64,000 nucleotides of DNA, from the NCBI RefSeq assembly GCF_001753245.1, contig NZ_CP017415.1:1268501-1332500 (forward strand). The letters are read 5' to 3'. Position 1 is the first letter of the stretch; each line of letters begins with the position of its first letter. The DNA comes from Acidihalobacter yilgarnensis. GTDB taxonomy: Bacteria > Pseudomonadota > Gammaproteobacteria > DSM-5130 > Acidihalobacteraceae. The position numbers and the translations under genes were made by a program. This document shows positions 1 through 64,000 of the stretch, in pieces. The notes beneath the pieces were generated by a model that was given only the letters and a program-made list of their open reading frames with translations, did no database searches and had not been told where the DNA came from.

Positions 1-419
1 AGCTCGCCACGGATTTGAATCCGTCAGCGTTCAAGCCCCCGGTGCTCGGCCCGAAATACACCTTGCGTTGGGTCAAGACCAGCGGTGCCGGATCGCGTGT
101 CGACGACGATTCACATTGGAGCTTCAAGCCTACCGTCTTGCCCCCAGGCTTCGCCCTGCGCGCTGCGCAGACCCGCCGATTCATTGCGGGCGGCGATCCG
201 GTCCGGCATTTCGTATTGAGTGACGGTGTCGCCACGGTTTCCGTGTTTATCGCCACCCATCAACATCCTGTGCAGACGTCTCCGAACATGGAGCGCAGCG
301 GTGCGCTGAACGTTCTGACAACGGACGCGCATGGCGCCTTGATCACAATCATGGGCGAGGTTCCGCGCGTAACGGTGCAACACATCGCGAACGCGCTGAC
401 CTATTCGAAGGTGCGCTGA
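1..419 (+). CDS. rseB: RseB/MucB sigma-E regulatory protein, C-terminal part (5' end outside window)
   Basis: The reading frame is open from the first base and stops with TGA at 417-419, so only about 138 C-terminal residues are present. RseB/MucB is a periplasmic protein that binds the anti-sigma factor RseA/MucA and shields it from proteolysis. The segment matches the family's small C-terminal domain: a beta-rich stretch with W-S-F-K-P, L-P-P-G-F and a closing G-E-V-P pattern followed by a short helix. Position upstream of a glutaredoxin-like gene and lepA is the usual neighbourhood of the rpoE-rseA-rseB cluster. A TTG at 15 is not the start, because coding continues upstream of it. Family call fairly firm; the N-terminal domain cannot be checked. 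Confidence 0.8.
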   Translation, partial: LATDLNPSAFKPPVLGPKYTLRWVKTSGAGSRVDDDSHWSFKPTVLPPGFALRAAQTRRFIAGGDPVRHFVLSDGVATVSVFIATHQHPVQTSPNMERSGALNVLTTDAHGALITIMGEVPRVTVQHIANALTYSKVR

Positions 420-493
420 TTACCCGATGGCGGCACTCAGTGCCCGGCGCCGATGGCGTTTTCCCGCCCCTATCTGCATAATTCGCTCCACTT

Positions 494-533
494 CCCGGGG
501 CGCACACGCGCTGTGTGCATCTGGCGTCCCGGG
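494..533 (+). promoter_or_regulatory. Two-tier hairpin between rseB and the glutaredoxin-like gene
   Basis: An outer stem pairs 494-502 with 525-533 (nine pairs, one G-T) and encloses an inner hairpin of CACAC at 503-507 against GTGTG at 513-517. No T-run follows, so it is not a classic intrinsic terminator. It could act as an mRNA processing or attenuation structure separating the sigma-E regulator genes from lepA expression. Function is inferred. Confidence 0.35.
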
Positions 534-572
534 CGCGCGATGCGGTGTTGCCCGCGACGAGGGGGGATGGAA

Positions 573-812
573 ATGACGACGCTCACGCTGTATCACCGCG
601 AAGGCTGCCACTTGTGCGACAACATGGCGGATGCACTCACGCCTTTGGCGGCAGAGCTGCGGTTCACGCTTGCGTATGTCGATATAGACGCGGATCCGGA
701 ATTGCGGCAGCGTTTCAACGAAAAAATACCGGTGCTGATGGTCGGGGAAGACGTGGTGTGTTGCCACTTTCTGGACGAGAAGGCACTGAGGCAGGCACTA
801 ACGGATGGCTAA
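573..812 (+). CDS. Glutaredoxin family protein (DUF836-like)
   Basis: A 79-residue thioredoxin-fold protein with a C-H-L-C redox motif near its N-terminus, directly after the first beta strand, and a cis-proline motif (K-I-P-V-L) about forty residues later. Small glutaredoxin-like proteins of this type are common between the rseB/mucD genes and lepA in gammaproteobacteria; their substrate is not established. ATG at 573 is chosen because GAGG at 559-562 lies about ten bases upstream; ATG at 567 is the alternative. The frame is open further upstream, but that extension does not look like protein. The stop overlaps the lepA start by eight bases, implying translational coupling. Cytoplasmic, no signal peptide. 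Confidence 0.8.
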
Positions 813-2607
813 GCCACTCAAGAACATACGAAATTTTTCCATCATCGCGCATATCGATCACGGTAAATCCACACTGGCAGACCGGCTCATTCAGCTGTGC
901 GGAGGGCTTAGCGCACGTGAGATGAGTGCTCAGGTGCTCGATTCGATGGACCTCGAGCGCGAGCGCGGCATCACCATCAAGGCGCAGAGCGTATCGCTGG
1001 ATTACAAGGCGGCCGATGGTGAGATCTACCAGCTCAATATCATCGATACTCCCGGCCATGTCGACTTCTCGTACGAGGTTTCACGCTCGTTGGCGGCCTG
1101 CGAAGGCGCATTGCTCGTGGTTGACGCCTCCCAGGGTGTCGAGGCGCAGAGCGTGGCCAATTGCTATACCGCGCTCGACCAAGGCCTGGAAGTTCTGCCA
1201 GTGCTTAACAAGATCGATCTGCCAGCAGCAGATCCTGATCGGGTGATCACCGAAATCGAGGAAGTCATCGGCATCGAGGCAAGCGACGCCTTACGCATCA
1301 GTGCCAAGACCGGAGAGGGCGTGCCCGCCCTGTTGGAAGAGCTGGTCGCGCGCATTCCGCCGCCACAGGGCGACCGCGATGCTCCGCTGCAGGCCTTGAT
1401 CATCGATTCCTGGTTCGACAATTACGTCGGCGTGGTGGCACTGGTGCGAGTCATGTCTGGCCGTATGACGCCGCGCCAGCGCGTTGTCGCCATGTCTACC
1501 GGGCGCCAACATCAAGTCGACAAGGTTGGGATATTCCGCCCCAAACCGACCGTGACTGAGAGCCTGGAGGCGGGCGAGGTAGGCTATCTCATCGCCAGCA
1601 TCAAGGAAATCGACGGCGCCAAGGTCGGCGACACCTTAACAGGCGTCGACAATCGGGCGGCGCAACCCTTGCCAGGTTTCAAAGAGGTACAGCCACGCGT
1701 GTTCGCCGGCATCTTCCCGGTCGAGGCGGACGATTACGAAAACTTGCGCGAGGCGCTGGACAAGCTGCGGCTGAACGACGCCTCGCTGGCCTACGAACCG
1801 GAGACTTCGCAGGCATTAGGCTTCGGATTCCGTTGCGGTTTCCTCGGCATGTTGCACATGGAAATCGTGCAGGAACGCCTGGAGCGCGAGTACGACCTTG
1901 ATCTCATCACCACGGCGCCCACGGTGGTCTACGAGGTGGAGACGAGCAAAGGTGAAATCCAGCGGATCCATAACCCGAGCGACCTTCCGTCGGTAAGCGA
2001 GATCGGCGAGATCCGCGAGCCGATCATCAGCGCGAATATCCTGGTGCCACAGGAATACGTTGGTCCGGTAATGAACCTCTGCGTGGAAAAGCGTGGCGTG
2101 CAGACCAAGATGCTCTATCTGGGCAAACAGGTCGCGCTGGCCTACGACATGCCGCTCAACGAGGTGGTATTGGATTTCTTCGACCGACTCAAGTCGGTCA
2201 GTCGAGGTTTTGCCTCCTTTGACTATCATTTTCAGCGCTTCCAGATGGCGCCTCTGGTGCGGGTCGATATTCTGATCAACGGCGAACGCGTCGATGCTCT
2301 GTCGCTGATCCTACATCGCGATACCGCACAGACTCGTGGGCGCGATCTTACCGAAAAGATGAAGGAACTCATTCCCCGGCAGATGTTCGAAGTGGCGATT
2401 CAAGCGGCCATCGGCTCGCACATCATCGCCCGATCGAGTGTCAAGGCGATGCGTAAGAACGTACTCGCGAAGTGCTACGGCGGCGATGTGTCGCGCAAGC
2501 GCAAGCTGTTGGAAAAACAGAAGGCAGGCAAAAAACGAATGAAGTCGGTTGGACGCGTGGAAATCCCCCAAGAGGCCTTCCTGGCCGTCTTGCGGGTCGA
2601 TAAATAA
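805..2607 (+). CDS. lepA: Elongation factor 4 (LepA) GTPase
   Basis: A 600-residue translational GTPase that acts on ribosomes (back-translocation or initiation fidelity). The G1 loop A-H-I-D-H-G-K-S lies at residues 15-22, D-T-P-G-H at 81-85 and N-K-I-D at 135-138. These are followed by EF-G-like domains II, III and V and the LepA-specific C-terminal domain ending in [11 protein letters not shown]. Length matches the family exactly. ATG at 805 overlaps the stop of the upstream glutaredoxin-like gene. It is followed 59 bases later by lepB, the standard lepA-lepB order. No missing motif was seen. Confidence 0.98.
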
Positions 2608-2666
2608 CGATTCAAAGCGAACGCGGATGGCGGTTGGCCGTGCGCTTACAGACATAGGGATCACTG

Positions 2667-3509
2667 ATGAATTTTGACCTTGAGTTCGTGCTCGTCGTAG
2701 GTGTTTTCCTGACCGGTGTGATCTGGTTGCTGGATGCGCGCTGGTGGGGTCCTAAACGTCGCAAGTTGGCCTATGAGGCCGGTTTGAGCGGGTCGACGGG
2801 CGTTGCTGATGAAAAGGCCGACACTTCAATCGCTCCCTGGTACGTGGAGTATGCGCGCTCGTTTTTCCCGGTGTTGCTGGTGGTGCTGTTGCTGCGCTCC
2901 TTCGTGGCCGAGCCCTTTCGCATCCCCTCCGGCTCGATGATGCCAACGTTGCTGGTCGGCGATTTTATCCTGGTCAATAAGTTCGACTTCGGCCTGCGTC
3001 TGCCGTTGATTCACACCAAAATTTTGCCGATCGGCGAGCCGCAGCGCGGGGATGTTGTGGTGTTTCGCTATCCGCGCGATCCCGCTATTGATTACATCAA
3101 GCGGATTATCGGCTTGCCCGGCGACACGATTACTTACGACGGCAACAAGTTGTATATCAACGGTAAATTGGTGGAAACAAAGGCCATTGGTCGTTTCCCT
3201 GGTGAAGGTCCGAATCACCTGATGGGAGGGGCGACCGTAGAGCAGGAGGACTTACCTCGGCGCAATGGCACCGTGGTCAAGCACGATATTTTGATCATTC
3301 CGGGACGGCCAGTGCCAACGGGTACGGTGGTGGTACCCAAGGGCGAATATTTCGTGATGGGCGATAACCGTGACGACAGCAACGACAGCCGTTACTGGGG
3401 CTTCGTCCCGCAAAAGAATCTGGTGGGCCGCGCCTTCCTGATCTGGTTCAATTGGGATTTCCAGGACGGGCAGGCGGACTTCCACCGTATCGGTGATCTG
3501 ATCCATTAA
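2667..3509 (+). CDS. lepB: Signal peptidase I
   Basis: A 280-residue inner-membrane protease that removes signal peptides from exported proteins. There is a hydrophobic segment at residues 5-22 and a second at about 66-78, as in E. coli LepB. The catalytic serine lies in P-S-G-S-M (Ser90) and the general-base lysine in I-D-Y-I-K-R (Lys145), followed by the conserved box G-D-N-R-D-D-S-N-D-S-R around residue 232. ATG at 2667 has AGGGAT about twelve bases upstream. It sits between lepA and a DUF4845 gene upstream of rnc, the common gammaproteobacterial order. Confidence 0.97.
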   Translation: MNFDLEFVLVVGVFLTGVIWLLDARWWGPKRRKLAYEAGLSGSTGVADEKADTSIAPWYVEYARSFFPVLLVVLLLRSFVAEPFRIPSGSMMPTLLVGDFILVNKFDFGLRLPLIHTKILPIGEPQRGDVVVFRYPRDPAIDYIKRIIGLPGDTITYDGNKLYINGKLVETKAIGRFPGEGPNHLMGGATVEQEDLPRRNGTVVKHDILIIPGRPVPTGTVVVPKGEYFVMGDNRDDSNDSRYWGFVPQKNLVGRAFLIWFNWDFQDGQADFHRIGDLIH

Positions 3510-3577
3510 AAGTATTCCGTGATCGGGCCGATCCAATCAGAAATACACAGGCTTGAACGACGACGGAGGGTGAGAGC

Positions 3578-3964
3578 ATGCGGAGCAGGCGAGGGCAGAA
3601 AGGCGTGTCGATTGCATCGATGCTGGTGCTTGCGGCAGTGCTGGGCGTGTTGTTCGTGATCGGTGTGCGTTTGTTCCCGGTCTACATGGATTATTACAGT
3701 GTGCGTTCGATCATGGGCGAGGTGGCGCATTCGCCCAATATCGGGAGTAAGACTTATTGGCAGGTCTGGAATGCGATCAATACCCGTCTGGATATCAACA
3801 GCATCGATGATATCCACCGTGATAATTTCAAGATGAATACCGTGGGCAACGAAACGACGCTGACCATCAGCTATGAAGTCAGACGCCACCTGCTGGCGAA
3901 TATCGACGGCCTGATCATTTTCAAGCACTCGGTGCACTACGAGCATACCAGCAGCGGTGATTGA
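3578..3964 (+). CDS. DUF4845 single-pass membrane protein
   Basis: A 128-residue protein that begins with a positively charged tail (R-S-R-R-G-Q-K-G) and one hydrophobic helix at about residues 11-30, then a soluble, probably periplasmic, alpha/beta domain. The short G-x-S-x-x-x-M-L start resembles type IV pilin-like N-termini, but no clear prepilin peptidase site is evident. Proteins of this family sit almost invariably between lepB and rnc in gamma- and betaproteobacteria; their role is unknown. The last bases overlap the GTG start of rnc. The family call rests on size, topology and position. Confidence 0.8.
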   Translation: MRSRRGQKGVSIASMLVLAAVLGVLFVIGVRLFPVYMDYYSVRSIMGEVAHSPNIGSKTYWQVWNAINTRLDINSIDDIHRDNFKMNTVGNETTLTISYEVRRHLLANIDGLIIFKHSVHYEHTSSGD

Positions 3965-4649
3965 ACCCAGACTCCCGGACTGGTTACCCGCCGAATTGCG
4001 GGCCTCTCCCTTATGCCTGCAGGCATTGACCCATCGCAGTGTGGGCGGTACCAATTACGAGCGCCTGGAATTCCTCGGTGATGCCCTCCTCGGCCTGATC
4101 GTTGCCGAATGGCTATACACGACACTGCCGAAGGCAAGCGAGGGCGAGCTGAGCCGGGTACGTGCCTCGCTGGTCAAGCGCGAGACCTTGGCCGAAATCG
4201 CCCGCGAGCGCGCACTTGGCGACCAGCTGTATCTGGGGCAGGGTGAGCTCAAGAGTGGTGGGTTCCGACGCGATTCGATTTTGGCCGATGTGGTAGAGGC
4301 CTTGATCGGTGCTCATTATCTGGTCCTTGGCTTTTCGGCGACACAGGACTTCGTGCGCATGCTGTTCGGCGCGCGCTTCGAGCGTCTGCCGAGCGCCGAA
4401 AGTCTCAAGGATCCCAAGACCCGCTTGCAGGAACGCCTACAGTCTTCCGGGTTGCCACTGCCGGTATACGTAATCGTCGAGGCGACCGGCGAACCACACC
4501 AGCAAACCTTCCGCGTGCGCTGTAGCCTGAGCGGGGATAAGCTCGCTGCAGAGGCCGTTGGCGGAAGCCGTCGCAAGGCGGAACAGGCCAGCGCTGAGGC
4601 CATGCTGTCACTATTGAACGAACGAGAAGGAAGCAAACGTGTCCGATGA
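3957..4649 (+). CDS. rnc: Ribonuclease III
   Basis: A 230-residue double-strand-specific endoribonuclease that processes rRNA and mRNA. The catalytic signature E-R-L-E-F-L-G-D-A-L-L-G occupies residues 35-46, with the second acidic cluster (D-x-x-E-A-L-I-G) near residue 107. A double-stranded-RNA-binding domain covers about residues 155-225, ending in S-R-R-K-A-E-Q-A-S-A-E-A. GTG at 3957 is the start and overlaps the DUF4845 stop. The 3' end overlaps era by eleven bases, so rnc and era are very likely translationally coupled, as in many proteobacteria. Confidence 0.96.
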   Translation: MIEPRLPDWLPAELRASPLCLQALTHRSVGGTNYERLEFLGDALLGLIVAEWLYTTLPKASEGELSRVRASLVKRETLAEIARERALGDQLYLGQGELKSGGFRRDSILADVVEALIGAHYLVLGFSATQDFVRMLFGARFERLPSAESLKDPKTRLQERLQSSGLPLPVYVIVEATGEPHQQTFRVRCSLSGDKLAAEAVGGSRRKAEQASAEAMLSLLNEREGSKRVR

Positions 4650-5568
4650 CGCGCACCAGATTCTGCATGCCGGCCATATCGCCATCGTCGGTCGTCCCAA
4701 TGTCGGCAAGTCGACGCTGCTCAACCGCTTGTTGGGACAGAAACTCTCGATTACCGCCGATAAACCCCAGACCACACGCCATCGCATACTTGGCGTGCTC
4801 GACAGGCCAGAGGGCCAGATCGCCTTGCTGGACACCCCCGGCATCCACCGTATGCCGGGCAAGCGCGCGCTTAACCAGTCGCTCAATCGTGCCGCCTTGG
4901 GCGCACTGGCGGAGGCGGATCTTGTCTGGTTCGTGGTGATGGCGGACCGCTGGGACGACGAGGATGGTTACATCCTGGAGTCTCTGCGTCGTGAGGGTCG
5001 ACCGGTGATGCTGGTCATCAACATGATCGATCGTTTGAACGATCGGGCACGCCTGCTGCCATTTCTGGAAAAAATGGGTCGCTTGCACGACTTCGTCGAG
5101 ATGTTTCCTGTCTCGGCGCTCAAGGGCGATAACGCCGAACGTCTGGCCGAGAGCAGCCTGCGCTATCTGCCGGAGGTGGATGCGAAACCCTTTGCTGAGG
5201 ATCAACTGACCGACCGCAGCATGCGCTTCGTCAGCGCGGAATTCATTCGCGAGCAGATCATGCGCAGCCTCGGCGAGGAGGTGCCTTACGCCGCCGCCGT
5301 GACCATCGACCACTTCGAGGAGCGGCCGACGCTGACGCGGATCGGGGCCACGATCTGGGTCGAGCGCGATGGCCAGAAGGCCATCATGATCGGGCGCGGT
5401 GGCGAGCGACTCAAATCGATCGGTAGCCAGGCACGCAAGTCGATCGAGACGCTACTGGATACCAAGGTGTTCCTCGAACTCTGGGTCAAGGTTCGGGCTG
5501 GTTGGCAGGACGACCCCCGGTTTCTGCGGCAGCTGGAGATGGACGAGTCGCGGTGGCCGAAAACCTGA
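4639..5568 (+). CDS. era: GTPase Era
   Basis: A 309-residue GTPase that binds 16S rRNA and monitors 30S subunit maturation. The G1 motif G-R-P-N-V-G-K-S is at residues 18-25, D-T-P-G at 65-68 and an N-x-x-D base-recognition motif (N-M-I-D) near 127. The C-terminal KH domain contains G-R-G-G-E-R-L-K-S-I-G. GTG at 4639 has AGAAGG upstream and overlaps the end of rnc. recO begins inside the last codons of era, so rnc-era-recO forms a tight coupled block. Confidence 0.97.
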   Translation: MSDDAHQILHAGHIAIVGRPNVGKSTLLNRLLGQKLSITADKPQTTRHRILGVLDRPEGQIALLDTPGIHRMPGKRALNQSLNRAALGALAEADLVWFVVMADRWDDEDGYILESLRREGRPVMLVINMIDRLNDRARLLPFLEKMGRLHDFVEMFPVSALKGDNAERLAESSLRYLPEVDAKPFAEDQLTDRSMRFVSAEFIREQIMRSLGEEVPYAAAVTIDHFEERPTLTRIGATIWVERDGQKAIMIGRGGERLKSIGSQARKSIETLLDTKVFLELWVKVRAGWQDDPRFLRQLEMDESRWPKT

Positions 5569-6302
5569 GTTGCGAGGCCTATGTACTGCACGCGCGCAGC
5601 TATCGCGAAACCAGTTTGCTGGTTGAGGTGATGACGGAGCAGCATGGCCGGGAAGGCTTGATCGCACGCGGCGCGCGCAGTCGCCGCGGCGAGGCCGCAG
5701 CGCGCCTGCAACCCTTCCGGCGCCTGCATCTGGGCTGGAGCAGCCGTGGCGATCTGGGTACGCTGACCACCGTCGAGGAGCTTGACAGCCATCGTCTGCC
5801 GGCCGCCGCCATCGGCGTCGGCCTCTATCTCAACGAATTGTTGATGCGGCTGCTGCCGCGCCATCAGGAAATTCCCGAGGTTTATCTCGCCTATGCGGCC
5901 GCGCTGCGTTCGCTGGCCGCCGCCTTGCCAATTGAGCCGGTGCTGCGTAGCTTCGAGTTACGCCTGCTCGATGGCCTGGGTTATGCCCTCACGCTGGACT
6001 GCGAGGCGAACACCGGGAAGGCGGTCGATCCCGAGCGTTATTATCGATTTTTGCCGGATCACGGCCCGCTACCGACCCTGGCGGGCGAGCCAGGCGCGGT
6101 GAGCGGCGCTGCGCTGCTGGCGATGGCCTGCGAGGATTGGTCTTCCGAGCAGACACTGGCCGCCGCCAAGCGCGTACTGCGTGCGTCACTGGAGGCGCAG
6201 CTTGGCCCGCGCGGGCTGCGTACGCGCGCGCTGCTGGGCGGGTTGGCACGTTACCGTAGAATGTCTGAGAATGGGCAGCCAGCCGATCACTCGGACGACT
6301 GA
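5553..6302 (+). CDS. recO: DNA repair protein RecO
   Basis: A 249-residue RecF-pathway mediator that helps load RecA on SSB-coated DNA. It opens with the family's OB-fold start (A-Y-V-L-H-A-R-S-Y-R-E-T-S-L-L-V) and continues into the helical C-terminal domain. GTG at 5553, overlapping era by sixteen bases, is preferred: the frame is open upstream to TTG at 5502, but those residues (G-R-P-P-V-S-A-A-A) do not resemble RecO. Only one cysteine lies in the helical domain, so the four-cysteine zinc site of some RecO proteins is absent. A pdxJ gene follows, as usual. Confidence 0.93.
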   Translation: MAENLSCEAYVLHARSYRETSLLVEVMTEQHGREGLIARGARSRRGEAAARLQPFRRLHLGWSSRGDLGTLTTVEELDSHRLPAAAIGVGLYLNELLMRLLPRHQEIPEVYLAYAAALRSLAAALPIEPVLRSFELRLLDGLGYALTLDCEANTGKAVDPERYYRFLPDHGPLPTLAGEPGAVSGAALLAMACEDWSSEQTLAAAKRVLRASLEAQLGPRGLRTRALLGGLARYRRMSENGQPADHSDD

Positions 6303-6331
6303 CCGGCATCCATTCCCGTACAGGTATTTAA

Positions 6332-7054
6332 ATGAAACTCGGCGTCAATATCGATCACGTAGCCACCCTGCGTCAGGCACGTGGCACCCCCTATCCGGAC
6401 TTGCCGATGGCCATAGGCGCCGTCGAACGCGGTGGCGCGGATGCCATCACCCTGCACCTGCGCGAAGACCGTCGGCACATCCAGGATGCCGACGTGCTGA
6501 ATATCCACCGCCACGTAGACACGCGCGTCAATCTGGAAATGGCGGCTACCGACGAAATGGTTGGGATCGCCAGTCAGGTGCGCCCCTCGGACTGCTGTAT
6601 CGTGCCCGAGCGCCGCGAGGAATTGACCACCGAAGGCGGACTCGACGTGGTGGGTATGCAGACCCGTTTGCGGGATGCCTGCGGCCGACTGGCGACTGCC
6701 GGGATTCGAGTGTCCTTGTTTGTCGAGCCCGACATCACCCTGTTGCCGGCGATTCTGGCGACCGGTGCCCCGGTCATCGAGCTACACACCGGCCGCTATG
6801 CGAATCTGCCGGCGGGTGCTGAACGTGACGATGAGCTGGCACGTTTGCGGCGGATGAGCACCGAGGCCCACGCGGCCGGCATTCAAGTGAACGCCGGTCA
6901 TGGATTGGACTACGACAACGTTGACGCCATCGCCGCAATTCCCGAGCTGGTGGAGCTGAATATCGGCCATGCCATCGTCTGCCGTGCATTGTTCGTGGGT
7001 TTGGAGCAGGCGACCCACGAAATGAAGGCCCTGATGCTGGCGGCACGTCCGTAG
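6332..7054 (+). CDS. pdxJ: Pyridoxine 5'-phosphate synthase
   Basis: A 240-residue TIM-barrel enzyme that condenses 1-deoxyxylulose 5-phosphate with 3-amino-2-oxopropyl phosphate to make pyridoxine 5'-phosphate. The N-terminus [16 protein letters not shown] is the family hallmark. H-L-R-E-D-R-R-H-I and G-H-G-L-D-Y-D-N (substrate and phosphate loops) follow at the expected spacing, and the protein ends with the I-G-H-A-I-V barrel strand. The last base of its TAG stop is the first base of the acpS GTG start. Part of the recO-pdxJ-acpS run. Confidence 0.97.
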
Positions 7055-7437
7055 TGTCCATTCGAGGTATTGGTGTGGATCTGGTCAGAGTCGCCCGCCT
7101 GGAGCGCTTATTCGAGCGCTACGGCGAGCGCTTGGTCGAGCGTGTGCTGCACCCTGAAGAGCGTACTGGACTCGCGAATACACACGAACCCGGGCGCTAC
7201 CTCGCGAAGCGTTTCGCCGCCAAGGAGGCCGGCAGCAAGGCACTGGGCACCGGCATTGCGCTCGGCGTGCGCCTGCGCGATCTTCGCGTGTCGCACGATG
7301 CGCTGGGCAAGCCTTGTCTGGTGATGTCGGGCGTTGCCGCCACGCGTGCCGCAGCGCTCGGCGTGACGGATTGCCATCTGTCACTGAGCGACGAACATGA
7401 ACACGTCATCGCCCTGGTCGTTTTGGAGGGCGCTTAA
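7054..7437 (+). CDS. acpS: Holo-[acyl-carrier-protein] synthase
   Basis: A 127-residue phosphopantetheinyl transferase that moves the 4'-phosphopantetheine arm from coenzyme A onto apo-ACP. The metal-binding aspartate is in G-I-G-V-D-L-V (Asp9), and the signature R-F-A-A-K-E-A-G-S-K-A-L-G-T-G provides the catalytic glutamate near residue 57. The C-terminal strand H-L-S-L-S-D-E-H-E-H is typical. The GTG start overlaps the pdxJ stop by one base. cysM follows after 26 bases. Confidence 0.96.
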   Translation: MSIRGIGVDLVRVARLERLFERYGERLVERVLHPEERTGLANTHEPGRYLAKRFAAKEAGSKALGTGIALGVRLRDLRVSHDALGKPCLVMSGVAATRAAALGVTDCHLSLSDEHEHVIALVVLEGA

Positions 7438-7463
7438 GCGCCCGGATTGGAGAGGAACCGCGC

Positions 7464-8354
7464 ATGGAATATCCCACGATCGAGCAGTTCGTCGGCAATA
7501 CGCCGCTGGTGCGCCTGCAACGCCTGCCTGGCGAGACCCACAACGTCATCCTGGTCAAACTTGAGGGCAACAATCCCGCCGGCTCGGTCAAGGACCGGCC
7601 CGCGCTGAGCATGATCCATCATGCGGAGGCGCGTGGCGAGATCAAACCCGGCGACACCCTGATCGAGGCCACCAGCGGCAATACCGGCATCGCCCTGGCC
7701 ATGGCGGCAGCGATCCGGGGCTATCGCATGGTGTTGATCATGCCCGACAACATGAGCGTTGAGCGCAGGGCGAGCATGAAGGCCTTCGGCGCCAGGATCA
7801 TCCTGGTCACGCGCGCGGAGGGCATGGAGGCCGCGCGCGACCTCGCCCAGCGCATGCAGGCCGAAGGCAAGGGGCGAGTGCTGGATCAGTTTTCCAACCC
7901 GGACAACCCGCTCGCGCATTACGAAGGCACCGGCCCTGAAATCTGGCGCGACACCGGCGGCGAAATCACACACTTCGTCAGCTCGATGGGCACTACCGGC
8001 ACGATCATGGGCAATTCGGCCTATCTCAAGACGCAAAATCCGGAGATCGAGATCATCGGTGTGCAGCCGCAGGAGGGTGCGAGCATTCCGGGTATCCGCC
8101 GCTGGCCGCAGGCCTACCTGCCTAAAATCTTCGAGCCTGCGCGCGTGGACCGCGTAATCGACATCTCGCAACAGGACGCGGAGACCACCATGCGCCGGCT
8201 GGCGTCGGAGGAGGGCATCTTCTGCGGCGTCTCCTCCGGCGGCGCGGTAGCCGCTGCGTTGCAGCTTTCCGCCGAGGTTGAGAATGCCACCATCGTGTCG
8301 ATCATTTGCGACCGCGGCGATCGTTACATCTCCACCGGGGTATTTCCGTCGTGA
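7464..8354 (+). CDS. cysM: Cysteine synthase B (O-acetylserine sulfhydrylase)
   Basis: A 296-residue fold-type II PLP enzyme that makes cysteine from O-acetylserine (CysM also accepts thiosulfate). The PLP lysine is Lys43 in G-S-V-K-D-R-P, and the substrate loop T-S-G-N-T-G spans residues 70-75. Absence of the longer CysK-type C-terminus and the motif R-R-W-P-Q-A-Y-L-P favour CysM over CysK. ATG at 7464 follows GAGAGG. The TGA stop overlaps the GTG start of the next gene (GTGA arrangement). Thiosulfate use would suit a sulfur-oxidising host, but that is inference. Confidence 0.93.
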   Translation: MEYPTIEQFVGNTPLVRLQRLPGETHNVILVKLEGNNPAGSVKDRPALSMIHHAEARGEIKPGDTLIEATSGNTGIALAMAAAIRGYRMVLIMPDNMSVERRASMKAFGARIILVTRAEGMEAARDLAQRMQAEGKGRVLDQFSNPDNPLAHYEGTGPEIWRDTGGEITHFVSSMGTTGTIMGNSAYLKTQNPEIEIIGVQPQEGASIPGIRRWPQAYLPKIFEPARVDRVIDISQQDAETTMRRLASEEGIFCGVSSGGAVAAALQLSAEVENATIVSIICDRGDRYISTGVFPS

Positions 8355-9136
8355 ACGTGATGGTGTTCGACATCGAAACGGTGCCTGACGTCGAGGGCGG
8401 CCGCCGCGTGTATGGCCTCGAAGGATTGTCGGACGCCGACACCGCGCAGGCAATGTACCAGCTGCGTATGGCCAAGACGGGTGGGGATTTTCTCGCTCAC
8501 CACCTGCACCGCATCGTCGCCATCTCAGTGGTATTCCGTAGCGGCGACCAGCTCAAGGTCTGGTCGTTGGGTGATCTCGATTCAGATGAACGGGATCTGC
8601 TGCGCCGCTTCTTCGACGGACTCGAACGTTATACGCCCACGCTGGTGTCCTGGAACGGTGGCGGTTTCGACCTGCCGGTGATCCACTATCGCGCCCTGCG
8701 CCATGGCCTTCCCGCGCCGCGCTATTGGGACGTGGGCGACGATCAGCGCGAGTTTCGTTTCAACAATTACCTCAACCGCTTCCATTGGCTGCATACCGAC
8801 CTGATGGACGTGCTTTCAGGCTATCAGGCGCGAGCCGTTGCACCGCTCGATGAGGTTGCCACGCTGCTCGGTCTACCCGGCAAGATGGGCATGAGCGGTG
8901 CCAAGGTCTGGGATGCCTATCAGGCAGGCAATCTTGCCGGTATCCGCGACTACTGCGAAACCGACGTGCTCAACACCTATCTCGTCTATCTGCGATTCGA
9001 GTACCTGCGCGGTCATCTTGGCGCCGAGGGTTATGCCGCCGAGCAGACGCGTGTGCGGGAGACCCTGGCCGCGGCCGAGGAACCGCACCTGCGCGAATTC
9101 CTCGCCGCCTGGCCGGAGGATGCCGCGTCCGCATGA
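8351..9136 (+). CDS. Predicted 3'-5' exonuclease, PolB-exonuclease-like (DnaQ superfamily)
   Basis: A 261-residue protein with RNase H-fold exonuclease motifs: ExoI F-D-I-E-T at residues 6-10, ExoII around S-W-N-G-G-G-F-D-L-P, and ExoIII Y-C-E-T-D-V-L-N-T-Y. This matches the stand-alone family related to the exonuclease domain of DNA polymerase B, whose biological role is poorly defined. GTG at 8351 overlaps the cysM stop; upstream in-frame codons do not look conserved. The stop overlaps the rlmD ATG by four bases, so cysM, this gene and rlmD are probably co-translated. Confidence 0.88.
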   Translation: MNVMVFDIETVPDVEGGRRVYGLEGLSDADTAQAMYQLRMAKTGGDFLAHHLHRIVAISVVFRSGDQLKVWSLGDLDSDERDLLRRFFDGLERYTPTLVSWNGGGFDLPVIHYRALRHGLPAPRYWDVGDDQREFRFNNYLNRFHWLHTDLMDVLSGYQARAVAPLDEVATLLGLPGKMGMSGAKVWDAYQAGNLAGIRDYCETDVLNTYLVYLRFEYLRGHLGAEGYAAEQTRVRETLAAAEEPHLREFLAAWPEDAASA

Positions 9137-10482
9137 GCCGCAGGCGTCGAAATCCACGTGCGGAGCGTCGTCCGCTGATCTCACGACCACCCATTGAGCT
9201 GGATATCGATGCGCTGGCCCTCGATGGGCGCGGCGTCGGTCATCTCGATGGCAAGGCGGTATTCGTGCATGGCGCCCTGCCGGGCGAGCGCGTGCGTGCC
9301 GCCTTGCTCGGTGGTCGTCGTCGTTACGACGAGGCGGAGACCATCGAAATATTACGCGCCTCGCCCCGTCGCGTGACGCCGCACTGCGCACATTACGGGT
9401 TGTGCGGCGGTTGCAGCATGCAGCATCTCGACGCGGAGATGCAGGTCGAGGCCAAGCAGCAGGCGCTGTTGGACAGCTTGCGACGTATCGGCGGCGTGGT
9501 GCCAGAAAAGGTGTTGGCGCCACTTGCCGGACCGGTCTGGGGCTACCGCCGCAAGGCACGCCTAGGCGTGCGCTACGTTCCTCAAAAGGGGCGAGTGCTC
9601 ATCGGCTTCCGTGAGCGTCAGGGTCGCGTGCTCGCGGACCTCGCCGGTTGCGAGGTACTGCTGCCGGCGGTCGGTAGGCGCTTTGCGGCGTTGGCTGGGC
9701 TGATCGAGCGCCTCAGTGTGCGTGATGCGTTGCCCCAGATCGAGGTCGTCGCTGGCGACGAGGCCATCTGCCTCGTGTTTCGCCACCTAAAACCCTTGTC
9801 TGAGTCCGATCGGGAGTGCCTGCGCCATTTCGCACGCGAATCGGGCTTCGGTGTGGCCCTGCAGCCGGGCGGCTCCGATACCATTACGCCGCTGTGGCCC
9901 GAGTCGCAGCCGCTGTCCTATGCACAGCCCGATTTCGGCACACACGTTGCTTTTCACCCCGGCGATTTCATTCAAGTGAACGCGGAAATTAACCGCCGTA
10001 TGGTGCCGCTGGCGCTTGATCTGCTTGAAATCACGCCTGGCGACCGCGTGCTGGAGCTGTTCAGCGGGCTTGGCAATTTCAGCTTGCCGCTCGCGCGGCG
10101 CGGCGCGCGCGTGACTGCCGTGGAGGGAGACGAAGCGATGGTCGCGCGTGCCGCGGCCAATGCCGTGGCCAATGGTCTGGGTGATTCGATCATTCATGCC
10201 GTGGCCAATCTGATGGCCCCGCCCGAAGGTGCCACGTGGTTACGGGCGGACTATGACAAGCTGCTGCTTGACCCGCCGCGCGCCGGCGCGCGCGAAATAC
10301 TTCCGTACATCGGTCGCTTACGTCCTCGACGTATCGTCTACGTTTCCTGCGACCCCGCCACGCTTGCGCGTGACGCCGGGGAGCTGGTGCATGGTCAGGG
10401 TTACCGGCTGACAGCGGCCGGCGTCATGGATATGTTTCCGCATACGGCACATGTCGAGTCGATGGCCTTGTTCGTGCGCTGA
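9133..10482 (+). CDS. rlmD: 23S rRNA (uracil-1939-C5)-methyltransferase RlmD
   Basis: A 449-residue SAM-dependent rRNA methyltransferase (older name RumA). A basic N-terminus leads into a TRAM RNA-binding domain (about residues 17-75). Iron-sulfur cluster cysteines lie at 85, 91 and 94 (C-x5-C-x2-C) with a fourth at 173. The SAM-binding motif E-L-F-S-G-L-G-N-F-S comes next, and the nucleophilic cysteine is in Y-V-S-C-D-P-A-T-L-A-R-D near residue 405. All expected residues are present. It overlaps the upstream exonuclease gene and ends the long plus-strand block. Confidence 0.95.
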   Translation: MSRRRRNPRAERRPLISRPPIELDIDALALDGRGVGHLDGKAVFVHGALPGERVRAALLGGRRRYDEAETIEILRASPRRVTPHCAHYGLCGGCSMQHLDAEMQVEAKQQALLDSLRRIGGVVPEKVLAPLAGPVWGYRRKARLGVRYVPQKGRVLIGFRERQGRVLADLAGCEVLLPAVGRRFAALAGLIERLSVRDALPQIEVVAGDEAICLVFRHLKPLSESDRECLRHFARESGFGVALQPGGSDTITPLWPESQPLSYAQPDFGTHVAFHPGDFIQVNAEINRRMVPLALDLLEITPGDRVLELFSGLGNFSLPLARRGARVTAVEGDEAMVARAAANAVANGLGDSIIHAVANLMAPPEGATWLRADYDKLLLDPPRAGAREILPYIGRLRPRRIVYVSCDPATLARDAGELVHGQGYRLTAAGVMDMFPHTAHVESMALFVR

Positions 10483-10595
10483 AACGTAGAGGCACAAAGG
10501 TTCGTGTCCACTGGAATCGACCGTGACTCGGAGATACCAGTCGATCGCAGCAGGCGCGTCCGTCCCGCGGTTTAAGACAAAGGGTATTTCTCATT

Positions 10596-11105
10596 ATGCA
10601 CCTCCGGCTCGCAGTGCCCTCCGATGCGCGCGATATTGCGCGGGTACATGTGGAGAGTTGGCGGGTAGCGTATCGAGGTCTGGTGCCACAAACCTACCTG
10701 GATAAGCTTTCGGTCGAAAGCCGGGAAGCATTCTGGATGCAAACCATCTCTACCGAGGCTTGTGAGGTCTGGGTGGCTGAGGTGGATTCGGCTCTCGTGG
10801 GTTGGATCGCATTGGGGGCATCCAGAGATGATGACGCGACCTTCGACGTGGGTGAATTACAGGCGATTTATCTGCTGCCTGAATATTGGGCGCATGGAAT
10901 AGGCCGCGCGTTATGGAGGGTCGCGTGTGGCAGGCTCCTCGAACGTGGGTTTTCGTCCGCCGTGGTCTGGGTTTTTGCGGACAATGCGCGCGCGATTCGA
11001 TTTTATCGAGCTGCCGGCTTCACGCTGAATTCGGAGCTGGAAGATTCTGGCGACTACGATGGGATGGAACTGAAATACGCTCGTTACGAAATAATCCTCG
11101 TTTGA
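10596..11105 (+). CDS. GNAT family N-acetyltransferase
   Basis: A 169-residue protein with the GNAT fold order: an N-terminal R-x-A-V-P-S-D-A-R-D-I-A start, a central strand L-Q-A-I-Y-L-L-P-E, the acetyl-CoA pyrophosphate loop around H-G-I-G-R-A-L-W, and the late A-x-R-F-Y-R-A-A-G-F motif. The substrate cannot be predicted. ATG at 10596 is chosen, with AAAGGG about ten bases upstream. It stands alone, 113 bases after rlmD and pointing toward a minus-strand block. Confidence 0.88.
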   Translation: MHLRLAVPSDARDIARVHVESWRVAYRGLVPQTYLDKLSVESREAFWMQTISTEACEVWVAEVDSALVGWIALGASRDDDATFDVGELQAIYLLPEYWAHGIGRALWRVACGRLLERGFSSAVVWVFADNARAIRFYRAAGFTLNSELEDSGDYDGMELKYARYEIILV

Positions 11106-11402
11106 CACGCTCAGTGTTCGGCACGGCCGTACCGGACGATTCGACTACCCAAGCGGGCTTTTACAACGAAGGGAAACGAACCTTGGCCTGATAGGCGCCT
11201 TGGCCAAAGCCCTATAGGCGATTCAGCCGAGTGCGGCGAGCTGGATGACCTGCTCCGGTTCGGCAGACCTTATTTGCGATTGATAGCGGATGGCGCGCTG
11301 TGATTCGCGTACTTGAATTGGCGTGGACTCCGGCGTGTTTTGGTATTGGTGAGGATGTTGCGCATTCGATGACGAGGGGGCACTCGTATCGACTCCTGCA
11401 GA
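11106..11402. other. Intergenic region without a supported gene
   Basis: This 297-base stretch lies between the GNAT gene and the 3' end of the sixA-like gene on the other strand. Short open frames exist but none has a recognisable domain. ATAGGCG occurs twice (near 11191 and 11214), and a GCGGGC followed by TTTT near 11155 lacks a matching left arm. I see no RNA gene. Confidence 0.4.
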
Positions 11403-11902
11403 TCAATCCAGATCGGCGACCTTGGGGGTTTCAAGCGCAAGGCGCGTGCCGGCGCCGAACTCGGTTTCCAGCCAATGCTCGACCGGCAGGCTCAGCGTGT
11501 AGGCGCCGGCGGTAGGGAGATTTTCCAGGCGATCGTCGGCAAGCCGGTTGGCGAGTTGTGTCAGGCCGGGATTGTGGCCAACGAGGAGTAAGTGACTTGC
11601 GTCGTCCGGCTGCTCACGCAGAATCTTGAGCAGGACGCCGGTGCTGGCTTCGTAGACGCGTGGTTCCCAGGCAATACGCTCGGGGGATAGCCTAGGGCGT
11701 CGGCCACCGCCTCGGCCGTGGCGCGTGCGCGCACGGCGGGGCTGCTGACAATATGAGTGGGTTGAAGGCCGCGCCGGGCGAGACGATGTCCCATTTCCGG
11801 GGCATCCTCTCGCCCGCGACCGTTGAGCGGGCGCTCGAAATCGCTCAGATCGGGCTGTTTCCAGCTCGATTTGGCATGACGCAGGAGGGTCAGCGTCTTC
11901 AC
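11403..11902 (-). pseudogene. SixA-like histidine phosphatase, frameshifted
   Basis: Starting at 11902, the minus strand encodes the N-terminal phosphohistidine motif L-L-R-H-A-K-S-S-W and continues to A-L-G-Y-P-P. It then runs into a short unrelated tail that stops at 11561. Adding one base to the C5 run (plus-strand G5 at 11682-11686) restores a full frame: E-R-I-A-W-E-P-R-V-Y-E-A-S, then the second catalytic-histidine motif G-H-N-P-G-L, ending with TGA at 11403-11405, about 166 residues in all. SixA-type phosphatases dephosphorylate phosphohistidine proteins. This is either a recent pseudogene or a homopolymer sequencing error; the clean continuation favours the latter. Confidence 0.82.
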
Positions 11903-11933
11903 GGTCGGAATCCGTTCTCGCGGCAGGGTGGAG

Positions 11934-12374
11934 TTACAGGAAGTCGGGTAGATGCTGACGCAGATGCGTGCAGTCCAGCGCGGTGAGGTCCTTGGCGAGC
12001 TCGGTCGTGATCTTGCCGCGTAGCGGTGTACCCATGCACTCGCGCAGGCGGCCGAGGAAGGCCGGGGCCGCGGCGATGTGCAGGCGTTCGCAGGGGTTGC
12101 GCTTCATGACTTCGGTAAGCTTTTCGCAAACCATGCGCGCGAAGCGCATGGCTTCTTCTGATTTGAGGTCGACTCGAGGCGCTATGGCATGGCGGCTTTG
12201 TCCGCTGATGTCGTGTGCGCGTCCGGCCTTGTCGCTCAAGATATCCCGAGTTTTCAGGCGTGCTTCGCTGTCGATCCAGGCGGCCTGTTCGACCAGCTTG
12301 CCGTTGCGGGAAGAGGAGCAGAAGAGACGGGCGCGTCCGGCGTTGGCGACCAGAACCCAGATGGAATTGATCAT
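11934..12374 (-). CDS. Host attachment family protein (AtsE-like)
   Basis: A 146-residue soluble protein starting M-I-N-S-I-W-V-L-V-A-N-A-G-R-A-R-L-F. This resembles the family named after an Agrobacterium protein required for attachment to host cells, which shares features with ribosome-associated eRF1/Pelota-like folds. The C-terminal part contains F-L-G-R-L-R-E and H-L-R-Q-H-L-P-D, as seen in family members. ATG at 12374 is preferred: the frame is open upstream, but that part is arginine- and proline-rich and does not resemble the family. It lies 31 bases upstream of the sixA-like gene on the same strand. In free-living bacteria the function is unknown. Confidence 0.8.
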   Translation of the reverse strand: MINSIWVLVANAGRARLFCSSSRNGKLVEQAAWIDSEARLKTRDILSDKAGRAHDISGQSRHAIAPRVDLKSEEAMRFARMVCEKLTEVMKRNPCERLHIAAAPAFLGRLRECMGTPLRGKITTELAKDLTALDCTHLRQHLPDFL

Positions 12375-12519
12375 ATGCGTTGACCTCGTTGTTGGTGAAG
12401 GTGAACTGCATGGAGGATTGTCCCCCTGATCAATTGAAGTTGATATGCCCCATCGGGGCAAGCCGGCAGCCGACGGGCGGGCGAACCGGTCAGGTGGCCG
12501 ACTCGCCCGCGTGGTTGAC

Positions 12520-13341
12520 TTAGGAGGTCGGTGGGAGCATTTCAGCGGCGGCCTGGACACCGGGCGACTTGCAAACCTCGGCGGGTTTTTGCGCAGTGGT
12601 CTGGCAGATGGCGGCGGTGATGAGATTGGCCTGAGGTATGACCACGCGAGTGAGCATGCCCTTGGGGTCGGCCAGTTTTTCTGCGATCTGGGCCCAGTCG
12701 AGTTTGGCGTAGAGATCGGGATTGACCGGCGAACCGAGCAGCAGCCAGCGGCCGCCGATGTAGAGAAAAGGAATGCCGTTAGGATGGGCGGTGTAGGGCG
12801 CGGCGTCGAATTCCTGAAACAGCTTGGCGGGCTGTCCCTTCAACGGGTCGAGAGGATGTCCGAGTCGATCGGCCGTCTCGACGGGAATGAAGTCCACGTA
12901 GCGGCTGGTGTAGCTCGCCTTGGCGAAGGTGACGGTTGTGGTGTCGGGGTACACATCCTTGGGGCTCGAGCGCATGGTGCGCAGACCCTGGAAGTCACCG
13001 AAGCGCATCAGCGCAATGGTCAGCGGCCAGCGCAGCGCGGCGCAGAAGGGGCAGTAGTCCGCACCGACATAGAGCACGGTGCTCTTGCTGGCGGCCTGTC
13101 CGGGGTTGGGGCCGTTGATCGATTGGATCGAGGTGTAGTCGGGCGCGCGCTTGGCGGCAAGTCCGTCATGCGAGGCCTGTTCGAGATGTTTGACGATGGC
13201 GGGTGCAAGCGGCTGGTCGAGCGCGGCGGAGGCACGCGGCGGTGCCAGGCTGCCGGCGTTGGCCGCGAAGGCTGCGACAAGCGGCAGGCTGGCGAGCATC
13301 GCGGCAAGGCGCGACGGTGAGGCAATCCTGAAGTGGCGCAT
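12520..13341 (-). CDS. DUF929-type exported thioredoxin-like protein
   Basis: A 273-residue protein with a signal peptide (charged start, hydrophobic core L-A-A-M-L-A-S-L-P-L-V-A-A-F-A, cleavage probably after A-N-A). The mature part has a C-P-F-C redox pair near residue 97 following V-L-Y-V-G-A-D-Y, and a later cis-proline region G-I-P-F-L-Y-I-G-G. This layout fits DUF929 proteins, thiol-disulfide proteins known from archaea and some bacteria. It probably acts in the periplasm on disulfides. It lies just downstream of moeA on the same strand. Confidence 0.78.
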   Translation of the reverse strand: MRHFRIASPSRLAAMLASLPLVAAFAANAGSLAPPRASAALDQPLAPAIVKHLEQASHDGLAAKRAPDYTSIQSINGPNPGQAASKSTVLYVGADYCPFCAALRWPLTIALMRFGDFQGLRTMRSSPKDVYPDTTTVTFAKASYTSRYVDFIPVETADRLGHPLDPLKGQPAKLFQEFDAAPYTAHPNGIPFLYIGGRWLLLGSPVNPDLYAKLDWAQIAEKLADPKGMLTRVVIPQANLITAAICQTTAQKPAEVCKSPGVQAAAEMLPPTS

Positions 13342-13355
13342 GAATCAATGGCTCC

Positions 13356-14603
13356 CTATCGGAAAAGTGTGTGAAACGGAATGATGTCAACCATGGCGCC
13401 GGCCTCTACCGAACCGGCGTCACGCGGCAGTCTGATCAGACAGTTGGCGCGGCTCATGCCGCTTAGTATATGCGATGCCTGGATGCCGGCGGTTTCGACC
13501 TCGAACGTGCCGTCGGCGCTTTGCGTGAGCATGCCTCGCTGGTAGTCGGTGCGCCCGGGAACCTTGCGCAGGGCCGACCGCGCGACCGCGCGCAGCGACA
13601 TCGGCGGCGTGTAGGCCTCGCCTCGCAGACGGTGCAGGGCGGGGCCAACAAAGAGGGCGAAGGTGACCATCGCTGAAACTGGGTTGCCGGGGAGCCCGAA
13701 AAACAAGGCCTTGCCCAAGCGCCCGAAATTGAGCGGTCGGCCGGGCTTCATGGCGATTTTCCAGAAATTGGCCTGTCCGGTTTCGCGCAGGATACGCGTC
13801 ACATGATCAGCGGCACCCACCGAGGCACCGCCGCTGGTGACGATCAGGTCGGCCTGGTCGGCGGCTTCGGCCATCACGCGCCGGGTAGCGGTCTCGTCGT
13901 CTGGAATGCGCCCGAGGTCGGTGGCCTGAACGCCAATTTCGCGTAGCAGTCCGTAGAGGGTTTGCCGATTGCTGTCGTAGATATCGCCTTCGCCTAGTGG
14001 TTCGCCGGGTCCACGCAGCTCGTCTCCGGTCGAGAAGTAGGCCACGCGCGGGAGCCGATGCACGTCGACCTCTGCGAATCCCAGCGAGGCGAGCAAGCCC
14101 AGCTCCGCGCTGCCGATCCGCTGCCCAGATGTCAGTACGCGCTCACCGCTGGCGAGGTCTTCGCCGGGGTGGCGGATATTGGCGCCGAGCGTCGGGTGAA
14201 TGCGGACGCGGATGTATGGGCCGTCGATGCTGACGTGTTCCTGCTGCACGACTGTGTCGGCGTCGAGAGGCACGACCCCGCCAGTCATCACGCGCACGCA
14301 CTCGCCGGCGCCGATGGTGCCGCGATAGGGGTGGCCGGCGAAGGCGTCACCGACGACGTGGAAGCGCTCGGATTCGGCAAGCGTCGCGGCGCGCAGGGCA
14401 TAGCCGTCCATCGCGGAATTGGGGTGTGGCGGCACATTGAACGGCGCGGTGACCTCGCGGGCGAGCACGCGGCCATGAGCGGTGTGGAGATCGACATGTT
14501 CGATGCCGGTGACCGGCTGCGCGCATTCCAGTACCCGCGCCAGCGCCTCCTCGACGGTGAGGGCTTCGGAATCGGTTTCGTCGCAACTGCTCGGGGAAAT
14601 CAT
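13356..14603 (-). CDS. moeA: Molybdopterin molybdenumtransferase MoeA
   Basis: A 415-residue enzyme that inserts molybdenum into adenylylated molybdopterin, the last step of molybdenum cofactor synthesis. Seen are the N-terminal D-G-Y-A-L-R-A loop, the MoeA core motif T-S-G-G-A-S-V-G-A-A-D-H, and the P-G-R-P-L-N-F-G and F-F-G-L-P-G-N-P-V-S signatures, followed by the C-terminal beta domain. ATG at 14603 is preferred, with AGGAGA at 14610-14615 placed correctly. A GTG at 14627, directly after the mobB stop, is the alternative. It is in one transcription unit with mobB. Confidence 0.95.
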   Translation of the reverse strand: MISPSSCDETDSEALTVEEALARVLECAQPVTGIEHVDLHTAHGRVLAREVTAPFNVPPHPNSAMDGYALRAATLAESERFHVVGDAFAGHPYRGTIGAGECVRVMTGGVVPLDADTVVQQEHVSIDGPYIRVRIHPTLGANIRHPGEDLASGERVLTSGQRIGSAELGLLASLGFAEVDVHRLPRVAYFSTGDELRGPGEPLGEGDIYDSNRQTLYGLLREIGVQATDLGRIPDDETATRRVMAEAADQADLIVTSGGASVGAADHVTRILRETGQANFWKIAMKPGRPLNFGRLGKALFFGLPGNPVSAMVTFALFVGPALHRLRGEAYTPPMSLRAVARSALRKVPGRTDYQRGMLTQSADGTFEVETAGIQASHILSGMSRANCLIRLPRDAGSVEAGAMVDIIPFHTLFR

Positions 14604-14627
14604 GACATTCTCCTGCTGCACCTTCAC

Positions 14628-15149
14628 TCAGGCCTGAAGGCAGTGGCGCATGACGAATTCGGCGACCGCCGCTGGATCGTCGATGTCCAGACAGGGCAGC
14701 GAGGTTTGCAGGGGCGTGTCGGTCACCACGGCGATGATATCGGAATCGTCGGGATGCAGCAGCGGCTTGCCCAGCGCCGCGCGGTGGACTTCGATCTTGG
14801 GGAAGTGTTCGTGCTTGAAGCCCTCGACCAGCACCAGATCCGCCCTGGTCGTGTCGAGGCGTTCGAGCAGGTCCGACAGTTGGGGATCGGAGGCGTGCTC
14901 CGATTCGACCATCAGTGCCCATCGGCGGCGAGAGGCGATCAACATTTGCCCGGCGCCCGCCTTGCGCAAGGTGTGACTGTCCTTGCCGGGATGGTCGATA
15001 TCAAAGTCGTGGTGGGCGTGCTTGATCACGGCGACGCGCAGCCCACGCGCGCCGAGCAGCGGCAGGATTCGGGTCAGCAGCGTGGTCTTGCCCGTGCCGC
15101 TCCAGGCGGCAAAACCGAGAACCGGAAGGGGGAAGGATGATGAGGACAT
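14628..15149 (-). CDS. mobB: Molybdopterin-guanine dinucleotide biosynthesis adaptor MobB
   Basis: A 173-residue GTP-binding accessory protein that assists MobA in attaching GMP to molybdopterin. The Walker A loop W-S-G-T-G-K-T-T lies at residues 16-23. I-K-H-A-H-H-D-F-D-I-D and D-S-H-T-L-R-K-A-G-A follow, then L-V-E-G-F-K-H-E, all family signatures. The stop is adjacent to the moeA start. It is divergent from nfeD, with about 100 bases between them. Neither mobA nor moaA/C/D/E is in this window; moaB is 44 kb away. Confidence 0.94.
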   Translation of the reverse strand: MSSSSFPLPVLGFAAWSGTGKTTLLTRILPLLGARGLRVAVIKHAHHDFDIDHPGKDSHTLRKAGAGQMLIASRRRWALMVESEHASDPQLSDLLERLDTTRADLVLVEGFKHEHFPKIEVHRAALGKPLLHPDDSDIIAVVTDTPLQTSLPCLDIDDPAAVAEFVMRHCLQA

Positions 15150-15252
15150 GCTTGGGCTCGCTCGGATAATGCCTGCGGATGATCGCGTATGCCGCGGTTG
15201 AGGGCAACGTCGGTGCTATGCTTAGACTCGTTGTCGATGTGAGAGCACTGCC

Positions 15253-16533
15253 TTGTTGCGCTTGTCCGCTCTTTTCACACTGATCTGTTGTCTCGCCTTG
15301 CCCGTTGCCGCTTCGGCATCCGCGGGTGTGGCGGTCGTGATGACGCTCAACGGCGCGATCGGGCCGGCTTCGGTGCGCTACCTCACGCGCGGATTGGCAC
15401 GCGCGGCCGACCAGGATGCGCGCCTTGTGGTTCTCGAAATCGACACCCCCGGCGGCCTGGCTTCCTCCACACAGTCGATCGTGCGCGCAATCCTGCATTC
15501 GCCAGTGCCGGTAGCCGGATTGGTCTTTCCCGCTGGCGCACGTGCGGCGAGCGCGGGCACCTATATTCTCTATGCCTGTCCCGTAGCCGCGATGTCGCCC
15601 GCCACGCACCTGGGCGCCGCGACGCCTATCGCGATGGGGAAATCCGATACTGCCGACCCGGCCGCCCGCAAGCGACTTTCCGACGCGGCGGCCAGCCTGC
15701 GCGCGCTGGCGACGCGTTATGGTCGCAATGTCGACTGGGGCGCCGCTGCCGTACACAAGGGCGCCAGCCTGACCGCCGCCGAGGCGCAGCGGATGCATGT
15801 CATCGATCTCGTGGCGACGAGCCCCGAGGCCCTGATACTCGCGCTCGACGGTCGGCGTGTGCGCGTCGGCGACGGCTGGCAGACCCTCAAGACAGCCGAT
15901 CTTACGGTCGAACGCGATCCACCCGGTTGGCAGGACCAGCTGTTGGCGCTGATCGCCGATCCCAATGTTGCCTATCTGCTGCTGCTGATCGGCTTTTACG
16001 GCATCGTGTTCGAGTTGGCCGGGCCGGGGCTGATCCTGCCGGGCACGGTCGGTGCGATTTCGTTGATCCTCGCGCTCTTCGCATTGCAGGCGTTGCCCAT
16101 CGACTACGCAGGGCTTGGGCTGATGCTGCTGGGTATCGGTCTGATGGTCGGGGAAACTTTCGTCGCCGGCTTTGGCGTGCTGGGTTTGGGTGGCGTCGTC
16201 GCCTTCACGGCGGGTTCACTGCTGTTGTTCGACACACACGACATTCGCGTGTCCTTGCCCATGATCGGGGGCACGGCTGCAATCTCCGCCGGCTTCTTCC
16301 TCTGGCTGATTGGGCGTCTGATCCGGCTGCGCAGACGTGGCGCGGTGACCGGGCGCGAGGCCATCCTGGGTGCTCAGGGCGTGGTGACGGAAGATTTTAC
16401 CGGCCACGGACACATCCACCTTCACGGCGAACTCTGGCAGGCGAACTGCAATTTGCCCTTACGGCGCGACCAACGTGTACGCGTCGTCGCGATTGATGGA
16501 TTGGAACTTACAGTTACTCCTGAGGAGAATTGA
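15253..16533 (+). CDS. nfeD: NfeD family membrane-bound serine protease (NfeD1b)
   Basis: A 426-residue protein with a signal peptide (about residues 1-23), a ClpP-like protease domain, several transmembrane helices (about 230-365) and a C-terminal soluble NfeD OB-fold domain. The likely catalytic serine is Ser100 in A-S-A-G-T-Y and the lysine Lys140 in A-R-K-R-L-S-D-A. The archaeal homologue cleaves its partner stomatin; here the next gene is exactly such a slipin/stomatin protein. The start is TTG at 15253, with TTG at 15256 also possible. Together they probably manage membrane protein quality or microdomains. Confidence 0.92.
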
Positions 16534-16535
16534 AT

Positions 16536-17333
16536 ATGTATATGATTATTCCGGTATTACTGCTTCTTGCTTTAGCCTTTTCCTCAATTCGTATCGTGCC
16601 GGAATACCAGCGTGGCGTGGTGTTTTTCCTGGGTCGCTTTCAGTCGATCAAGGGGCCAGGGCTGATCTTCGTGATTCCGGCGATCCAGCAGATGGTCCGC
16701 GTGGATCTGCGCATCATCACCATGGACGTGCCCAGCCAGGATGTGATCTCGCGTGACAACGTCACCGTCAAGGTCAACGCCGTGCTCTACTTCCGCGTGG
16801 TCGATGCGGAGAAGGCGATCATCCAGGTGGAGAACTACTACATGGCGACCAGCCAGCTCGCGCAGACCACCCTGCGTTCGGTGCTGGGCAAGCACGAACT
16901 CGACGAAATGCTGGCCGAGCGCGACCGGCTCAACGTCGACATCCAGGCGATACTCGACGAACAGACCGCATCCTGGGGCATCAAGGTCACCAACGTCGAA
17001 CTCAAGCAGGTCGAGCTCGACGAGAGCATGGTGCGTGCGATTTCGCGCCAGGCCGAGGCCGAGCGCGAGCGCCGCGCCAAGGTGATCAATGCCGAAGGCG
17101 AGTTGCAGGCCTCGAAGACGCTGTTGCAGGCCGCCAGTGTCATCGCGCAGAATCCGCAGGCCCTGCAACTGCGCTATCTGCAAACGGTGAGCGACATGTC
17201 GACGCGCAACAGTTCTACCATTTTGTTCCCGCTGCCGATGGATATGTTCCGACCCTTCATGCAGTCAGCGGCCGCACCCACACCAGCACCCACACCCGCG
17301 GCCACACCCACAGACAAACCGGATGCGGGCTGA
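16536..17333 (+). CDS. Slipin (stomatin/SPFH family) protein
   Basis: A 265-residue SPFH protein: an N-terminal hydrophobic hairpin (residues 1-18), the prohibitin-homology domain with [12 protein letters not shown] and G-P-G-L-I-F-V-I-P, and a coiled-coil stretch rich in [10 protein letters not shown]. The C-terminal tail has P-T-P-A repeats. ATG at 16536 is chosen because GAGGAG at 16522-16527 is correctly spaced and the nfeD stop lies between them. The NfeD-slipin pair is widely conserved. The 3' end overlaps xerD by eleven bases. Confidence 0.93.
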
Positions 17334-18246
17334 GGTCGACGTTGCGGCCGACGAGCCGTGGCGGCAGCAGATCGAGGGCTTCCTGGACACGTTGTGGGCC
17401 GAGCGCGGACTTTCCACCCATACCCTGACCGCCTACCGACACGACCTTGAAGGCTTGGCCCGCGCCCTGGACCCTCAGGGCCTCGGGCTGCTGCAGGCGC
17501 AGCGCGAACATCTGCTCGACTATTTGAGTGCGCGGCTGGCGGCGGGCGGTAGCCCGCGCTCCAGCGCGCGGCTGCTCTCGGCGCTGCGGCGCTTCTACCG
17601 CCAGATGCTGCGCGACGGCCACATCACCACAGATCCCACCACCGAGATTGCACCGCCTCGGCTCGGCCGCCCCTTGCCGGATGCCCTGTCGGAATCGGAT
17701 GTCGAAAGCCTGCTGGCGGCCCCGGTGATTTCCACGCTTGAGGGCCTGCGCGACCGCGCCATGCTTGAACTGCTGTACGCCACCGGCCTGCGTGTGTCCG
17801 AGCTGGTGGGCCTCGGCGAAACCCGTCTCAACCTCAAACATGGCGTGGTGCGCGTCATCGGCAAGGGCGCGCGCGAGCGTCTGGTGCCAGTGGGCGAGGA
17901 GGCGACCGCCTGGGTCGAGCGCTATCTTGCCGAGGCACGCTCGGAGCTGCTGCGCGGACATGGCCCCAGTCCCGCGATATTCGTCACCCGCCGGGGCGGG
18001 CCGATGACGCGGCAGGCCTTCTGGCACCTCATCCGCCGCCATGCCCGTCAGGCCGGGATCGACAAACATCTCTCGCCGCACACGCTGCGCCACGCCTTCG
18101 CCACCCACCTGCTCAACCACGGCGCCGACCTGCGCGTGGTGCAGATGCTGCTCGGTCACAGCGACCTGTCCACCACTCAGATCTACACTCACGTCGCCAA
18201 GGCGCGACTGCAGGCCCTGCATGCCGCGCACCACCCGCGCGGCTGA
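17323..18246 (+). CDS. xerD: Site-specific tyrosine recombinase XerD
   Basis: A 307-residue recombinase that, with XerC, resolves chromosome dimers at dif under FtsK control. The N-terminal SAM-like core-binding domain (about 12-105) is followed by the catalytic domain with Arg157 (G-L-R-V-S-E-L), Lys181 (G-K-G), His253 and Arg256 (H-T-L-R-H-A-F), His279 (G-H-S) and nucleophile Tyr288 (I-Y-T-H-V). XerD rather than XerC is favoured by [17 protein letters not shown] and by dsbC immediately downstream, the E. coli order. Confidence 0.93.
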
Positions 18247-18284
18247 TATGCTATCGGCCGCATCCTCGTGACCCCGGAACCTTC

Positions 18285-19037
18285 ATGCCCGTCCTTTCGA
18301 ATCGCCTGTTGTCGTTCGTTCTTGCCTGTTGTCTGCTCGCACCCGCGGCACATGCCGCCGCCGGAAAACCCGACGACCACGCCGCACAGGCCCTACGCGA
18401 ACGCCTGATGAAGCTCATCCCCGGCAAGGCCCCCGACGTCGTTGCCGCCACGCCGATTCCCGGTCTGTATCAGGTGCGCTACGGGCTCAAGGTGTTCTAC
18501 CTCACCGCCAACGGCCGCTACTTGATTCAGGGCCAGCTCGTCGACCTCAAGGATCATCAGAATCTCACCGATGCCAGCCTGGACAAGGCCCGCGTCGATC
18601 TGCTCGACGCACGGCCAGCCAACAGCTTCATCGAGTACCGTCCCAAGGGTCAGACGCGCTACACCATCAGCGTGTTCAGCGACGTCGACTGTCCCTACTG
18701 TCGCGCCCTGCACGCCGAGGTGCCCGAGCTGAATCGCAAGGGTGTGGCCGTGCGCTATCTCTTCTTCCCGCGCAGCGGGCCTGACACCCCCTCGTATTAC
18801 ACCGCGGTCAGCGCCTGGTGCGCCAAGGATCGGCAGACCGCCTTCACCCGCGCCATGGAAGGCAAGACTATCCCCAAGGCCACCTGCGCCAATCCCGTCA
18901 AAAGCGACTTCGACCTTGGCATGCGCTTCGGCGTTGAAGGCACCCCGACCATCGTGCTGCAAAACGGTCAGGTTCTCCCCGGTTACCTGCCAATCGACAA
19001 GCTGATGCAGGTGATCAAGGAGGCGTCTGCGAATTAG
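18285..19037 (+). CDS. dsbC: Thiol:disulfide interchange protein DsbC
   Basis: A 250-residue periplasmic disulfide isomerase. A signal peptide (cleavage after A-H-A near residue 24) precedes the N-terminal dimerisation domain and the thioredoxin domain with redox motif Cys136-Pro-Tyr-Cys139 (D-V-D-C-P-Y-C-R). The second conserved cysteine pair is W-C-A-K-D...A-T-C-A-N, and cis-proline is in G-T-P-T-I-V-L. All match DsbC rather than DsbG. It follows xerD by 38 bases. It would correct non-native disulfides in exported proteins together with other Dsb components not seen here. Confidence 0.95.
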   Translation: MPVLSNRLLSFVLACCLLAPAAHAAAGKPDDHAAQALRERLMKLIPGKAPDVVAATPIPGLYQVRYGLKVFYLTANGRYLIQGQLVDLKDHQNLTDASLDKARVDLLDARPANSFIEYRPKGQTRYTISVFSDVDCPYCRALHAEVPELNRKGVAVRYLFFPRSGPDTPSYYTAVSAWCAKDRQTAFTRAMEGKTIPKATCANPVKSDFDLGMRFGVEGTPTIVLQNGQVLPGYLPIDKLMQVIKEASAN

Positions 19038-19133
19038 CTGGAGGCCTGATGTGATGTCGGTCGCTCTCGAACGGAGCTGCGCGGCAGCGCGCGTTCAGTC
19101 GCACGCCGTTTGTGGCGTCTGAGCGCGGCCGGA

Positions 19134-20054
19134 TCAGGCAACCAGCCGCCGCAACCTCGATATGTCCCGCAAGGGCGGGGCACCGAACATGCGGTTGTAT
19201 TCGCGGCTGAATTGCGAAGGACTCTCGTAGCCGACGTGGAACGATGCGGTCGAGGCATCCTGATTTTCGGTCAACATCAAACGCCTCGCCTCATGCAGCC
19301 GCAGCCACTTCTGGTACTGCAACGGGCTCACGGCCGTCATGGCGCGGAAATGGTGATGCAGGGTGGACGTGCTCATGTCGACCTGCCTGGCGAGTTCCTC
19401 GATGCGCAGGGTTTGTCTGAAGTTTTCCTTCAGCCACTCGATGGCACGGCCTATTTGATTGCCTTGGCTTCCCATGGATGCGATGTGGCGCAGGCGCATC
19501 CCCTGGTCGCCGACCAGCAGACGGTAGGTGATTTCCCGCTGGATCAGCGGCGCCAGAATCGGCAGATCCTGCGGCTCGTCCAGTAGATCGACTAGACGCT
19601 GGAAAGCCTGGACCAGCGGCAGTGTCATTTCACCCGTCGCCATCCCGCGCCCACCCTGGTTCACGCGTGGCGCCGGGAGATGGCTGTCCACCATCAGTTG
19701 CGAGACCTCGCGCAGATCGAGCACCAGTTTCAGGCCCAGATAAGGCCTTTCAGGGCTTGCCTCGAGAATCTGAAAATCCGTCGGCAGGTGCGTAGAGGTG
19801 ATCAGGTAGCGCTGCGCGTCGTAGACATAGATGTCGCTACCGAGGATGACGCGCTTGGCCCCCTGCACGACCATGCAGATACTCGGCTCGTACAGGCCGC
19901 CGACGGGCTCGGTCGGCCCGTGTTTGCGATACAGCGACAAGGCCGGAATCGCGGTCGGCGTCAGTTCCCCTGAGGCCGTGAACCGGGCAATGCGCTGCTT
20001 CAGGCTCGCAAGGGCCTGCTCAATCGGCTCAATCGGGGCGGTCGGTGTCGGCAT
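19134..20054 (-). CDS. AraC family transcriptional regulator (AraC_N type)
   Basis: A 306-residue regulator with an N-terminal cupin-like AraC_N domain (C-M-V-V-Q-G-A-K-R-V-I-L-G near residue 60) and a C-terminal double helix-turn-helix (about 205-300). The latter contains M-S-T-S-T-L-H-H-H-F-R-A-M and V-G-Y-E-S-P-S-Q-F-S-R-E-Y-N-R-M-F-G. It is divergent from the zinc alcohol dehydrogenase across about 220 bases, a common arrangement in which this subfamily controls the dehydrogenase. That control is inferred from position. The effector is unknown. Confidence 0.92.
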   Translation of the reverse strand: MPTPTAPIEPIEQALASLKQRIARFTASGELTPTAIPALSLYRKHGPTEPVGGLYEPSICMVVQGAKRVILGSDIYVYDAQRYLITSTHLPTDFQILEASPERPYLGLKLVLDLREVSQLMVDSHLPAPRVNQGGRGMATGEMTLPLVQAFQRLVDLLDEPQDLPILAPLIQREITYRLLVGDQGMRLRHIASMGSQGNQIGRAIEWLKENFRQTLRIEELARQVDMSTSTLHHHFRAMTAVSPLQYQKWLRLHEARRLMLTENQDASTASFHVGYESPSQFSREYNRMFGAPPLRDISRLRRLVA

Positions 20055-20272
20055 CGCTGCGCTCCATGCTCACAAGACGGCTCATCAGCCTCATCCTTAC
20101 CATGGGTGGAATCCATCAAGCCGGACGATCAGGCAAAAAATCCACCGAAACAGTCTAACTGTCCTCGTGGGTCTGCGCCTATTATGCAATCCGTATTCGC
20201 TCACGGATACCGCAATACCCCGCCCGACAGGGCTTGTCCCGCAATACTGCAACACCTGATGGAGGTGCCACG

Positions 20273-21337
20273 ATGCATGCACATGGATATGCCACTCATT
20301 CCGCTACCCAAGCACTGGGTCCGTTCGATTTCGAGCGTCGCGAGCCGCGTCCGCAGGATGTGGCGATCGAGATTCAGTATTGCGGCATTTGCCACTCCGA
20401 CATCCATACGGCGCGCAGCGAATGGGGCGAGACCCATTACCCCTTCGTGCCGGGCCACGAGATCGTCGGGCGCGTGACTGCCGTCGGCAGCGAGGTCAGC
20501 CGGTTCAAGGCAGGCGATCTGGTCGGTGTCGGCTGTCTGGTCGACAGTTGCGGGCACTGCGAGTCCTGCAATGACGGCCTGGAGCAATATTGCGATAACG
20601 GCTGGACGGGCACCTACGGCAGCGAAGACAAGATCGGCGGCACGCCGCACAGCCACACCCTCGGCGGGTATGCCGACAGGATCACGGTCGATCAGCACTT
20701 CGTGCTGAGCATCCCGGACAACCTCGATCCGGCCGCCGCCGCGCCGCTGCTGTGCGCCGGCATCACCACCTATTCCCCGCTCAAGCACTGGCAGGTGAGC
20801 GCGGGCCAGAAGGTCGGCGTGATCGGGCTCGGCGGCCTGGGGCACATGGGGGTGAAGTTCGCCCATGCCATGGGCGCGCATGTGGTCATGATCACGACCT
20901 CGCCGGGCAAGGCCGCGGACGCGCAAAAGCTCGGCGCCCATGAGGTGCTGATCTCGAAGGATGCGCAGGCGATGCAGGCCGCCATGGGCAGCTTCGACTT
21001 TCTGCTCAACACCATCCCGGTTGGCCACGATGTCGATCCCTACATGAATCTGCTCAAGCGCGACGGCGCGATGGTGATCGTGGGTTCGGTCGAACCGCTC
21101 ACCCGGGTCGACGGCGTTCCGTTCATCTTCAAGCGCCGCACGATGGCGGGTTCACTGATCGGCGGGCTGCCGGAAACTCAGGAAATGCTCGATTTCTGCG
21201 GCGAACACAACATCGTCTGCGACATCGAAATGATCGACATGAAGGACGTGAATGATGCCTACGAGCGCACGGTCAAGGGCGACGTGAAATACCGTTTCGT
21301 CATCGATATGGCCACGCTGAAAAACGGCGCCGCGTAG
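20273..21337 (+). CDS. Zinc-dependent NAD(P) alcohol dehydrogenase (YahK/cinnamyl-alcohol type)
   Basis: A 354-residue medium-chain dehydrogenase. Catalytic zinc ligands are Cys37 in Y-C-G-I-C-H-S-D and the G-H-E motif about 23 residues later. Structural zinc cysteines cluster in C-G-H-C-E-S-C...Y-C, and the Rossmann motif is G-L-G-G-L-G-H-M. This matches broad-substrate aldehyde reductases such as YahK. ATG at 20273 is chosen, with GGAGG at 20261-20265. It may detoxify aldehydes; substrate is not predictable from sequence alone. Confidence 0.92.
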   Translation: MHAHGYATHSATQALGPFDFERREPRPQDVAIEIQYCGICHSDIHTARSEWGETHYPFVPGHEIVGRVTAVGSEVSRFKAGDLVGVGCLVDSCGHCESCNDGLEQYCDNGWTGTYGSEDKIGGTPHSHTLGGYADRITVDQHFVLSIPDNLDPAAAAPLLCAGITTYSPLKHWQVSAGQKVGVIGLGGLGHMGVKFAHAMGAHVVMITTSPGKAADAQKLGAHEVLISKDAQAMQAAMGSFDFLLNTIPVGHDVDPYMNLLKRDGAMVIVGSVEPLTRVDGVPFIFKRRTMAGSLIGGLPETQEMLDFCGEHNIVCDIEMIDMKDVNDAYERTVKGDVKYRFVIDMATLKNGAA

Positions 21338-21355
21338 GCGGTCGACACGATCGCC

Positions 21356-21508
21356 ATGCGCGAGGATGCTCAATCGCCCGAAGAAGTGCCGATATACCGC
21401 GCCGACTCGGGCGAGCCCAACCAGGGATCGAGCAACGGGTTCACCGGCAACGTGCGCATCGAAAAGGTCTTCGCCGCCCCAGCCCGCGCGTTCAACGGGG
21501 AACGCTGA
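21356..21508 (+). pseudogene. Truncated cupin-like remnant
   Basis: A 50-codon open frame beginning 18 bases after the alcohol dehydrogenase. Its middle (S-S-N-G-F-T-G-N-V-R-I-E-K-V-F-A-A-P) resembles the N-terminus of small cupin proteins that often accompany AraC/dehydrogenase pairs. The histidine-bearing metal-binding motifs of the cupin barrel are absent. The last codons (R-A-F-N-G-E-R) look like the conserved C-terminus of HsdS proteins and share the 11 bases GCGTTCAACGG with the end of hsdS at 24410-24420. It may be a deletion scar made when the restriction-modification locus inserted. Confidence 0.45.
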
Positions 21509-21514
21509 GCATTC

Positions 21515-21633
21515 GTAGGTTGGGCCGACCCTGGCGGCCCAACATGCCCGCGCCTCGGCCGAATGCATCCGAGGCGGGGTGATTGGGTGGCTTTGGACGT
21601 GGACGTTGGGCCACCTGCATCGGCCCCACCTAC
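21515..21633. repeat. Nested palindromic element (REP-like), three hairpins
   Basis: GTTGGGCC at 21519-21526 pairs with GGCCCAAC at 21536-21543 (eight-base perfect stem). GCCTCGG at 21552-21558 pairs with CCGAGGC at 21569-21575. The outer ends GTAGGTTGGGCC at 21515 and GGCCCCACCTAC at 21622-21633 are imperfect inverted repeats. A GTTGGGCC copy also lies at 21605-21612. The architecture fits a proteobacterial extragenic palindromic element. It sits between the dehydrogenase and hsdM, at the left edge of the restriction-modification island. Confidence 0.6.
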
Positions 21634-21743
21634 GCGCGCGCTCTCTCTCCGGCGCCTGCTCATCGATGAATCCTCCCCGATAGCGTCGAACCGTGCTGGG
21701 ATGCGATACCATCGCCACGGTTTGACCCATCGTAAGGACGCAC

Positions 21744-23240
21744 ATGATCACCGGCGAAATCAAATCCAAGATCGATAGCATCTGGAACACCATGTGGTCG
21801 GGCGGCATCTCCAACCCGATGTCCGTCATCGAGCAGCTCACCTACCTGCTGTTTATCAAGCGCCTCGACGAGTTGCACACGCTCAAGGAGCGCAAGGCCG
21901 CGCGCACCGGCAAGCCGATTGAGGAGCCGATTTTTGGTCCCGGTCAGGATGGCCTGCGCTGGTCGCGCTTCAAGGAGACTGCCCCGGAGCAGATGTTCGC
22001 CACCGTGCGCGATGAAGTGTTCCCCTTCATCAAGACGCTGGGTAGCCAGCGCGAGGATGACGGCCAGGGCGGCAGTACCTACACCCACCACATGCGCGAC
22101 GCCCTGTTCATGATGCCCGCCCCGCGCGTGTTGGCCAACGTCGTCGATCAGCTCGATGACATCGACATGGCCGATGCCGACACCAGGGGCGATCTCTACG
22201 AATACATGCTCGGCAAAATCGCCAGCGCCGGCCAGAACGGCCAGTTCCGCACCCCGCGCCACATCATCAATCTCATGGTCGACATGACCGCGCCCACCCC
22301 GCTCGATGTCATCTGCGACCCGGCCTGCGGCACCGCCGGCTTTCTCATCGCCGCCTCCGAATCGCTGCGCACGCATCACGGCGACGCCATCTACCGCAAC
22401 GCAAAGGCACGCCGCCGCTTCAACGACCACACCTTCCACGGCTACGACTTCGACAGCACCATGCTGCGCATCGGCAGCATGAACATGCTGCTGCACGGCG
22501 TCGAAAACCCCGACATCCGTTACCGCGACTCGCTGGCCGAAGGCGCCAGCGGCGCCACCGGAGACGACGCCGGCAAATATTCGCTGATCCTCGCCAATCC
22601 CCCGTTTGCCGGCAGCCTGGACTACGAATCCACCGCCAAGGACCTGCAGCGCATCGTCAAGACCAAGAAGACCGAGCTGTTGTTCCTCGCCCTGTTCCTG
22701 CGACTCATGCAAACCGGCGGGCGTGCCGCCGTCATCGTGCCCGACGGCGTGCTGTTCGGCTCCAGCAATGCGCACAAAACCTTGCGCACGCTGCTGGTCG
22801 AGGAGCAGAAGCTCGACGCCATCGTGTCCATGCCCTCCGGCGTGTTCAAGCCCTACGCCGGCGTCAGCACCGCCATCCTCTTCTTCACCCGGACCGACTC
22901 CGGCGGCACCGACACCGTCTGGTTCTACGACATGCGCGCCGACGGCTTCTCGCTGGACGACAAGCGCGCCCCACAGCCGGACAAGAGCGACCTGCCCGAC
23001 ATCCTCGCCCGCTGGCGGAACCGAGAAGCGGAGGCCGACCGCCCGCGCACCGCGCAAAGCTTCTGCGTACCCAAGGCCGAGATCGCCGCCAACGACTACG
23101 ACCTTTCCATCAGCCGCTACAAGGAAGTCGAATACGAAGCCATCGCATACGATCCGCCGCAGGTGATTTTGGCGCGGTTGGCGGAGCTGGAGGCGGAGAT
23201 TACTGATGGACAGAGAGCGCTAGAGGGAATGCTGGCGTGA
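21744..23240 (+). CDS. hsdM: Type I restriction-modification system, DNA methyltransferase subunit HsdM
   Basis: A 498-residue N6-adenine methyltransferase. The N-terminal helical HsdM domain (about 8-150) precedes the catalytic domain with SAM motif D-P-A-C-G-T-A-G-F at residues 192-200 and the adenine motif N-P-P-F at 285-288. The C-terminal region contains S-R-Y-K-E-V-E. With two HsdM and one HsdS it forms the methylase that protects host DNA. The stop overlaps the hsdS GTG start (GTGA), so the subunits are translationally coupled. No damage was seen. Confidence 0.96.
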   Translation: MITGEIKSKIDSIWNTMWSGGISNPMSVIEQLTYLLFIKRLDELHTLKERKAARTGKPIEEPIFGPGQDGLRWSRFKETAPEQMFATVRDEVFPFIKTLGSQREDDGQGGSTYTHHMRDALFMMPAPRVLANVVDQLDDIDMADADTRGDLYEYMLGKIASAGQNGQFRTPRHIINLMVDMTAPTPLDVICDPACGTAGFLIAASESLRTHHGDAIYRNAKARRRFNDHTFHGYDFDSTMLRIGSMNMLLHGVENPDIRYRDSLAEGASGATGDDAGKYSLILANPPFAGSLDYESTAKDLQRIVKTKKTELLFLALFLRLMQTGGRAAVIVPDGVLFGSSNAHKTLRTLLVEEQKLDAIVSMPSGVFKPYAGVSTAILFFTRTDSGGTDTVWFYDMRADGFSLDDKRAPQPDKSDLPDILARWRNREAEADRPRTAQSFCVPKAEIAANDYDLSISRYKEVEYEAIAYDPPQVILARLAELEAEITDGQRALEGMLA

Positions 23241-24430
23241 CAGGGCAAAATGTTGCAATTTCAAAAGTTGCCGAGGTCAACCCTCGGCTACACATCAATG
23301 ACAAACCTAAGCCGCAAGACACGGTCAGTTTTGTACCGATGGCATCGGTTTCAGAAGAGACGCTTTCTATAGAAGCACCGGAGGATCGCCCGTACGCCGA
23401 GGTTGCAAAGGGGTACACGCCGTTCCAGCGGGGCGACATCATATTGGCCAAGATCACTCCGTGCTTCGAGAATGGAAAGATGGCACACGCAACCCAATTG
23501 CCTCATCGCCAAGCTTTCGGTTCCACAGAATTTCACGTCATTCGGCCAGGTAAAGAAGTCGACGGGGTATACCTCTTCCACTTACTTCGAGACCCATACA
23601 TACGTCGAGCCGGCCAGATGAAAATGAAGGGGGCTGCCGGACAAAGACGTGTGCCCGCTGAGTTTTTCGCAAACCTCAAAATCCCCCTCCCACCCCTCGC
23701 CGAGCAGAAGCGGATTGCGGCGATTCTGGATGCGGCGGACGCCTTGCGGGCCAAGCGCCGCGAAACCCTCGCCCAGCTCGACACCCTCCTGCAATCCACC
23801 TTCCTCGACCTGTTCGGCGATCCGGTGACGAATCCGAAGGGATGGGAGGTCAGCTCTTTAGATCGAGTCATCACTGTTGAACACGGATTTGCATTCAAGA
23901 GCGAGTACTTTTCTGACCATGGGGACTACATAGTCCTAACTCCGGGGAGTTTTTACGAAGATGGCGGGTATCGAAACCAAGGGAGTAAAACAAAATACTA
24001 CGCTGCAACCCCACCAGAAAAGTACATACTTCCTGCCGGGGAGTTATTGGTGGCAATGACAGAGCAAGCGCCCGGTCTATTGGGTAGTCCCATTTTCGTC
24101 CCTGAAAATGACAGGTTTCTACACAATCAGCGGTTGGGTCGCATACGTATTGGAGAGCGGCTAACCGCTCAGTTTGTCTATCATTTATTCAACACACCTT
24201 GGGTTCGAGGCGAGCTTCAACGCACATCTACCGGAACAAAGGTGAAGCATACATCTCCTACCAAAATTGGCGCAGTCACATCGATTGTTCCTCCCCCGGG
24301 TCTCCAACGTCATTTCGCCACCATCGTCGAATCCATCGAACGCCAAAAAACCCGCCTGCGCGCCCATCTCGCCGAACTGGACACCCTGTTCGCCTCGCTG
24401 CAGTCGCGTGCGTTCAACGGAGCACTTTGA
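23237..24430 (+). CDS. hsdS: Type I restriction-modification system, specificity subunit HsdS
   Basis: A 397-residue subunit that recognises the bipartite target. Target-recognition domain 1 (about 1-150) is followed by a conserved helical spacer (L-A-E-Q-K-R-I-A-A-I-L...L-L-Q-S-T-F-L-D-L-F-G-D-P), domain 2 (about 195-350), and the second helical repeat ending L-Q-S-R-A-F-N-G-A-L. The recognition domains are visibly richer in A/T than hsdM or hsdR, as expected for exchanged specificity modules. The recognition sequence cannot be read from protein sequence alone. GTG start at 23237. Confidence 0.94.
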   Translation: MTGQNVAISKVAEVNPRLHINDKPKPQDTVSFVPMASVSEETLSIEAPEDRPYAEVAKGYTPFQRGDIILAKITPCFENGKMAHATQLPHRQAFGSTEFHVIRPGKEVDGVYLFHLLRDPYIRRAGQMKMKGAAGQRRVPAEFFANLKIPLPPLAEQKRIAAILDAADALRAKRRETLAQLDTLLQSTFLDLFGDPVTNPKGWEVSSLDRVITVEHGFAFKSEYFSDHGDYIVLTPGSFYEDGGYRNQGSKTKYYAATPPEKYILPAGELLVAMTEQAPGLLGSPIFVPENDRFLHNQRLGRIRIGERLTAQFVYHLFNTPWVRGELQRTSTGTKVKHTSPTKIGAVTSIVPPPGLQRHFATIVESIERQKTRLRAHLAELDTLFASLQSRAFNGAL

Positions 24431-24607
24431 CCGGGCGTCGTCGATTTATTGCTACTATCGAACCTCAGGCATGAACAACAAAAACGTTGCGGGTCATGGA
24501 TGAACGACAACTCGATGTGCTTTTTCAATTCCCTCCCCAGCGACCGCCGGCGCCGTTCGCGGCCGCAGCGCATGACGCCGCTGCGCTAAGCCCGACGCAA
24601 CCAGCCC

Positions 24608-27600
24608 ATGACCAACTTCGCCTTCCTGCCCGAGACCTTCCGCGACATCGCGGCGTCCGCCCGAAGGGCAGAGGGGCATATCGATGGCGACCCGCGCGCG
24701 GCCTGCTTCCACGCCCGCTTCACGCTGGAGGCGGCGCTGCACTGGCTGTACCGCCACGACCCGGCGCTGCGTATGCCCTATGACCGTTCGCTGGGCGCGC
24801 TGCTGCACGAGCCGAGCCTGCAGCACCTGTTGCCGCAGCCGGTGTATCAGAAGGCGCGGGTGATCCAGAAGCTGGGCAATCAGGCGGTACACAGCCAACG
24901 CCCCGTTACGCAGTACGACGCGCTGCAGGTGGTGAAAGAACTGCACCACGTCTGCTACTGGCTGGTGCGCACCTATGCCCCGGACGCCTCGCGTCAGGGC
25001 GCGGCCTGGGACGATACCCGCGTGCCGAGGTCGGCCCCCGCCGATGCATCGGCCGAAGCCACCGTGCCGCGCGAGCAGCTGGAAGCGCTGGAAGCCCAGC
25101 TCGCGGCGCAGAGCGAGGCCGCGCTCAAGCAGCAGCAGGCGCGCGATGCGCTGGACGCCGAGCTGCAAACCCTGCGCACGCGGCTGGCCGAAGTGCGCGC
25201 CGAGGCCGAGGCGACCCCGGACACGCACGACTACTCCGAAGCCAAGACCCGCGAATACCTGATCGACGTGGACCTGGGCCGCGCCGGCTGGCCGCTGGAC
25301 CAAGCCCGCGACCGTGAATACGAAGTGACCGGCATGCCCAACAGCAAGGGCGTCGGCTACGCCGACTACGTGCTCTGGGGCGACGACGGCAAGCCGCTGG
25401 CGGTGGTGGAGGCTAAGCGAACCACGGCAGATCCGACGGCGGGCCGGCAGCAGGCGAAGCTCTACGCCGACTGCCTGGAGACCATGTACGGCCAGCGGCC
25501 GGTGATCTTCTACACCAACGGCTATGAGACTTGGCTGTGGGATGACACGGGCTATCCGCCGCGCAAGGTGGCCGGGTTCTACAAGAAGGACGAGCTGCAG
25601 CGCCTGATCCTGCGCCGCACACAGCGCGCGCCGCTGGACGTGGCCACAGTGAAGGACGCCATCGCTGGACGCTATTACCAGAAGCGCGCCATCGGCAGCC
25701 TGTTCGCGCAGTTCGCCCAGGCGCGGCGCAAGGCACTGTTGGTGATGGCCACCGGCACCGGCAAGACGCGCACGGCCATTGCGCTGGTTGACGCGCTGCA
25801 GCGCGCCGGCTGGGTCAAGCGCGCGCTGTTCCTGGCCGACCGCGTGTCGCTGGTCAATCAGGCGGTCAACGCCTTCAAGACCCATCTGCCGGAGTCCAGC
25901 CCGGTGAACCTCGTCACCGAGAAGCACGCGGAAGGGCGGGTCTACGTGTGCACTTATCCGACGATGCTGAATCTGATCGACCAGAGCGACGGCGGCACGG
26001 CACGCTTCGGCGTGGGGCATTTCGATTTGGTCGTGATCGACGAGGCGCACCGCTCGGTGTACCAGAAATACGGCGCGATCTTCGATTACTTCGACTCGCT
26101 GCTGGTGGGCCTCACGGCGACGCCGCGCGAGGAGGTGGACCGCAACACTTACGAACTGTTCGAGCTGGAAGCGGGGGTGCCGACCGACGCCTACGAACTG
26201 GACACGGCGGTGCGCGACGGCTTCCTGGTGCCGCCGCGGGTGCAGCAGGTCGACCTGCGCTTCCCCCGCGAAGGCATCGACTACGCTGCGCTCAGCGAGG
26301 ACGAGCAGGCGCAGTGGGAAAGCCTGGACTGGGGCGACGAGGTGGAGCCGGGGGCGTTGCCCGAACACGTCAACGCCGCGGCGATCAACAACTGGCTCTT
26401 CAACAAGGACACCGTGGACAAGGTGCTGCAGCACCTGATGGCGAATGGTCACACCGTTGAGGGCGGCGACCGGCTGGCCAAGACGATCGTCTTTGCCCGC
26501 AACCACGAGCACGCGGCCTTCATCGAGGCGCGCTTCAACCACCACTACCCACATTACCAGGGCCACTTCGCCCGGGTGATCGACAACCGCGCCAAGTACC
26601 CGCAGAGCCTGATCGACGACTTCTCGCAGGCGGATAAGGCGCCGCACATCGCCCTCTCGGTGGACATGCTCGACACCGGCATTGACGTGCCGGAAGTGGC
26701 CAATCTGGTGTTCTTCAAGCCGGTGTACTCGCGGATCAAGTTCTGGCAGATGATCGGGCGCGGCACGCGGCTGTGCCCGGACCTGTTCGGCCCCGGCGAG
26801 GACAAGGCGGATTTCCGCGTGTTCGACTGCTGCTTCAATTTCGACTTCTTCAAAGAGAACCCCCAGGGCATCGACGCCAGCGGCGGTGTGGCGCTGGGCG
26901 CGCGGCTGTTTCGTGCGCGGGTGAAGCTGCTGGGCCACGTACAGTCCGACACCAACCTGGACCCGGATGCCGCGCTGGGCAGGGCGCTCACCGACGACCT
27001 GCATGGTGAAGTCACTGCGATGAACCGCGAGAACTTCATCGTGCGCCTGCATCTGGAGGCAGTGGAGCGCTTCCAGGACCGCGCGGCCTGGAACGCATTG
27101 AGCGAGCACGACCGCGAGCGCCTGCAGCGCGAGGTGGCCGGCCTGCCCAGCGAGCTGCCGACCGACGAAATCGAATCGCGCCTGTTCGACCACACTGCGC
27201 TGCGTATGCAGCTCGCGCTGGCCGAGGGCGACGGCCGCACGCTGGAGACGCTGCGCCAGCGGATGATGGAGATCGCCATGCTGCTGGAGGACAAGGCCGG
27301 CATCCCGGCGGTCAAGGAGCAGCTCGGTTATCTGGTTGCACTGCAGGAGCCAGGGTTCTGGGAGGGGCTGAGCCTGGCGGCGCTGGAGGACATGCGCCTG
27401 CGATTGCGCTTACTGGTGCCCTTTCTCGACAAGCAGAAGCGCCAGATCGTGTTCACCGATTTCCGCGACGAAGTGCTCGGCGTGCGCGAGGAACAGGCCG
27501 TGTACATGCCGAAGATGACCGGCGTGCAATACGAGAAGAAGGTGCGCGATTATCTGCGCAACCACCTCGATCATCTGGTTATCCGTCGCCTGCGCAGCAA

Positions 27601-28009
27601 TCAGCCGCTGACCGAGACGGATCTGCACGGCCTGGAAAAAACACTGGCCGAGATCGGCGCGGACGAGGGGGCGGCGCTGCTGGGCGACCTGCTCAAGCGC
27701 AGCGAGGCGCCCTCGCTGCCCTGGTTCGTGCGCAGCCTCGTGGGCATGGACCGCGCCGCCGCGCAGGCGGCGTTTGCCCAGTTCCTCAACGACCGCAGCC
27801 TGAGCCCGAAGCAGATGCGTTTCGTCGAGCTGATCATCGATCAGCTCACCACGCGCGGCGTGATGACGGATGATGCGCTCTACGAGGCGCCGTTCAGCTC
27901 ACTCGATGCGGGTGGACCCGAAGCGGTGTTCGCCGGGCGGGAGAAGGTCGTCGAAGGGCTGTTTGATACCTTGAAGACAACCCGCGAGGGGCTGAGCGCA
28001 GCGGGTTAG
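24608..28009 (+). CDS. hsdR: Type I restriction-modification system, endonuclease/translocase subunit HsdR
   Basis: A 1133-residue subunit that translocates and cuts unmodified DNA. In order: a DUF4145-like helical N-terminus (about 1-125), an A/E/Q/R-rich coiled coil (about 150-205), a nuclease domain with Y-A-D-Y-V-L and V-V-E-A-K-R-T, and SF2 helicase motifs. The helicase part has Walker A G-T-G-K-T near residue 380, D-E-A-H at 478-481, L-T-A-T-P, and motif VI I-G-R-G-T-R-L. A C-terminal helical domain for methylase contact follows. It is 177 bases after hsdS, on the same strand. It appears intact, so the locus should be functional. Confidence 0.95.
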   Translation: MTNFAFLPETFRDIAASARRAEGHIDGDPRAACFHARFTLEAALHWLYRHDPALRMPYDRSLGALLHEPSLQHLLPQPVYQKARVIQKLGNQAVHSQRPVTQYDALQVVKELHHVCYWLVRTYAPDASRQGAAWDDTRVPRSAPADASAEATVPREQLEALEAQLAAQSEAALKQQQARDALDAELQTLRTRLAEVRAEAEATPDTHDYSEAKTREYLIDVDLGRAGWPLDQARDREYEVTGMPNSKGVGYADYVLWGDDGKPLAVVEAKRTTADPTAGRQQAKLYADCLETMYGQRPVIFYTNGYETWLWDDTGYPPRKVAGFYKKDELQRLILRRTQRAPLDVATVKDAIAGRYYQKRAIGSLFAQFAQARRKALLVMATGTGKTRTAIALVDALQRAGWVKRALFLADRVSLVNQAVNAFKTHLPESSPVNLVTEKHAEGRVYVCTYPTMLNLIDQSDGGTARFGVGHFDLVVIDEAHRSVYQKYGAIFDYFDSLLVGLTATPREEVDRNTYELFELEAGVPTDAYELDTAVRDGFLVPPRVQQVDLRFPREGIDYAALSEDEQAQWESLDWGDEVEPGALPEHVNAAAINNWLFNKDTVDKVLQHLMANGHTVEGGDRLAKTIVFARNHEHAAFIEARFNHHYPHYQGHFARVIDNRAKYPQSLIDDFSQADKAPHIALSVDMLDTGIDVPEVANLVFFKPVYSRIKFWQMIGRGTRLCPDLFGPGEDKADFRVFDCCFNFDFFKENPQGIDASGGVALGARLFRARVKLLGHVQSDTNLDPDAALGRALTDDLHGEVTAMNRENFIVRLHLEAVERFQDRAAWNALSEHDRERLQREVAGLPSELPTDEIESRLFDHTALRMQLALAEGDGRTLETLRQRMMEIAMLLEDKAGIPAVKEQLGYLVALQEPGFWEGLSLAALEDMRLRLRLLVPFLDKQKRQIVFTDFRDEVLGVREEQAVYMPKMTGVQYEKKVRDYLRNHLDHLVIRRLRSNQPLTETDLHGLEKTLAEIGADEGAALLGDLLKRSEAPSLPWFVRSLVGMDRAAAQAAFAQFLNDRSLSPKQMRFVELIIDQLTTRGVMTDDALYEAPFSSLDAGGPEAVFAGREKVVEGLFDTLKTTREGLSAAG

Positions 28010-28255
28010 GCCATTGCTGGGCGATCCCGTCGCCCATCGCTGGATCAAACATGGCTGCCTTGGATTTTTCATGGAAATCTTCGGTCATAGGGCATAACTG
28101 TCCATTGACATGAGTTTTGGCCGCCATGAACGCCCGTTGCACCGAAAAGCCCGGCGACGAGCGGACGGTGGTTTTATTTCCGATCTGGCATCGCTTCATG
28201 TGATCCAACGGGCTTATCGAGACGCGCTTCCGCCCGTCAGCTGAAGAGGTTGTGC
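28010..28255. other. Intergenic region after hsdR
   Basis: About 246 bases, more A/T-rich than the genes on either side. AACCCGC at 27979-27985 and GCGGGTT at 28001-28007 can form a hairpin spanning the hsdR stop, without a T-run. A TTGACA at 28105-28110 has no good -10 partner. The minus strand is open here but encodes nothing I recognise. It may be the right edge of the restriction-modification island. Confidence 0.3.
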
Positions 28256-29116
28256 TTGCATCTTTATATCGAACCGCATGATGGCCGTCAGCCAATCGTG
28301 CAGATCATCGAACAGGCGCGCAGGCGCGTCGATCTCAACGTCTACATCCTGTCCGACAAGCGGGTGCTTGTGGCGCTCAAAAAGGCGTCCGACCGGGGCG
28401 TGAAGGTGCGCATCATTCTCGATCGGGCGCCCCATGGAATGGGGCTCTGGCAGGTCGTGGACGAGTACAAGCGCATCACGGACATGGGGATCGATGTGCA
28501 CGGCACCCCGCAGCGCTTCGCCTACGACCGCGCCGATTATGTGTGCAACACCTCGATGTGCGCGATCGGTACGGCGGACTACACCGCCGCGGGATTCAAC
28601 CGGAACCGCGAATACATCATCCGCTTCTCGAATCCCGCCATCGTCAAGGCGGCGCGCGAGGTCTTCGCTGCGGATTGGCACAATAAACCGGCCGGGGATG
28701 GGCCGCGAAAATATCTCGTGCTCTCGCCCGGCAGTGCCTGGCGCATGGTTCGCCTCATCGATCAGCCGGGCAAGCTGGATATGGAGCAGGACGATATCGG
28801 CAAGACCGGCCCGGTGATCCGCGCGATGGCGCGCAAGGGCCACGCTATCCGGCTGATCCTGCCGAGTCGCGCAAGACGGCATGACGCGCACGAGATCGGG
28901 GCGTTGCGGCACGCGGGCGTCCAGGTGCGCTACATGAGCGGGGTGTACATGCACGCCAAGATGATCGCCGGCGACGACCGGGGGTACATCGGCTCGATCA
29001 ACATCACGCACACCTCGCTCTACCACAACCGCGAAGTCGGCATCACGTTCGGCGGCAAGATCCTGTCGCAGGTCCGCCGTCAATTTGAGCAGGACTGGTC
29101 CGCAGCAAAACCCTAG
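28256..29116 (+). CDS. Phospholipase D-like protein with one intact HKD motif
   Basis: A protein of about 286 residues with two PLD-fold halves. The second half carries a complete H-x-K-x4-D motif (M-H-A-K-M-I-A-G-D-D) followed by G-S-I-N-I-T. The first half keeps the downstream N-R-N-R-E-Y element but has Y-D-R where H-x-K is expected, so that active-site half is lost. Related proteins usually have a signal peptide; none is present here. Start uncertain: TTG at 28256 has AAGAGG (28244-28249) well spaced, TTG at 28250 is the alternative. Nuclease or lipid-hydrolase roles are both possible. Confidence 0.7.
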   Translation: MHLYIEPHDGRQPIVQIIEQARRRVDLNVYILSDKRVLVALKKASDRGVKVRIILDRAPHGMGLWQVVDEYKRITDMGIDVHGTPQRFAYDRADYVCNTSMCAIGTADYTAAGFNRNREYIIRFSNPAIVKAAREVFAADWHNKPAGDGPRKYLVLSPGSAWRMVRLIDQPGKLDMEQDDIGKTGPVIRAMARKGHAIRLILPSRARRHDAHEIGALRHAGVQVRYMSGVYMHAKMIAGDDRGYIGSINITHTSLYHNREVGITFGGKILSQVRRQFEQDWSAAKP

Positions 29117-29384
29117 TTCACTTCCACGACAGCAGCCTGTCGCCTTCGTGATGTTGGCACGTAGAGCATGCAGGATGCTGTATCGCTATGTGGCTGAAGT
29201 CCACGCCGTGTTCGCGCCGGCCATTCGCTGCCAGCGCGAAGCGGGTTTCACGAGATACTAAATCGAAACAGCGCAAGGCAGTCAGGAGGCACTGGTCAGC
29301 GACGATGGCCAATGGGCCGTCTTGGCCGAATCGGCGTCTGATACGGCGAACTAAGGGGTGCGGCGGGTGGCCGCGGTGCGCACG

Positions 29385-30146
29385 TCAGCCGGGGCGACGG
29401 TTTTTGGGCGATGCACCAGTCATCTTCACGAACCAGTGCACGAAACAGTCGGCTGAGGAAAATCCCAGTGTCTCGCCCAGCTCGGTGTTGCTCATGCCAG
29501 CGGACAATCCTTGCACGGCTTCGCGCAGACGCAGGGTATGGCACCAGTCCCTGAAACTCATACCGGTTTCGCGCTTGAATAGCCGAGCAAGCGTGCGTTC
29601 GGTCGCGCCTACTTCGCTTGCCCACGACGATAGTGTCCGTCGGTCTGACGGATTGCTGAGCAAGGCGTTTGCGATGCTCTGCAGGCGGCGGTCGGACGGG
29701 AGGGGTAATATCCAGCCATCTGGCTCGGAACCTGCGATTTCCTCTCTTAGCAGTTCGAGTATGTTGCGTTTGAGCCGGGGCGAGGGCAGCTTTCGCTTCG
29801 TGTCTAGCAGGCGGTCGACGAGTGCCAGCATGAGAGAGGTGGCGCGCATGAGCATGACGTGCGCGGGCATGTCGCGGCTCTGCTCTTCGGACAGGTAAAG
29901 CGCTGCAATTTCGACATCGTCGCGGGTCCGTCCCCAGTGGCTCTGCCACGGTGGTATCCAGACGGCCATGCCTGACTGCAGTAGCCATTGGCTCATCTCC
30001 GTACCGCCGACGAGGTGACCGCGCTTGACTAGGACGAATTGTCCGGCCGCATGTCGATGAGGCTGTTCTTCGAGCATTTCGGCGCGGCGGGTCGTCAGCG
30101 TGCCGCCGGTGTTGATAGCTTTCAAGGGTGCGTCTGCTGCGGTCAT
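29385..30146 (-). CDS. AraC family transcriptional regulator with N-terminal cupin
   Basis: A 253-residue regulator. The N-terminal half is a small cupin sensor (R-H-A-A-G-Q-F-V and I-P-P-W-Q-S-H-W). The C-terminal half has the AraC double helix-turn-helix (about 150-250), including A-T-E-R-T-L-A-R-L-F-K-R-E-T-G-M-S-F and L-G-F-S-S-A-D-C-F-V-H-W-F. ATG at 30146 is chosen because it begins four bases after the MFS gene stop. The frame extends to 30218 but would overlap the upstream gene. Placement behind an MFS pump suggests NimR-like local control of that pump. Confidence 0.88.
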   Translation of the reverse strand: MTAADAPLKAINTGGTLTTRRAEMLEEQPHRHAAGQFVLVKRGHLVGGTEMSQWLLQSGMAVWIPPWQSHWGRTRDDVEIAALYLSEEQSRDMPAHVMLMRATSLMLALVDRLLDTKRKLPSPRLKRNILELLREEIAGSEPDGWILPLPSDRRLQSIANALLSNPSDRRTLSSWASEVGATERTLARLFKRETGMSFRDWCHTLRLREAVQGLSAGMSNTELGETLGFSSADCFVHWFVKMTGASPKNRRPG

Positions 30147-30150
30147 TCGC

Positions 30151-31419
30151 TTATCTGCTGGGACCGTTCGGGGGCTTGGCCTCAAGATAGCGTCCTGGGA
30201 GCAGGAGGGCGAGTCCAAGGGCTGGCGTCAGTGTCAGGACCAGCATCGTGAAAGCGGCATGGAAACCGCCATCCGGCCTGGCGCGCTGGCCGATTTGCAC
30301 AGCCGTCAGCGTATTGATGCCGATGGCCGCACCAAGATTTCTGAGGAACTGGATGGCGGCCGTGCGGCTGCCGAGCTGCTCTCCGGTCGCTTGGTTCTGT
30401 GCCAAGACGAGCGAGGCTGTGGCGACGAAACCGACGCCGAATCCCAGCAGACTCATGGCCACCCAGATTGTGATCGTGTCCGTGTGCCGGCCTTCCAGCG
30501 CCAGCAGTGCCGCACCCGAAATCATCATCACGATGCCGAGCGCCGCGAACCTGCGATAGCCGCCGCGGTTGAGCAGATGCCCGCAGACGGCCGAACCCGT
30601 TGACCAGCCGATGGCTGCCAGCGTGATCGTGCCAGCCGCAAGGTAGGGGCTCGTTTCTACACCGAAGCGGATGTAGAACGGCAGGAGCACGACCGTGCCG
30701 TAGAGTGCTGCGCTGGACAGAAACGAAAGCGCGAAGGCGGCGAGCAGGTCACGGTGTTCGACCGCGCCCGCAATCAACTTGCGGCTCGAAGGCCAGGATA
30801 GGCAGGGTTGCCGAGGCGCACGCGGCGCGGCGGCGGGGACATTGTCCCGGACGCCACGCAATAGCAGCATGAGGGCAAGGGCCAGCGGCAGGTTGATCCA
30901 GAACACGCTGCGCCAGCCGAAAGCAGCGGATACCGATGCGCCTATGGCGGGTCCGGTCAGCGCGGCCAGCCCCCAGACAAGGCTCAGCAGGCCTTGGGCC
31001 TTGGCACGTTCGTGGGGGGCGAACAGGCTGCCCAGCAGGGTGTAATCCAGCACGATGATGGATCCGCCCGCTATCCCCTGCAATGCGCGCAGGGCAATCA
31101 GTCCATGCATGCCGGTGGCGAGACCGCAGCCGGCTGAGGCGATACCAAACAGACCGAGCGCATAGGTCAGTATCGGGCGCGTTCCGTAACGGTCCGCCAA
31201 ATGTCCGGCTGGGGGTGCGCACAGCATGACGGCAAGCAGGTAGGCGGACATGACCCATGCGCGCTGCGTGGTGTCGCCCAGAGCGTGGCCGATGTCAGGC
31301 AACAGCACGGCGACGACTGTGCTGTCCATGGCTGCCAGGAATAGGCTGAAGGCCAGTGCGGCAACAGCCCAGCGTCTCGCGCTGCCGCGCGCCTTGGTTT
31401 CAGGTAGGACAATGCTCAT
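30151..31419 (-). CDS. MFS multidrug-efflux-type transporter (EmrB/DHA-like)
   Basis: A 422-residue integral membrane protein with at least twelve hydrophobic segments. The first helix has the drug-antiporter pattern A-A-M-D-S-T-V-V-A-V-L-L-P-D-I, the 2-3 loop G-H-L-A-D-R-Y-G-T-R is motif A, and the fifth helix region G-L-A-A-L-T-G-P-A-I-G is motif C of antiporters. It is likely a proton-driven exporter of small molecules; the substrate is unknown. ATG at 31419 is preferred over an upstream GTG/TTG extension. It forms an apparent operon with the AraC regulator downstream. Confidence 0.88.
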   Translation of the reverse strand: MSIVLPETKARGSARRWAVAALAFSLFLAAMDSTVVAVLLPDIGHALGDTTQRAWVMSAYLLAVMLCAPPAGHLADRYGTRPILTYALGLFGIASAGCGLATGMHGLIALRALQGIAGGSIIVLDYTLLGSLFAPHERAKAQGLLSLVWGLAALTGPAIGASVSAAFGWRSVFWINLPLALALMLLLRGVRDNVPAAAPRAPRQPCLSWPSSRKLIAGAVEHRDLLAAFALSFLSSAALYGTVVLLPFYIRFGVETSPYLAAGTITLAAIGWSTGSAVCGHLLNRGGYRRFAALGIVMMISGAALLALEGRHTDTITIWVAMSLLGFGVGFVATASLVLAQNQATGEQLGSRTAAIQFLRNLGAAIGINTLTAVQIGQRARPDGGFHAAFTMLVLTLTPALGLALLLPGRYLEAKPPNGPSR

Positions 31420-31559
31420 GTCGGGCCTCGCAGTTCTATTCGACGGGCGAAGGCGCCACGTCACGAGGCCAGACTAGTACTGGAAAGGCTGGGTCGATAT
31501 GTTCGTAAAAGACCTGTTTAGTATCGAATCGGACAGTTACTGCAGCGGGCAGGGACAAA

Positions 31560-31583
31560 GGCGCCACCATGGCGGGTGGCGCC
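31560..31583 (-). terminator. Probable intrinsic terminator of the ybbN-like gene
   Basis: GGCGCCACC at 31560-31568 pairs with GGTGGCGCC at 31575-31583 around a six-base loop. Read on the minus strand it lies 15 bases after the gene's stop and is followed by TTTGTCC. The stem is strong but the U-tract is short. Confidence 0.55.
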
Positions 31584-31598
31584 CTGGGGGCTGTCCAG

Positions 31599-32459
31599 TC
31601 AGTGCATCAGATTGAACATCTTCCGTCGGTAGGGCGTGACGCGTTCGTCGTTGCCGAGGAGTTCGAAGGCGGCGAGCAGGCCGCGTCGGCCGGCTTCGTC
31701 GTTGTGCTGGCGGTCGCGGCGCATGATGTCGAGGTATTCGTCCATGCCTGCTTCGTATTCGCCGGCGAGGATGCAGGCGGCGGCGAGCTGTTCGCGGGTG
31801 TCGAGATCGTCCGGCTGCGCCGTGACGCGTGCGCGCAGTTCGTCGAGCGGCGGGGCGTCGGCCTGTTGCGCGGCGAGCTGGCAGGTGGCGAGCAGGCGCT
31901 TGACGTCGGCGTCCTCGGCATATTTGGCGGGCAGGGCGCGTAGTTGCTGCTCGGCCTCGGCCGTCTGGCCCTGGCGGATCAGTAGATCGGCCAGATCGAG
32001 GTCGACGCGGTGGTTGTCGGGATCATCCTCGCGCGCACGACGCAGCAGGGCCAGGGCCGCATCGACATCGCCGGCGTCGGCCTGCGTGCGGGCCTGCTCG
32101 CGCAGAGCGTCGGATTCGCGCGGGATATGCCGTTCGAGCAGTTCTCGGATCGCCGACTCGGGCTGTACGCCCATGAATTCATCCACCACGGCGCCGCCCA
32201 CGAACAGCTTCACGGTGGGCAGGCTGCGGACGCCGTACTGGTTGGCCAGCGCCTGCTCGACATCGCTGTTGACCTTGGCGACCAGTAGCTTGCCGCCGTA
32301 GGCATTGGCGAGATTGTCGAGCACTGGCGCGAGCATGCGACAGGGGCCGCACCAGTCCGCCCAGAAGTCGACGAGCACAGGCACCTGCTGCGAGCGTTGC
32401 AGGACGCGCTCGGCGAAGTCGGCGGCGGTGACGTCGAAGACATAGGGTGAATCGCTCAT
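31599..32459 (-). CDS. ybbN: Co-chaperone YbbN/CnoX (thioredoxin-TPR protein)
   Basis: A 286-residue protein: an N-terminal thioredoxin domain with W-C-G-P-C (Cys37, Cys40) and cis-proline R-S-L-P-T-V, then a C-terminal TPR-like helical region (about 120-286). YbbN/CnoX protects proteins under oxidative stress and hands them to DnaK/GroEL. The E. coli protein lacks the normal CxxC pair; this one keeps it, so it may also be an active reductase, as in other bacteria. ATG at 32459 has GAAAGGAA upstream. It is divergent from the DUF455 gene. Confidence 0.92.
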   Translation of the reverse strand: MSDSPYVFDVTAADFAERVLQRSQQVPVLVDFWADWCGPCRMLAPVLDNLANAYGGKLLVAKVNSDVEQALANQYGVRSLPTVKLFVGGAVVDEFMGVQPESAIRELLERHIPRESDALREQARTQADAGDVDAALALLRRAREDDPDNHRVDLDLADLLIRQGQTAEAEQQLRALPAKYAEDADVKRLLATCQLAAQQADAPPLDELRARVTAQPDDLDTREQLAAACILAGEYEAGMDEYLDIMRRDRQHNDEAGRRGLLAAFELLGNDERVTPYRRKMFNLMH

Positions 32460-32619
32460 GCTGGTTTCCTTTCGCGGATCGGTGAGTGGATGCGCGGGGG
32501 CCCGGCGGCGGGCTTCCCGCATGCCCTGTGACTGCCACTATGGGGATCGCCGTACGGTGCTTCAACTGCATGCCGGCGATCCCGCCGGACGCGGCGGACA
32601 TCGGGACGGGGCGATCTGG

Positions 32620-32625
32620 CATAAT
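32620..32625 (+). promoter_or_regulatory. -10-like hexamer directly before the DUF455 gene
   Basis: CATAAT ends nine bases before the GTG start at 32634, and GACA lies about 19 bases further upstream as a weak -35. If used, the transcript would have almost no leader. Similar placement is seen before 55674 and 60211. Confidence 0.3.
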
Positions 32626-32633
32626 CGGCGGTT

Positions 32634-33491
32634 GTGAACAGCCCGATATCCAGCGGACAGGTGGAAGGATCGATTGCGGCGGGCGATCGGCATGCCCGTG
32701 TGTTCGCCGCGCTGATGGAGCCTGATCCCCAACGCAAGTGCGCGGCAACCGCGCAGCTCTGGGTCGATTGGCAGGCGGGTCGATTGAGGCCGGAAGCCGA
32801 CGCGCCGCCGGTTGCGCGCGTTGCGGTGGCGGGTCGCCCCGCGCGGCCGGAGCTGGTGCCGCCGCGCGAGGTGCCACGTCGGGGATTGGGCTCGGCAGCG
32901 GGTCGTGTGGCATTGATCCACGCGGTGGCCCACATCGAGTTCAATGCGGTGAATCTGGCACTGGACGCGGTCTACCGCTTTCGCGAGATGCCGGAGGCCT
33001 TCGCCGGCGATTGGTTGCGCATTGCCGCCGAGGAGGCCCGGCATTTTGGCCTGGTGAGCGATCGTCTGGCCGAGCTGGGTCGGGCGTATGGCGATTTTCC
33101 GGCACATAACGGTCTCTGGGAAATGGCTTGCAAGACCGATCACGACGTGTTGTTGCGCATGGCGCTGGTACCACGCGTGCTGGAGGCGCGCGGACTGGAC
33201 GTGACCCCGGGCATGATCGAGCGCCTGAGCGCGGCAGGCGATAGGGAGACGGTGGCCGTGCTTGAGGTCATCCTGCGCGAGGAGATCGGCCATGTGGCCG
33301 CGGGCTCTCACTGGTACGCTTATCTGTGTCGCGCGCGGGGCCTGGAGCCGGAGGCCACCTTTCGCGAGCTGGTGAAGACGCATGCGCCCGGCTATGTGCA
33401 GGGGCCGTTACACGCAGCGGGACGGTTGGCAGCGGGTTTCAGCGAAATGGAGCTGGCGGGGCTGGAGGCTCTGCGGCACCCTCAGGAATAA
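32634..33491 (+). CDS. DUF455 ferritin-like protein
   Basis: A 285-residue, mostly helical protein of the DUF455 family (ferritin-like/MiaE-related fold). Possible di-metal ligands are in A-H-I-E-F-N-A (near residue 100), A-A-E-E-A-R-H-F (near 132) and R-E-E-I-G-H-V (near 219): paired E and E-x-x-H patterns typical of di-iron carboxylate proteins. No substrate is established for the family. GTG at 32634 is the start. It is upstream of parE by 28 bases and may be co-transcribed with it. Confidence 0.85.
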   Translation: MNSPISSGQVEGSIAAGDRHARVFAALMEPDPQRKCAATAQLWVDWQAGRLRPEADAPPVARVAVAGRPARPELVPPREVPRRGLGSAAGRVALIHAVAHIEFNAVNLALDAVYRFREMPEAFAGDWLRIAAEEARHFGLVSDRLAELGRAYGDFPAHNGLWEMACKTDHDVLLRMALVPRVLEARGLDVTPGMIERLSAAGDRETVAVLEVILREEIGHVAAGSHWYAYLCRARGLEPEATFRELVKTHAPGYVQGPLHAAGRLAAGFSEMELAGLEALRHPQE

Positions 33492-33519
33492 ATGACGAAC
33501 GGCGGGAGTCGAGTGTTGC

Positions 33520-35403
33520 ATGAGCGGTTATAACGCGGCGGATATCGAGGTACTGAGCGGTCTTGACCCGGTGCGCAAGCGCCCGGGCATGTATACCGAT
33601 ACCACGCGCCCGAATCACCTCGCCCAGGAGGTCATCGACAACAGTGTCGACGAGGCGCTGGCGGGTTTTGCCAGCCGGATCGAGGTGACCCTGCATACCG
33701 ATGGCTCGGTGTCGGTGGTCGACGACGGGCGCGGGATGCCGGTCGACCTGCACCCCGAACAAGGCCGCCCAGGCGTCGAGGTGATCCTCTCGACCTTGCA
33801 TGCGGGCGGCAAGTTTTCCGACAAGACCTATCAGTTTTCCGGTGGCTTGCATGGCGTCGGCGTGTCCGTGGTCAACGCGCTGTCGAAGCGTCTCGACGTG
33901 TGGGTGCGCCGCAATGGCCAGGAGCATCACATCGCCTTCGCCGGTGGCGAACGGGTCACGCCGCTGGAGGTGGTTGGCACCACGGCCAAGCGCAATACCG
34001 GTACGACGCTGCGTTTCTGGCCGGACCCAGTCTATTTCGACACGGTGAAATTCAGCCTGGCGCGGCTCAAGCATGTATTGCGGGCCAAAGCCGTGCTGTG
34101 TCCCGGCCTTGAAGTCGTGCTGCTCGACGAGGCCAGCGGGGAGTCGGATGTCTGGTGCTATGAGGATGGCCTGCGCGATTATTTGATGGAAACGGCCGGC
34201 GAATACGAGCACCTGCCGGCCGACCCCTTTGTAGGGCGCTCCGAAGGCAGCCGCGAGACCGTCGAATGGGCGTTGGTGTGGCAGCCGGAGGGTGGGGAGG
34301 GCATCGCGGAAAGTTACGTGAACCTGATCCCCACCGCGCAGGGCGGCACCCACGTCAATGGCCTGCGTACCGGCCTGACCGAGGCGGTGAGAGATTTCTG
34401 CGAGTTCCGCAACCTGCTCCCGCGTGGTGTCAAGCTGGCGCCGGAGGATGTGTGGGATCGGGTGAGTTATGTGCTCTCGCTCAAGCTGGCCGATCCGCAG
34501 TTCGCCGGCCAAACCAAGGAGCGACTCGGCTCGCGAGAGGCCGCGGCCTTTGTTTCCGGGGTGGTCAAGGATGCATTCAGCCTGTGGCTTAACCGTCACG
34601 TGGCCGAAGGCGAACGTCTGGCCGAACTGGTTATCAACGCCGCCAACCGGCGCATGCGCGCGGGCAAGAAGGTGGTGCGCAAGAAGGTCACCTCGGGGCC
34701 GGCGCTACCCGGCAAACTGGCCGATTGCAGTGCCCAGGATCTGGCGCGCACCGAGCTTTTTTTGGTCGAGGGCGATTCCGCAGGCGGGTCGGCCAAGCAG
34801 GCGCGCAACCGCGAATTCCAGGCCATTTTGCCGCTGCGTGGCAAGATTCTGAATACCTGGGAGGTGGAGTCCGCTCAGGTACTCGGCTCGCAGGAAGTTC
34901 ACGATATCGCCGTGGCCCTGGGCATTGAGCCGGGCGCTGCGGAGATCGATGGATTGCGTTACGGCAAGGTGTGCATTCTCGCCGACGCAGATTCCGACGG
35001 CGCGCATATTGCGACGCTGCTTTGTGCCCTGTTCGTGCGCCACTTCCGGCCGTTGGTGGCACGCGGGCACGTGTTTGTCGCCATGCCACCGCTCTATCGT
35101 GTGGACCTCGGCAAGGAGGTCTACTATGCGCTGGACGAATCCGAGCGTGAGGGCGTGCTCGACCGTCTGCGAGCCGAAGGCCGGCGGGGTACGCCGCAAG
35201 TCACCCGTTTCAAGGGCCTCGGCGAGATGAACCCACTGCAGCTGCGCGAGACGACCATGGCGCCGGACACGCGTCGGCTGGTGCAACTCACGCTCGACGA
35301 CACCACCGAGACGGACAGCCTGCTCGACCTGCTGCTGGCCAAGCGCCGCGCCAGTGATCGGCGCGGATGGCTGGAGCGCAAGGGCAATCTGGCGGAGATC
35401 TGA
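33520..35403 (+). CDS. parE: DNA topoisomerase IV subunit B
   Basis: A 627-residue ATPase subunit that decatenates replicated chromosomes together with ParC. The GHKL ATP site is seen as V-I-D-N-S-V-D-E-A and V-D-D-G-R-G-M-P, the transducer domain follows, and the TOPRIM domain has V-E-G-D-S-A-G-G-S-A-K-Q and D-A-D-S-D-G-A-H-I. Length and the R-K-R-P-G-M-Y-T-D-T-T start fit ParE rather than GyrB, which is longer. parC lies about 1 kb downstream, with a phosphatase gene between. Confidence 0.96.
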   Translation: MSGYNAADIEVLSGLDPVRKRPGMYTDTTRPNHLAQEVIDNSVDEALAGFASRIEVTLHTDGSVSVVDDGRGMPVDLHPEQGRPGVEVILSTLHAGGKFSDKTYQFSGGLHGVGVSVVNALSKRLDVWVRRNGQEHHIAFAGGERVTPLEVVGTTAKRNTGTTLRFWPDPVYFDTVKFSLARLKHVLRAKAVLCPGLEVVLLDEASGESDVWCYEDGLRDYLMETAGEYEHLPADPFVGRSEGSRETVEWALVWQPEGGEGIAESYVNLIPTAQGGTHVNGLRTGLTEAVRDFCEFRNLLPRGVKLAPEDVWDRVSYVLSLKLADPQFAGQTKERLGSREAAAFVSGVVKDAFSLWLNRHVAEGERLAELVINAANRRMRAGKKVVRKKVTSGPALPGKLADCSAQDLARTELFLVEGDSAGGSAKQARNREFQAILPLRGKILNTWEVESAQVLGSQEVHDIAVALGIEPGAAEIDGLRYGKVCILADADSDGAHIATLLCALFVRHFRPLVARGHVFVAMPPLYRVDLGKEVYYALDESEREGVLDRLRAEGRRGTPQVTRFKGLGEMNPLQLRETTMAPDTRRLVQLTLDDTTETDSLLDLLLAKRRASDRRGWLERKGNLAEI

Positions 35404-35460
35404 AATGTATTCCGACGGCCAAGCGGACCTACGCGAAAACCGGCCAGGGCGGTGCGCGGC

Positions 35461-36393
35461 ATGAGCACGCCCTTGTTCACCCAGACCATCGTCGCCATGG
35501 TTTGGGACTTCGACAAGACGCTGATCCCGGGCTACATGCAGGCGCCGCTGTTCCGACACTACGGCGTGGACGAGAAGGCTTTCTGGGGCGAGGTCAACGC
35601 GCTGGAGGCGCAGTATCGCGCCCGTGGCTGCGAACAGGTGGCGAGCGAGATGGCGTACCTGAACCACGTGCTGGCCTACGTGCGTCGCGGAACCTTCAAG
35701 GGACTGAGCAACACACTGCTCGAATCGCTAGGGCGGGAGCTGGCGTTCTATCCGGGCTTGCCCGATTTCTTCGCCGAATTGCGCGCGATGGTGGCCGCCG
35801 ATCCGGCCTTCGCGCATCACGACATCACCCTGGAGCACTACGTGGTCAGCACCGGCTTCACACGCACCATTCGTGGTAGCGCGCTGGCCTCGGAGCTGGA
35901 TGGTGTGTGGGGTTGCGAGTTCGTCGAGGACCTGGACGGCGAGGGCGATGAGATCGCCCAGATCGGCTACGTGCTGGATAACACGACCAAGACCCGCGCG
36001 GTGTTCGAGATCAACAAGGGTGTGAACAAGCATCCCGATCAGATCAGCGTGAACGCCAATCTGGCCGAGGGCGAGCGTCGCATTCCGTTCCAGAATATCG
36101 TGTATGTCGCCGACGGTCCGTCGGACGTGCCCGTGTTCTCCGTGGTCAAGCGCAGCGGCGGGCGCACCTACGGCGTATATAACCCCGGCCACGACAATGA
36201 GTTCCGGCAGATCAACGAGCTGCAGCGCCAGGGGCGCGTGCAGTCCTTCGGCCCGGCCGATTACCGGCCCGGTTCGCAGACCCATATGTGGCTGAGCAAC
36301 GCGGTGCGCGAGATCGCCGAGCGTATCGTGCGCGACCGCGAGGCCGCCCTTGGCGCCCGCGTCGGCCAGCCTCCCCGTCACCTCAACGACTGA
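35461..36393 (+). CDS. HAD superfamily hydrolase, phosphoserine-phosphatase-like
   Basis: A 310-residue protein with HAD motif I D-F-D-K-T-L (near residue 17), an alpha-helical cap, motif II around V-V-S-T-G-F, and motif [14 protein letters not shown]. It resembles large SerB-like phosphatases, but the substrate is not certain. In Pseudomonas a probable phosphoserine phosphatase gene also lies near parC, parE and fimX, supporting vertical inheritance. ATG at 35461 is chosen; GTG at 35452 is the alternative. parC begins eleven bases after its stop. Confidence 0.85.
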
Positions 36394-36404
36394 AATACAC
36401 CCGT

Positions 36405-38654
36405 ATGGCAAACGCTTACGCGAATCACGAAGGCGCCGAGCGCCTGCCGCTCTCGGCCTTCACCGAAAAGGCGTACCTGGACTACTCCATGTACGTGATC
36501 CTCGACCGAGCGCTGCCGCACGTCGGCGATGGCCTCAAGCCAGTGCAGCGGCGCATCGTCTACGCGATGTCCGAACTGGGCCTTTCGGCCACGGCCAAGT
36601 ACAAGAAGTCGGCGCGTACCGTCGGCGACGTGCTCGGCAAGTTCCATCCGCACGGCGACTCGGCCTGTTATGAGGCCATGGTGCTGATGGCGCAGCCCTT
36701 CTCCTATCGTTACCCGCTGGTCGACGGTCAGGGCAACTGGGGCTCGCAGGACGATCCCAAGAGCTTCGCGGCGATGCGCTACACCGAATCGCGGCTTTCG
36801 CCATACGCCCGCCTGCTGCTGGCCGAGCTGGAACAGGGTACGGTCGACTGGGCGCCCAATTTCGACAGCACCCTGAACGAGCCGACCCTGCTGCCGGCGC
36901 GTCTGCCGAACGTGCTGCTCAACGGCGGCACCGGGATTGCGGTTGGCATGGCGACCGACATTCCGCCGCACAACCTGTGCGAGGTCGCAGCCGCCTGTGT
37001 ACACCTGCTGGATCACCCGGACGCAGACCTTGAAGCCCTGTGTGCACACATCCAGGGGCCGGATTTTCCCACGGAGGCGGAAATCGTCACGCCGCGCGAG
37101 GATCTGATAGCGATGTACGCGAGTGGCAACGGCAGTCTGAGACTCCGCGCGCGCTGGCGCCAAGAGGACGGCGACATCATCGTTGATGCACTGCCTTATC
37201 AGGTGTCCGGCGCCAAGATCCTCGAACAGATCGCAGGCCAGATGCAGGCCAAGAAGTTGCCGCTGGTCGAAGATCTGCGCGACGAATCCGATCACGAGCA
37301 GCCCACTCGCCTGGTGATCACGCCGCGTTCGACGCGTGTGGATGTCGACGCGCTGATGGCGCACCTGTTTGCGACCACCGACCTCGAACGCAGTTATCGC
37401 GTGAACCTCAACATGATCGGCCTGGATGGCCGACCGCAGGTCAAGGGCTTGCGCACGCTGCTGATTGAGTGGCTGCGTTTTCGCACCGAAACGGTCCGCC
37501 GTCGCCTGAACTGGCGGCTGGACAAGGTCAACCGCCGTCTGCACCTGCTGGATGGCCTGCTGATCGCCTTCCTCAACCTGGATGAGGTGATCCACATCAT
37601 CCGCACTGAGGACGAACCCAAACCCGCACTCATGGCGCGCTTCGGTTTGAGCGAAGACCAGGCGGACTACATTCTTGACACCCGCTTGCGCCAACTGGCT
37701 CGGCTGGAGGAGATGAAGATTCGCGGCGAGCAGGAGGCGCTGCAGAAAGAGCGCGAAGGGCTGGAGCGCGTGCTTGGTTCCGAGGCACGCCTCAAGCGGC
37801 TGATCAAGCAGGAAATCGAGGAAGACGCAAAAACCTATGGCGATGCGCGTCGTTCGCCCATCGTCGCCCGTGCCGCTGCTCAGGCCATGAGCGAAGCCTC
37901 GTTGGTGCCCTCCGAGCCGGTGACCGTGGTGCTCTCGAGCATGGGCTGGGTACGCGCGGCAAAGGGGCATGAGGTCGACGCCGCAGGGCTGACCTACAAG
38001 GCCGGCGACGTTTTCCTCGCCGCGGCTGCCGGGCGCAGCAATCAGAACGCACTATTCATCGACTCGACGGGCCGCTGCTATGCACTGCCGGCCCATACGC
38101 TGCCCTCGGCGCGCGGACAGGGCGAGCCGCTGACGGGGCGTCTGAGCCCGCCAGCGGATGCGCGCTTTGTCGGCCTGCTGTTGGGCGCGGAGGACGATTC
38201 GGTGCTGCTTGCCACCGACTGGGGTTACGGCTTCGTCGCTCGCCTCGGCGATCTCATGTCGCGTAACAAGTCCGGTAAGGTGGTACTGAGCGTGCCGGCC
38301 GGTGCGGCCGTGTTGCCGCCCTGCCCGATACCGGCGGGCAGCGGGCTGCAGCTCGCGATCGCCAGCGACGCAGGGCACTTGCTGGTGATCGACCTCGACG
38401 AGTTGCCGCGCATGGCCAAGGGCAAAGGCAATCGCCTGATCGGCATTCCCTCTGCACGCCTGAAGGCTGGGGAGGAGCGCGTGGTTGCATTGGCCCCGCT
38501 GTTGCCTGGCCAGGCGCTGACGCTGCATGCCGGGCAACGCCACAAGGTGCTCAAACCGGCCGAGCTGGACGAATACGCCGGTGAGCGGGGGCGTCGCGGT
38601 CAACGCTTGCCGCGTGGCTTTCAGCGTGTTGATGCGCTGAAAGCCGACGAGTGA
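36405..38654 (+). CDS. parC: DNA topoisomerase IV subunit A
   Basis: A 749-residue DNA breakage-reunion subunit. The catalytic tyrosine is Tyr126 in A-M-R-Y-T-E-S-R, and the quinolone-determining region reads [10 protein letters not shown] at residues 81-90. Serine and glutamate are at the resistance-associated positions, so it looks sensitive-type. The C-terminal beta-pinwheel lacks the GyrA box, supporting ParC. ATG at 36405 is used; the frame is open upstream inside the HAD gene, but that extension is not conserved-looking. Two stops, TGA and TAA, lie back to back nearby. Confidence 0.96.
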
Positions 38655-38695
38655 TAACGAAGTGTAAAGATGGGGCGGGTACGGCGGAAATGTAC

Positions 38696-38701
38696 TTGAA
38701 T
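38696..38701 (+). promoter_or_regulatory. Possible heat-shock -35 element upstream of htpX
   Basis: CTTGAA matches the sigma-32 -35 consensus and lies about 60 bases before the htpX ATG. The expected CCCCAT-type -10 is only weakly represented near 38720-38727, so this is a suggestion. Confidence 0.2.
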
Positions 38702-38760
38702 TCCATGCGACGACACACAATCATTATTCTGGGCAAAAACATAACCGAGGGCATCGATAC

Positions 38761-39654
38761 ATGAAGCGCATCCTGCTGTTCCTGGCGACCAATATTGCCA
38801 TCATGGTGGTCTTGAGCATTGTGCTCAACGTCCTGATGGCGGTGACGGGCGTGCATGGCATCCAGACCAAGAGCGGCCAGATCAACTACATGGGCCTGCT
38901 GTTATTGGCGTCCGTGTTCGGTTTCGGCGGCGCGTTCATCTCGCTTTTCCTGTCCAAGTGGATGGCCAAGAGGAGCATGGGCGTGCAGGTCATCGACCAG
39001 CCGCGCACCAGCAGTGAAATCTGGCTGATGGAAACGGTGCAGCGACTGGCGCGTCAGGCTAATCTGGGTATGCCGGAGGTTGGCGTGTTCGACAGCCCGG
39101 ACATGAACGCCTTTGCGACCGGCGCGAGCCGCAACAAGGCCTTGGTCGCGGTGAGTACCGGACTGCTGCAGGGTATGGAGCGCGATGAAATCGAGGCCGT
39201 GCTGGCCCATGAGATCAGCCACGTGGCCAACGGGGATATGGTCACCCTGACGCTAATCCAGGGCGTGATCAATACCTTCGTGATCTTCATTGCCCGCATC
39301 GTCGGACACGTGGTCGACCGCGTGGTCTTTAAGAGCGAGCGCGATTACGGCCCTGCGTATTTCATCACCGTGATCGTCACCGAAATCTTTCTCGCCATCC
39401 TCGCCTCGGCGATCGTGATGTGGTTCTCGCGTAAGCGCGAGTTCCGTGCCGACGCCGGCGGCGCCAAGCTGGCGGGGCGCGATAAGATGATTGCGGCACT
39501 GCGTCGCCTGCAGCACGCGCACGAGCCGGAGGAGCTCCCCGGCCAGCTCGCCGCCTTTGGCATCAACGGCGGCCTGGGTCATGGCTTGCGTAAGCTGTTT
39601 ATGAGCCATCCTCCGCTGGAGGAGCGTATTGCCGCACTGGAGGCGATGCGTTGA
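38761..39654 (+). CDS. htpX: Membrane protease HtpX
   Basis: A 297-residue M48 zinc metalloprotease of the inner membrane that degrades misfolded membrane proteins alongside FtsH. Two N-terminal helices (about 4-28 and 42-64) are followed by the zinc motif H-E-I-S-H at residues 150-154. Two more helices (about 163-183 and 198-218) come next, then the third ligand region R-E-F-R-A-D. The protein closes with H-P-P-L-E-E-R-I, typical of the family. The gene stands alone and is followed by a strong terminator. Stress regulation is known for the family. Confidence 0.96.
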
Positions 39655-39683
39655 GTCGATAGTGACCAAGCGTTAGAGCAAGA

Positions 39684-39710
39684 GGGGCCGCTGAATGCGG
39701 CCCCTTTTTT
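39684..39710 (+). terminator. Intrinsic terminator after htpX
   Basis: An eight-base stem (GGGGCCGC at 39684-39691 with GCGGCCCC at 39697-39704) encloses a five-base loop and is followed at once by six T residues (39705-39710). It lies 30 bases beyond the htpX stop. This is the clearest rho-independent terminator in the window. Confidence 0.9.
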
Positions 39711-40060
39711 ATGCGCGTGATGGGCAATCGATATCGATATCGAGATGCAGTGGAAAAATCGTGGATGAATGGCCAGGTATAGCGGAGCCGTGGTGATGAG
39801 GTTTCATGGACCGGTTTGATTTGCTGATCGATGATTCAGAGAAAAGGTCGTCAATCGGGTTTCGATATTGGCCGTGAATGGCCGGGCGATCATGGGTGTC
39901 TTTGTAAGGCGCTCGATTTCCCCAGCGATTTTTCTTGTGTGTGTTAAAGAAAAATCACGCTTATGGCTGCGCTTTGGAAAAATCAATGTGGTGGTGAGGT
40001 GGACGAGAGAAATGATTCTCTCATTCGGTTGGTGAACTGGATAAGCGCACGTTATTAGGC
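39711..40060. other. A/T-rich gene-free region with several inverted repeats
   Basis: No supported gene lies in this stretch of about 350 bases. It holds a 16-base palindrome at 39728-39743 built from repeated CGATAT, and a hairpin GATTTTTCTT (39927-39936) with AAGAAAAATC (39947-39956). A further hairpin is GAGAGAA (40005-40011) with TTCTCTC (40016-40022). GAAAAATC recurs near 39753, 39949 and 39977. The short open frames have no domain I recognise. A small RNA or protein-binding region is possible. Confidence 0.45.
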
Positions 40061-40063
40061 GCT

Positions 40064-40095
40064 TGTCAGGCGAGCATGCAATCTCTCGCCTGACA
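40064..40095 (-). terminator. Hairpin just after the acetoacetyl-CoA synthetase stop
   Basis: TGTCAGGCGAG at 40064-40074 pairs perfectly with CTCGCCTGACA at 40085-40095 (ten-base loop). The stem can extend by a wobble and two more pairs. It begins three bases past the stop on the minus strand. No T-run follows, so it may stabilise the 3' end or need another factor. Confidence 0.5.
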
Positions 40096-40098
40096 GGC

Positions 40099-42060
<1,962 letters not shown>

Positions 42061-42251
42061 CGGTTCATTCCTTGCCTGTTGCAGACTATGCGCGAACATA
42101 GCCTAGCGCGTATCCAAAGTCGGCGAATACTACCGGCAGGCTGGGCGCAGCGAAAGGCTTGGGGGGTGTCCGCGTTTGCTCGTCTGTCGAGGCATTGCAA
42201 TAATGCCGACCAGCCAGGCGGCATGACCGCCATTATCACGGAAATCGAGCC

Positions 42252-43433
42252 ATGTCCGAGATTGTTATCGTCAGTGCGCGCCGCACTCCCATCGGCGTGT
42301 TTCGTGGCGCGTTGGCGGATTTGCCGGCCCCTGCGCTCGGTGCCGCTGCCATCCGTGCCGCGGTAGCGGACGCACAACTCGCGCCAGACGTGGTCTCGGA
42401 GGTGATCATGGGTTGCGTGCTGAGCGCAGGCCTCGGCCAGGCGCCTGCTCGGCAGGCGGCATTGGCCGCTGGATTGGCCCTGTCGGTCGGTTGTACGACC
42501 GTGAACAAGGTTTGCGGATCGGGGATGAAGGCGATCATGTTCGGGCACGATCTGATCCGTGCCGGTTCGGCGGAAGTGGTGGTGGCAGGCGGCATGGAAT
42601 CGATGAGTGGGGCCCCTCATTTGATTCCCGGCTCGCGCGAGGGGCATCGTTACGGGAGCTTCGAGGTGCTCGATCACATGGCTCGCGATGGTCTGACTGA
42701 TGCCTACGATGGTCAACCGATGGGCCTGTTCGGCGAGGCAACGGCAGAGCGTTACGGTTTCGATCGGGCGCGTCAGGATGCCTTCGCAGTTGCTTCGGTC
42801 GAGCGTGCACGTACGGCGCAATCGAGTGGGGGGTTTGAGGCTGAGCTGGTACGGCTGTCGCTTGGAAATGCCGACGATGCGGCCCCTCCGATCGGTCAGG
42901 ACGAAGGGCCTTCACGATGCGAGCCCTCGCGGATCGCTCTGCTGCGGCCGGTCTTCCGTCGAGACGGCGGTACGATTACGGCCGCCACGGCTTCGAGTAT
43001 CGCCGACGGCGCGGCCGCGATGGTGTTGATGTCTGCGGAAACGGCGGCGGCACGCGGGCTCGTTCCGTTGGCCCGGATCGTGGGTCATGCCGGACATTCG
43101 CAAGCGCCGGAGTGGTTTACCACGGCGCCGGTGGGAGCTATCGAGCGTCTGTTGCGTCAGGTCGGTTGGGATGTGCGGGCGGTTGACCTGTTCGAAGTCA
43201 ACGAAGCCTTCGCGGTAGTCGCCATGGCGGTGATGGAGGAGTTGGGTATTGACCACGCGCGTATGAACGTCAACGGCGGGGCCTGTGCCCTGGGTCACCC
43301 GATCGGTGCAAGTGGTGCGCGAATCGTGGTCACGCTATTGCACGCGCTGCGCGCGCGCGGCCTTCGGCGCGGTGTCGCGGCTCTGTGCATCGGGGGTGGC
43401 GAGGCGACGGCAATCGCCGTGGAGCGGATCTGA
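42252..43433 (+). CDS. Acetyl-CoA C-acetyltransferase (thiolase)
   Basis: A 393-residue thiolase II that interconverts two acetyl-CoA and acetoacetyl-CoA. The acyl-enzyme cysteine is Cys88 (V-C-G-S-G-M-K). The other catalytic residues are His349 (G-H-P-I-G-A-S-G) and Cys379 (L-C-I-G-G-G), with N-E-A-F-A-V-V at the usual place. Length and motifs fit the biosynthetic/degradative short-chain type (AtoB/PhaA). It is divergent from the acetoacetyl-CoA synthetase across about 190 bases and converges with the hydroxybutyrate dehydrogenase. No PHB synthase is in the window. Confidence 0.95.
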   Translation: MSEIVIVSARRTPIGVFRGALADLPAPALGAAAIRAAVADAQLAPDVVSEVIMGCVLSAGLGQAPARQAALAAGLALSVGCTTVNKVCGSGMKAIMFGHDLIRAGSAEVVVAGGMESMSGAPHLIPGSREGHRYGSFEVLDHMARDGLTDAYDGQPMGLFGEATAERYGFDRARQDAFAVASVERARTAQSSGGFEAELVRLSLGNADDAAPPIGQDEGPSRCEPSRIALLRPVFRRDGGTITAATASSIADGAAAMVLMSAETAAARGLVPLARIVGHAGHSQAPEWFTTAPVGAIERLLRQVGWDVRAVDLFEVNEAFAVVAMAVMEELGIDHARMNVNGGACALGHPIGASGARIVVTLLHALRARGLRRGVAALCIGGGEATAIAVERI

Positions 43434-43454
43434 GGTCTGCGCCTGGGGGTTTGC

Positions 43455-44237
43455 CTATTGCATGTGCCAGCCGTGACTGACGGTCACGGACTGTCCGGTA
43501 AGCGCGGCCGACGGGAAGGCACTGAGGAATAGCGCCGTCTCGGCGATGTCCTCGACCGTCGTGAACACCCCGTCCACGGTGTTGCCGAGCATGATCTTGC
43601 GGATTACCTCATCCTCGCTGATTCCCAACTCGCGCGCCTGTTCCGGTATCTGTTTGTCGACCAGCGGTGTACGCACGAAGCCGGGACAGATGACGTGGGC
43701 GCGCACGTTGTGTGCAGCTCCTTCCTTGGCCAGCACGCGCGCCAAGCCCAGCAGCCCGTGCTTGGCGGTGACATAGGCCGATTTCAGCGGTGAGGCTTCG
43801 TGCGAGTGTACCGATCCCATATAGATGACGATTCCACCACGCGCGTCTCGGTACATATGGCGTAGCGCGGCGCGTGTGGTGAGGAAGGCGCCATCGAGAT
43901 GGATGGCGAGCATGCGTCGCCAATCTGCGAAGGCGTAGTCGACGATGGGATTGACGATCTGCACGCCGGCATTGGAAATCAGAATGTCGAGTGCGCCAAA
44001 GGCCTCGACAGCGCTATTCGTGCCTTGCTCGACTTCATTTTCCTGAGTCACATCCATGGCGATGCCGATGGCGCGACCGCCCGCGCGATTGATCGATGCG
44101 GCCACCGCTTCGGCGGCGTCGTGGTTGATGTCGGCGATAGCCACGGCGGCGCCCTCACGGGCGAAGCATTCGGCGATGCCACGACCGATGCCGCTGGCGG
44201 CCCCGGTAACGAGCGCGGTTTTGCCGGCGAGTTTCAT
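43455..44237 (-). CDS. 3-hydroxybutyrate dehydrogenase
   Basis: A 260-residue short-chain dehydrogenase that oxidises D-3-hydroxybutyrate to acetoacetate with NAD. The cofactor loop is [14 protein letters not shown] follows, the catalytic serine is in [10 protein letters not shown] and the Y-x-x-x-K pair in A-Y-V-T-A-K-H-G. The [14 protein letters not shown] segment with Q-I-P-E-Q-A is characteristic of the hydroxybutyrate subfamily (BdhA). Clustering with acetoacetyl-CoA synthetase and thiolase supports this substrate. Confidence 0.92.
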
Positions 44238-44285
44238 CTTGATCCTTCCCTAATAAAATCCGTATGGCGTTCGTGCGTCACCGAT

Positions 44286-46361
44286 TCAACCCATGGCGGT
44301 GAAGTCATAATCCATACGTTCAGAAGGCACCTGCAGGAAATTTCCCTGGATATAGTTGATGCCTAAACCCCATAACGTTGGGAGGACTTGCGGATCTTCG
44401 ACGCGCTGCGCGATCACCATGCGATTCTCGGCGTGTGCCTGGCTGGTCAGCAGTTTGAGGGTTTCCTGATTTTCCGGACTATTGGGCAAATCGTCCATGA
44501 AGGTGCCATCGAACTTGAGATAGTCTGCCGGCACTTGTTTGAGCAGTTGGAACGGATTGGCGCCGCTACCGAAGTCGTCGAGTGCGAGACGGCAGTGAAT
44601 CTGGCGTAGTCCCTTCTGGAATTCGCGCGCTTGGCGTAGATAGTTGACCGCAACGCCGGTCTTGATCTCGAACACCAGCAGGTCACCGAGGATGCGGTTT
44701 TCCTTGAGTTGTTCGGCCAGCCAGGGAAGCATTTCCGGGTCCTGCAACGAACCGGCTGTCAGTTTGATGAACAGGATCGTGCGCTTGTTCTCTCGCAGAC
44801 GTGAGGAGACCTGCTTGAGGGTGTGATGCAGCACCCAGCGGTCCAACATCTTCGCGACGCCGCTGCGTTCGGCGCTGGGCATGAATTCGCGAGCCGCGAC
44901 CGGCTGACCTTTGTCGTCGAGCATGCGCATGGAGACGTTGTAGTGCTCGCCATGGTCACCGTTCAGGCTGACGATCGGTTGGAAGAGCAGGCGCATGCGA
45001 TTTTCCTTGATGGCCTCGCGCAGGCGCTTGCTCCACAATTCGTCGAGTTGCCGCTGGCTCATTTCGCCCTCGCGAGGGCGATAGATCACGCCCTGGCCGC
45101 CAGTCGAATTGGCCTGTTTGAATGCCCGTTCCGCACGAGCGAGGACCTCGTTGGCGTCGGGCGCATTCTCGTCGATAACGCTGCCGCCGAGGCTGGCGGG
45201 ACTGGCAATCGACCTGCCGTCAAGTTCGCAGATGTGATTGGTGATGGCGTGGTTGAGGCGGTCCATGTAGGCCTGCAGCGCCTCGGCTTGCCAGGCATGG
45301 GTCAGTACGATGAAGCGATTGCCGTCGAAGCGGCAGGCGATATCGCCTTCGGTAATTTGCTGTTCGAGTAACTTGCCAAAATCTACCAGCACCATGTCGC
45401 TGCCGGAAATGCCGAAGGTTTCCTTGAGCGATTCGAAGCGATCCAACGCGAGTAAAATGACTGCCCGGTTACCGAGCCCACGGGTGGCGGCAGTCACCGT
45501 TTCCTTGAGCTGTTCCATAAAGTACTGACGGTTGTACAGCCCAGTCATGAGGTCGCGCTGACTCAGGAAATGGATTTGTTTTTCCAGTTCCTTGGTATCG
45601 CCATCATGCCGGCGGATGACGATCTGAGTACAGTCTTCACCATCGATACTGGCTGGGCTGAAGGCCAATTCGGCATCGAATTCATCGCCGCTGACCGTTA
45701 GCAGATGCGTCGATAGCGTCTGTTCCGGTTCGCTACTCCGGGCATACTGGCGGAGGAATTCCTTGACGTCGCCTCGGTCCTGGCGGGTCACAAGATCCAT
45801 TAACGGCACGCCCTCGATTTCATCCATGTCGCCGAAGCCGAAGAGGTCGAGGTAGGATCGGTTGGCGTAGATATGCATGCCCTCGTGGGCATAGCCGACC
45901 GCATCCTTGGAGCTTTCGAGCAGGAGCTGGCAACGTTTTTCCGCCTCGCGTACCAGTGCCTGGGCGTGTTTGAGGGCGCGCCAGTTGGTTTGCGCGAGCG
46001 CAGTACGCGTGACCACGTGCTGAAGATGTTCGTGATTGGAGGCCACAACGACATCATCGACACCGGATTCGAGATAGGGCATCGGGTCGGCAAGTGGTTT
46101 GTGGGTGAGGGCGATCATTGGCAGATGCTTGCCGGCATCGCTGATAATGGCTCTCAGGTTCGATAGCTCCAGCCCCGATTTTTCGATATCGAAGAGCAAC
46201 AGATCGGCTTGGATCGTCGGCAATTGCTCGCGGAGCATTTCTTCCGAGGCGATGACCGTGGGTCGGACCGCGTAGCCGCAGTTTCTGATCGCACTGATCA
46301 GTTCCTCGGCTTCATTGAGGTCGGTCGTGACGATGATCGGCGCCAGCCGCTTGGTGTCCAT
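44286..46361 (-). CDS. fimX: FimX-like protein: receiver-like, PAS, degenerate GGDEF and degenerate EAL domains
   Basis: A 691-residue protein, the same length as I recall for Pseudomonas FimX, a polar c-di-GMP effector for type IV pilus assembly. It has a receiver-like domain without the full phosphorylation pocket (about 8-125) and a PAS domain (about 140-250). The GGDEF domain has its signature replaced by D-G-N-R-F at 346-350. The EAL domain has N-V-S-M-R-M at 475-480 where E-x-L is expected, though Q-P-I-V and D-D-F-G-S-G remain. Diguanylate cyclase and phosphodiesterase activity are both unlikely; nucleotide binding may persist. The neighbouring PilZ-like gene supports the call. Confidence 0.85.
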   Translation of the reverse strand: MDTKRLAPIIVTTDLNEAEELISAIRNCGYAVRPTVIASEEMLREQLPTIQADLLLFDIEKSGLELSNLRAIISDAGKHLPMIALTHKPLADPMPYLESGVDDVVVASNHEHLQHVVTRTALAQTNWRALKHAQALVREAEKRCQLLLESSKDAVGYAHEGMHIYANRSYLDLFGFGDMDEIEGVPLMDLVTRQDRGDVKEFLRQYARSSEPEQTLSTHLLTVSGDEFDAELAFSPASIDGEDCTQIVIRRHDGDTKELEKQIHFLSQRDLMTGLYNRQYFMEQLKETVTAATRGLGNRAVILLALDRFESLKETFGISGSDMVLVDFGKLLEQQITEGDIACRFDGNRFIVLTHAWQAEALQAYMDRLNHAITNHICELDGRSIASPASLGGSVIDENAPDANEVLARAERAFKQANSTGGQGVIYRPREGEMSQRQLDELWSKRLREAIKENRMRLLFQPIVSLNGDHGEHYNVSMRMLDDKGQPVAAREFMPSAERSGVAKMLDRWVLHHTLKQVSSRLRENKRTILFIKLTAGSLQDPEMLPWLAEQLKENRILGDLLVFEIKTGVAVNYLRQAREFQKGLRQIHCRLALDDFGSGANPFQLLKQVPADYLKFDGTFMDDLPNSPENQETLKLLTSQAHAENRMVIAQRVEDPQVLPTLWGLGINYIQGNFLQVPSERMDYDFTAMG

Positions 46362-46438
46362 GAGGTGAGACTCTCGATCCCGGGGTGGATTGCAGCATGC
46401 GTCCTAGTGGAGGCATGCGGTGGGAGAACCCCGTTCTA

Positions 46439-48253
46439 TCATAATTTGGACCAGAGCGCGTCGAATCCGCTGTCCTGCGAGGCAGGTGAACCGGTGTCGA
46501 TCGTGCTAATCATGAACTGCGCAAAGCTGGATGCGTATTGGAGGCATTCCTGAAGCCGGATATGACTCTCGTTGGCGCCTTCGGTGATGACCACTTCGTC
46601 TCCGGCCTGGAAGCGACCGGCTGGCACGATCAGGGAGCCAGGCTGCCGGAGGGCTTTGACCTCGGGCAGTAGCAGTGCATCCATCGCTCCCATGCCGGGG
46701 TGCCGACGCGTCTGTGCGGCATGCACGGTGATCTGATAGCTGCGGGCGGCGAGTAACTGGATGCCGATGATCAGTCCTTGTTCCGGGATGTTACGCATCC
46801 AACGGATGAGCCCGATACGCCACAAAGTCTTGCGTCCTTCGCGTTCGCGCAGAGCGATCAGTTCACCGACCTGGGAACGAGCGGGGCCAGGCTGCTCCCA
46901 GCTGATACAGTAGCCGCCTGGACTTGCATTGAGCAGCCGCCAATGCGCCCACTCCTGCGGCGGATTTTGATCGACGTCCGCAGCGCTGTCTGCGGGCATG
47001 AAATCCGCGGTGTCCTGTGGCGGTGCGTTGCGATCCCATAACGCGTCGTTGACCACCAGTCGCCAGATGTCGTCGCTGGTGGCGTTCGGGTCATAATAGT
47101 TCGTGGGGTCGGCGTTGTGGGTACGGTGATGCTCGGAAATCGTTTGCAGTTTGAGGCTGCGCGCCATGTCGGGCAGGCCCGCGGCCTTGAGCGACTCACC
47201 ATGTGCCGTAGGGCGCTCTGGATCGGCTTGTATCGCGCGGTGGATCGAGTCGAGTCCGATGGCGACATAAATCCGCTCGTCGCGGTCGGCACGCGCAAAG
47301 TCTCGTTTGGCGTGCTGAGTGAGCGTGAGCAGGAGCCGTCGGGCGAGTTCCGGAGGCAGGATGCCGGCTGCCTGCGTGCCGGGCAGGCCGGTGGCACTCC
47401 CCTGTAGTTGCGCGCGAAGCTGTGTCAGCAGTCTGTCCGACGCAATGCTGCGCAGGCTAGAGGCCGCCGGGATATCCGTTAGCGTGGTATAGGCGGGCGG
47501 GCGGTCCAGGTCGAGATTGATCAGGTAGACCCCATTGCTCGCATCGGTGACCGGCTGGTTGTCGATGCTGACGAGCGTTGCGGTCTTCTCGAAGAAACTG
47601 GCCAAGCGCTCGGCCTCACCCTGACGAAGGGTGGTGGGAGTGGTCAGCGCGAGTAGGGCAATTTGAAGATACGCCTCTGCGATGCTCGATTGCCGGATAT
47701 TGTGGTAGGTGTTGTCCTTGACTACGTTGGCCGTGAGTTGGTGTTCCTCGGCGAAGGCATAAAGCAAGTGGATGTCATGCCACATGCCCGCGGGCTCGGT
47801 TTCATACATCTGCGCGGCTTGCAGGTGTATGAGGCCCATGTGTCGTAATGCCCTGTGGGTGGCGAGTGTTAGGAGTTTACTGCTCAAGGCCTCGCCTTTC
47901 GAGGCATCCCGCAAAGCCAACTTGTAGCCCGTGGAAAGTTCCTTGTGCAGGCGTAGCAGCAGTCGAAGAATTTTGCGGCCACGCGGCGGCAGCGGCAGCG
48001 AACGTGCGATGAACTGGCGGGCGAGATGTTGCAGCACGGCCTGGGCGCTCTCACGGATCAGCTCCATATTCTGTATGCGCTGTCCGGCGGGCAACTGGGC
48101 TTGATTGAGTGTGAGCAGGCCGTTGTAAATCAGCCGGGTGGTTTCTCCCATGTCGACCAGCGGCAGGGCCTTAAGCCAGCGACGCAACGGTCTGGGCGAT
48201 AGGGGAATGCCTTCATCTAGAGAAGGCCGAGTCTTCAGCAAGGGCCACAGCAT
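46439..48253 (-). CDS. FimX-associated large protein with C-terminal PilZ-like domain
   Basis: A 604-residue, mostly helical soluble protein upstream of the fimX-like gene on the same strand; Pseudomonas has a protein of similar size next to fimX. About residues 1-420 are helical with no domain I can name. Residues 430-510 look like a PilZ fold: W-R-L-L-N-A-S-P-G-G-Y contains the N-x-S-x-x-G element, followed by V-G-E-L-I-A-L-R and W-R-I-G-L-I-R-W. The arginine pair that normally precedes it is not clear, so c-di-GMP binding is uncertain. It may link FimX signalling to pilus machinery. Confidence 0.65.
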   Translation of the reverse strand: MLWPLLKTRPSLDEGIPLSPRPLRRWLKALPLVDMGETTRLIYNGLLTLNQAQLPAGQRIQNMELIRESAQAVLQHLARQFIARSLPLPPRGRKILRLLLRLHKELSTGYKLALRDASKGEALSSKLLTLATHRALRHMGLIHLQAAQMYETEPAGMWHDIHLLYAFAEEHQLTANVVKDNTYHNIRQSSIAEAYLQIALLALTTPTTLRQGEAERLASFFEKTATLVSIDNQPVTDASNGVYLINLDLDRPPAYTTLTDIPAASSLRSIASDRLLTQLRAQLQGSATGLPGTQAAGILPPELARRLLLTLTQHAKRDFARADRDERIYVAIGLDSIHRAIQADPERPTAHGESLKAAGLPDMARSLKLQTISEHHRTHNADPTNYYDPNATSDDIWRLVVNDALWDRNAPPQDTADFMPADSAADVDQNPPQEWAHWRLLNASPGGYCISWEQPGPARSQVGELIALREREGRKTLWRIGLIRWMRNIPEQGLIIGIQLLAARSYQITVHAAQTRRHPGMGAMDALLLPEVKALRQPGSLIVPAGRFQAGDEVVITEGANESHIRLQECLQYASSFAQFMISTIDTGSPASQDSGFDALWSKL

Positions 48254-48353
48254 CGGCGTCGTGTCCGGCTTGTATGTGATTATTATGAAAATTCGTGATT
48301 ATGGGGCAATAGTAGCGCTATCTCGGCCCAGGTTGAAGCCTCTCCGATCCAAG

Positions 48354-49382
48354 CTATAGCGGAATATCGGTTTTCGACGGTTGTCCGGCTTCCTCGCGGA
48401 CCAGACGCGGCACCAGATAGCCGGGCAGGCGCGCGCGAACTGCGCGCACGATATGCGTGGCATCTTGCTCCTCGATCTCGAAATGCGCAGCTCCTGCGAC
48501 CGGGTCGAGCAGGTGTAGGTAATAGGGCATGACGCCGCATTCGAACAGCCGCAAACTCAATTCCGACAATATCTCGGCGTGGTCGTTCACCCCGCGTAAC
48601 AACACGCTCTGATTGAGCAGCGTGACGCCGACGTCGCGTAGACGCGTGAGGGCATGGGCAACCGAGTGGTCGAGTTCATTGGCATGGTTGGCGTGAATTA
48701 CGCAAATGACTTGCAGCCGACTGCGTCCGATCCACGCCAATAATGCGTCGTCGACGCGCTCCGGCAGCACGATGGGCAACCGCGTATGCACGCGCAGGCG
48801 CCTGAGCTGCGGCAGGTGTTCCAGCGCCGACACCAGTTCGCCGAGCTTGTCGTCGTCGAGCATCAGTGGATCGCCACCGCTGAGGATGATTTCGTCGATC
48901 TCTGGGTGGGCGCGTAGGGTTTCCAGTACCTCGGCCCAGTGACCGCGTGAGGCGCTCGCCTCGGCGTAGGGGAAATGGCGCCGGAAGCAGTAGCGACAAT
49001 GGATCGCGCAGGCGCCAGTGGCGATCAGCAGCGCGCGCCCCTGATATTTGTGCAATAGGCCGGGACCGGCGAGGGAGGTCAGGTCGCCGACCGGATCGGC
49101 CACGAATCCGGGTACCTTGGCGTTCTCGATACCCAGAGGCAGCACCTGACGCAACAGCGGGTCGTGCGGGTCGCCGCGCTGCATTCGCGCGGCGTATCCC
49201 CGGGGTACCAGCAAGGGGAATTCACGTATCGGTTGCTCGGCACCGGCGATCAGATCGGCGGGTAGACCCAGATATTCCAGTAGCTCGTGGGGGTCGCGGA
49301 ACGCCATCCGCAGCGCGTGGCGCCAAGCCGCGCCGCGCGCATCGTCGTGGTTCTGTATTGCCTGTGTTGTAAGCGTTATCAT
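48354..49382 (-). CDS. epmB: EF-P beta-lysylation protein EpmB (lysine 2,3-aminomutase family)
   Basis: A 342-residue radical-SAM, PLP-dependent enzyme that converts alpha-lysine to (R)-beta-lysine for EF-P modification. The radical-SAM cluster C-A-I-H-C-R-Y-C-F lies near residue 127, with S-G-G-D-P-L and the downstream [15 protein letters not shown]. The protein is shorter than true lysine 2,3-aminomutases, as EpmB is. It is divergent from efp with a gap of only 58 bases, and epmA follows efp, so the pathway genes are clustered. Confidence 0.95.
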
Positions 49383-49440
49383 ATGCGGCTTTATCTTACT
49401 TCAATTGCCTCGGCGCGCGGCGCGATACCGAGAGGGGACT

Positions 49441-50010
49441 ATGGCGACATACAGCACAAGTGAGTTTCGTGGTGGGCTGAAGATCATGTTGGACAACGAT
49501 CCTTACGCGGTCGTCGAGAACGAGTTCGTCAAGCCGGGCAAGGGCCAGGCCTTCAATCGGGTGCGCATCCGCAATCTTAAGACGGGTCGCGTGATTGACA
49601 AGACCTTCAAGTCGGGCGAAACCGTCGAGGCGGCGGACGTGGTCGACGTCAATATGCAGTACCTCTATGCGGATGGCGAATTCTGGCACTTCATGGTGCC
49701 GGATACCTACGAACAGTACGCTGCAGGTGAGGCTGCCGTCGCCGACGCGAAGGCTTGGCTCAAGGATCAAGATACTTGCATCGTAACCCTGTGGAACAAT
49801 CAACCACTGACCATCACGCCGCCGAATTTTGTCGAATTGACCATCGTTGAGACAGATCCAGGCGTGCGTGGCGACACCGCTACTGGCGGCACCAAACCCG
49901 CCAAGCTGGAGACCGGTGCCGTGGTCAAGGTGCCGTTGTTCATCGAGCAGGGCGAAGTGCTGCGTATCGACACGCGGTCCGGCGAATACGTCTCCCGCGT
50001 CAGCAAGTAA
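49441..50010 (+). CDS. efp: Elongation factor P
   Basis: A 189-residue factor that rescues ribosomes stalled at polyproline stretches. Three beta-barrel domains are evident. The modification loop reads K-P-G-K-G, with the acceptor Lys34 in place, as needed for lysylation by EpmA after EpmB. The C-terminal [22 protein letters not shown] signature is complete. ATG at 49441 follows GAGAGG at 49430-49435. It is followed eleven bases later by epmA. Confidence 0.97.
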
Positions 50011-50020
50011 ATCGGCATTG

Positions 50021-50980
50021 ATGGACTGGGTCCCTTCCGCAGCGACGGAGGTGCTGGCTCAGCGTGCCCAGATGCTGGCGGCCGTACGCGACTATTTTGC
50101 AACACACGTCGCGATGGAGGTCGAAACGCCCGCTCTGTCGGTCGGCGCAACCACCGATCCGATGATCGAAAGCTTCGCGGTACTGGACGGTGCCGCGAAG
50201 CGCTATTTGCAAACATCGCCAGAGTTCCCAATGAAGCGCCTGCTGGCGGCCGGGAGCGGCGACATCTACCAGATCTGCCGGGTCTTCCGTGCCGAGGAAC
50301 AAGGCCGCTTCCACAACCCTGAATTCACTTTGCTGGAGTGGTATCGCCTCGGTTGGGACGATGCGCGCTTGGCCGACGAGGTCGTCGCGCTGATTCGCGC
50401 GGTTGCTGACGCCTTGGCTCTGGCGCCTGACTTCGAAGTCGCCCGCCTCAGTTACGCACAGGCGTTCGAGGCACGGCTCGGGCTTGACCCACATCGAGCC
50501 GAGGTGGCCGAACTGGTTGTCGCCGCCAGCGATGCGGGTGTGTGCCCCGAGGGCGATCTTTCACGTGATGGCTGGCTCGATTTACTGATGGGCGTGGTGG
50601 TCGCCCCCGGATTTCCGTCGAACCGCCTGACGGTGGTGGGTGATTACCCGGCCAGTCAGGCCGCCCTGGCCCGCATCCGCGCCGGCGACCCGCCGGTGGC
50701 GGCGCGCTTCGAAGTCTTCGCGGGCGGGCTGGAACTGGCTAACGGCTTCCACGAATTGACCGATGCCGACGAACAGGCGCGCCGTTTCGATGAGGATGTG
50801 CGTCGCCGCGTTGCCACCGATGCGCCGAGGCGACCGCCGGATCGTCGATTGATCGACGCGCTGGCAGCAGGACTGCCGGATTGCGCCGGGGTGGCGCTGG
50901 GCCTGGACCGCTTGCTGCTGTGGTTGACCGGTCGGTCGCGCCTGTCTGAAGTGGTCGCCTTCGCTTGGGATCGCGCCTGA
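50021..50980 (+). CDS. epmA: Elongation factor P--(R)-beta-lysine ligase EpmA
   Basis: A 319-residue paralogue of the lysyl-tRNA synthetase catalytic core that attaches beta-lysine to Lys34 of EF-P. It lacks an anticodon-binding domain, the main distinction from LysS. Class II motifs are seen: motif 2 F-R-A-E-E-Q-G-R-F-H-N-P-E-F-T-L-L-E-W and motif 3 G-V-A-L-G-L-D-R-L. ATG at 50021 is the start. It converges with psd after only four bases. EpmC (hydroxylase) is not in the window. Confidence 0.95.
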   Translation: MDWVPSAATEVLAQRAQMLAAVRDYFATHVAMEVETPALSVGATTDPMIESFAVLDGAAKRYLQTSPEFPMKRLLAAGSGDIYQICRVFRAEEQGRFHNPEFTLLEWYRLGWDDARLADEVVALIRAVADALALAPDFEVARLSYAQAFEARLGLDPHRAEVAELVVAASDAGVCPEGDLSRDGWLDLLMGVVVAPGFPSNRLTVVGDYPASQAALARIRAGDPPVAARFEVFAGGLELANGFHELTDADEQARRFDEDVRRRVATDAPRRPPDRRLIDALAAGLPDCAGVALGLDRLLLWLTGRSRLSEVVAFAWDRA

Positions 50981-50984
50981 GGGT

Positions 50985-51848
50985 TCAGTCGGCGCAGCGC
51001 AGTGCCAGGCGGCTACCCATGCGTACTGCTTGGCCGGTGGCCAGCTCGGTAGACCAGTCGATCGCGCCGGGTCCAAACAGCAGGATCACCGTAGATCCCA
51101 TGTTGAAGCGTCCGAGTTCAGCGCCACGCGCCAGGCGTATCGCCTCGTCGCCATCGTCGGGATAGCTCAGTTGGCAGACATGCCGCCCCGCTGGCGGTGT
51201 AACCAGTCCGGCCCACACGGTTTCGATGGCGGCTACGTTGATGGCGCCGACCATGATCACGGCCATAGGCCCCACCGGCGTATCGAAGTGTGCGACCACG
51301 CGTTCGTTGCGCGCGAACAGTCGCGGGATTGTGGCCACCGTATGCGGCGCGACGCTGAACAGGCGGCCGGGTATATAGGTCATGTGCCGAAGAACGCCAT
51401 CGATGGGCATGTGGATACGATGGTAATCTCGGGGTGAGAGATAGAGTGTGCTGAAGTTGCCGTCGCGATAGGGCTGGGCGGCATCCTCTCCGGCCAGTAA
51501 TTCGGCCAAGCTGTAGTCGCGTCCCTTGGCCTGGAAGATGCGGTCGGCGTCGATGCTCCCGATCGCGCTGACCGTGCCATCCACCGGCGAGATTACGCTG
51601 TTCGGATCGCTATCCAGCGGTCTGGCCGTCGACTGCAGCGCACGCGTGAAAAAAGCGTTGAAGCTGGGATACTCACGTATTTGAGTATGTACCGCTTCTT
51701 CAAGATCGACGCCATAGACCCGGACGAACCAACGGATGACCGGTGCTGCTAGCGGCGAGCGAATACGGGTCAGCGCGTAAATGACGCGCGAAAGCGCATG
51801 ATGCGGCAGCAGGTATAGCGGCCAGGCTTTCAGATAATTGCTCAGCAT
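50985..51848 (-). CDS. psd: Phosphatidylserine decarboxylase proenzyme
   Basis: A 287-residue inner-membrane-associated enzyme that makes phosphatidylethanolamine. The self-processing site is M-G-S-T; cleavage before Ser252 generates the pyruvoyl group on the small subunit. The usual motif is L-G-S-T, so Met replaces Leu, which should not affect chemistry. Upstream catalytic residues are seen in S-P-V-D-G-T-V-S (Asp) and Y-H-R-I-H-M-P (His). It converges with epmA. In Pseudomonas, psd is also near fimX and parC. Confidence 0.95.
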
Positions 51849-51989
51849 GTCTCGATTTCCAGATGGGTATCGCGGGCATCCTGCCTGCGCACGACCAAGG
51901 TTTGCGGACCTGCGGATGGGTTTGCCCGACGTGGGGGCGTATTATCGCTGATTTTTTGCCGCGCGTGGCTGGCGGCGGAGAGGGATGAA

Positions 51990-52865
51990 ATGGAAATTTT
52001 GGAGGCACAAACCGGCGAGTTGTCGACCTTGCGAGACGTGATGCGTTGGGGCGCAAGCCGATTCGCCGAGGCGGGCATCACCTGCGGGCACGGCATGGGC
52101 AACGTGCTGGACGAGGCCGTGTATCTGGTGTTGCATGCCTTGCATCTGTCGCCCGACGTGGATGCCTCATGGTTCGACGCGCGCTTGACCGCTGCCGAGA
52201 GACGCACCGTGCTCGAATTGCTCGCGCGGCGCGTCGACGATCGCAGGCCGGCCGCTTATCTGACGCAGGAGGCATGGTTCTGTGGGCTGTCGTTCTATGT
52301 TGACGAGCGTGTGTTGATTCCGCGTTCGCCAATTGCGGAGCTGATCGAGTCAGCCTTTGAACCGTGGATCGAAGCGGAACGGGTAAATCGAGTGCTGGAT
52401 GTGGGCACGGGCAGTGGCTGTATCGGTATCGCCTGCGCTTACGCTTTTCCCGATGCTGAAGTCGATCTCGTCGACATCTCACCGGATGCGCTGGTCGTTG
52501 CCGAAACCAATATGGCCCGCCATGGTCTGGCGGGACGGGTGCGCACAGTGCATTCGGACGGTCTGTCGGCGCTCGGGTCGGCGCGCTACGACATTATCGT
52601 GAGCAATCCACCCTATGTGGATGCCGCCGACATGGCGGGCCTCAGTCCTGAGTTCCAGCATGAGCCCGTATTGGGACTCGCAGCCGGTGAAGACGGATTG
52701 GACGTGGTCATGCCCTTGCTGGCACAGGCTATCGACCATCTCAATCCAGGCGGAATTCTGGTCGTAGAGGTAGGTAATAGCGCACCTGCGCTGAGCCGGC
52801 GTCTGCCCGGTTGGCCGCTCACCTGGCTCGAATTCGAGCGTGGGGGGAGGGCGTGTTTTTGTTGA
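51990..52865 (+). CDS. prmB: 50S ribosomal protein L3 glutamine methyltransferase PrmB (3' end frameshifted)
   Basis: As read, 291 residues with SAM motif [12 protein letters not shown] and the glutamine-methylation motif N-P-P-Y near residue 209. PrmB methylates Gln of ribosomal protein L3. The N-terminus ([12 protein letters not shown]) separates it from PrmC. At 52842-52847 there is a run of six G; with seven, the frame would continue [12 protein letters not shown] to a TAG at 52904-52906, the expected PrmB C-terminus. As written the protein ends R-A-C-F-C. The catalytic core is unaffected. Confidence 0.92.
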
Positions 52866-52938
52866 CGCGCGAACAGATCGAGGCATCCAGCGGCGTAGCG
52901 CGCTAGGGCGCCGCGCCGCCGGTAGGGCGGAATCCAGG

Positions 52939-53868
52939 TCAGGTGGTCGGGATTTCGCCTTTGGTTTCCTTGATCGTCGGCGGATTGACGGCGGCTGGCT
53001 TGACCGTGGTGGTGGCCGTCGGGATATGGTCAATGCTGGTGGTGATCTTCGCCTTCGCTCGCAGGTCGCTGACGTATTTCTGAATCGCCTGTTGCGTGAG
53101 CAGCGACTCGATTCTGGGTTTGACTTCCGCGAAGGACGGCGGATTGAGCTTGCGCGTGCCCTGCAACAAAATCACGTGCCAGCCGAAGCGTGTATGCACC
53201 GGGGACTTGGTGTACTCGCCCTGTTTGAGTTTTTCCACGGCGGCGGTGAACGGTGGCACCATGGTGTCTGCCGTGAACCAGCCCAGCTCCCCGCCCTGCG
53301 GTGCGGAGGGTGCGATCGAGTCTTTCTTGGCCAGGGCCGCGAAGTTCGCGCCCTTGTTGAGCTGCTCAATGACTTTTTCAGCTTCAGCCTTGGTCTTCAG
53401 TAGAATGTGACTGGCCTTGTATTCGGTGCCACCCGATTGGGAGACGACCTGCTTGTAGGTCTTCTCGAGTTCGGCGTCGCTGTATTGTGGATGTCCGAAT
53501 TTTTCTCGGAGTAGTGCCTGAATCAAAGTGTTGGCAGTGTTTTCCTCGATCTTTGCCTGAATCTGCGGACGCTTGTTGATACCTGCGTTCACGGCTGCCT
53601 GCTTGAGCAGTTGCATGTCCACGAGTTCTTCGAGCAGGGCCTTGCGGCTGAGTTTCACGTTGGGCATCTGCTGGGCACGTCCGACCATGTAATTATCGTA
53701 TTCGGCCAACGTGATCGGTCGACCGTTGACCGTGGCAACCACATCGGCACTCGGCGGCGCGGCGTGCGTATCGCTTGTGGTGGCGTCGGTAGATTTGGAC
53801 TGGCAGCCGGTGAGCAGGGTAGCGGCAATGGCTAGGCTGGCGGTGAGCCAGACGATTCTGAATTTCAT
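52939..53868 (-). CDS. Parvulin-type peptidyl-prolyl isomerase lipoprotein
   Basis: A 309-residue exported protein with a lipoprotein signal peptide (lipobox L-L-T-G-C, acylated Cys22). A helical SurA/PrsA-like N-terminal domain (V-N-G-R-P-I-T-L-A-E-Y) precedes one parvulin domain (about 140-240) with A-S-H-I-L-L-K, G-G-E-L-G-W-F and R-F-G-W-H-V-I. It probably assists folding of envelope proteins. The C-terminus is threonine/proline/lysine-rich. ATG at 53868 is chosen because the signal peptide starts there. YciI and YciB genes lie upstream on the same strand. Confidence 0.92.
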   Translation of the reverse strand: MKFRIVWLTASLAIAATLLTGCQSKSTDATTSDTHAAPPSADVVATVNGRPITLAEYDNYMVGRAQQMPNVKLSRKALLEELVDMQLLKQAAVNAGINKRPQIQAKIEENTANTLIQALLREKFGHPQYSDAELEKTYKQVVSQSGGTEYKASHILLKTKAEAEKVIEQLNKGANFAALAKKDSIAPSAPQGGELGWFTADTMVPPFTAAVEKLKQGEYTKSPVHTRFGWHVILLQGTRKLNPPSFAEVKPRIESLLTQQAIQKYVSDLRAKAKITTSIDHIPTATTTVKPAAVNPPTIKETKGEIPTT

Positions 53869-53942
53869 GGGCGGGTTTCCGGATCGATGGTAGAGAGGGG
53901 GCGAAATATCGCGGCAGTGCTGCGAAGACAATGCACCCCGAT

Positions 53943-54242
53943 TCAGGGGAAGGTCTGGCGAAAGGGGCGAACGTCGAGGTCGGCGTAGACACCGGCGGCG
54001 ACATAGGGGTCTGCCTCGGCCCAGGCGCGTGCCTCGGACAACGTTTCGAATTCGGCGATGATCGTACTGCCGCTGAAGCCTGCCGGGCCTGGATCGTCGT
54101 TGTCGATGGCCGGCATCGGACCGGCGAGTACCAGTCGACCTTGATCGAGTAGGCTCTGAAGCCTAGCGACGTGCGCAGGACGTGCGCTAAGGCGTTTTTG
54201 CAGGCTGTCGGGGTGATCTTGCGCAAAAATGATGTAAAGCAT
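53943..54242 (-). CDS. yciI: YciI family protein
   Basis: A 99-residue small alpha/beta protein with the ferredoxin-like YciI fold: M-L-Y-I-I-F-A-Q-D start, conserved R-P-A-H-V-A-R-L and L-A-G-P-M-P in the middle, and [10 protein letters not shown] near the end. The conserved His and Asp suggest an enzymatic role, but none is established for this subgroup. Its start directly follows the yciB stop on the minus strand, as in many gammaproteobacteria where yciB and yciI are neighbours. Confidence 0.92.
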
Positions 54243-54869
54243 TCAGATTTCCTCGTCTGCCGGGGTGTCCTGCATGAAGCGGGCGAGATAAAAGGCCTGG
54301 GCGATGATGAAAATCATACTCAGCCCGAGCATGCCGAACATTTTGAAGTCCACCCAGGTTTCTTGACTGAAGCGATAGGCGACCCAAATGTTGAGCGCGC
54401 CGGAGATGATGAAGAAAATAATCCAGCCCATGTTCAGTCGCCGCCAGATCGCGGCAGGTACGGTGATGGCGTGAGACATCATGCGCTCAACCAGTGTGCG
54501 TTGGCCGATCAGATGGCTGACCAGGAACGCGGCTGCGAACAGCCAGTTGAGGATCGTCGGCTTCCACTTGATAAACAGAGGGTCATGAAAGGCGAGGGTG
54601 GCGCCACCGAATACGCTGATCAGCGCAAGCGAGACCAGGTGCATGGTTTCGAATCGGCGGTGCCGCAGCCAGTAAAGTGCGACCTGCAGGAACGAAGCCG
54701 CAATAGCGACCGCCGTGGCCAGGAAGATGGCGTCGGCGTGATCGCCCGCTTTCAACGTCAGCGGGAGTAGCGGATTCAGCGCATGGATGATCTCTGGCGG
54801 GATCGATGCGTAGAACTTGTAGACCAGAAAAAACAGGAGAACCGGGAAAAAATCGAAAAGCAGTTTCAT
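54243..54869 (-). CDS. yciB: Intracellular septation protein YciB/IspZ
   Basis: A 208-residue inner-membrane protein with five to six hydrophobic helices. It begins M-K-L-L-F-D-F-F-P-V-L-L-F-F and contains the family motifs F-I-K-W-K-P-T-I-L-N-W-L-F and F-K-M-F-G. YciB takes part in envelope synthesis and septation and interacts with cell-division and elongation proteins in E. coli. It heads a minus-strand unit with yciI. It is divergent from the YciO-like gene across about 110 bases. Confidence 0.95.
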   Translation of the reverse strand: MKLLFDFFPVLLFFLVYKFYASIPPEIIHALNPLLPLTLKAGDHADAIFLATAVAIAASFLQVALYWLRHRRFETMHLVSLALISVFGGATLAFHDPLFIKWKPTILNWLFAAAFLVSHLIGQRTLVERMMSHAITVPAAIWRRLNMGWIIFFIISGALNIWVAYRFSQETWVDFKMFGMLGLSMIFIIAQAFYLARFMQDTPADEEI

Positions 54870-54978
54870 GTCCGGGCCCGGTGTTGGCTCATCCGGCGAT
54901 GATAGCAGATCGTTAGCGATGGGTGCGTAAACTGATCCCTGGCGCTAACATGTCGATTCCCGTTACGCGAAGGCGCTC

Positions 54979-55605
54979 ATGAGTCAGTATTTCGAGATAC
55001 ACCCGGAAAATCCGCAGTCGCGCCTGATCCGCCAGGCCGTCGATATTTTGTCCGGTGGTGGTGTGATCGTTTACCCCACGGATTCCTGTTATGCCTTGGG
55101 TTGCCTGATCGGAGACAAATCGGCACAAGAGCGTATTCGCCGTATCCGCAAAATCGAGCCGAGCCATCATTTCACACTGGTGTGCCGAGATCTGTCGGAA
55201 ATATCGGTTTATGCCAAGGTCGACGACCGTGCATACCGGTTGATGAAGGGGCTGACACCGGGACCCTATACCTTCCTGCTGCCCGCCACCCGAGAAGTGC
55301 CGCGGCGATTGCAGAACCCCAAGCGGAAAACCATCGGCCTGCGCGTGCCCGACAACGCGGTAGCGCAAGCGTTGCTTGGTGCCTTGGGAGAGCCGCTGAT
55401 GAGCACCACGTTGTGGTTGCCCGGCGATACGCTCCCGCATACCGTGGGTTACGAGATTCGCGAGCGTCTGGAACACGAGGTCGATCTGGTGATCGACAGT
55501 GGTACTTGTGGCGTGGAGCCGACGACCGTGATCGATTTGGACGAGATTCCACCCCGTATATTGCGTGCGGGTAAGGGGGATGCCAGCCATCTTCAGGCCG
55601 ATTGA
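54979..55605 (+). CDS. YciO/YrdC/Sua5 family protein
   Basis: A 208-residue member of the threonylcarbamoyl-AMP synthase superfamily, closer to YciO. It has the L-x(7)-G-G-G-V-I-V-Y-P-T-D-S-C-Y-A-L-G-C start, the R-K-R/K-pattern R-R-I-R-K-I-E-P-S-H-H, and G-P-Y-T-F-L-L-P-A-T. YciO proteins bind nucleotide, but whether they make the tRNA t6A precursor is unsettled. Context, next to yciB-yciI, also favours YciO. ATG at 54979 has GAAGGCG upstream. Confidence 0.88.
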   Translation: MSQYFEIHPENPQSRLIRQAVDILSGGGVIVYPTDSCYALGCLIGDKSAQERIRRIRKIEPSHHFTLVCRDLSEISVYAKVDDRAYRLMKGLTPGPYTFLLPATREVPRRLQNPKRKTIGLRVPDNAVAQALLGALGEPLMSTTLWLPGDTLPHTVGYEIRERLEHEVDLVIDSGTCGVEPTTVIDLDEIPPRILRAGKGDASHLQAD

Positions 55606-55658
55606 TCGGATGAAGCGCGTAGACGAGAAGTTTTCCCCGTTCGAGTGAGGGGATCGCG

Positions 55659-55664
55659 TATAAT
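55659..55664 (+). promoter_or_regulatory. Perfect -10 hexamer TATAAT directly before the site-2 protease gene
   Basis: TATAAT ends nine bases before the ATG at 55674. The -35 region is poor. Transcription from here would start only a few bases before the ATG, giving a nearly leaderless mRNA. No Shine-Dalgarno sequence is evident between. Confidence 0.45.
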
Positions 55665-55673
55665 TCGCCGCTT

Positions 55674-56336
55674 ATGAGTCCCGATCAGATCATACAAACC
55701 ATTAGCATCTGGATACTGCCAGTGCTGTTCGCGGTGACCCTGCACGAGGCGGCTCATGGCTATGCGGCCAAGCGTCTCGGCGACACCACGGCACAAATGC
55801 TGGGCCGGTTGAGTCTCAATCCGCTGCGTCATATCGATCCTATCGGTACGGTTGTGGTGCCTCTGGCCTTATTAGTGCTCGGCGGCTTTATCTTCGGTTG
55901 GGCCAAGCCGGTACCGGTCAACTTCAATAATCTCAAACATCCGCGGCGCGACATGGCCCTGGTGGCGGTCGCTGGCCCGATGGCGAACCTTGCCATGGCA
56001 CTGTTCTGGGCGCTGGTGATGAAGCTTGGTCTGAGCTTCGCGAGTACCGGCAGCAGCTTCGCCGTGCCATTGACCCTGATGGGGCAAGCAGGCATCTCCA
56101 TCAATCTGATTCTGATGATCCTGAATCTGTTGCCCTTGCCGCCGCTGGACGGTGGGCGCGTGCTTTCTGGTCTGCTGCCACCCATCTGGTCTGACCGCCT
56201 GGATCGCATCGAACCCTATGGACTTATCATCCTCGTGGTTTTGCTGATGACGCATGTGCTATCCATGATCATCGGCCCGATTTACGCCCTCATCGGTGGA
56301 GGGATATACAACCTTTTTGGTCTGCCACATCTGTAG
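55674..56336 (+). CDS. Site-2 protease family protein (M50)
   Basis: A 220-residue polytopic membrane metalloprotease with about six helices. The zinc motif is H-E-A-A-H (His24-Glu25-His28) in the first helix, and the third ligand is Asp159 in L-P-P-L-D-G-G-R. No PDZ or CBS domain is attached, so this is the minimal form common next to trpS and scpA in gammaproteobacteria. The substrate is unknown; the family cuts within membrane helices. trpS follows eight bases after the stop. Confidence 0.93.
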   Translation: MSPDQIIQTISIWILPVLFAVTLHEAAHGYAAKRLGDTTAQMLGRLSLNPLRHIDPIGTVVVPLALLVLGGFIFGWAKPVPVNFNNLKHPRRDMALVAVAGPMANLAMALFWALVMKLGLSFASTGSSFAVPLTLMGQAGISINLILMILNLLPLPPLDGGRVLSGLLPPIWSDRLDRIEPYGLIILVVLLMTHVLSMIIGPIYALIGGGIYNLFGLPHL

Positions 56337-56344
56337 GAGAAGGC

Positions 56345-57562
56345 GTGAGTTCCGTACCTGTGCCGAATCAGCGTGTCTTGTCTGGCATGCGACCGACAGG
56401 CCGCATGCATCTGGGGCACTACCATGGTGTGGTCAAGAACTGGGTGGATCTTCAGCACACCCATGAGTGTTTTTTCTTCGTGGCGGATTGGCATGCGTTG
56501 ACCACGCATTACGAAGACCTGACCCGCCTGGAGGAGAACACGCGGGAAATGGTCATCGATTGGCTGGCGGCGGGCATCAACCCCGGCTCGGCGACCATGT
56601 TCGTGCAGTCTTGGGTGCCCGAACACGCAGAACTGCATCTGCTGTTATCCATGATTACGCCGTTGGGCTGGCTCGAACGTGTCCCCAGTTTCAAGGACCA
56701 GCAGGAACAACTTAAGGACCGTGATCTAGCCACCTATGGCTTTCTCGGCTATCCGCTGCTGCAGAGCGCCGACATCCTGATCTACAAGGCCGGCATGGTG
56801 CCGGTTGGTGAGGATCAGGTGCCGCATCTCGAGATCACACGCGAAATTGCGCGCCGCTTCAATCACCTCTATGGACGCGAGCCGGATTTTGCAGAGCGCG
56901 CCGAGCAGGCCATCGCCAAGATGGGTAAGAAGAATGCGCGGCTGTATCGCGATTTGCGCCGACGCTATCAGGAGCAAGGCGAAGCGGAAGCCATCGAAGT
57001 GGCGCGCGCGCTGTTGGAGTCGCAGCAGAATCTATCGATCGGTGATCGCGAGCGGTTGTTCGGTTATCTTGAGGGTTCAGGACGCATCATTCTGCCCGAG
57101 CCACAAGCGCTACTGACGCGTGCCTCCAAGCTGCCGGGCTTGGACGGACGCAAGATGTCCAAGTCCTACCACAACACCATCGCTTTGCGTGATGCCCCTG
57201 CAGACGTCGAAAAAAACATCCGCACCATGCCGACGGACCCGGCGCGGGTGCGCCGCACGGATCCCGGCGAGCCAGAAAAATGCCCGGTATGGCAGTTTCA
57301 CCAAGTGTATTCAGGGCAGGATGTGCTGGACTGGGTGCAGACCGGATGCCGTAGCGCCGGTATTGGCTGTCTGGATTGCAAGCAACCGGTCATCGATGCG
57401 GTGCTGGCGGAGCTGCGCCCGATCCAGGAGCGCGCGCGCGAGTACGAAGCCGACCCTACACTGGTACAGAACGTGCTGAATGAGGGGACTGAAACCGCGC
57501 GCGATGTGGCGGGCGAGACCATGAGCGAGGTCCGCCGCGCCATGGGGCTGGCATACCGCTGA
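56345..57562 (+). CDS. trpS: Tryptophanyl-tRNA synthetase (long form)
   Basis: A 405-residue class I synthetase that charges tRNA-Trp. The HIGH-type motif is H-L-G-H at residues 22-25, and K-M-S-K-S occurs near residue 270 in G-R-K-M-S-K-S-Y. It is longer than the usual form of about 335 residues because of an insert near residues 190-265 and an extended C-terminal part with G-C-L-D-C-K. This longer type is common in Pseudomonas-like genomes. GTG at 56345 is preceded by TAGGAGAAGG. It leads a trpS-scpA-scpB run. Confidence 0.95.
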   Translation: MSSVPVPNQRVLSGMRPTGRMHLGHYHGVVKNWVDLQHTHECFFFVADWHALTTHYEDLTRLEENTREMVIDWLAAGINPGSATMFVQSWVPEHAELHLLLSMITPLGWLERVPSFKDQQEQLKDRDLATYGFLGYPLLQSADILIYKAGMVPVGEDQVPHLEITREIARRFNHLYGREPDFAERAEQAIAKMGKKNARLYRDLRRRYQEQGEAEAIEVARALLESQQNLSIGDRERLFGYLEGSGRIILPEPQALLTRASKLPGLDGRKMSKSYHNTIALRDAPADVEKNIRTMPTDPARVRRTDPGEPEKCPVWQFHQVYSGQDVLDWVQTGCRSAGIGCLDCKQPVIDAVLAELRPIQERAREYEADPTLVQNVLNEGTETARDVAGETMSEVRRAMGLAYR

Positions 57563-57608
57563 GCGTGTTCCGCGTGACGGCACTCCACTTTCGATCGGAT
57601 GCCTGCTT

Positions 57609-58433
57609 GTGAGCGAAGACACCCTCATAAGTAGCGAACACGCCACGGGTCACGCTCAGTCAGAACTGCCGTTTGCCTTGGTCTGGGGCGAACCACTGTC
57701 GAATCCGCCGCAGGATCTATACATTCCCCCCGACGCACTTGAGGTCTTTCTTGAGGCCTTCGAAGGCCCCCTGGACCTGCTGCTGTACCTGATCAAACGC
57801 CAGAACCTCAACATACTCGATATCCCCATCGCCGAGGTGACGCGTCAGTATGTGGACTATATCGCCCTGATGCAGAATCTGCGGCTGGAACTTGCCGCCG
57901 AGTATCTGGTGATGGCCGCAGTATTGGCGGAAATCAAATCGCGCATGCTGTTGCCGAGACCCGCCGAGGTCGAGGCCGATGAGGCCGATCCGCGTGCCGA
58001 GCTGGTCCGCCGTTTGCAGGAATACGAGCGCATCAGGCGCGCAGCTGAAGACATCGATGCGTTGCCACGCATGGATCGTGACTGGATTGCCGTCAACGTG
58101 GCGCCGCCTCCACGAGAGATTGCGCGACCTGAACCCGAGGTCGATTTACGCGAAATTCTTCATGCACTGCGTGAAGTGATGGGGCGTGCACAGATGTTCA
58201 CCCACCATCATATCCAACGTGAGCCCTTGTCCATTCGCGAACGTATGTCGCGCGTGTTGGAACGCCTGGGCGATGATTTCATCGAATTCACCGGTTTTTT
58301 CTCCCCGGAAGAAGGACGCCGCGGCGTGGTGGTCACCCTGTTGGCCCTGTTGGAACTGCTTAAAGAACACCTGATCGAGCTGGTTCAGAACGAGCCCTTC
58401 ACGCCGATTTATGTCAAACGCGCGGATCGTTGA
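57609..58433 (+). CDS. scpA: Segregation and condensation protein A
   Basis: A 274-residue kleisin that bridges SMC heads and binds ScpB to condense and segregate the chromosome. After a variable N-terminus of about 45 residues come the core F-E-G-P-L-D-L-L-L-Y-L-I and Y-L-V-M-A-A-V-L-A-E-I-K-S-R-M-L-L-P. An acidic linker leads to the C-terminal winged helix with V-T-L-L-A-L-L-E-L-L-K-E. GTG at 57609 is the start. scpB follows after nine bases. No smc is in this window. Confidence 0.95.
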   Translation: MSEDTLISSEHATGHAQSELPFALVWGEPLSNPPQDLYIPPDALEVFLEAFEGPLDLLLYLIKRQNLNILDIPIAEVTRQYVDYIALMQNLRLELAAEYLVMAAVLAEIKSRMLLPRPAEVEADEADPRAELVRRLQEYERIRRAAEDIDALPRMDRDWIAVNVAPPPREIARPEPEVDLREILHALREVMGRAQMFTHHHIQREPLSIRERMSRVLERLGDDFIEFTGFFSPEEGRRGVVVTLLALLELLKEHLIELVQNEPFTPIYVKRADR

Positions 58434-58442
58434 GGTCATTCT

Positions 58443-59186
58443 GTGAGTGAAATACCGATCATTCGGCAAGTCATCGAGGCTGCACTGCTGAGCGCTACGC
58501 AACCGCTGAGTCTCGAACGCCTGGAGCGTTTGTTCGAAGGTGAGGAGCCGGCGCTGGATCGCCAGGCGATTCGTCAGGCCTTGGGCGAACTCGCGGATGA
58601 TTGCGATTCTCGCTGCTACGAGCTGAGCGAAGTGGCCAGTGGCTACCGGCTGCAGATCAAGAGCGAATTGGCGCCCTGGATCCATCGTTTATGGGAAGAA
58701 CGGCCGCCGCGTTATTCTCGGGCTACCCTTGAGACACTGGCCTTGATCGCTTATCGACAGCCGATCACTCGCGGTGAGATTGAATCCGTACGCGGGGTCA
58801 GTGTGAGCAGCCATATTATCAAAGGGCTGCAGGAGCGGGATTGGGTCCGTGTCGTCGGCCATCGCGAGGTGCCGGGGCGGCCAGCACTGTACGCGACCAC
58901 ACGCGGGTTTCTGGATTATTTCGGGCTCAAATCCCTGGATGAACTGCCGCCGTTGGCCGAATTTATGGATATCGAAGGCCTGCATCCTCAGTTAGATCTG
59001 GGCGACCCGGAGGCGATAGGCGCCGAAGCCGAAGCCGAAGCCGAAGCCGAAGCCGAAGCCGAAGCCGAAGCCGAAGCCGAAGCCGAAGCCGAAGCCGAAG
59101 CCGAAGCCGAAGCCGAAGCCGAAGCCGAAGCCGAAGCCGAAGCCGAAGCCGAAGCCGAAGCCAAACCGCAGGACGGCGGAGCCTAG
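58443..59186 (+). CDS. scpB: Segregation and condensation protein B with Ala-Glu repeat tail
   Basis: A 247-residue protein. Residues 1-185 form the two winged helices of ScpB, with T-L-E-T-L-A-L-I-A-Y-R-Q-P-I-T-R-G-E-I-E and G-R-P-A-L-Y-A-T-T as family signatures. ScpB dimers bind ScpA in the SMC complex. Unusually, residues 194-239 are 23 exact Ala-Glu pairs, coded by 23 identical GCCGAA units, before the end K-P-Q-D-G-G-A. The tail is strongly negative and probably a long helix. Many ScpB proteins have acidic tails, but rarely one this regular. GTG start at 58443. Confidence 0.95.
   Translation: MSEIPIIRQVIEAALLSATQPLSLERLERLFEGEEPALDRQAIRQALGELADDCDSRCYELSEVASGYRLQIKSELAPWIHRLWEERPPRYSRATLETLALIAYRQPITRGEIESVRGVSVSSHIIKGLQERDWVRVVGHREVPGRPALYATTRGFLDYFGLKSLDELPPLAEFMDIEGLHPQLDLGDPEAIGAEAEAEAEAEAEAEAEAEAEAEAEAEAEAEAEAEAEAEAEAEAEAEAKPQDGGA
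59022..59159 (+). repeat. Hexanucleotide tandem repeat (GCCGAA)x23 inside scpB
   Basis: Twenty-three perfect copies of GCCGAA, then GCCAAA. The perfect identity at third-codon positions points to recent slippage expansion. Copy changes keep the reading frame, so the result would be tail-length variation rather than on/off switching. The opposite strand reads as Leu-Arg repeats, which I do not regard as coding. Confidence 0.97.
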
Positions 59187-59188
59187 AC

Positions 59189-59605
59189 ATGTCGCTGGCG
59201 TTGCGTTATTCGCTGTTCGCCGCCTTGGCGACGCTTGCGAACCTACTAACCCAGGATGTCACGCTGCTCCTGTTTGAGCACCAAGTTTATGCCTTGTATG
59301 TGGCGATGGCGACCGGCACGCTGGTCGGTCTGTATGCGAAGTACGTGCTCGACAAGCGCTATATCTTTGCTTACCGCACGCGCGATGCCGCGCACGATGT
59401 ACGTACTTTCATGCTGTACGCGACGACTGGTGCGTTCACGACGCTGATTTTCTGGGCCTGCGAGCTCGGTTTCTATCACGCCTTCGGCACACATGCCTGG
59501 CGCACTGCGGGCGCAGTGATCGGCTTATCCATCGGTTATTGGCTGAAATACCGGCTTGATCGTCGGTTTGCCTTCGCGACCGCCGCCGATACCGCCACGG
59601 GTTGA
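59189..59605 (+). CDS. GtrA family membrane protein
   Basis: A 138-residue protein with four hydrophobic helices (about 5-25, 35-55, 70-92, 100-120) and basic loops such as K-Y-V-L-D-K-R-Y-I-F. This matches GtrA proteins, which are proposed to flip polyprenyl-linked sugars for cell-surface glycosylation. The C-terminal W-L-K-Y-R-L-D-R-R-F-A-F is typical. ATG at 59189 comes two bases after the scpB stop. No glycosyltransferase partner is beside it, so the pathway is unknown. Confidence 0.88.
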   Translation: MSLALRYSLFAALATLANLLTQDVTLLLFEHQVYALYVAMATGTLVGLYAKYVLDKRYIFAYRTRDAAHDVRTFMLYATTGAFTTLIFWACELGFYHAFGTHAWRTAGAVIGLSIGYWLKYRLDRRFAFATAADTATG

Positions 59606-59617
59606 ACTGGGTATCGC

Positions 59618-60139
59618 TCAGCGTTCAAGCAGGCGGGGCATCAGCATAACCAGATTGCAAGGCCGGGTACGGTGATCGAGTTGAGCCTCGATCAGGCGAT
59701 CCCATCCTGTGCGGCAGGCGCCGGAGGACCCAGGCAAGCAGAAGATGTAGGTTGCATTCGCTACGCCGGCGATCGCCCGAGACTGGATACTGGATGTCTT
59801 GATTTCCTCGTAGGACAGCGAGCGGAACAGTTCGCCAAACCCCTCGATTTCCTTGTCCAATAAGGGGCTGATTGCCTCAGGGGTGCCGTCGCGCCCGGTG
59901 ACGCCGGTGCCGCCGGTCGAGATCACGGCATGAATTTTCGGGGAGGCTATCCATTGCGACAGCGTCGCTCTGATTTGATAGATGTCATCCTTGACGATAC
60001 ATCGCTCAGCGATGTGATGACCTGCCTTTGTGATGCGCTCCATGAGGACTTGACCGGAGGTGTCGTCAGCCTCGGTGCGGCTGTCGGAGATGGTCAGTAC
60101 GGCGATGTTCAGAGGGATGAATTCGGCTGCTTGGGTCAC
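59618..60139 (-). CDS. moaB: Molybdenum cofactor biosynthesis protein MoaB
   Basis: A 173-residue MoaB/Mog-type protein that adenylylates molybdopterin before molybdenum insertion by MoeA. It opens with [11 protein letters not shown] and has the nucleotide-binding loop [11 protein letters not shown], followed by T-P-E-A-I and the late L-P-G-S-S-G-A-C. It converges with the GtrA gene. Its functional partners moeA and mobB are at 13.4-15.1 kb. Confidence 0.94.
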
Positions 60140-60198
60140 GATGGGCTCCCGTAGTTGGTGCGATCGACAAAACGGGCCGCCAACGGCCTGTCGTCGGG

Positions 60199-60204
60199 TA
60201 CAAT
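60199..60204 (+). promoter_or_regulatory. -10-like hexamer directly before rluB
   Basis: TACAAT ends six bases before the rluB ATG at 60211, preceded by GGG rather than a clear -35 at the right distance. It may be a promoter for a leaderless transcript, comparable to the one before 55674. Confidence 0.3.
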
Positions 60205-60210
60205 GTCGGC

Positions 60211-61008
60211 ATGAACGATAGTGTACCTCCAGAAAGATTGCAGAAGCTGCTGGCCCGGGCCGGATTAGGGTCTCGCCGCGAAATTGAAACCTGGATCGCG
60301 GCCGGAGAGATCACGGTCAATGGCGAGGTTGCGACTCTGGGCACCCGTGCCACAGCGAGCGATCGCGTCACACGTCAAGGCCGTCCGCTGTCGTTGTCAC
60401 GCCGTATCGCGCAGGAACCGCAAACCATCGTCTACTTCAAGCCGGAAGGTGAAGTCAGCACGCGTAGCGACCCGGAGGGGCGACCGAGTGTTTACGCCAA
60501 TCTGCCACGTGGCCGCTGGGTAGGCGTAGGTCGTCTCGACATCAATACTTCCGGCCTGTTGCTGTTCACCAACGACGGCGAGTTGGCACACAAACTGATG
60601 CATCCATCCAGCGGCATCGAGCGCGAATACGCTGTACGCATACGGGGTGAGGCGAGCGAGGAACAGCTTACCCGCCTGCGCACGGGTATCGAACTCGATG
60701 ATGGCCCGGCAGGCTTCGACGATGTGATCGACGCCGGTGGCAGCGGTGGATCGAATCACTGGTTCCATGTGGTGCTCAAGGAAGGGCGCAAACGCGAGGT
60801 GAGACGGCTTTGGGAGGCCGTTGGTTTGGTCGTCAGCCGTTTGATCCGTGTGCGTTACGGGCCGATTCAGCTCGGAAGAGTGCTACGTGCCGGCCGTTGG
60901 CGGGCGCTTGATGAGAACGAGCTGCGCGAGCTTTACAAAGCGGCAGGCGTCAACCCGCCGTTCCCAACCCGCCCTCCCAAACGGACGCGACCCTCCCGGC
61001 GTCGGTGA
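60211..61008 (+). CDS. rluB: 23S rRNA pseudouridine synthase (RluB-type)
   Basis: A 265-residue RsuA/RluB-family enzyme. The N-terminal S4 RNA-binding domain is seen in L-Q-K-L-L-A-R-A-G-L-G-S-R-R. The catalytic aspartate is Asp110 in V-G-R-L-D-I-N-T-S-G-L-L. The C-terminal part has G-R-K-R-E-V-R-R-L-W and a basic tail (P-P-K-R-T-R-P-S-R-R-R). The scpA-scpB-rluB order and the extended basic tail favour RluB (position 2605) over RluF or RsuA. It is followed after six bases by an endonuclease III-like gene. Confidence 0.93.
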   Translation: MNDSVPPERLQKLLARAGLGSRREIETWIAAGEITVNGEVATLGTRATASDRVTRQGRPLSLSRRIAQEPQTIVYFKPEGEVSTRSDPEGRPSVYANLPRGRWVGVGRLDINTSGLLLFTNDGELAHKLMHPSSGIEREYAVRIRGEASEEQLTRLRTGIELDDGPAGFDDVIDAGGSGGSNHWFHVVLKEGRKREVRRLWEAVGLVVSRLIRVRYGPIQLGRVLRAGRWRALDENELRELYKAAGVNPPFPTRPPKRTRPSRRR

Positions 61009-61014
61009 CGCAAG

Positions 61015-61680
61015 TTGGAACGGTTGGTTCTGGAGCGTACTCGGGCCGAGGCGGTTTTCACGCGTCTACTGGATACCCACGGCCCGCAACATTGGTGGCC
61101 CGCCGATACGCCCTTTGAAATGATGGTCGGTGCGGTCCTGACCCAAAACACCCGCTGGCAAAACGTCGAAAGAGCGTTGGAACGGCTGCGCACCGCAGAA
61201 ATGCTCAATGTACATATCATGGCAGCGCTTCCCCTGGACGTGCTTGCTGAGTATCTGCGCCCGGTGGGTTACTACAACCTCAAGGCTCGGCGTTTGTCCG
61301 CCTTTACCAATTGGTATCACGATAGCGGTGGTTTCGAGACACTGAGCGGTCTCGAAACGGGATGTCTGCGTGAGGCACTGCTCAATGTAAGCGGGATTGG
61401 ACCTGAAACTGCCGACGATATCCTGCTGTACGCCTTCTATCGACCGGTATTCGTGATTGACGCCTATACACGTCGTCTGTTCGGCCGCTTGGGGCTGTTG
61501 CCAGCGGCGGCTGCTTACGAACAACTGCGTGCTGCCTTCGAGGCGAATCTGTCTCCGGATGCCGGACGGTATGGCGAATATCACGCACTAATCGTGGCAC
61601 ATGCCAAGCATGTATGCCGCCCGCGACCGGATTGCTCGACATGTTGCTTGCGTGGGGAATGCCGCTTGGGTCGAGGCTGA
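61015..61680 (+). CDS. Endonuclease III-like HhH-GPD base-excision protein
   Basis: A 221-residue DNA glycosylase-type protein. The helix-hairpin-helix is L-N-V-S-G-I-G-P-E-T-A-D-D, the catalytic aspartate is in V-I-D-A-Y-T-R-R, and four C-terminal cysteines (C-x5-C-x2-C-x5-C pattern with an extra Cys) can hold an iron-sulfur cluster. The lysine that gives Nth its lyase activity is replaced by Glu in G-P-E-T. This fits the 'endonuclease III domain' subfamily, so it may be a monofunctional glycosylase. TTG at 61015 is the likely start. Confidence 0.87.
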   Translation: MERLVLERTRAEAVFTRLLDTHGPQHWWPADTPFEMMVGAVLTQNTRWQNVERALERLRTAEMLNVHIMAALPLDVLAEYLRPVGYYNLKARRLSAFTNWYHDSGGFETLSGLETGCLREALLNVSGIGPETADDILLYAFYRPVFVIDAYTRRLFGRLGLLPAAAAYEQLRAAFEANLSPDAGRYGEYHALIVAHAKHVCRPRPDCSTCCLRGECRLGRG

Positions 61681-61755
61681 ATGCATCATCGCGCGGTGTC
61701 TATACTTGGGTGAAGAAGATGTCCGCGATCCCTCCCGGATTCGCGGGAGGGGGGG

Positions 61756-62796
61756 ATGCGAATCATTTGTTGTTTCTTGTTGGCGCTGTTCGGACTGGGT
61801 GTCACCGGCGTACAGGCAAGGGTAGAGGGTGAGCTGGCGCCGGGTCTGGTCAATCCAGGCGCCCATGAACACCCGCCTTGGTTTAAGCAGTCCTTTCTCG
61901 ACATGCGTGAGGATGTCGCCGAGGCATCGGCGCAAGGCAAACGCGTCATGCTCTACTTTTATCAGGACGGATGCCCCTACTGCGCCAAATTGCTACGCGA
62001 TAATTTCGCGCAGTCGCGCATTGCCGATGCGACGCGCCGTTACTTCGATGTCATCGCGATCAACCTGTGGGGTGATCGCGAGGTAACCGATTTCGATGGT
62101 CAGCACACCACGGAAAAGCGTTTTGCCCGCGCACTCAAGGTCATGTTTACCCCCACGGTGCTGTTGCTCGACACGGATGGCAAGGTTGCGCTGCGTATCA
62201 ACGGTTATTTCCCGCCGCATCGTTTTCTCGCAGCGATAAGCTATGTAGGGGAAGGGTTGGATGCGAAGGAAAGCTTCCGTGAATACCTTGCCCGTACCTT
62301 GCCTGAACCCGCCAGTGGGCGGCTGCATACGGTGCCCGGCGCACTGAAGGCGCCCTATCAGTTACAGGCTGCACTCAAGGCGGATTCCAGACCGTTGATG
62401 GTGCTTTTCGAGCAGCAGGAGTGTCGCGACTGTGACGAGCTGCACGAGGTTGTTTTCAGGCGTGCGGAGACGCAGCATTTACTCAAAGACTTTCAGATCG
62501 TGGTGCTCGATATGTGGGCACCCACGCCGTTGACCACGCCGGCAGGCAAGGCGAGCACTGCGGCGGATTGGGCCAATGCCTTGGGTATCGACTACGCGCC
62601 CAGCATGGTGTTTTTCGACCGAGCGGGACAGCGAGTGTTTTCCACGGGTGGGTACCTGCGTGCGTTTCATGTGCAGTCGGTGCTCGATTATGTCGCATCG
62701 GGCGCGTATCGGACGCAACCGGAATTCCAGCGTTATATCGAATCGCGTGCCGATGCCCTGCGGGCACGCGGTATCAAGGTGGATATCTGGCGCTAG
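61756..62796 (+). CDS. Exported protein with two thioredoxin-like domains
   Basis: A 346-residue periplasmic protein. A signal peptide (hydrophobic core F-L-L-A-L-F-G-L-G-V, cleavage after V-Q-A) precedes domain 1 with Cys73-Pro-Tyr-Cys76 (D-G-C-P-Y-C-A-K) and cis-proline F-T-P-T-V. Domain 2 has Cys223-Arg-Asp-Cys226 and Y-A-P-S-M-V. It resembles SoxW-like or DUF255-type thioredoxins seen in sulfur bacteria. A role in reducing periplasmic thiols is likely, but the partner is unknown. ATG at 61756 follows GGAGGGGG. A DUF1059 gene follows in the same direction. Confidence 0.85.
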   Translation: MRIICCFLLALFGLGVTGVQARVEGELAPGLVNPGAHEHPPWFKQSFLDMREDVAEASAQGKRVMLYFYQDGCPYCAKLLRDNFAQSRIADATRRYFDVIAINLWGDREVTDFDGQHTTEKRFARALKVMFTPTVLLLDTDGKVALRINGYFPPHRFLAAISYVGEGLDAKESFREYLARTLPEPASGRLHTVPGALKAPYQLQAALKADSRPLMVLFEQQECRDCDELHEVVFRRAETQHLLKDFQIVVLDMWAPTPLTTPAGKASTAADWANALGIDYAPSMVFFDRAGQRVFSTGGYLRAFHVQSVLDYVASGAYRTQPEFQRYIESRADALRARGIKVDIWR

Positions 62797-62815
62797 CGGA
62801 TCGGTAGGAGGAGAC

Positions 62816-63064
62816 ATGAAAACCATGACGTGCAGACAGCTTGGCGGGGCATGCGATCAGGTGTTTCGCGCGGCCTCATTCGAGGAGGTGGCAGCATTGA
62901 GCAAGCGGCACGGGATGGAGATGTTTCGCCGACACGACGAAGCTCACCTCAAGGCGATGCAGCAGATGCGGGCACTCTTGCAGCAGCCCGAAGCGATGGG
63001 AAGGTGGCTTGAAGACATGAAAAAGGCCTTCGAGGCACTGCCCGAGGACTCGCGCGGTACGTGA
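62816..63064 (+). CDS. DUF1059 family small protein
   Basis: An 82-residue soluble protein beginning M-K-T-M-T-C-R-Q-L-G-G-A-C and containing S-K-R-H-G-M-E-M-F-R-R and D-E-A-H-L-K-A-M. This is the typical pattern of DUF1059 and its relatives. Two conserved cysteines at residues 6 and 13 could be redox-active or bind metal; no function is established. ATG at 62816 has a strong GGAGGAG upstream. The frame extends further upstream inside the neighbouring gene, but that part is not related. It is probably co-transcribed with the double-thioredoxin gene. Confidence 0.85.
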   Translation: MKTMTCRQLGGACDQVFRAASFEEVAALSKRHGMEMFRRHDEAHLKAMQQMRALLQQPEAMGRWLEDMKKAFEALPEDSRGT

Positions 63065-63152
63065 CAGCTCGGATGTGTTCCGGGTCTTGTCAATCGTTAC
63101 GATTCGCGTCTTCGCGTCTTCAGCGAGTTCAGCGAATCCCACCCACCCTGTC

Positions 63153-63923
63153 TTATTGCCTTCCGGGCTGACATTCGATGTCGGTTCCGGAGACGCCTTG
63201 GCTGTCGGGCCCGAGAAAATACAGATAGGGGGCGATGACGAGCTCTGGCTGGGGATGGGCATCAGGCGGTTCGCCGGGATAATGCGCACGTCGCTCACGG
63301 GTCGCTACCGGCCCGGTATCGACGCCATTGACGCGGATGGGATGATTGCTATCGCCGTCGTATTCAGCAGCCAGGATGTCGAGCATCCCCTTTTGCCCGG
63401 CCTTGGCAATGCCGTAGGCACCCCAGTAGGCACGTTGACAGTGATGCGTGGAAAACACGATGGCCGGGTCATCCGCGCGTTCGAGCAGCGGTAGGCAGAC
63501 GCGGGTAAGCAGGAAGGGTGCGTGCAGATTGACGGTCATCACCCTCAACCATAATTCGACGTCGTAGTGCTTGAAGGGCGTCAGCGCACCGACCCAACCG
63601 GCGTTGTTGACCAGGCCGTGCAGTTGGCCGAATTCGCCTTCGATGTTGTCCATCAAGTCGGCATAATCCTTGGCCGTGGCACCCTCCAGGTTCATCGGGT
63701 AAATGGCGGGCTGCGGTCCACCGGTTGCTTCGATGGCGTCGTACACGGCTTCGAGCTTCTTGACCGTTTTGCCAAGCAGGATAACGGTTGCGCCTAGTTG
63801 CGCACAGGCGAGCGAGAGGGCCTTGCCGATGCCGTCTCCTGCGCCGGTGATGAGGATGATCCGCCCGCCGAGCAGCGCGGGGCGGGGTGTGTATTGCCTG
63901 ATCGCAGACTCGTCCAGGGGCAT
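63153..63923 (-). CDS. YciK-type short-chain dehydrogenase/reductase
   Basis: A 256-residue NAD(P)-binding oxidoreductase: G-A-G-D-G-I-G-K-A nucleotide loop, N-N-A-G-W motif, and Y-G-I-A-K catalytic pair preceded by F-S-T-H-H. The start A-L-L-G-G-R-I-I-L-I-T-G-A and the late L-G-P-D-S-Q-G-V-S-G-T-D match YciK, whose substrate is unknown. ATG at 63923 is preferred because AAGGAG lies nine bases upstream. It converges with the DUF1059 gene. In this group the usual SSS stretch at the serine is altered to S-T-H-H. Confidence 0.87.
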   Translation of the reverse strand: MPLDESAIRQYTPRPALLGGRIILITGAGDGIGKALSLACAQLGATVILLGKTVKKLEAVYDAIEATGGPQPAIYPMNLEGATAKDYADLMDNIEGEFGQLHGLVNNAGWVGALTPFKHYDVELWLRVMTVNLHAPFLLTRVCLPLLERADDPAIVFSTHHCQRAYWGAYGIAKAGQKGMLDILAAEYDGDSNHPIRVNGVDTGPVATRERRAHYPGEPPDAHPQPELVIAPYLYFLGPDSQGVSGTDIECQPGRQ

Positions 63924-64000
63924 TAATGCAAACTCCTTATTATTTGTGTGGAACATTCTAACCCACTACGCACGGCACCTTCGAGTGTGGCTGGCAATCC

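Follow-up and report, generated by a model that had tools for sequence, protein, structure and literature searches.

The window, by which we mean the whole 64,000-nucleotide stretch of Acidihalobacter yilgarnensis DNA that was analysed, has a G+C content of 61.9%; a value of 59.9% is listed for the A. yilgarnensis genome in PMC9062700 (Table 1). On its forward strand, at positions 58443 to 59186, it encodes scpB, with a GTG start codon, a TAG stop codon and a product of 247 aa. The protein carries the domain SMC_ScpB (Pfam PF04079) at residues 10-171 (4.8e-53, 179.5 bits, cut-off 27.4) and also matches the NCBIfam model TIGR00281 (125.3 bits, cut-off 89.2). Directly upstream on the same strand lies scpA (57609 to 58433; Pfam PF02616, 7.7e-30), and the assignment to ScpB is thus supported both by a domain score above the curated cut-off and by an adjoining scpA. 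Downstream, the ATG of a GtrA-family gene (59189 to 59605, forward strand; NCBIfam NF037976, 4.7e-46) begins two bases past the scpB stop; this gene is a neighbour and stands outside the mechanism proposed here. A search for a plasmid copy of the scpB gene gave no near match. The last 78 aa of ScpB (58950 to 59183, forward strand) form an acidic C-terminal tail with 30 Asp/Glu residues versus 1 Lys/Arg, and within this tail, in the last third of the gene, lies a long hexanucleotide repeat.

The repeat consists of (GCCGAA)23 followed by GCC (59022 to 59162, forward strand) and encodes (Ala-Glu)23-Ala. Tandem Repeats Finder described the same interval as an array of period 6 with 23.5 copies, 100% matches and no indels; the 23 exact copies occupy 59022-59159, uninterrupted and in the Ala-Glu frame, and in the assembly sequence the final GCC is directly followed by AAA. 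The DNA, the repeat search and the ORF translation therefore all confirm the 23 uninterrupted, codon-identical copies that the first-pass annotation had reported. In the one-contig genome of 3,566,941 bases this tract was the sole place with at least four exact GCCGAA copies in a row (the 20 matches of the 4-copy search form one overlapping series), and a search allowing up to 3 mismatches per 24 bases added one further, weak place. At the codon frequencies of 11 window ORFs, where GCC makes up 0.40 of Ala codons and GAA 0.49 of Glu codons, 24 GCC and 23 GAA codons in succession have a probability of about 10^-16.7, and therefore the DNA itself is repetitive, beyond the repetitiveness of the protein. 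As a perfect short tandem array in a coding frame, with a unit that is a multiple of three, the tract has the features of an in-frame coding microsatellite. It lacks the off/on switch by frameshift that defines a phase-variable contingency locus: copy number can change without a frameshift because the unit has six bases.

The tract is open in all six reading frames, and the frame two bases on from Ala-Glu reads (Arg-Ser)n and stays free of stops into the GtrA-family gene (59022-59400). These additional open frames are probably a consequence of the repeat. Elsewhere in the window, a 12-mer in 3.2 copies (17272-17309) gives an ORF that we take to be HflC-like (16524-17330 between stops) a C-terminus of Ala/Thr-Pro repeats.

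The core of this ScpB is ordinary and the tail is separate from it. In a structure-sequence search, five solved ScpB-like chains matched the core, with alignments stopping by residue 183. A sixth match, of a ribosomal protein to the low-complexity tail (0.0009), looks spurious. The protein thus resembles the known ScpB of SMC-ScpAB (PF04079, TIGR00281) in its core domain, in its adjacency to scpA and in having an acidic tail as in the sampled relatives, and differs in that the tail here is a 23-copy perfect dipeptide array, whereas the solved chains can be aligned only up to residue 183. AlphaFold2, run on an alignment of 46 sequences, modelled the core confidently and drew residues 189-238 as one helix, with block pLDDT values of 71-92 across residues 191-240. 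Among the five models, mean pLDDT varied from 70.8 to 88.2. The first-pass annotation had proposed that the tail is one long helix, and the prediction is compatible with this while falling short of proof: the helix at 189-238 speaks for it, the variation among models against it.

In order to place the tail in context we collected 135 ScpB loci: 30 from a set of 34 matched genomes, the 80 best of 583 from named genomes (all of genera other than the host genus; near relatives may be left out of this set) and 25 new loci from 332 matched genomes. The sample leans to relatives of the query. After dropping one locus lacking the anchor (L033) and two duplicates (L099, L172), 132 loci were retained, and charges were counted in the 129 of these whose tails did not run off the contig (L021, L048 and L094 did). 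Nearly all complete distinct tails were net negative (128 of 129), with a net charge of -5 or lower in 125 and a median of -23. Lengths ranged from 11 to 324 residues with a median of 88, and 55 of the 129 tails were shorter than that of A. yilgarnensis. As controls we took 281 further ORFs from these loci, whose final 60 residues had a median net charge of -2, versus -16 for ScpB tails of at least 60 residues. A net charge of -8 or lower was found in all 103 such tails and in 38 of the 281 controls; the sequences are related, so that p-values for this comparison, and for that of arrays below, overstate independence. A further draw from the class gave 15 negative tails out of 15, one of them (L208) from the same genome as an already sampled locus (L032). 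Also in other classes of the phylum all 28 tails read were negative, from 28 of 30 matched genomes and with 12 of the 28 belonging to one family; five listed places fell outside this draw, namely two pieces of G401, two sites in G409 and a second one in G417. The start of the tail was set slightly differently among the length, charge and further-draw analyses. Taken together, the sampled sequences indicate that the ScpB tail keeps its charge while its length and sequence vary.

Tandem arrays are concentrated in these tails. Across the 132 loci, Tandem Repeats Finder placed 25 arrays in the tails (22 loci; 38.8 kb in total) versus 51 in the remaining 493 kb of these loci, a 6.2-fold higher density, which becomes 5.2-fold (22 versus 54) if three arrays straddling the tail start (L171, L041, L184) are placed outside. 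All 25 tail arrays have periods that are multiples of three, and arrays with units of up to 12 bases in at least 5 copies numbered 10 in tails versus 1 elsewhere. At the threshold used, 110 of the 132 loci had no tail array, and therefore a ScpB tail need not accumulate arrays. Exact GCCGAA arrays were present in the ScpB tails of Spongiibacter marinus (14.5 copies) and Microbulbifer hainanensis (15.2 copies, on a contig ending in the array), and a shorter GCCGAA array of 3.8 copies, likewise at a contig end, was present in M. mangrovi. A Sedimenticola MAG used the unit ACGGAA and had a near relative with a short form, and other lineages encoded similar residues with different units. Three related genomes (L186, L191, L054) carried 9-mers for Ser-Glu-Ala or Ser-Glu-Thr, with flanks alike and unit mixtures different, which by comparison of the sequences would be a second case of array turnover in ScpB tails. 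The tract had been called unusual in the first-pass annotation. This stands insofar as the array is exact and the only such run in its own genome, but arrays recur in ScpB tails and, as described below, in other acidic proteins.

The first case of turnover is the A. yilgarnensis tract itself. In the closest species (G001), whose ScpB core is 87% identical, the same place is occupied by 20 Ala-Glu or Ala-Asp units (GCC-GAA/GAT), including a GCCGAT block and a 12-mer block, inside an 807-kb contig. The tail of the next relative (G002, 78% core identity) is acidic and free of repeats and likewise starts Ile-Gly-Ala, and two others (G003, G004) have short ScpB tails. Unit content therefore differs among A. 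yilgarnensis (G000), G001 and G002, as is expected of a microsatellite compared between species. When 188 core codons are compared, A. yilgarnensis and G001 differ at 44 of 86 fourfold sites and in 10 of 13 shared Ala codons; despite this divergence all 23 Ala codons within the A. yilgarnensis tract are identical. If the tract had aged like the core, the probability of no change in these codons on its own branch would be about 5e-5, which argues that the array most likely became homogeneous after A. yilgarnensis and G001 had separated. An in-frame expansion of this kind agrees with the earlier proposal of recent expansion by slippage, and the question raised there, whether the tail is conserved in charge and not in sequence, is answered in the affirmative by the ScpB tails compared above. 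The tail has 78 residues both in A. yilgarnensis and in G001, with different arrays. This equality may be a coincidence; it leans against the free variation in length that the first-pass annotation had envisaged between strains, but two species are too few.

The hexamer is also found outside scpB. Six or more consecutive GCCGAA copies were present in 8 of 369 genomes of the class, and among the places read, which were drawn from the first ones listed per genome and did not include contig C41 of G165, only that of A. yilgarnensis lay in scpB. In the seven other genomes the places read were open Ala-Glu frames, mostly in acidic low-complexity stretches. From reading of the ORFs, three arrays (L145, L146, L148) lie in proteins resembling multi-Hpt signalling kinases, perhaps another recurrent site for GCCGAA, and one in G001 lies in the tail of an HDOD-like protein; the remaining host proteins were less clear. 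We therefore rejected GCCGAA as an scpB-specific element, because the same hexamer occurs in other acidic proteins in the Ala-Glu frame. A control hexamer encoding the same dipeptide, GCGGAA, reached six copies in 1 of the 369 genomes, and on this single control GCCGAA may be a favoured unit. A long Pro-Glu array was further seen near position 1500 of L122 (G003), in the acidic N-terminal part of an FtsY-like ORF, again from ORF reading. Such Ala-Glu and Pro-Glu microsatellites of other acidic low-complexity proteins in the class share with the scpB tract the same or a similar hexamer and an acidic dipeptide frame, and differ from it in their hosts, which are unrelated proteins.

We consider it probable that the tract is a coding microsatellite which slippage has homogenised in frame, lying in a tail whose charge is conserved and whose sequence is not. 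The hexamer array would have grown and been homogenised by strand slippage within the acidic tail of ScpB, with the frame presumably held by selection against frameshifts. If the tail needs acidity and no fixed sequence, a repeat of a small and an acidic residue with a unit divisible by three would be tolerated, probably because the negative charge of the tail matters more than its sequence. The role of the tail is likely electrostatic and could be exerted near the DNA-handling SMC heads, for example by weak competition with DNA or by loose protein contacts. Several points weigh against this reading. Pure drift need not yield equal tails of 78 residues in sister species, most loci (110 of 132) lack a tail array, and unequal recombination would leave traces similar to those of slippage, which we infer from its products. 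Functional data on the ScpB tail were not found in literature searches that left subscription papers mostly outside their coverage, and this absence is weak.

A first alternative, akin to the tuning of ScpA/SMC or DNA contacts suggested in the first-pass annotation, is that the tract is a tuning knob, comparable to a contingency locus that has no off state, in which in-frame length variants are selected and adjust the loading of ScpAB-SMC or its affinity for DNA. The retention of an acidic tail in all but one of the 129 ScpB, the concentration of arrays in this tail and the equal total length in the two sister species would fit such a role. A precedent also exists in the 6-bp repeat of mutL, present in three copies in Salmonella and E. 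coli, whose number changes by slipped-strand mispairing; according to the accessible part of PMC2955026, loss of one copy yields a defective gene and raises mutability. The mutL repeat is like the scpB tract in that a core gene carries a six-base unit in frame, and differs in that its three copies lie in a folded enzyme, whereas the 23 copies of ScpB lie in a tail and have no known phenotype. However, the wide range of tail lengths and the many loci without an array argue that no particular length is required across species, and GCCGAA also expands in acidic proteins unrelated to ScpB. We therefore regard tuning as unlikely.

Still less likely is that the count of 23 arose in assembly, a real tract that was shorter, longer or interrupted having been turned into 23 perfect copies. 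Draft contigs of Microbulbifer (L048, L094) end inside scpB arrays, and in the class scan some arrays begin 3 to 8 bases from a contig end (G356, G165), so that assemblers do struggle with such arrays. But the genome analysed here is a single contig, the A. yilgarnensis genome is described as closed in the accessible text of PMC9062700, the comparable array of G001 is embedded in a long contig, and an artefact would alter the copy number and not the existence of the array. Least probable of all, and very unlikely, is that the hexamer is kept for a function in DNA or RNA, such as a binding site, an mRNA structure or coupling to the downstream gtrA-like gene: GCCGAA recurs in scpB of other genera and is commoner than the one control hexamer, but other ScpB tails use other units, and GCCGAA arrays elsewhere are read as Ala-Glu within genes unrelated to scpB. 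A structured RNA was dropped as a candidate, the predicted fold of the tract being worse than those of all 200 shuffles.

The scpB tract, which we read as a slippage-homogenised coding microsatellite, is a striking instance of something already known, the in-frame microsatellite. Neither an acidic ScpB tail nor such an array in ScpB was found in the literature, and no paper on hexanucleotide slippage was found, in searches that mostly did not cover subscription papers, so that the absence is weak; in the accessible portion of PMC7055376 there was likewise no mention of an acidic tail. The solved ScpB structures we found cover the folded core only, and the acidic tail lies outside them. The more useful observation is a general one: the sequences suggest that ScpB of this phylum, as sampled, repeatedly gathers in-frame arrays in an acidic tail beyond the solved structures. 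A bolder extension, to which we give little credence, is that the tail of Pseudomonadota ScpB might be an evolvable electrostatic dial on SMC, with slippage rewriting its length and charge and lineages selecting lengths. If this were true, a microsatellite within a core gene of chromosome segregation would tune SMC activity. The long perfect arrays represent a natural length series for testing what the tail contributes to SMC.
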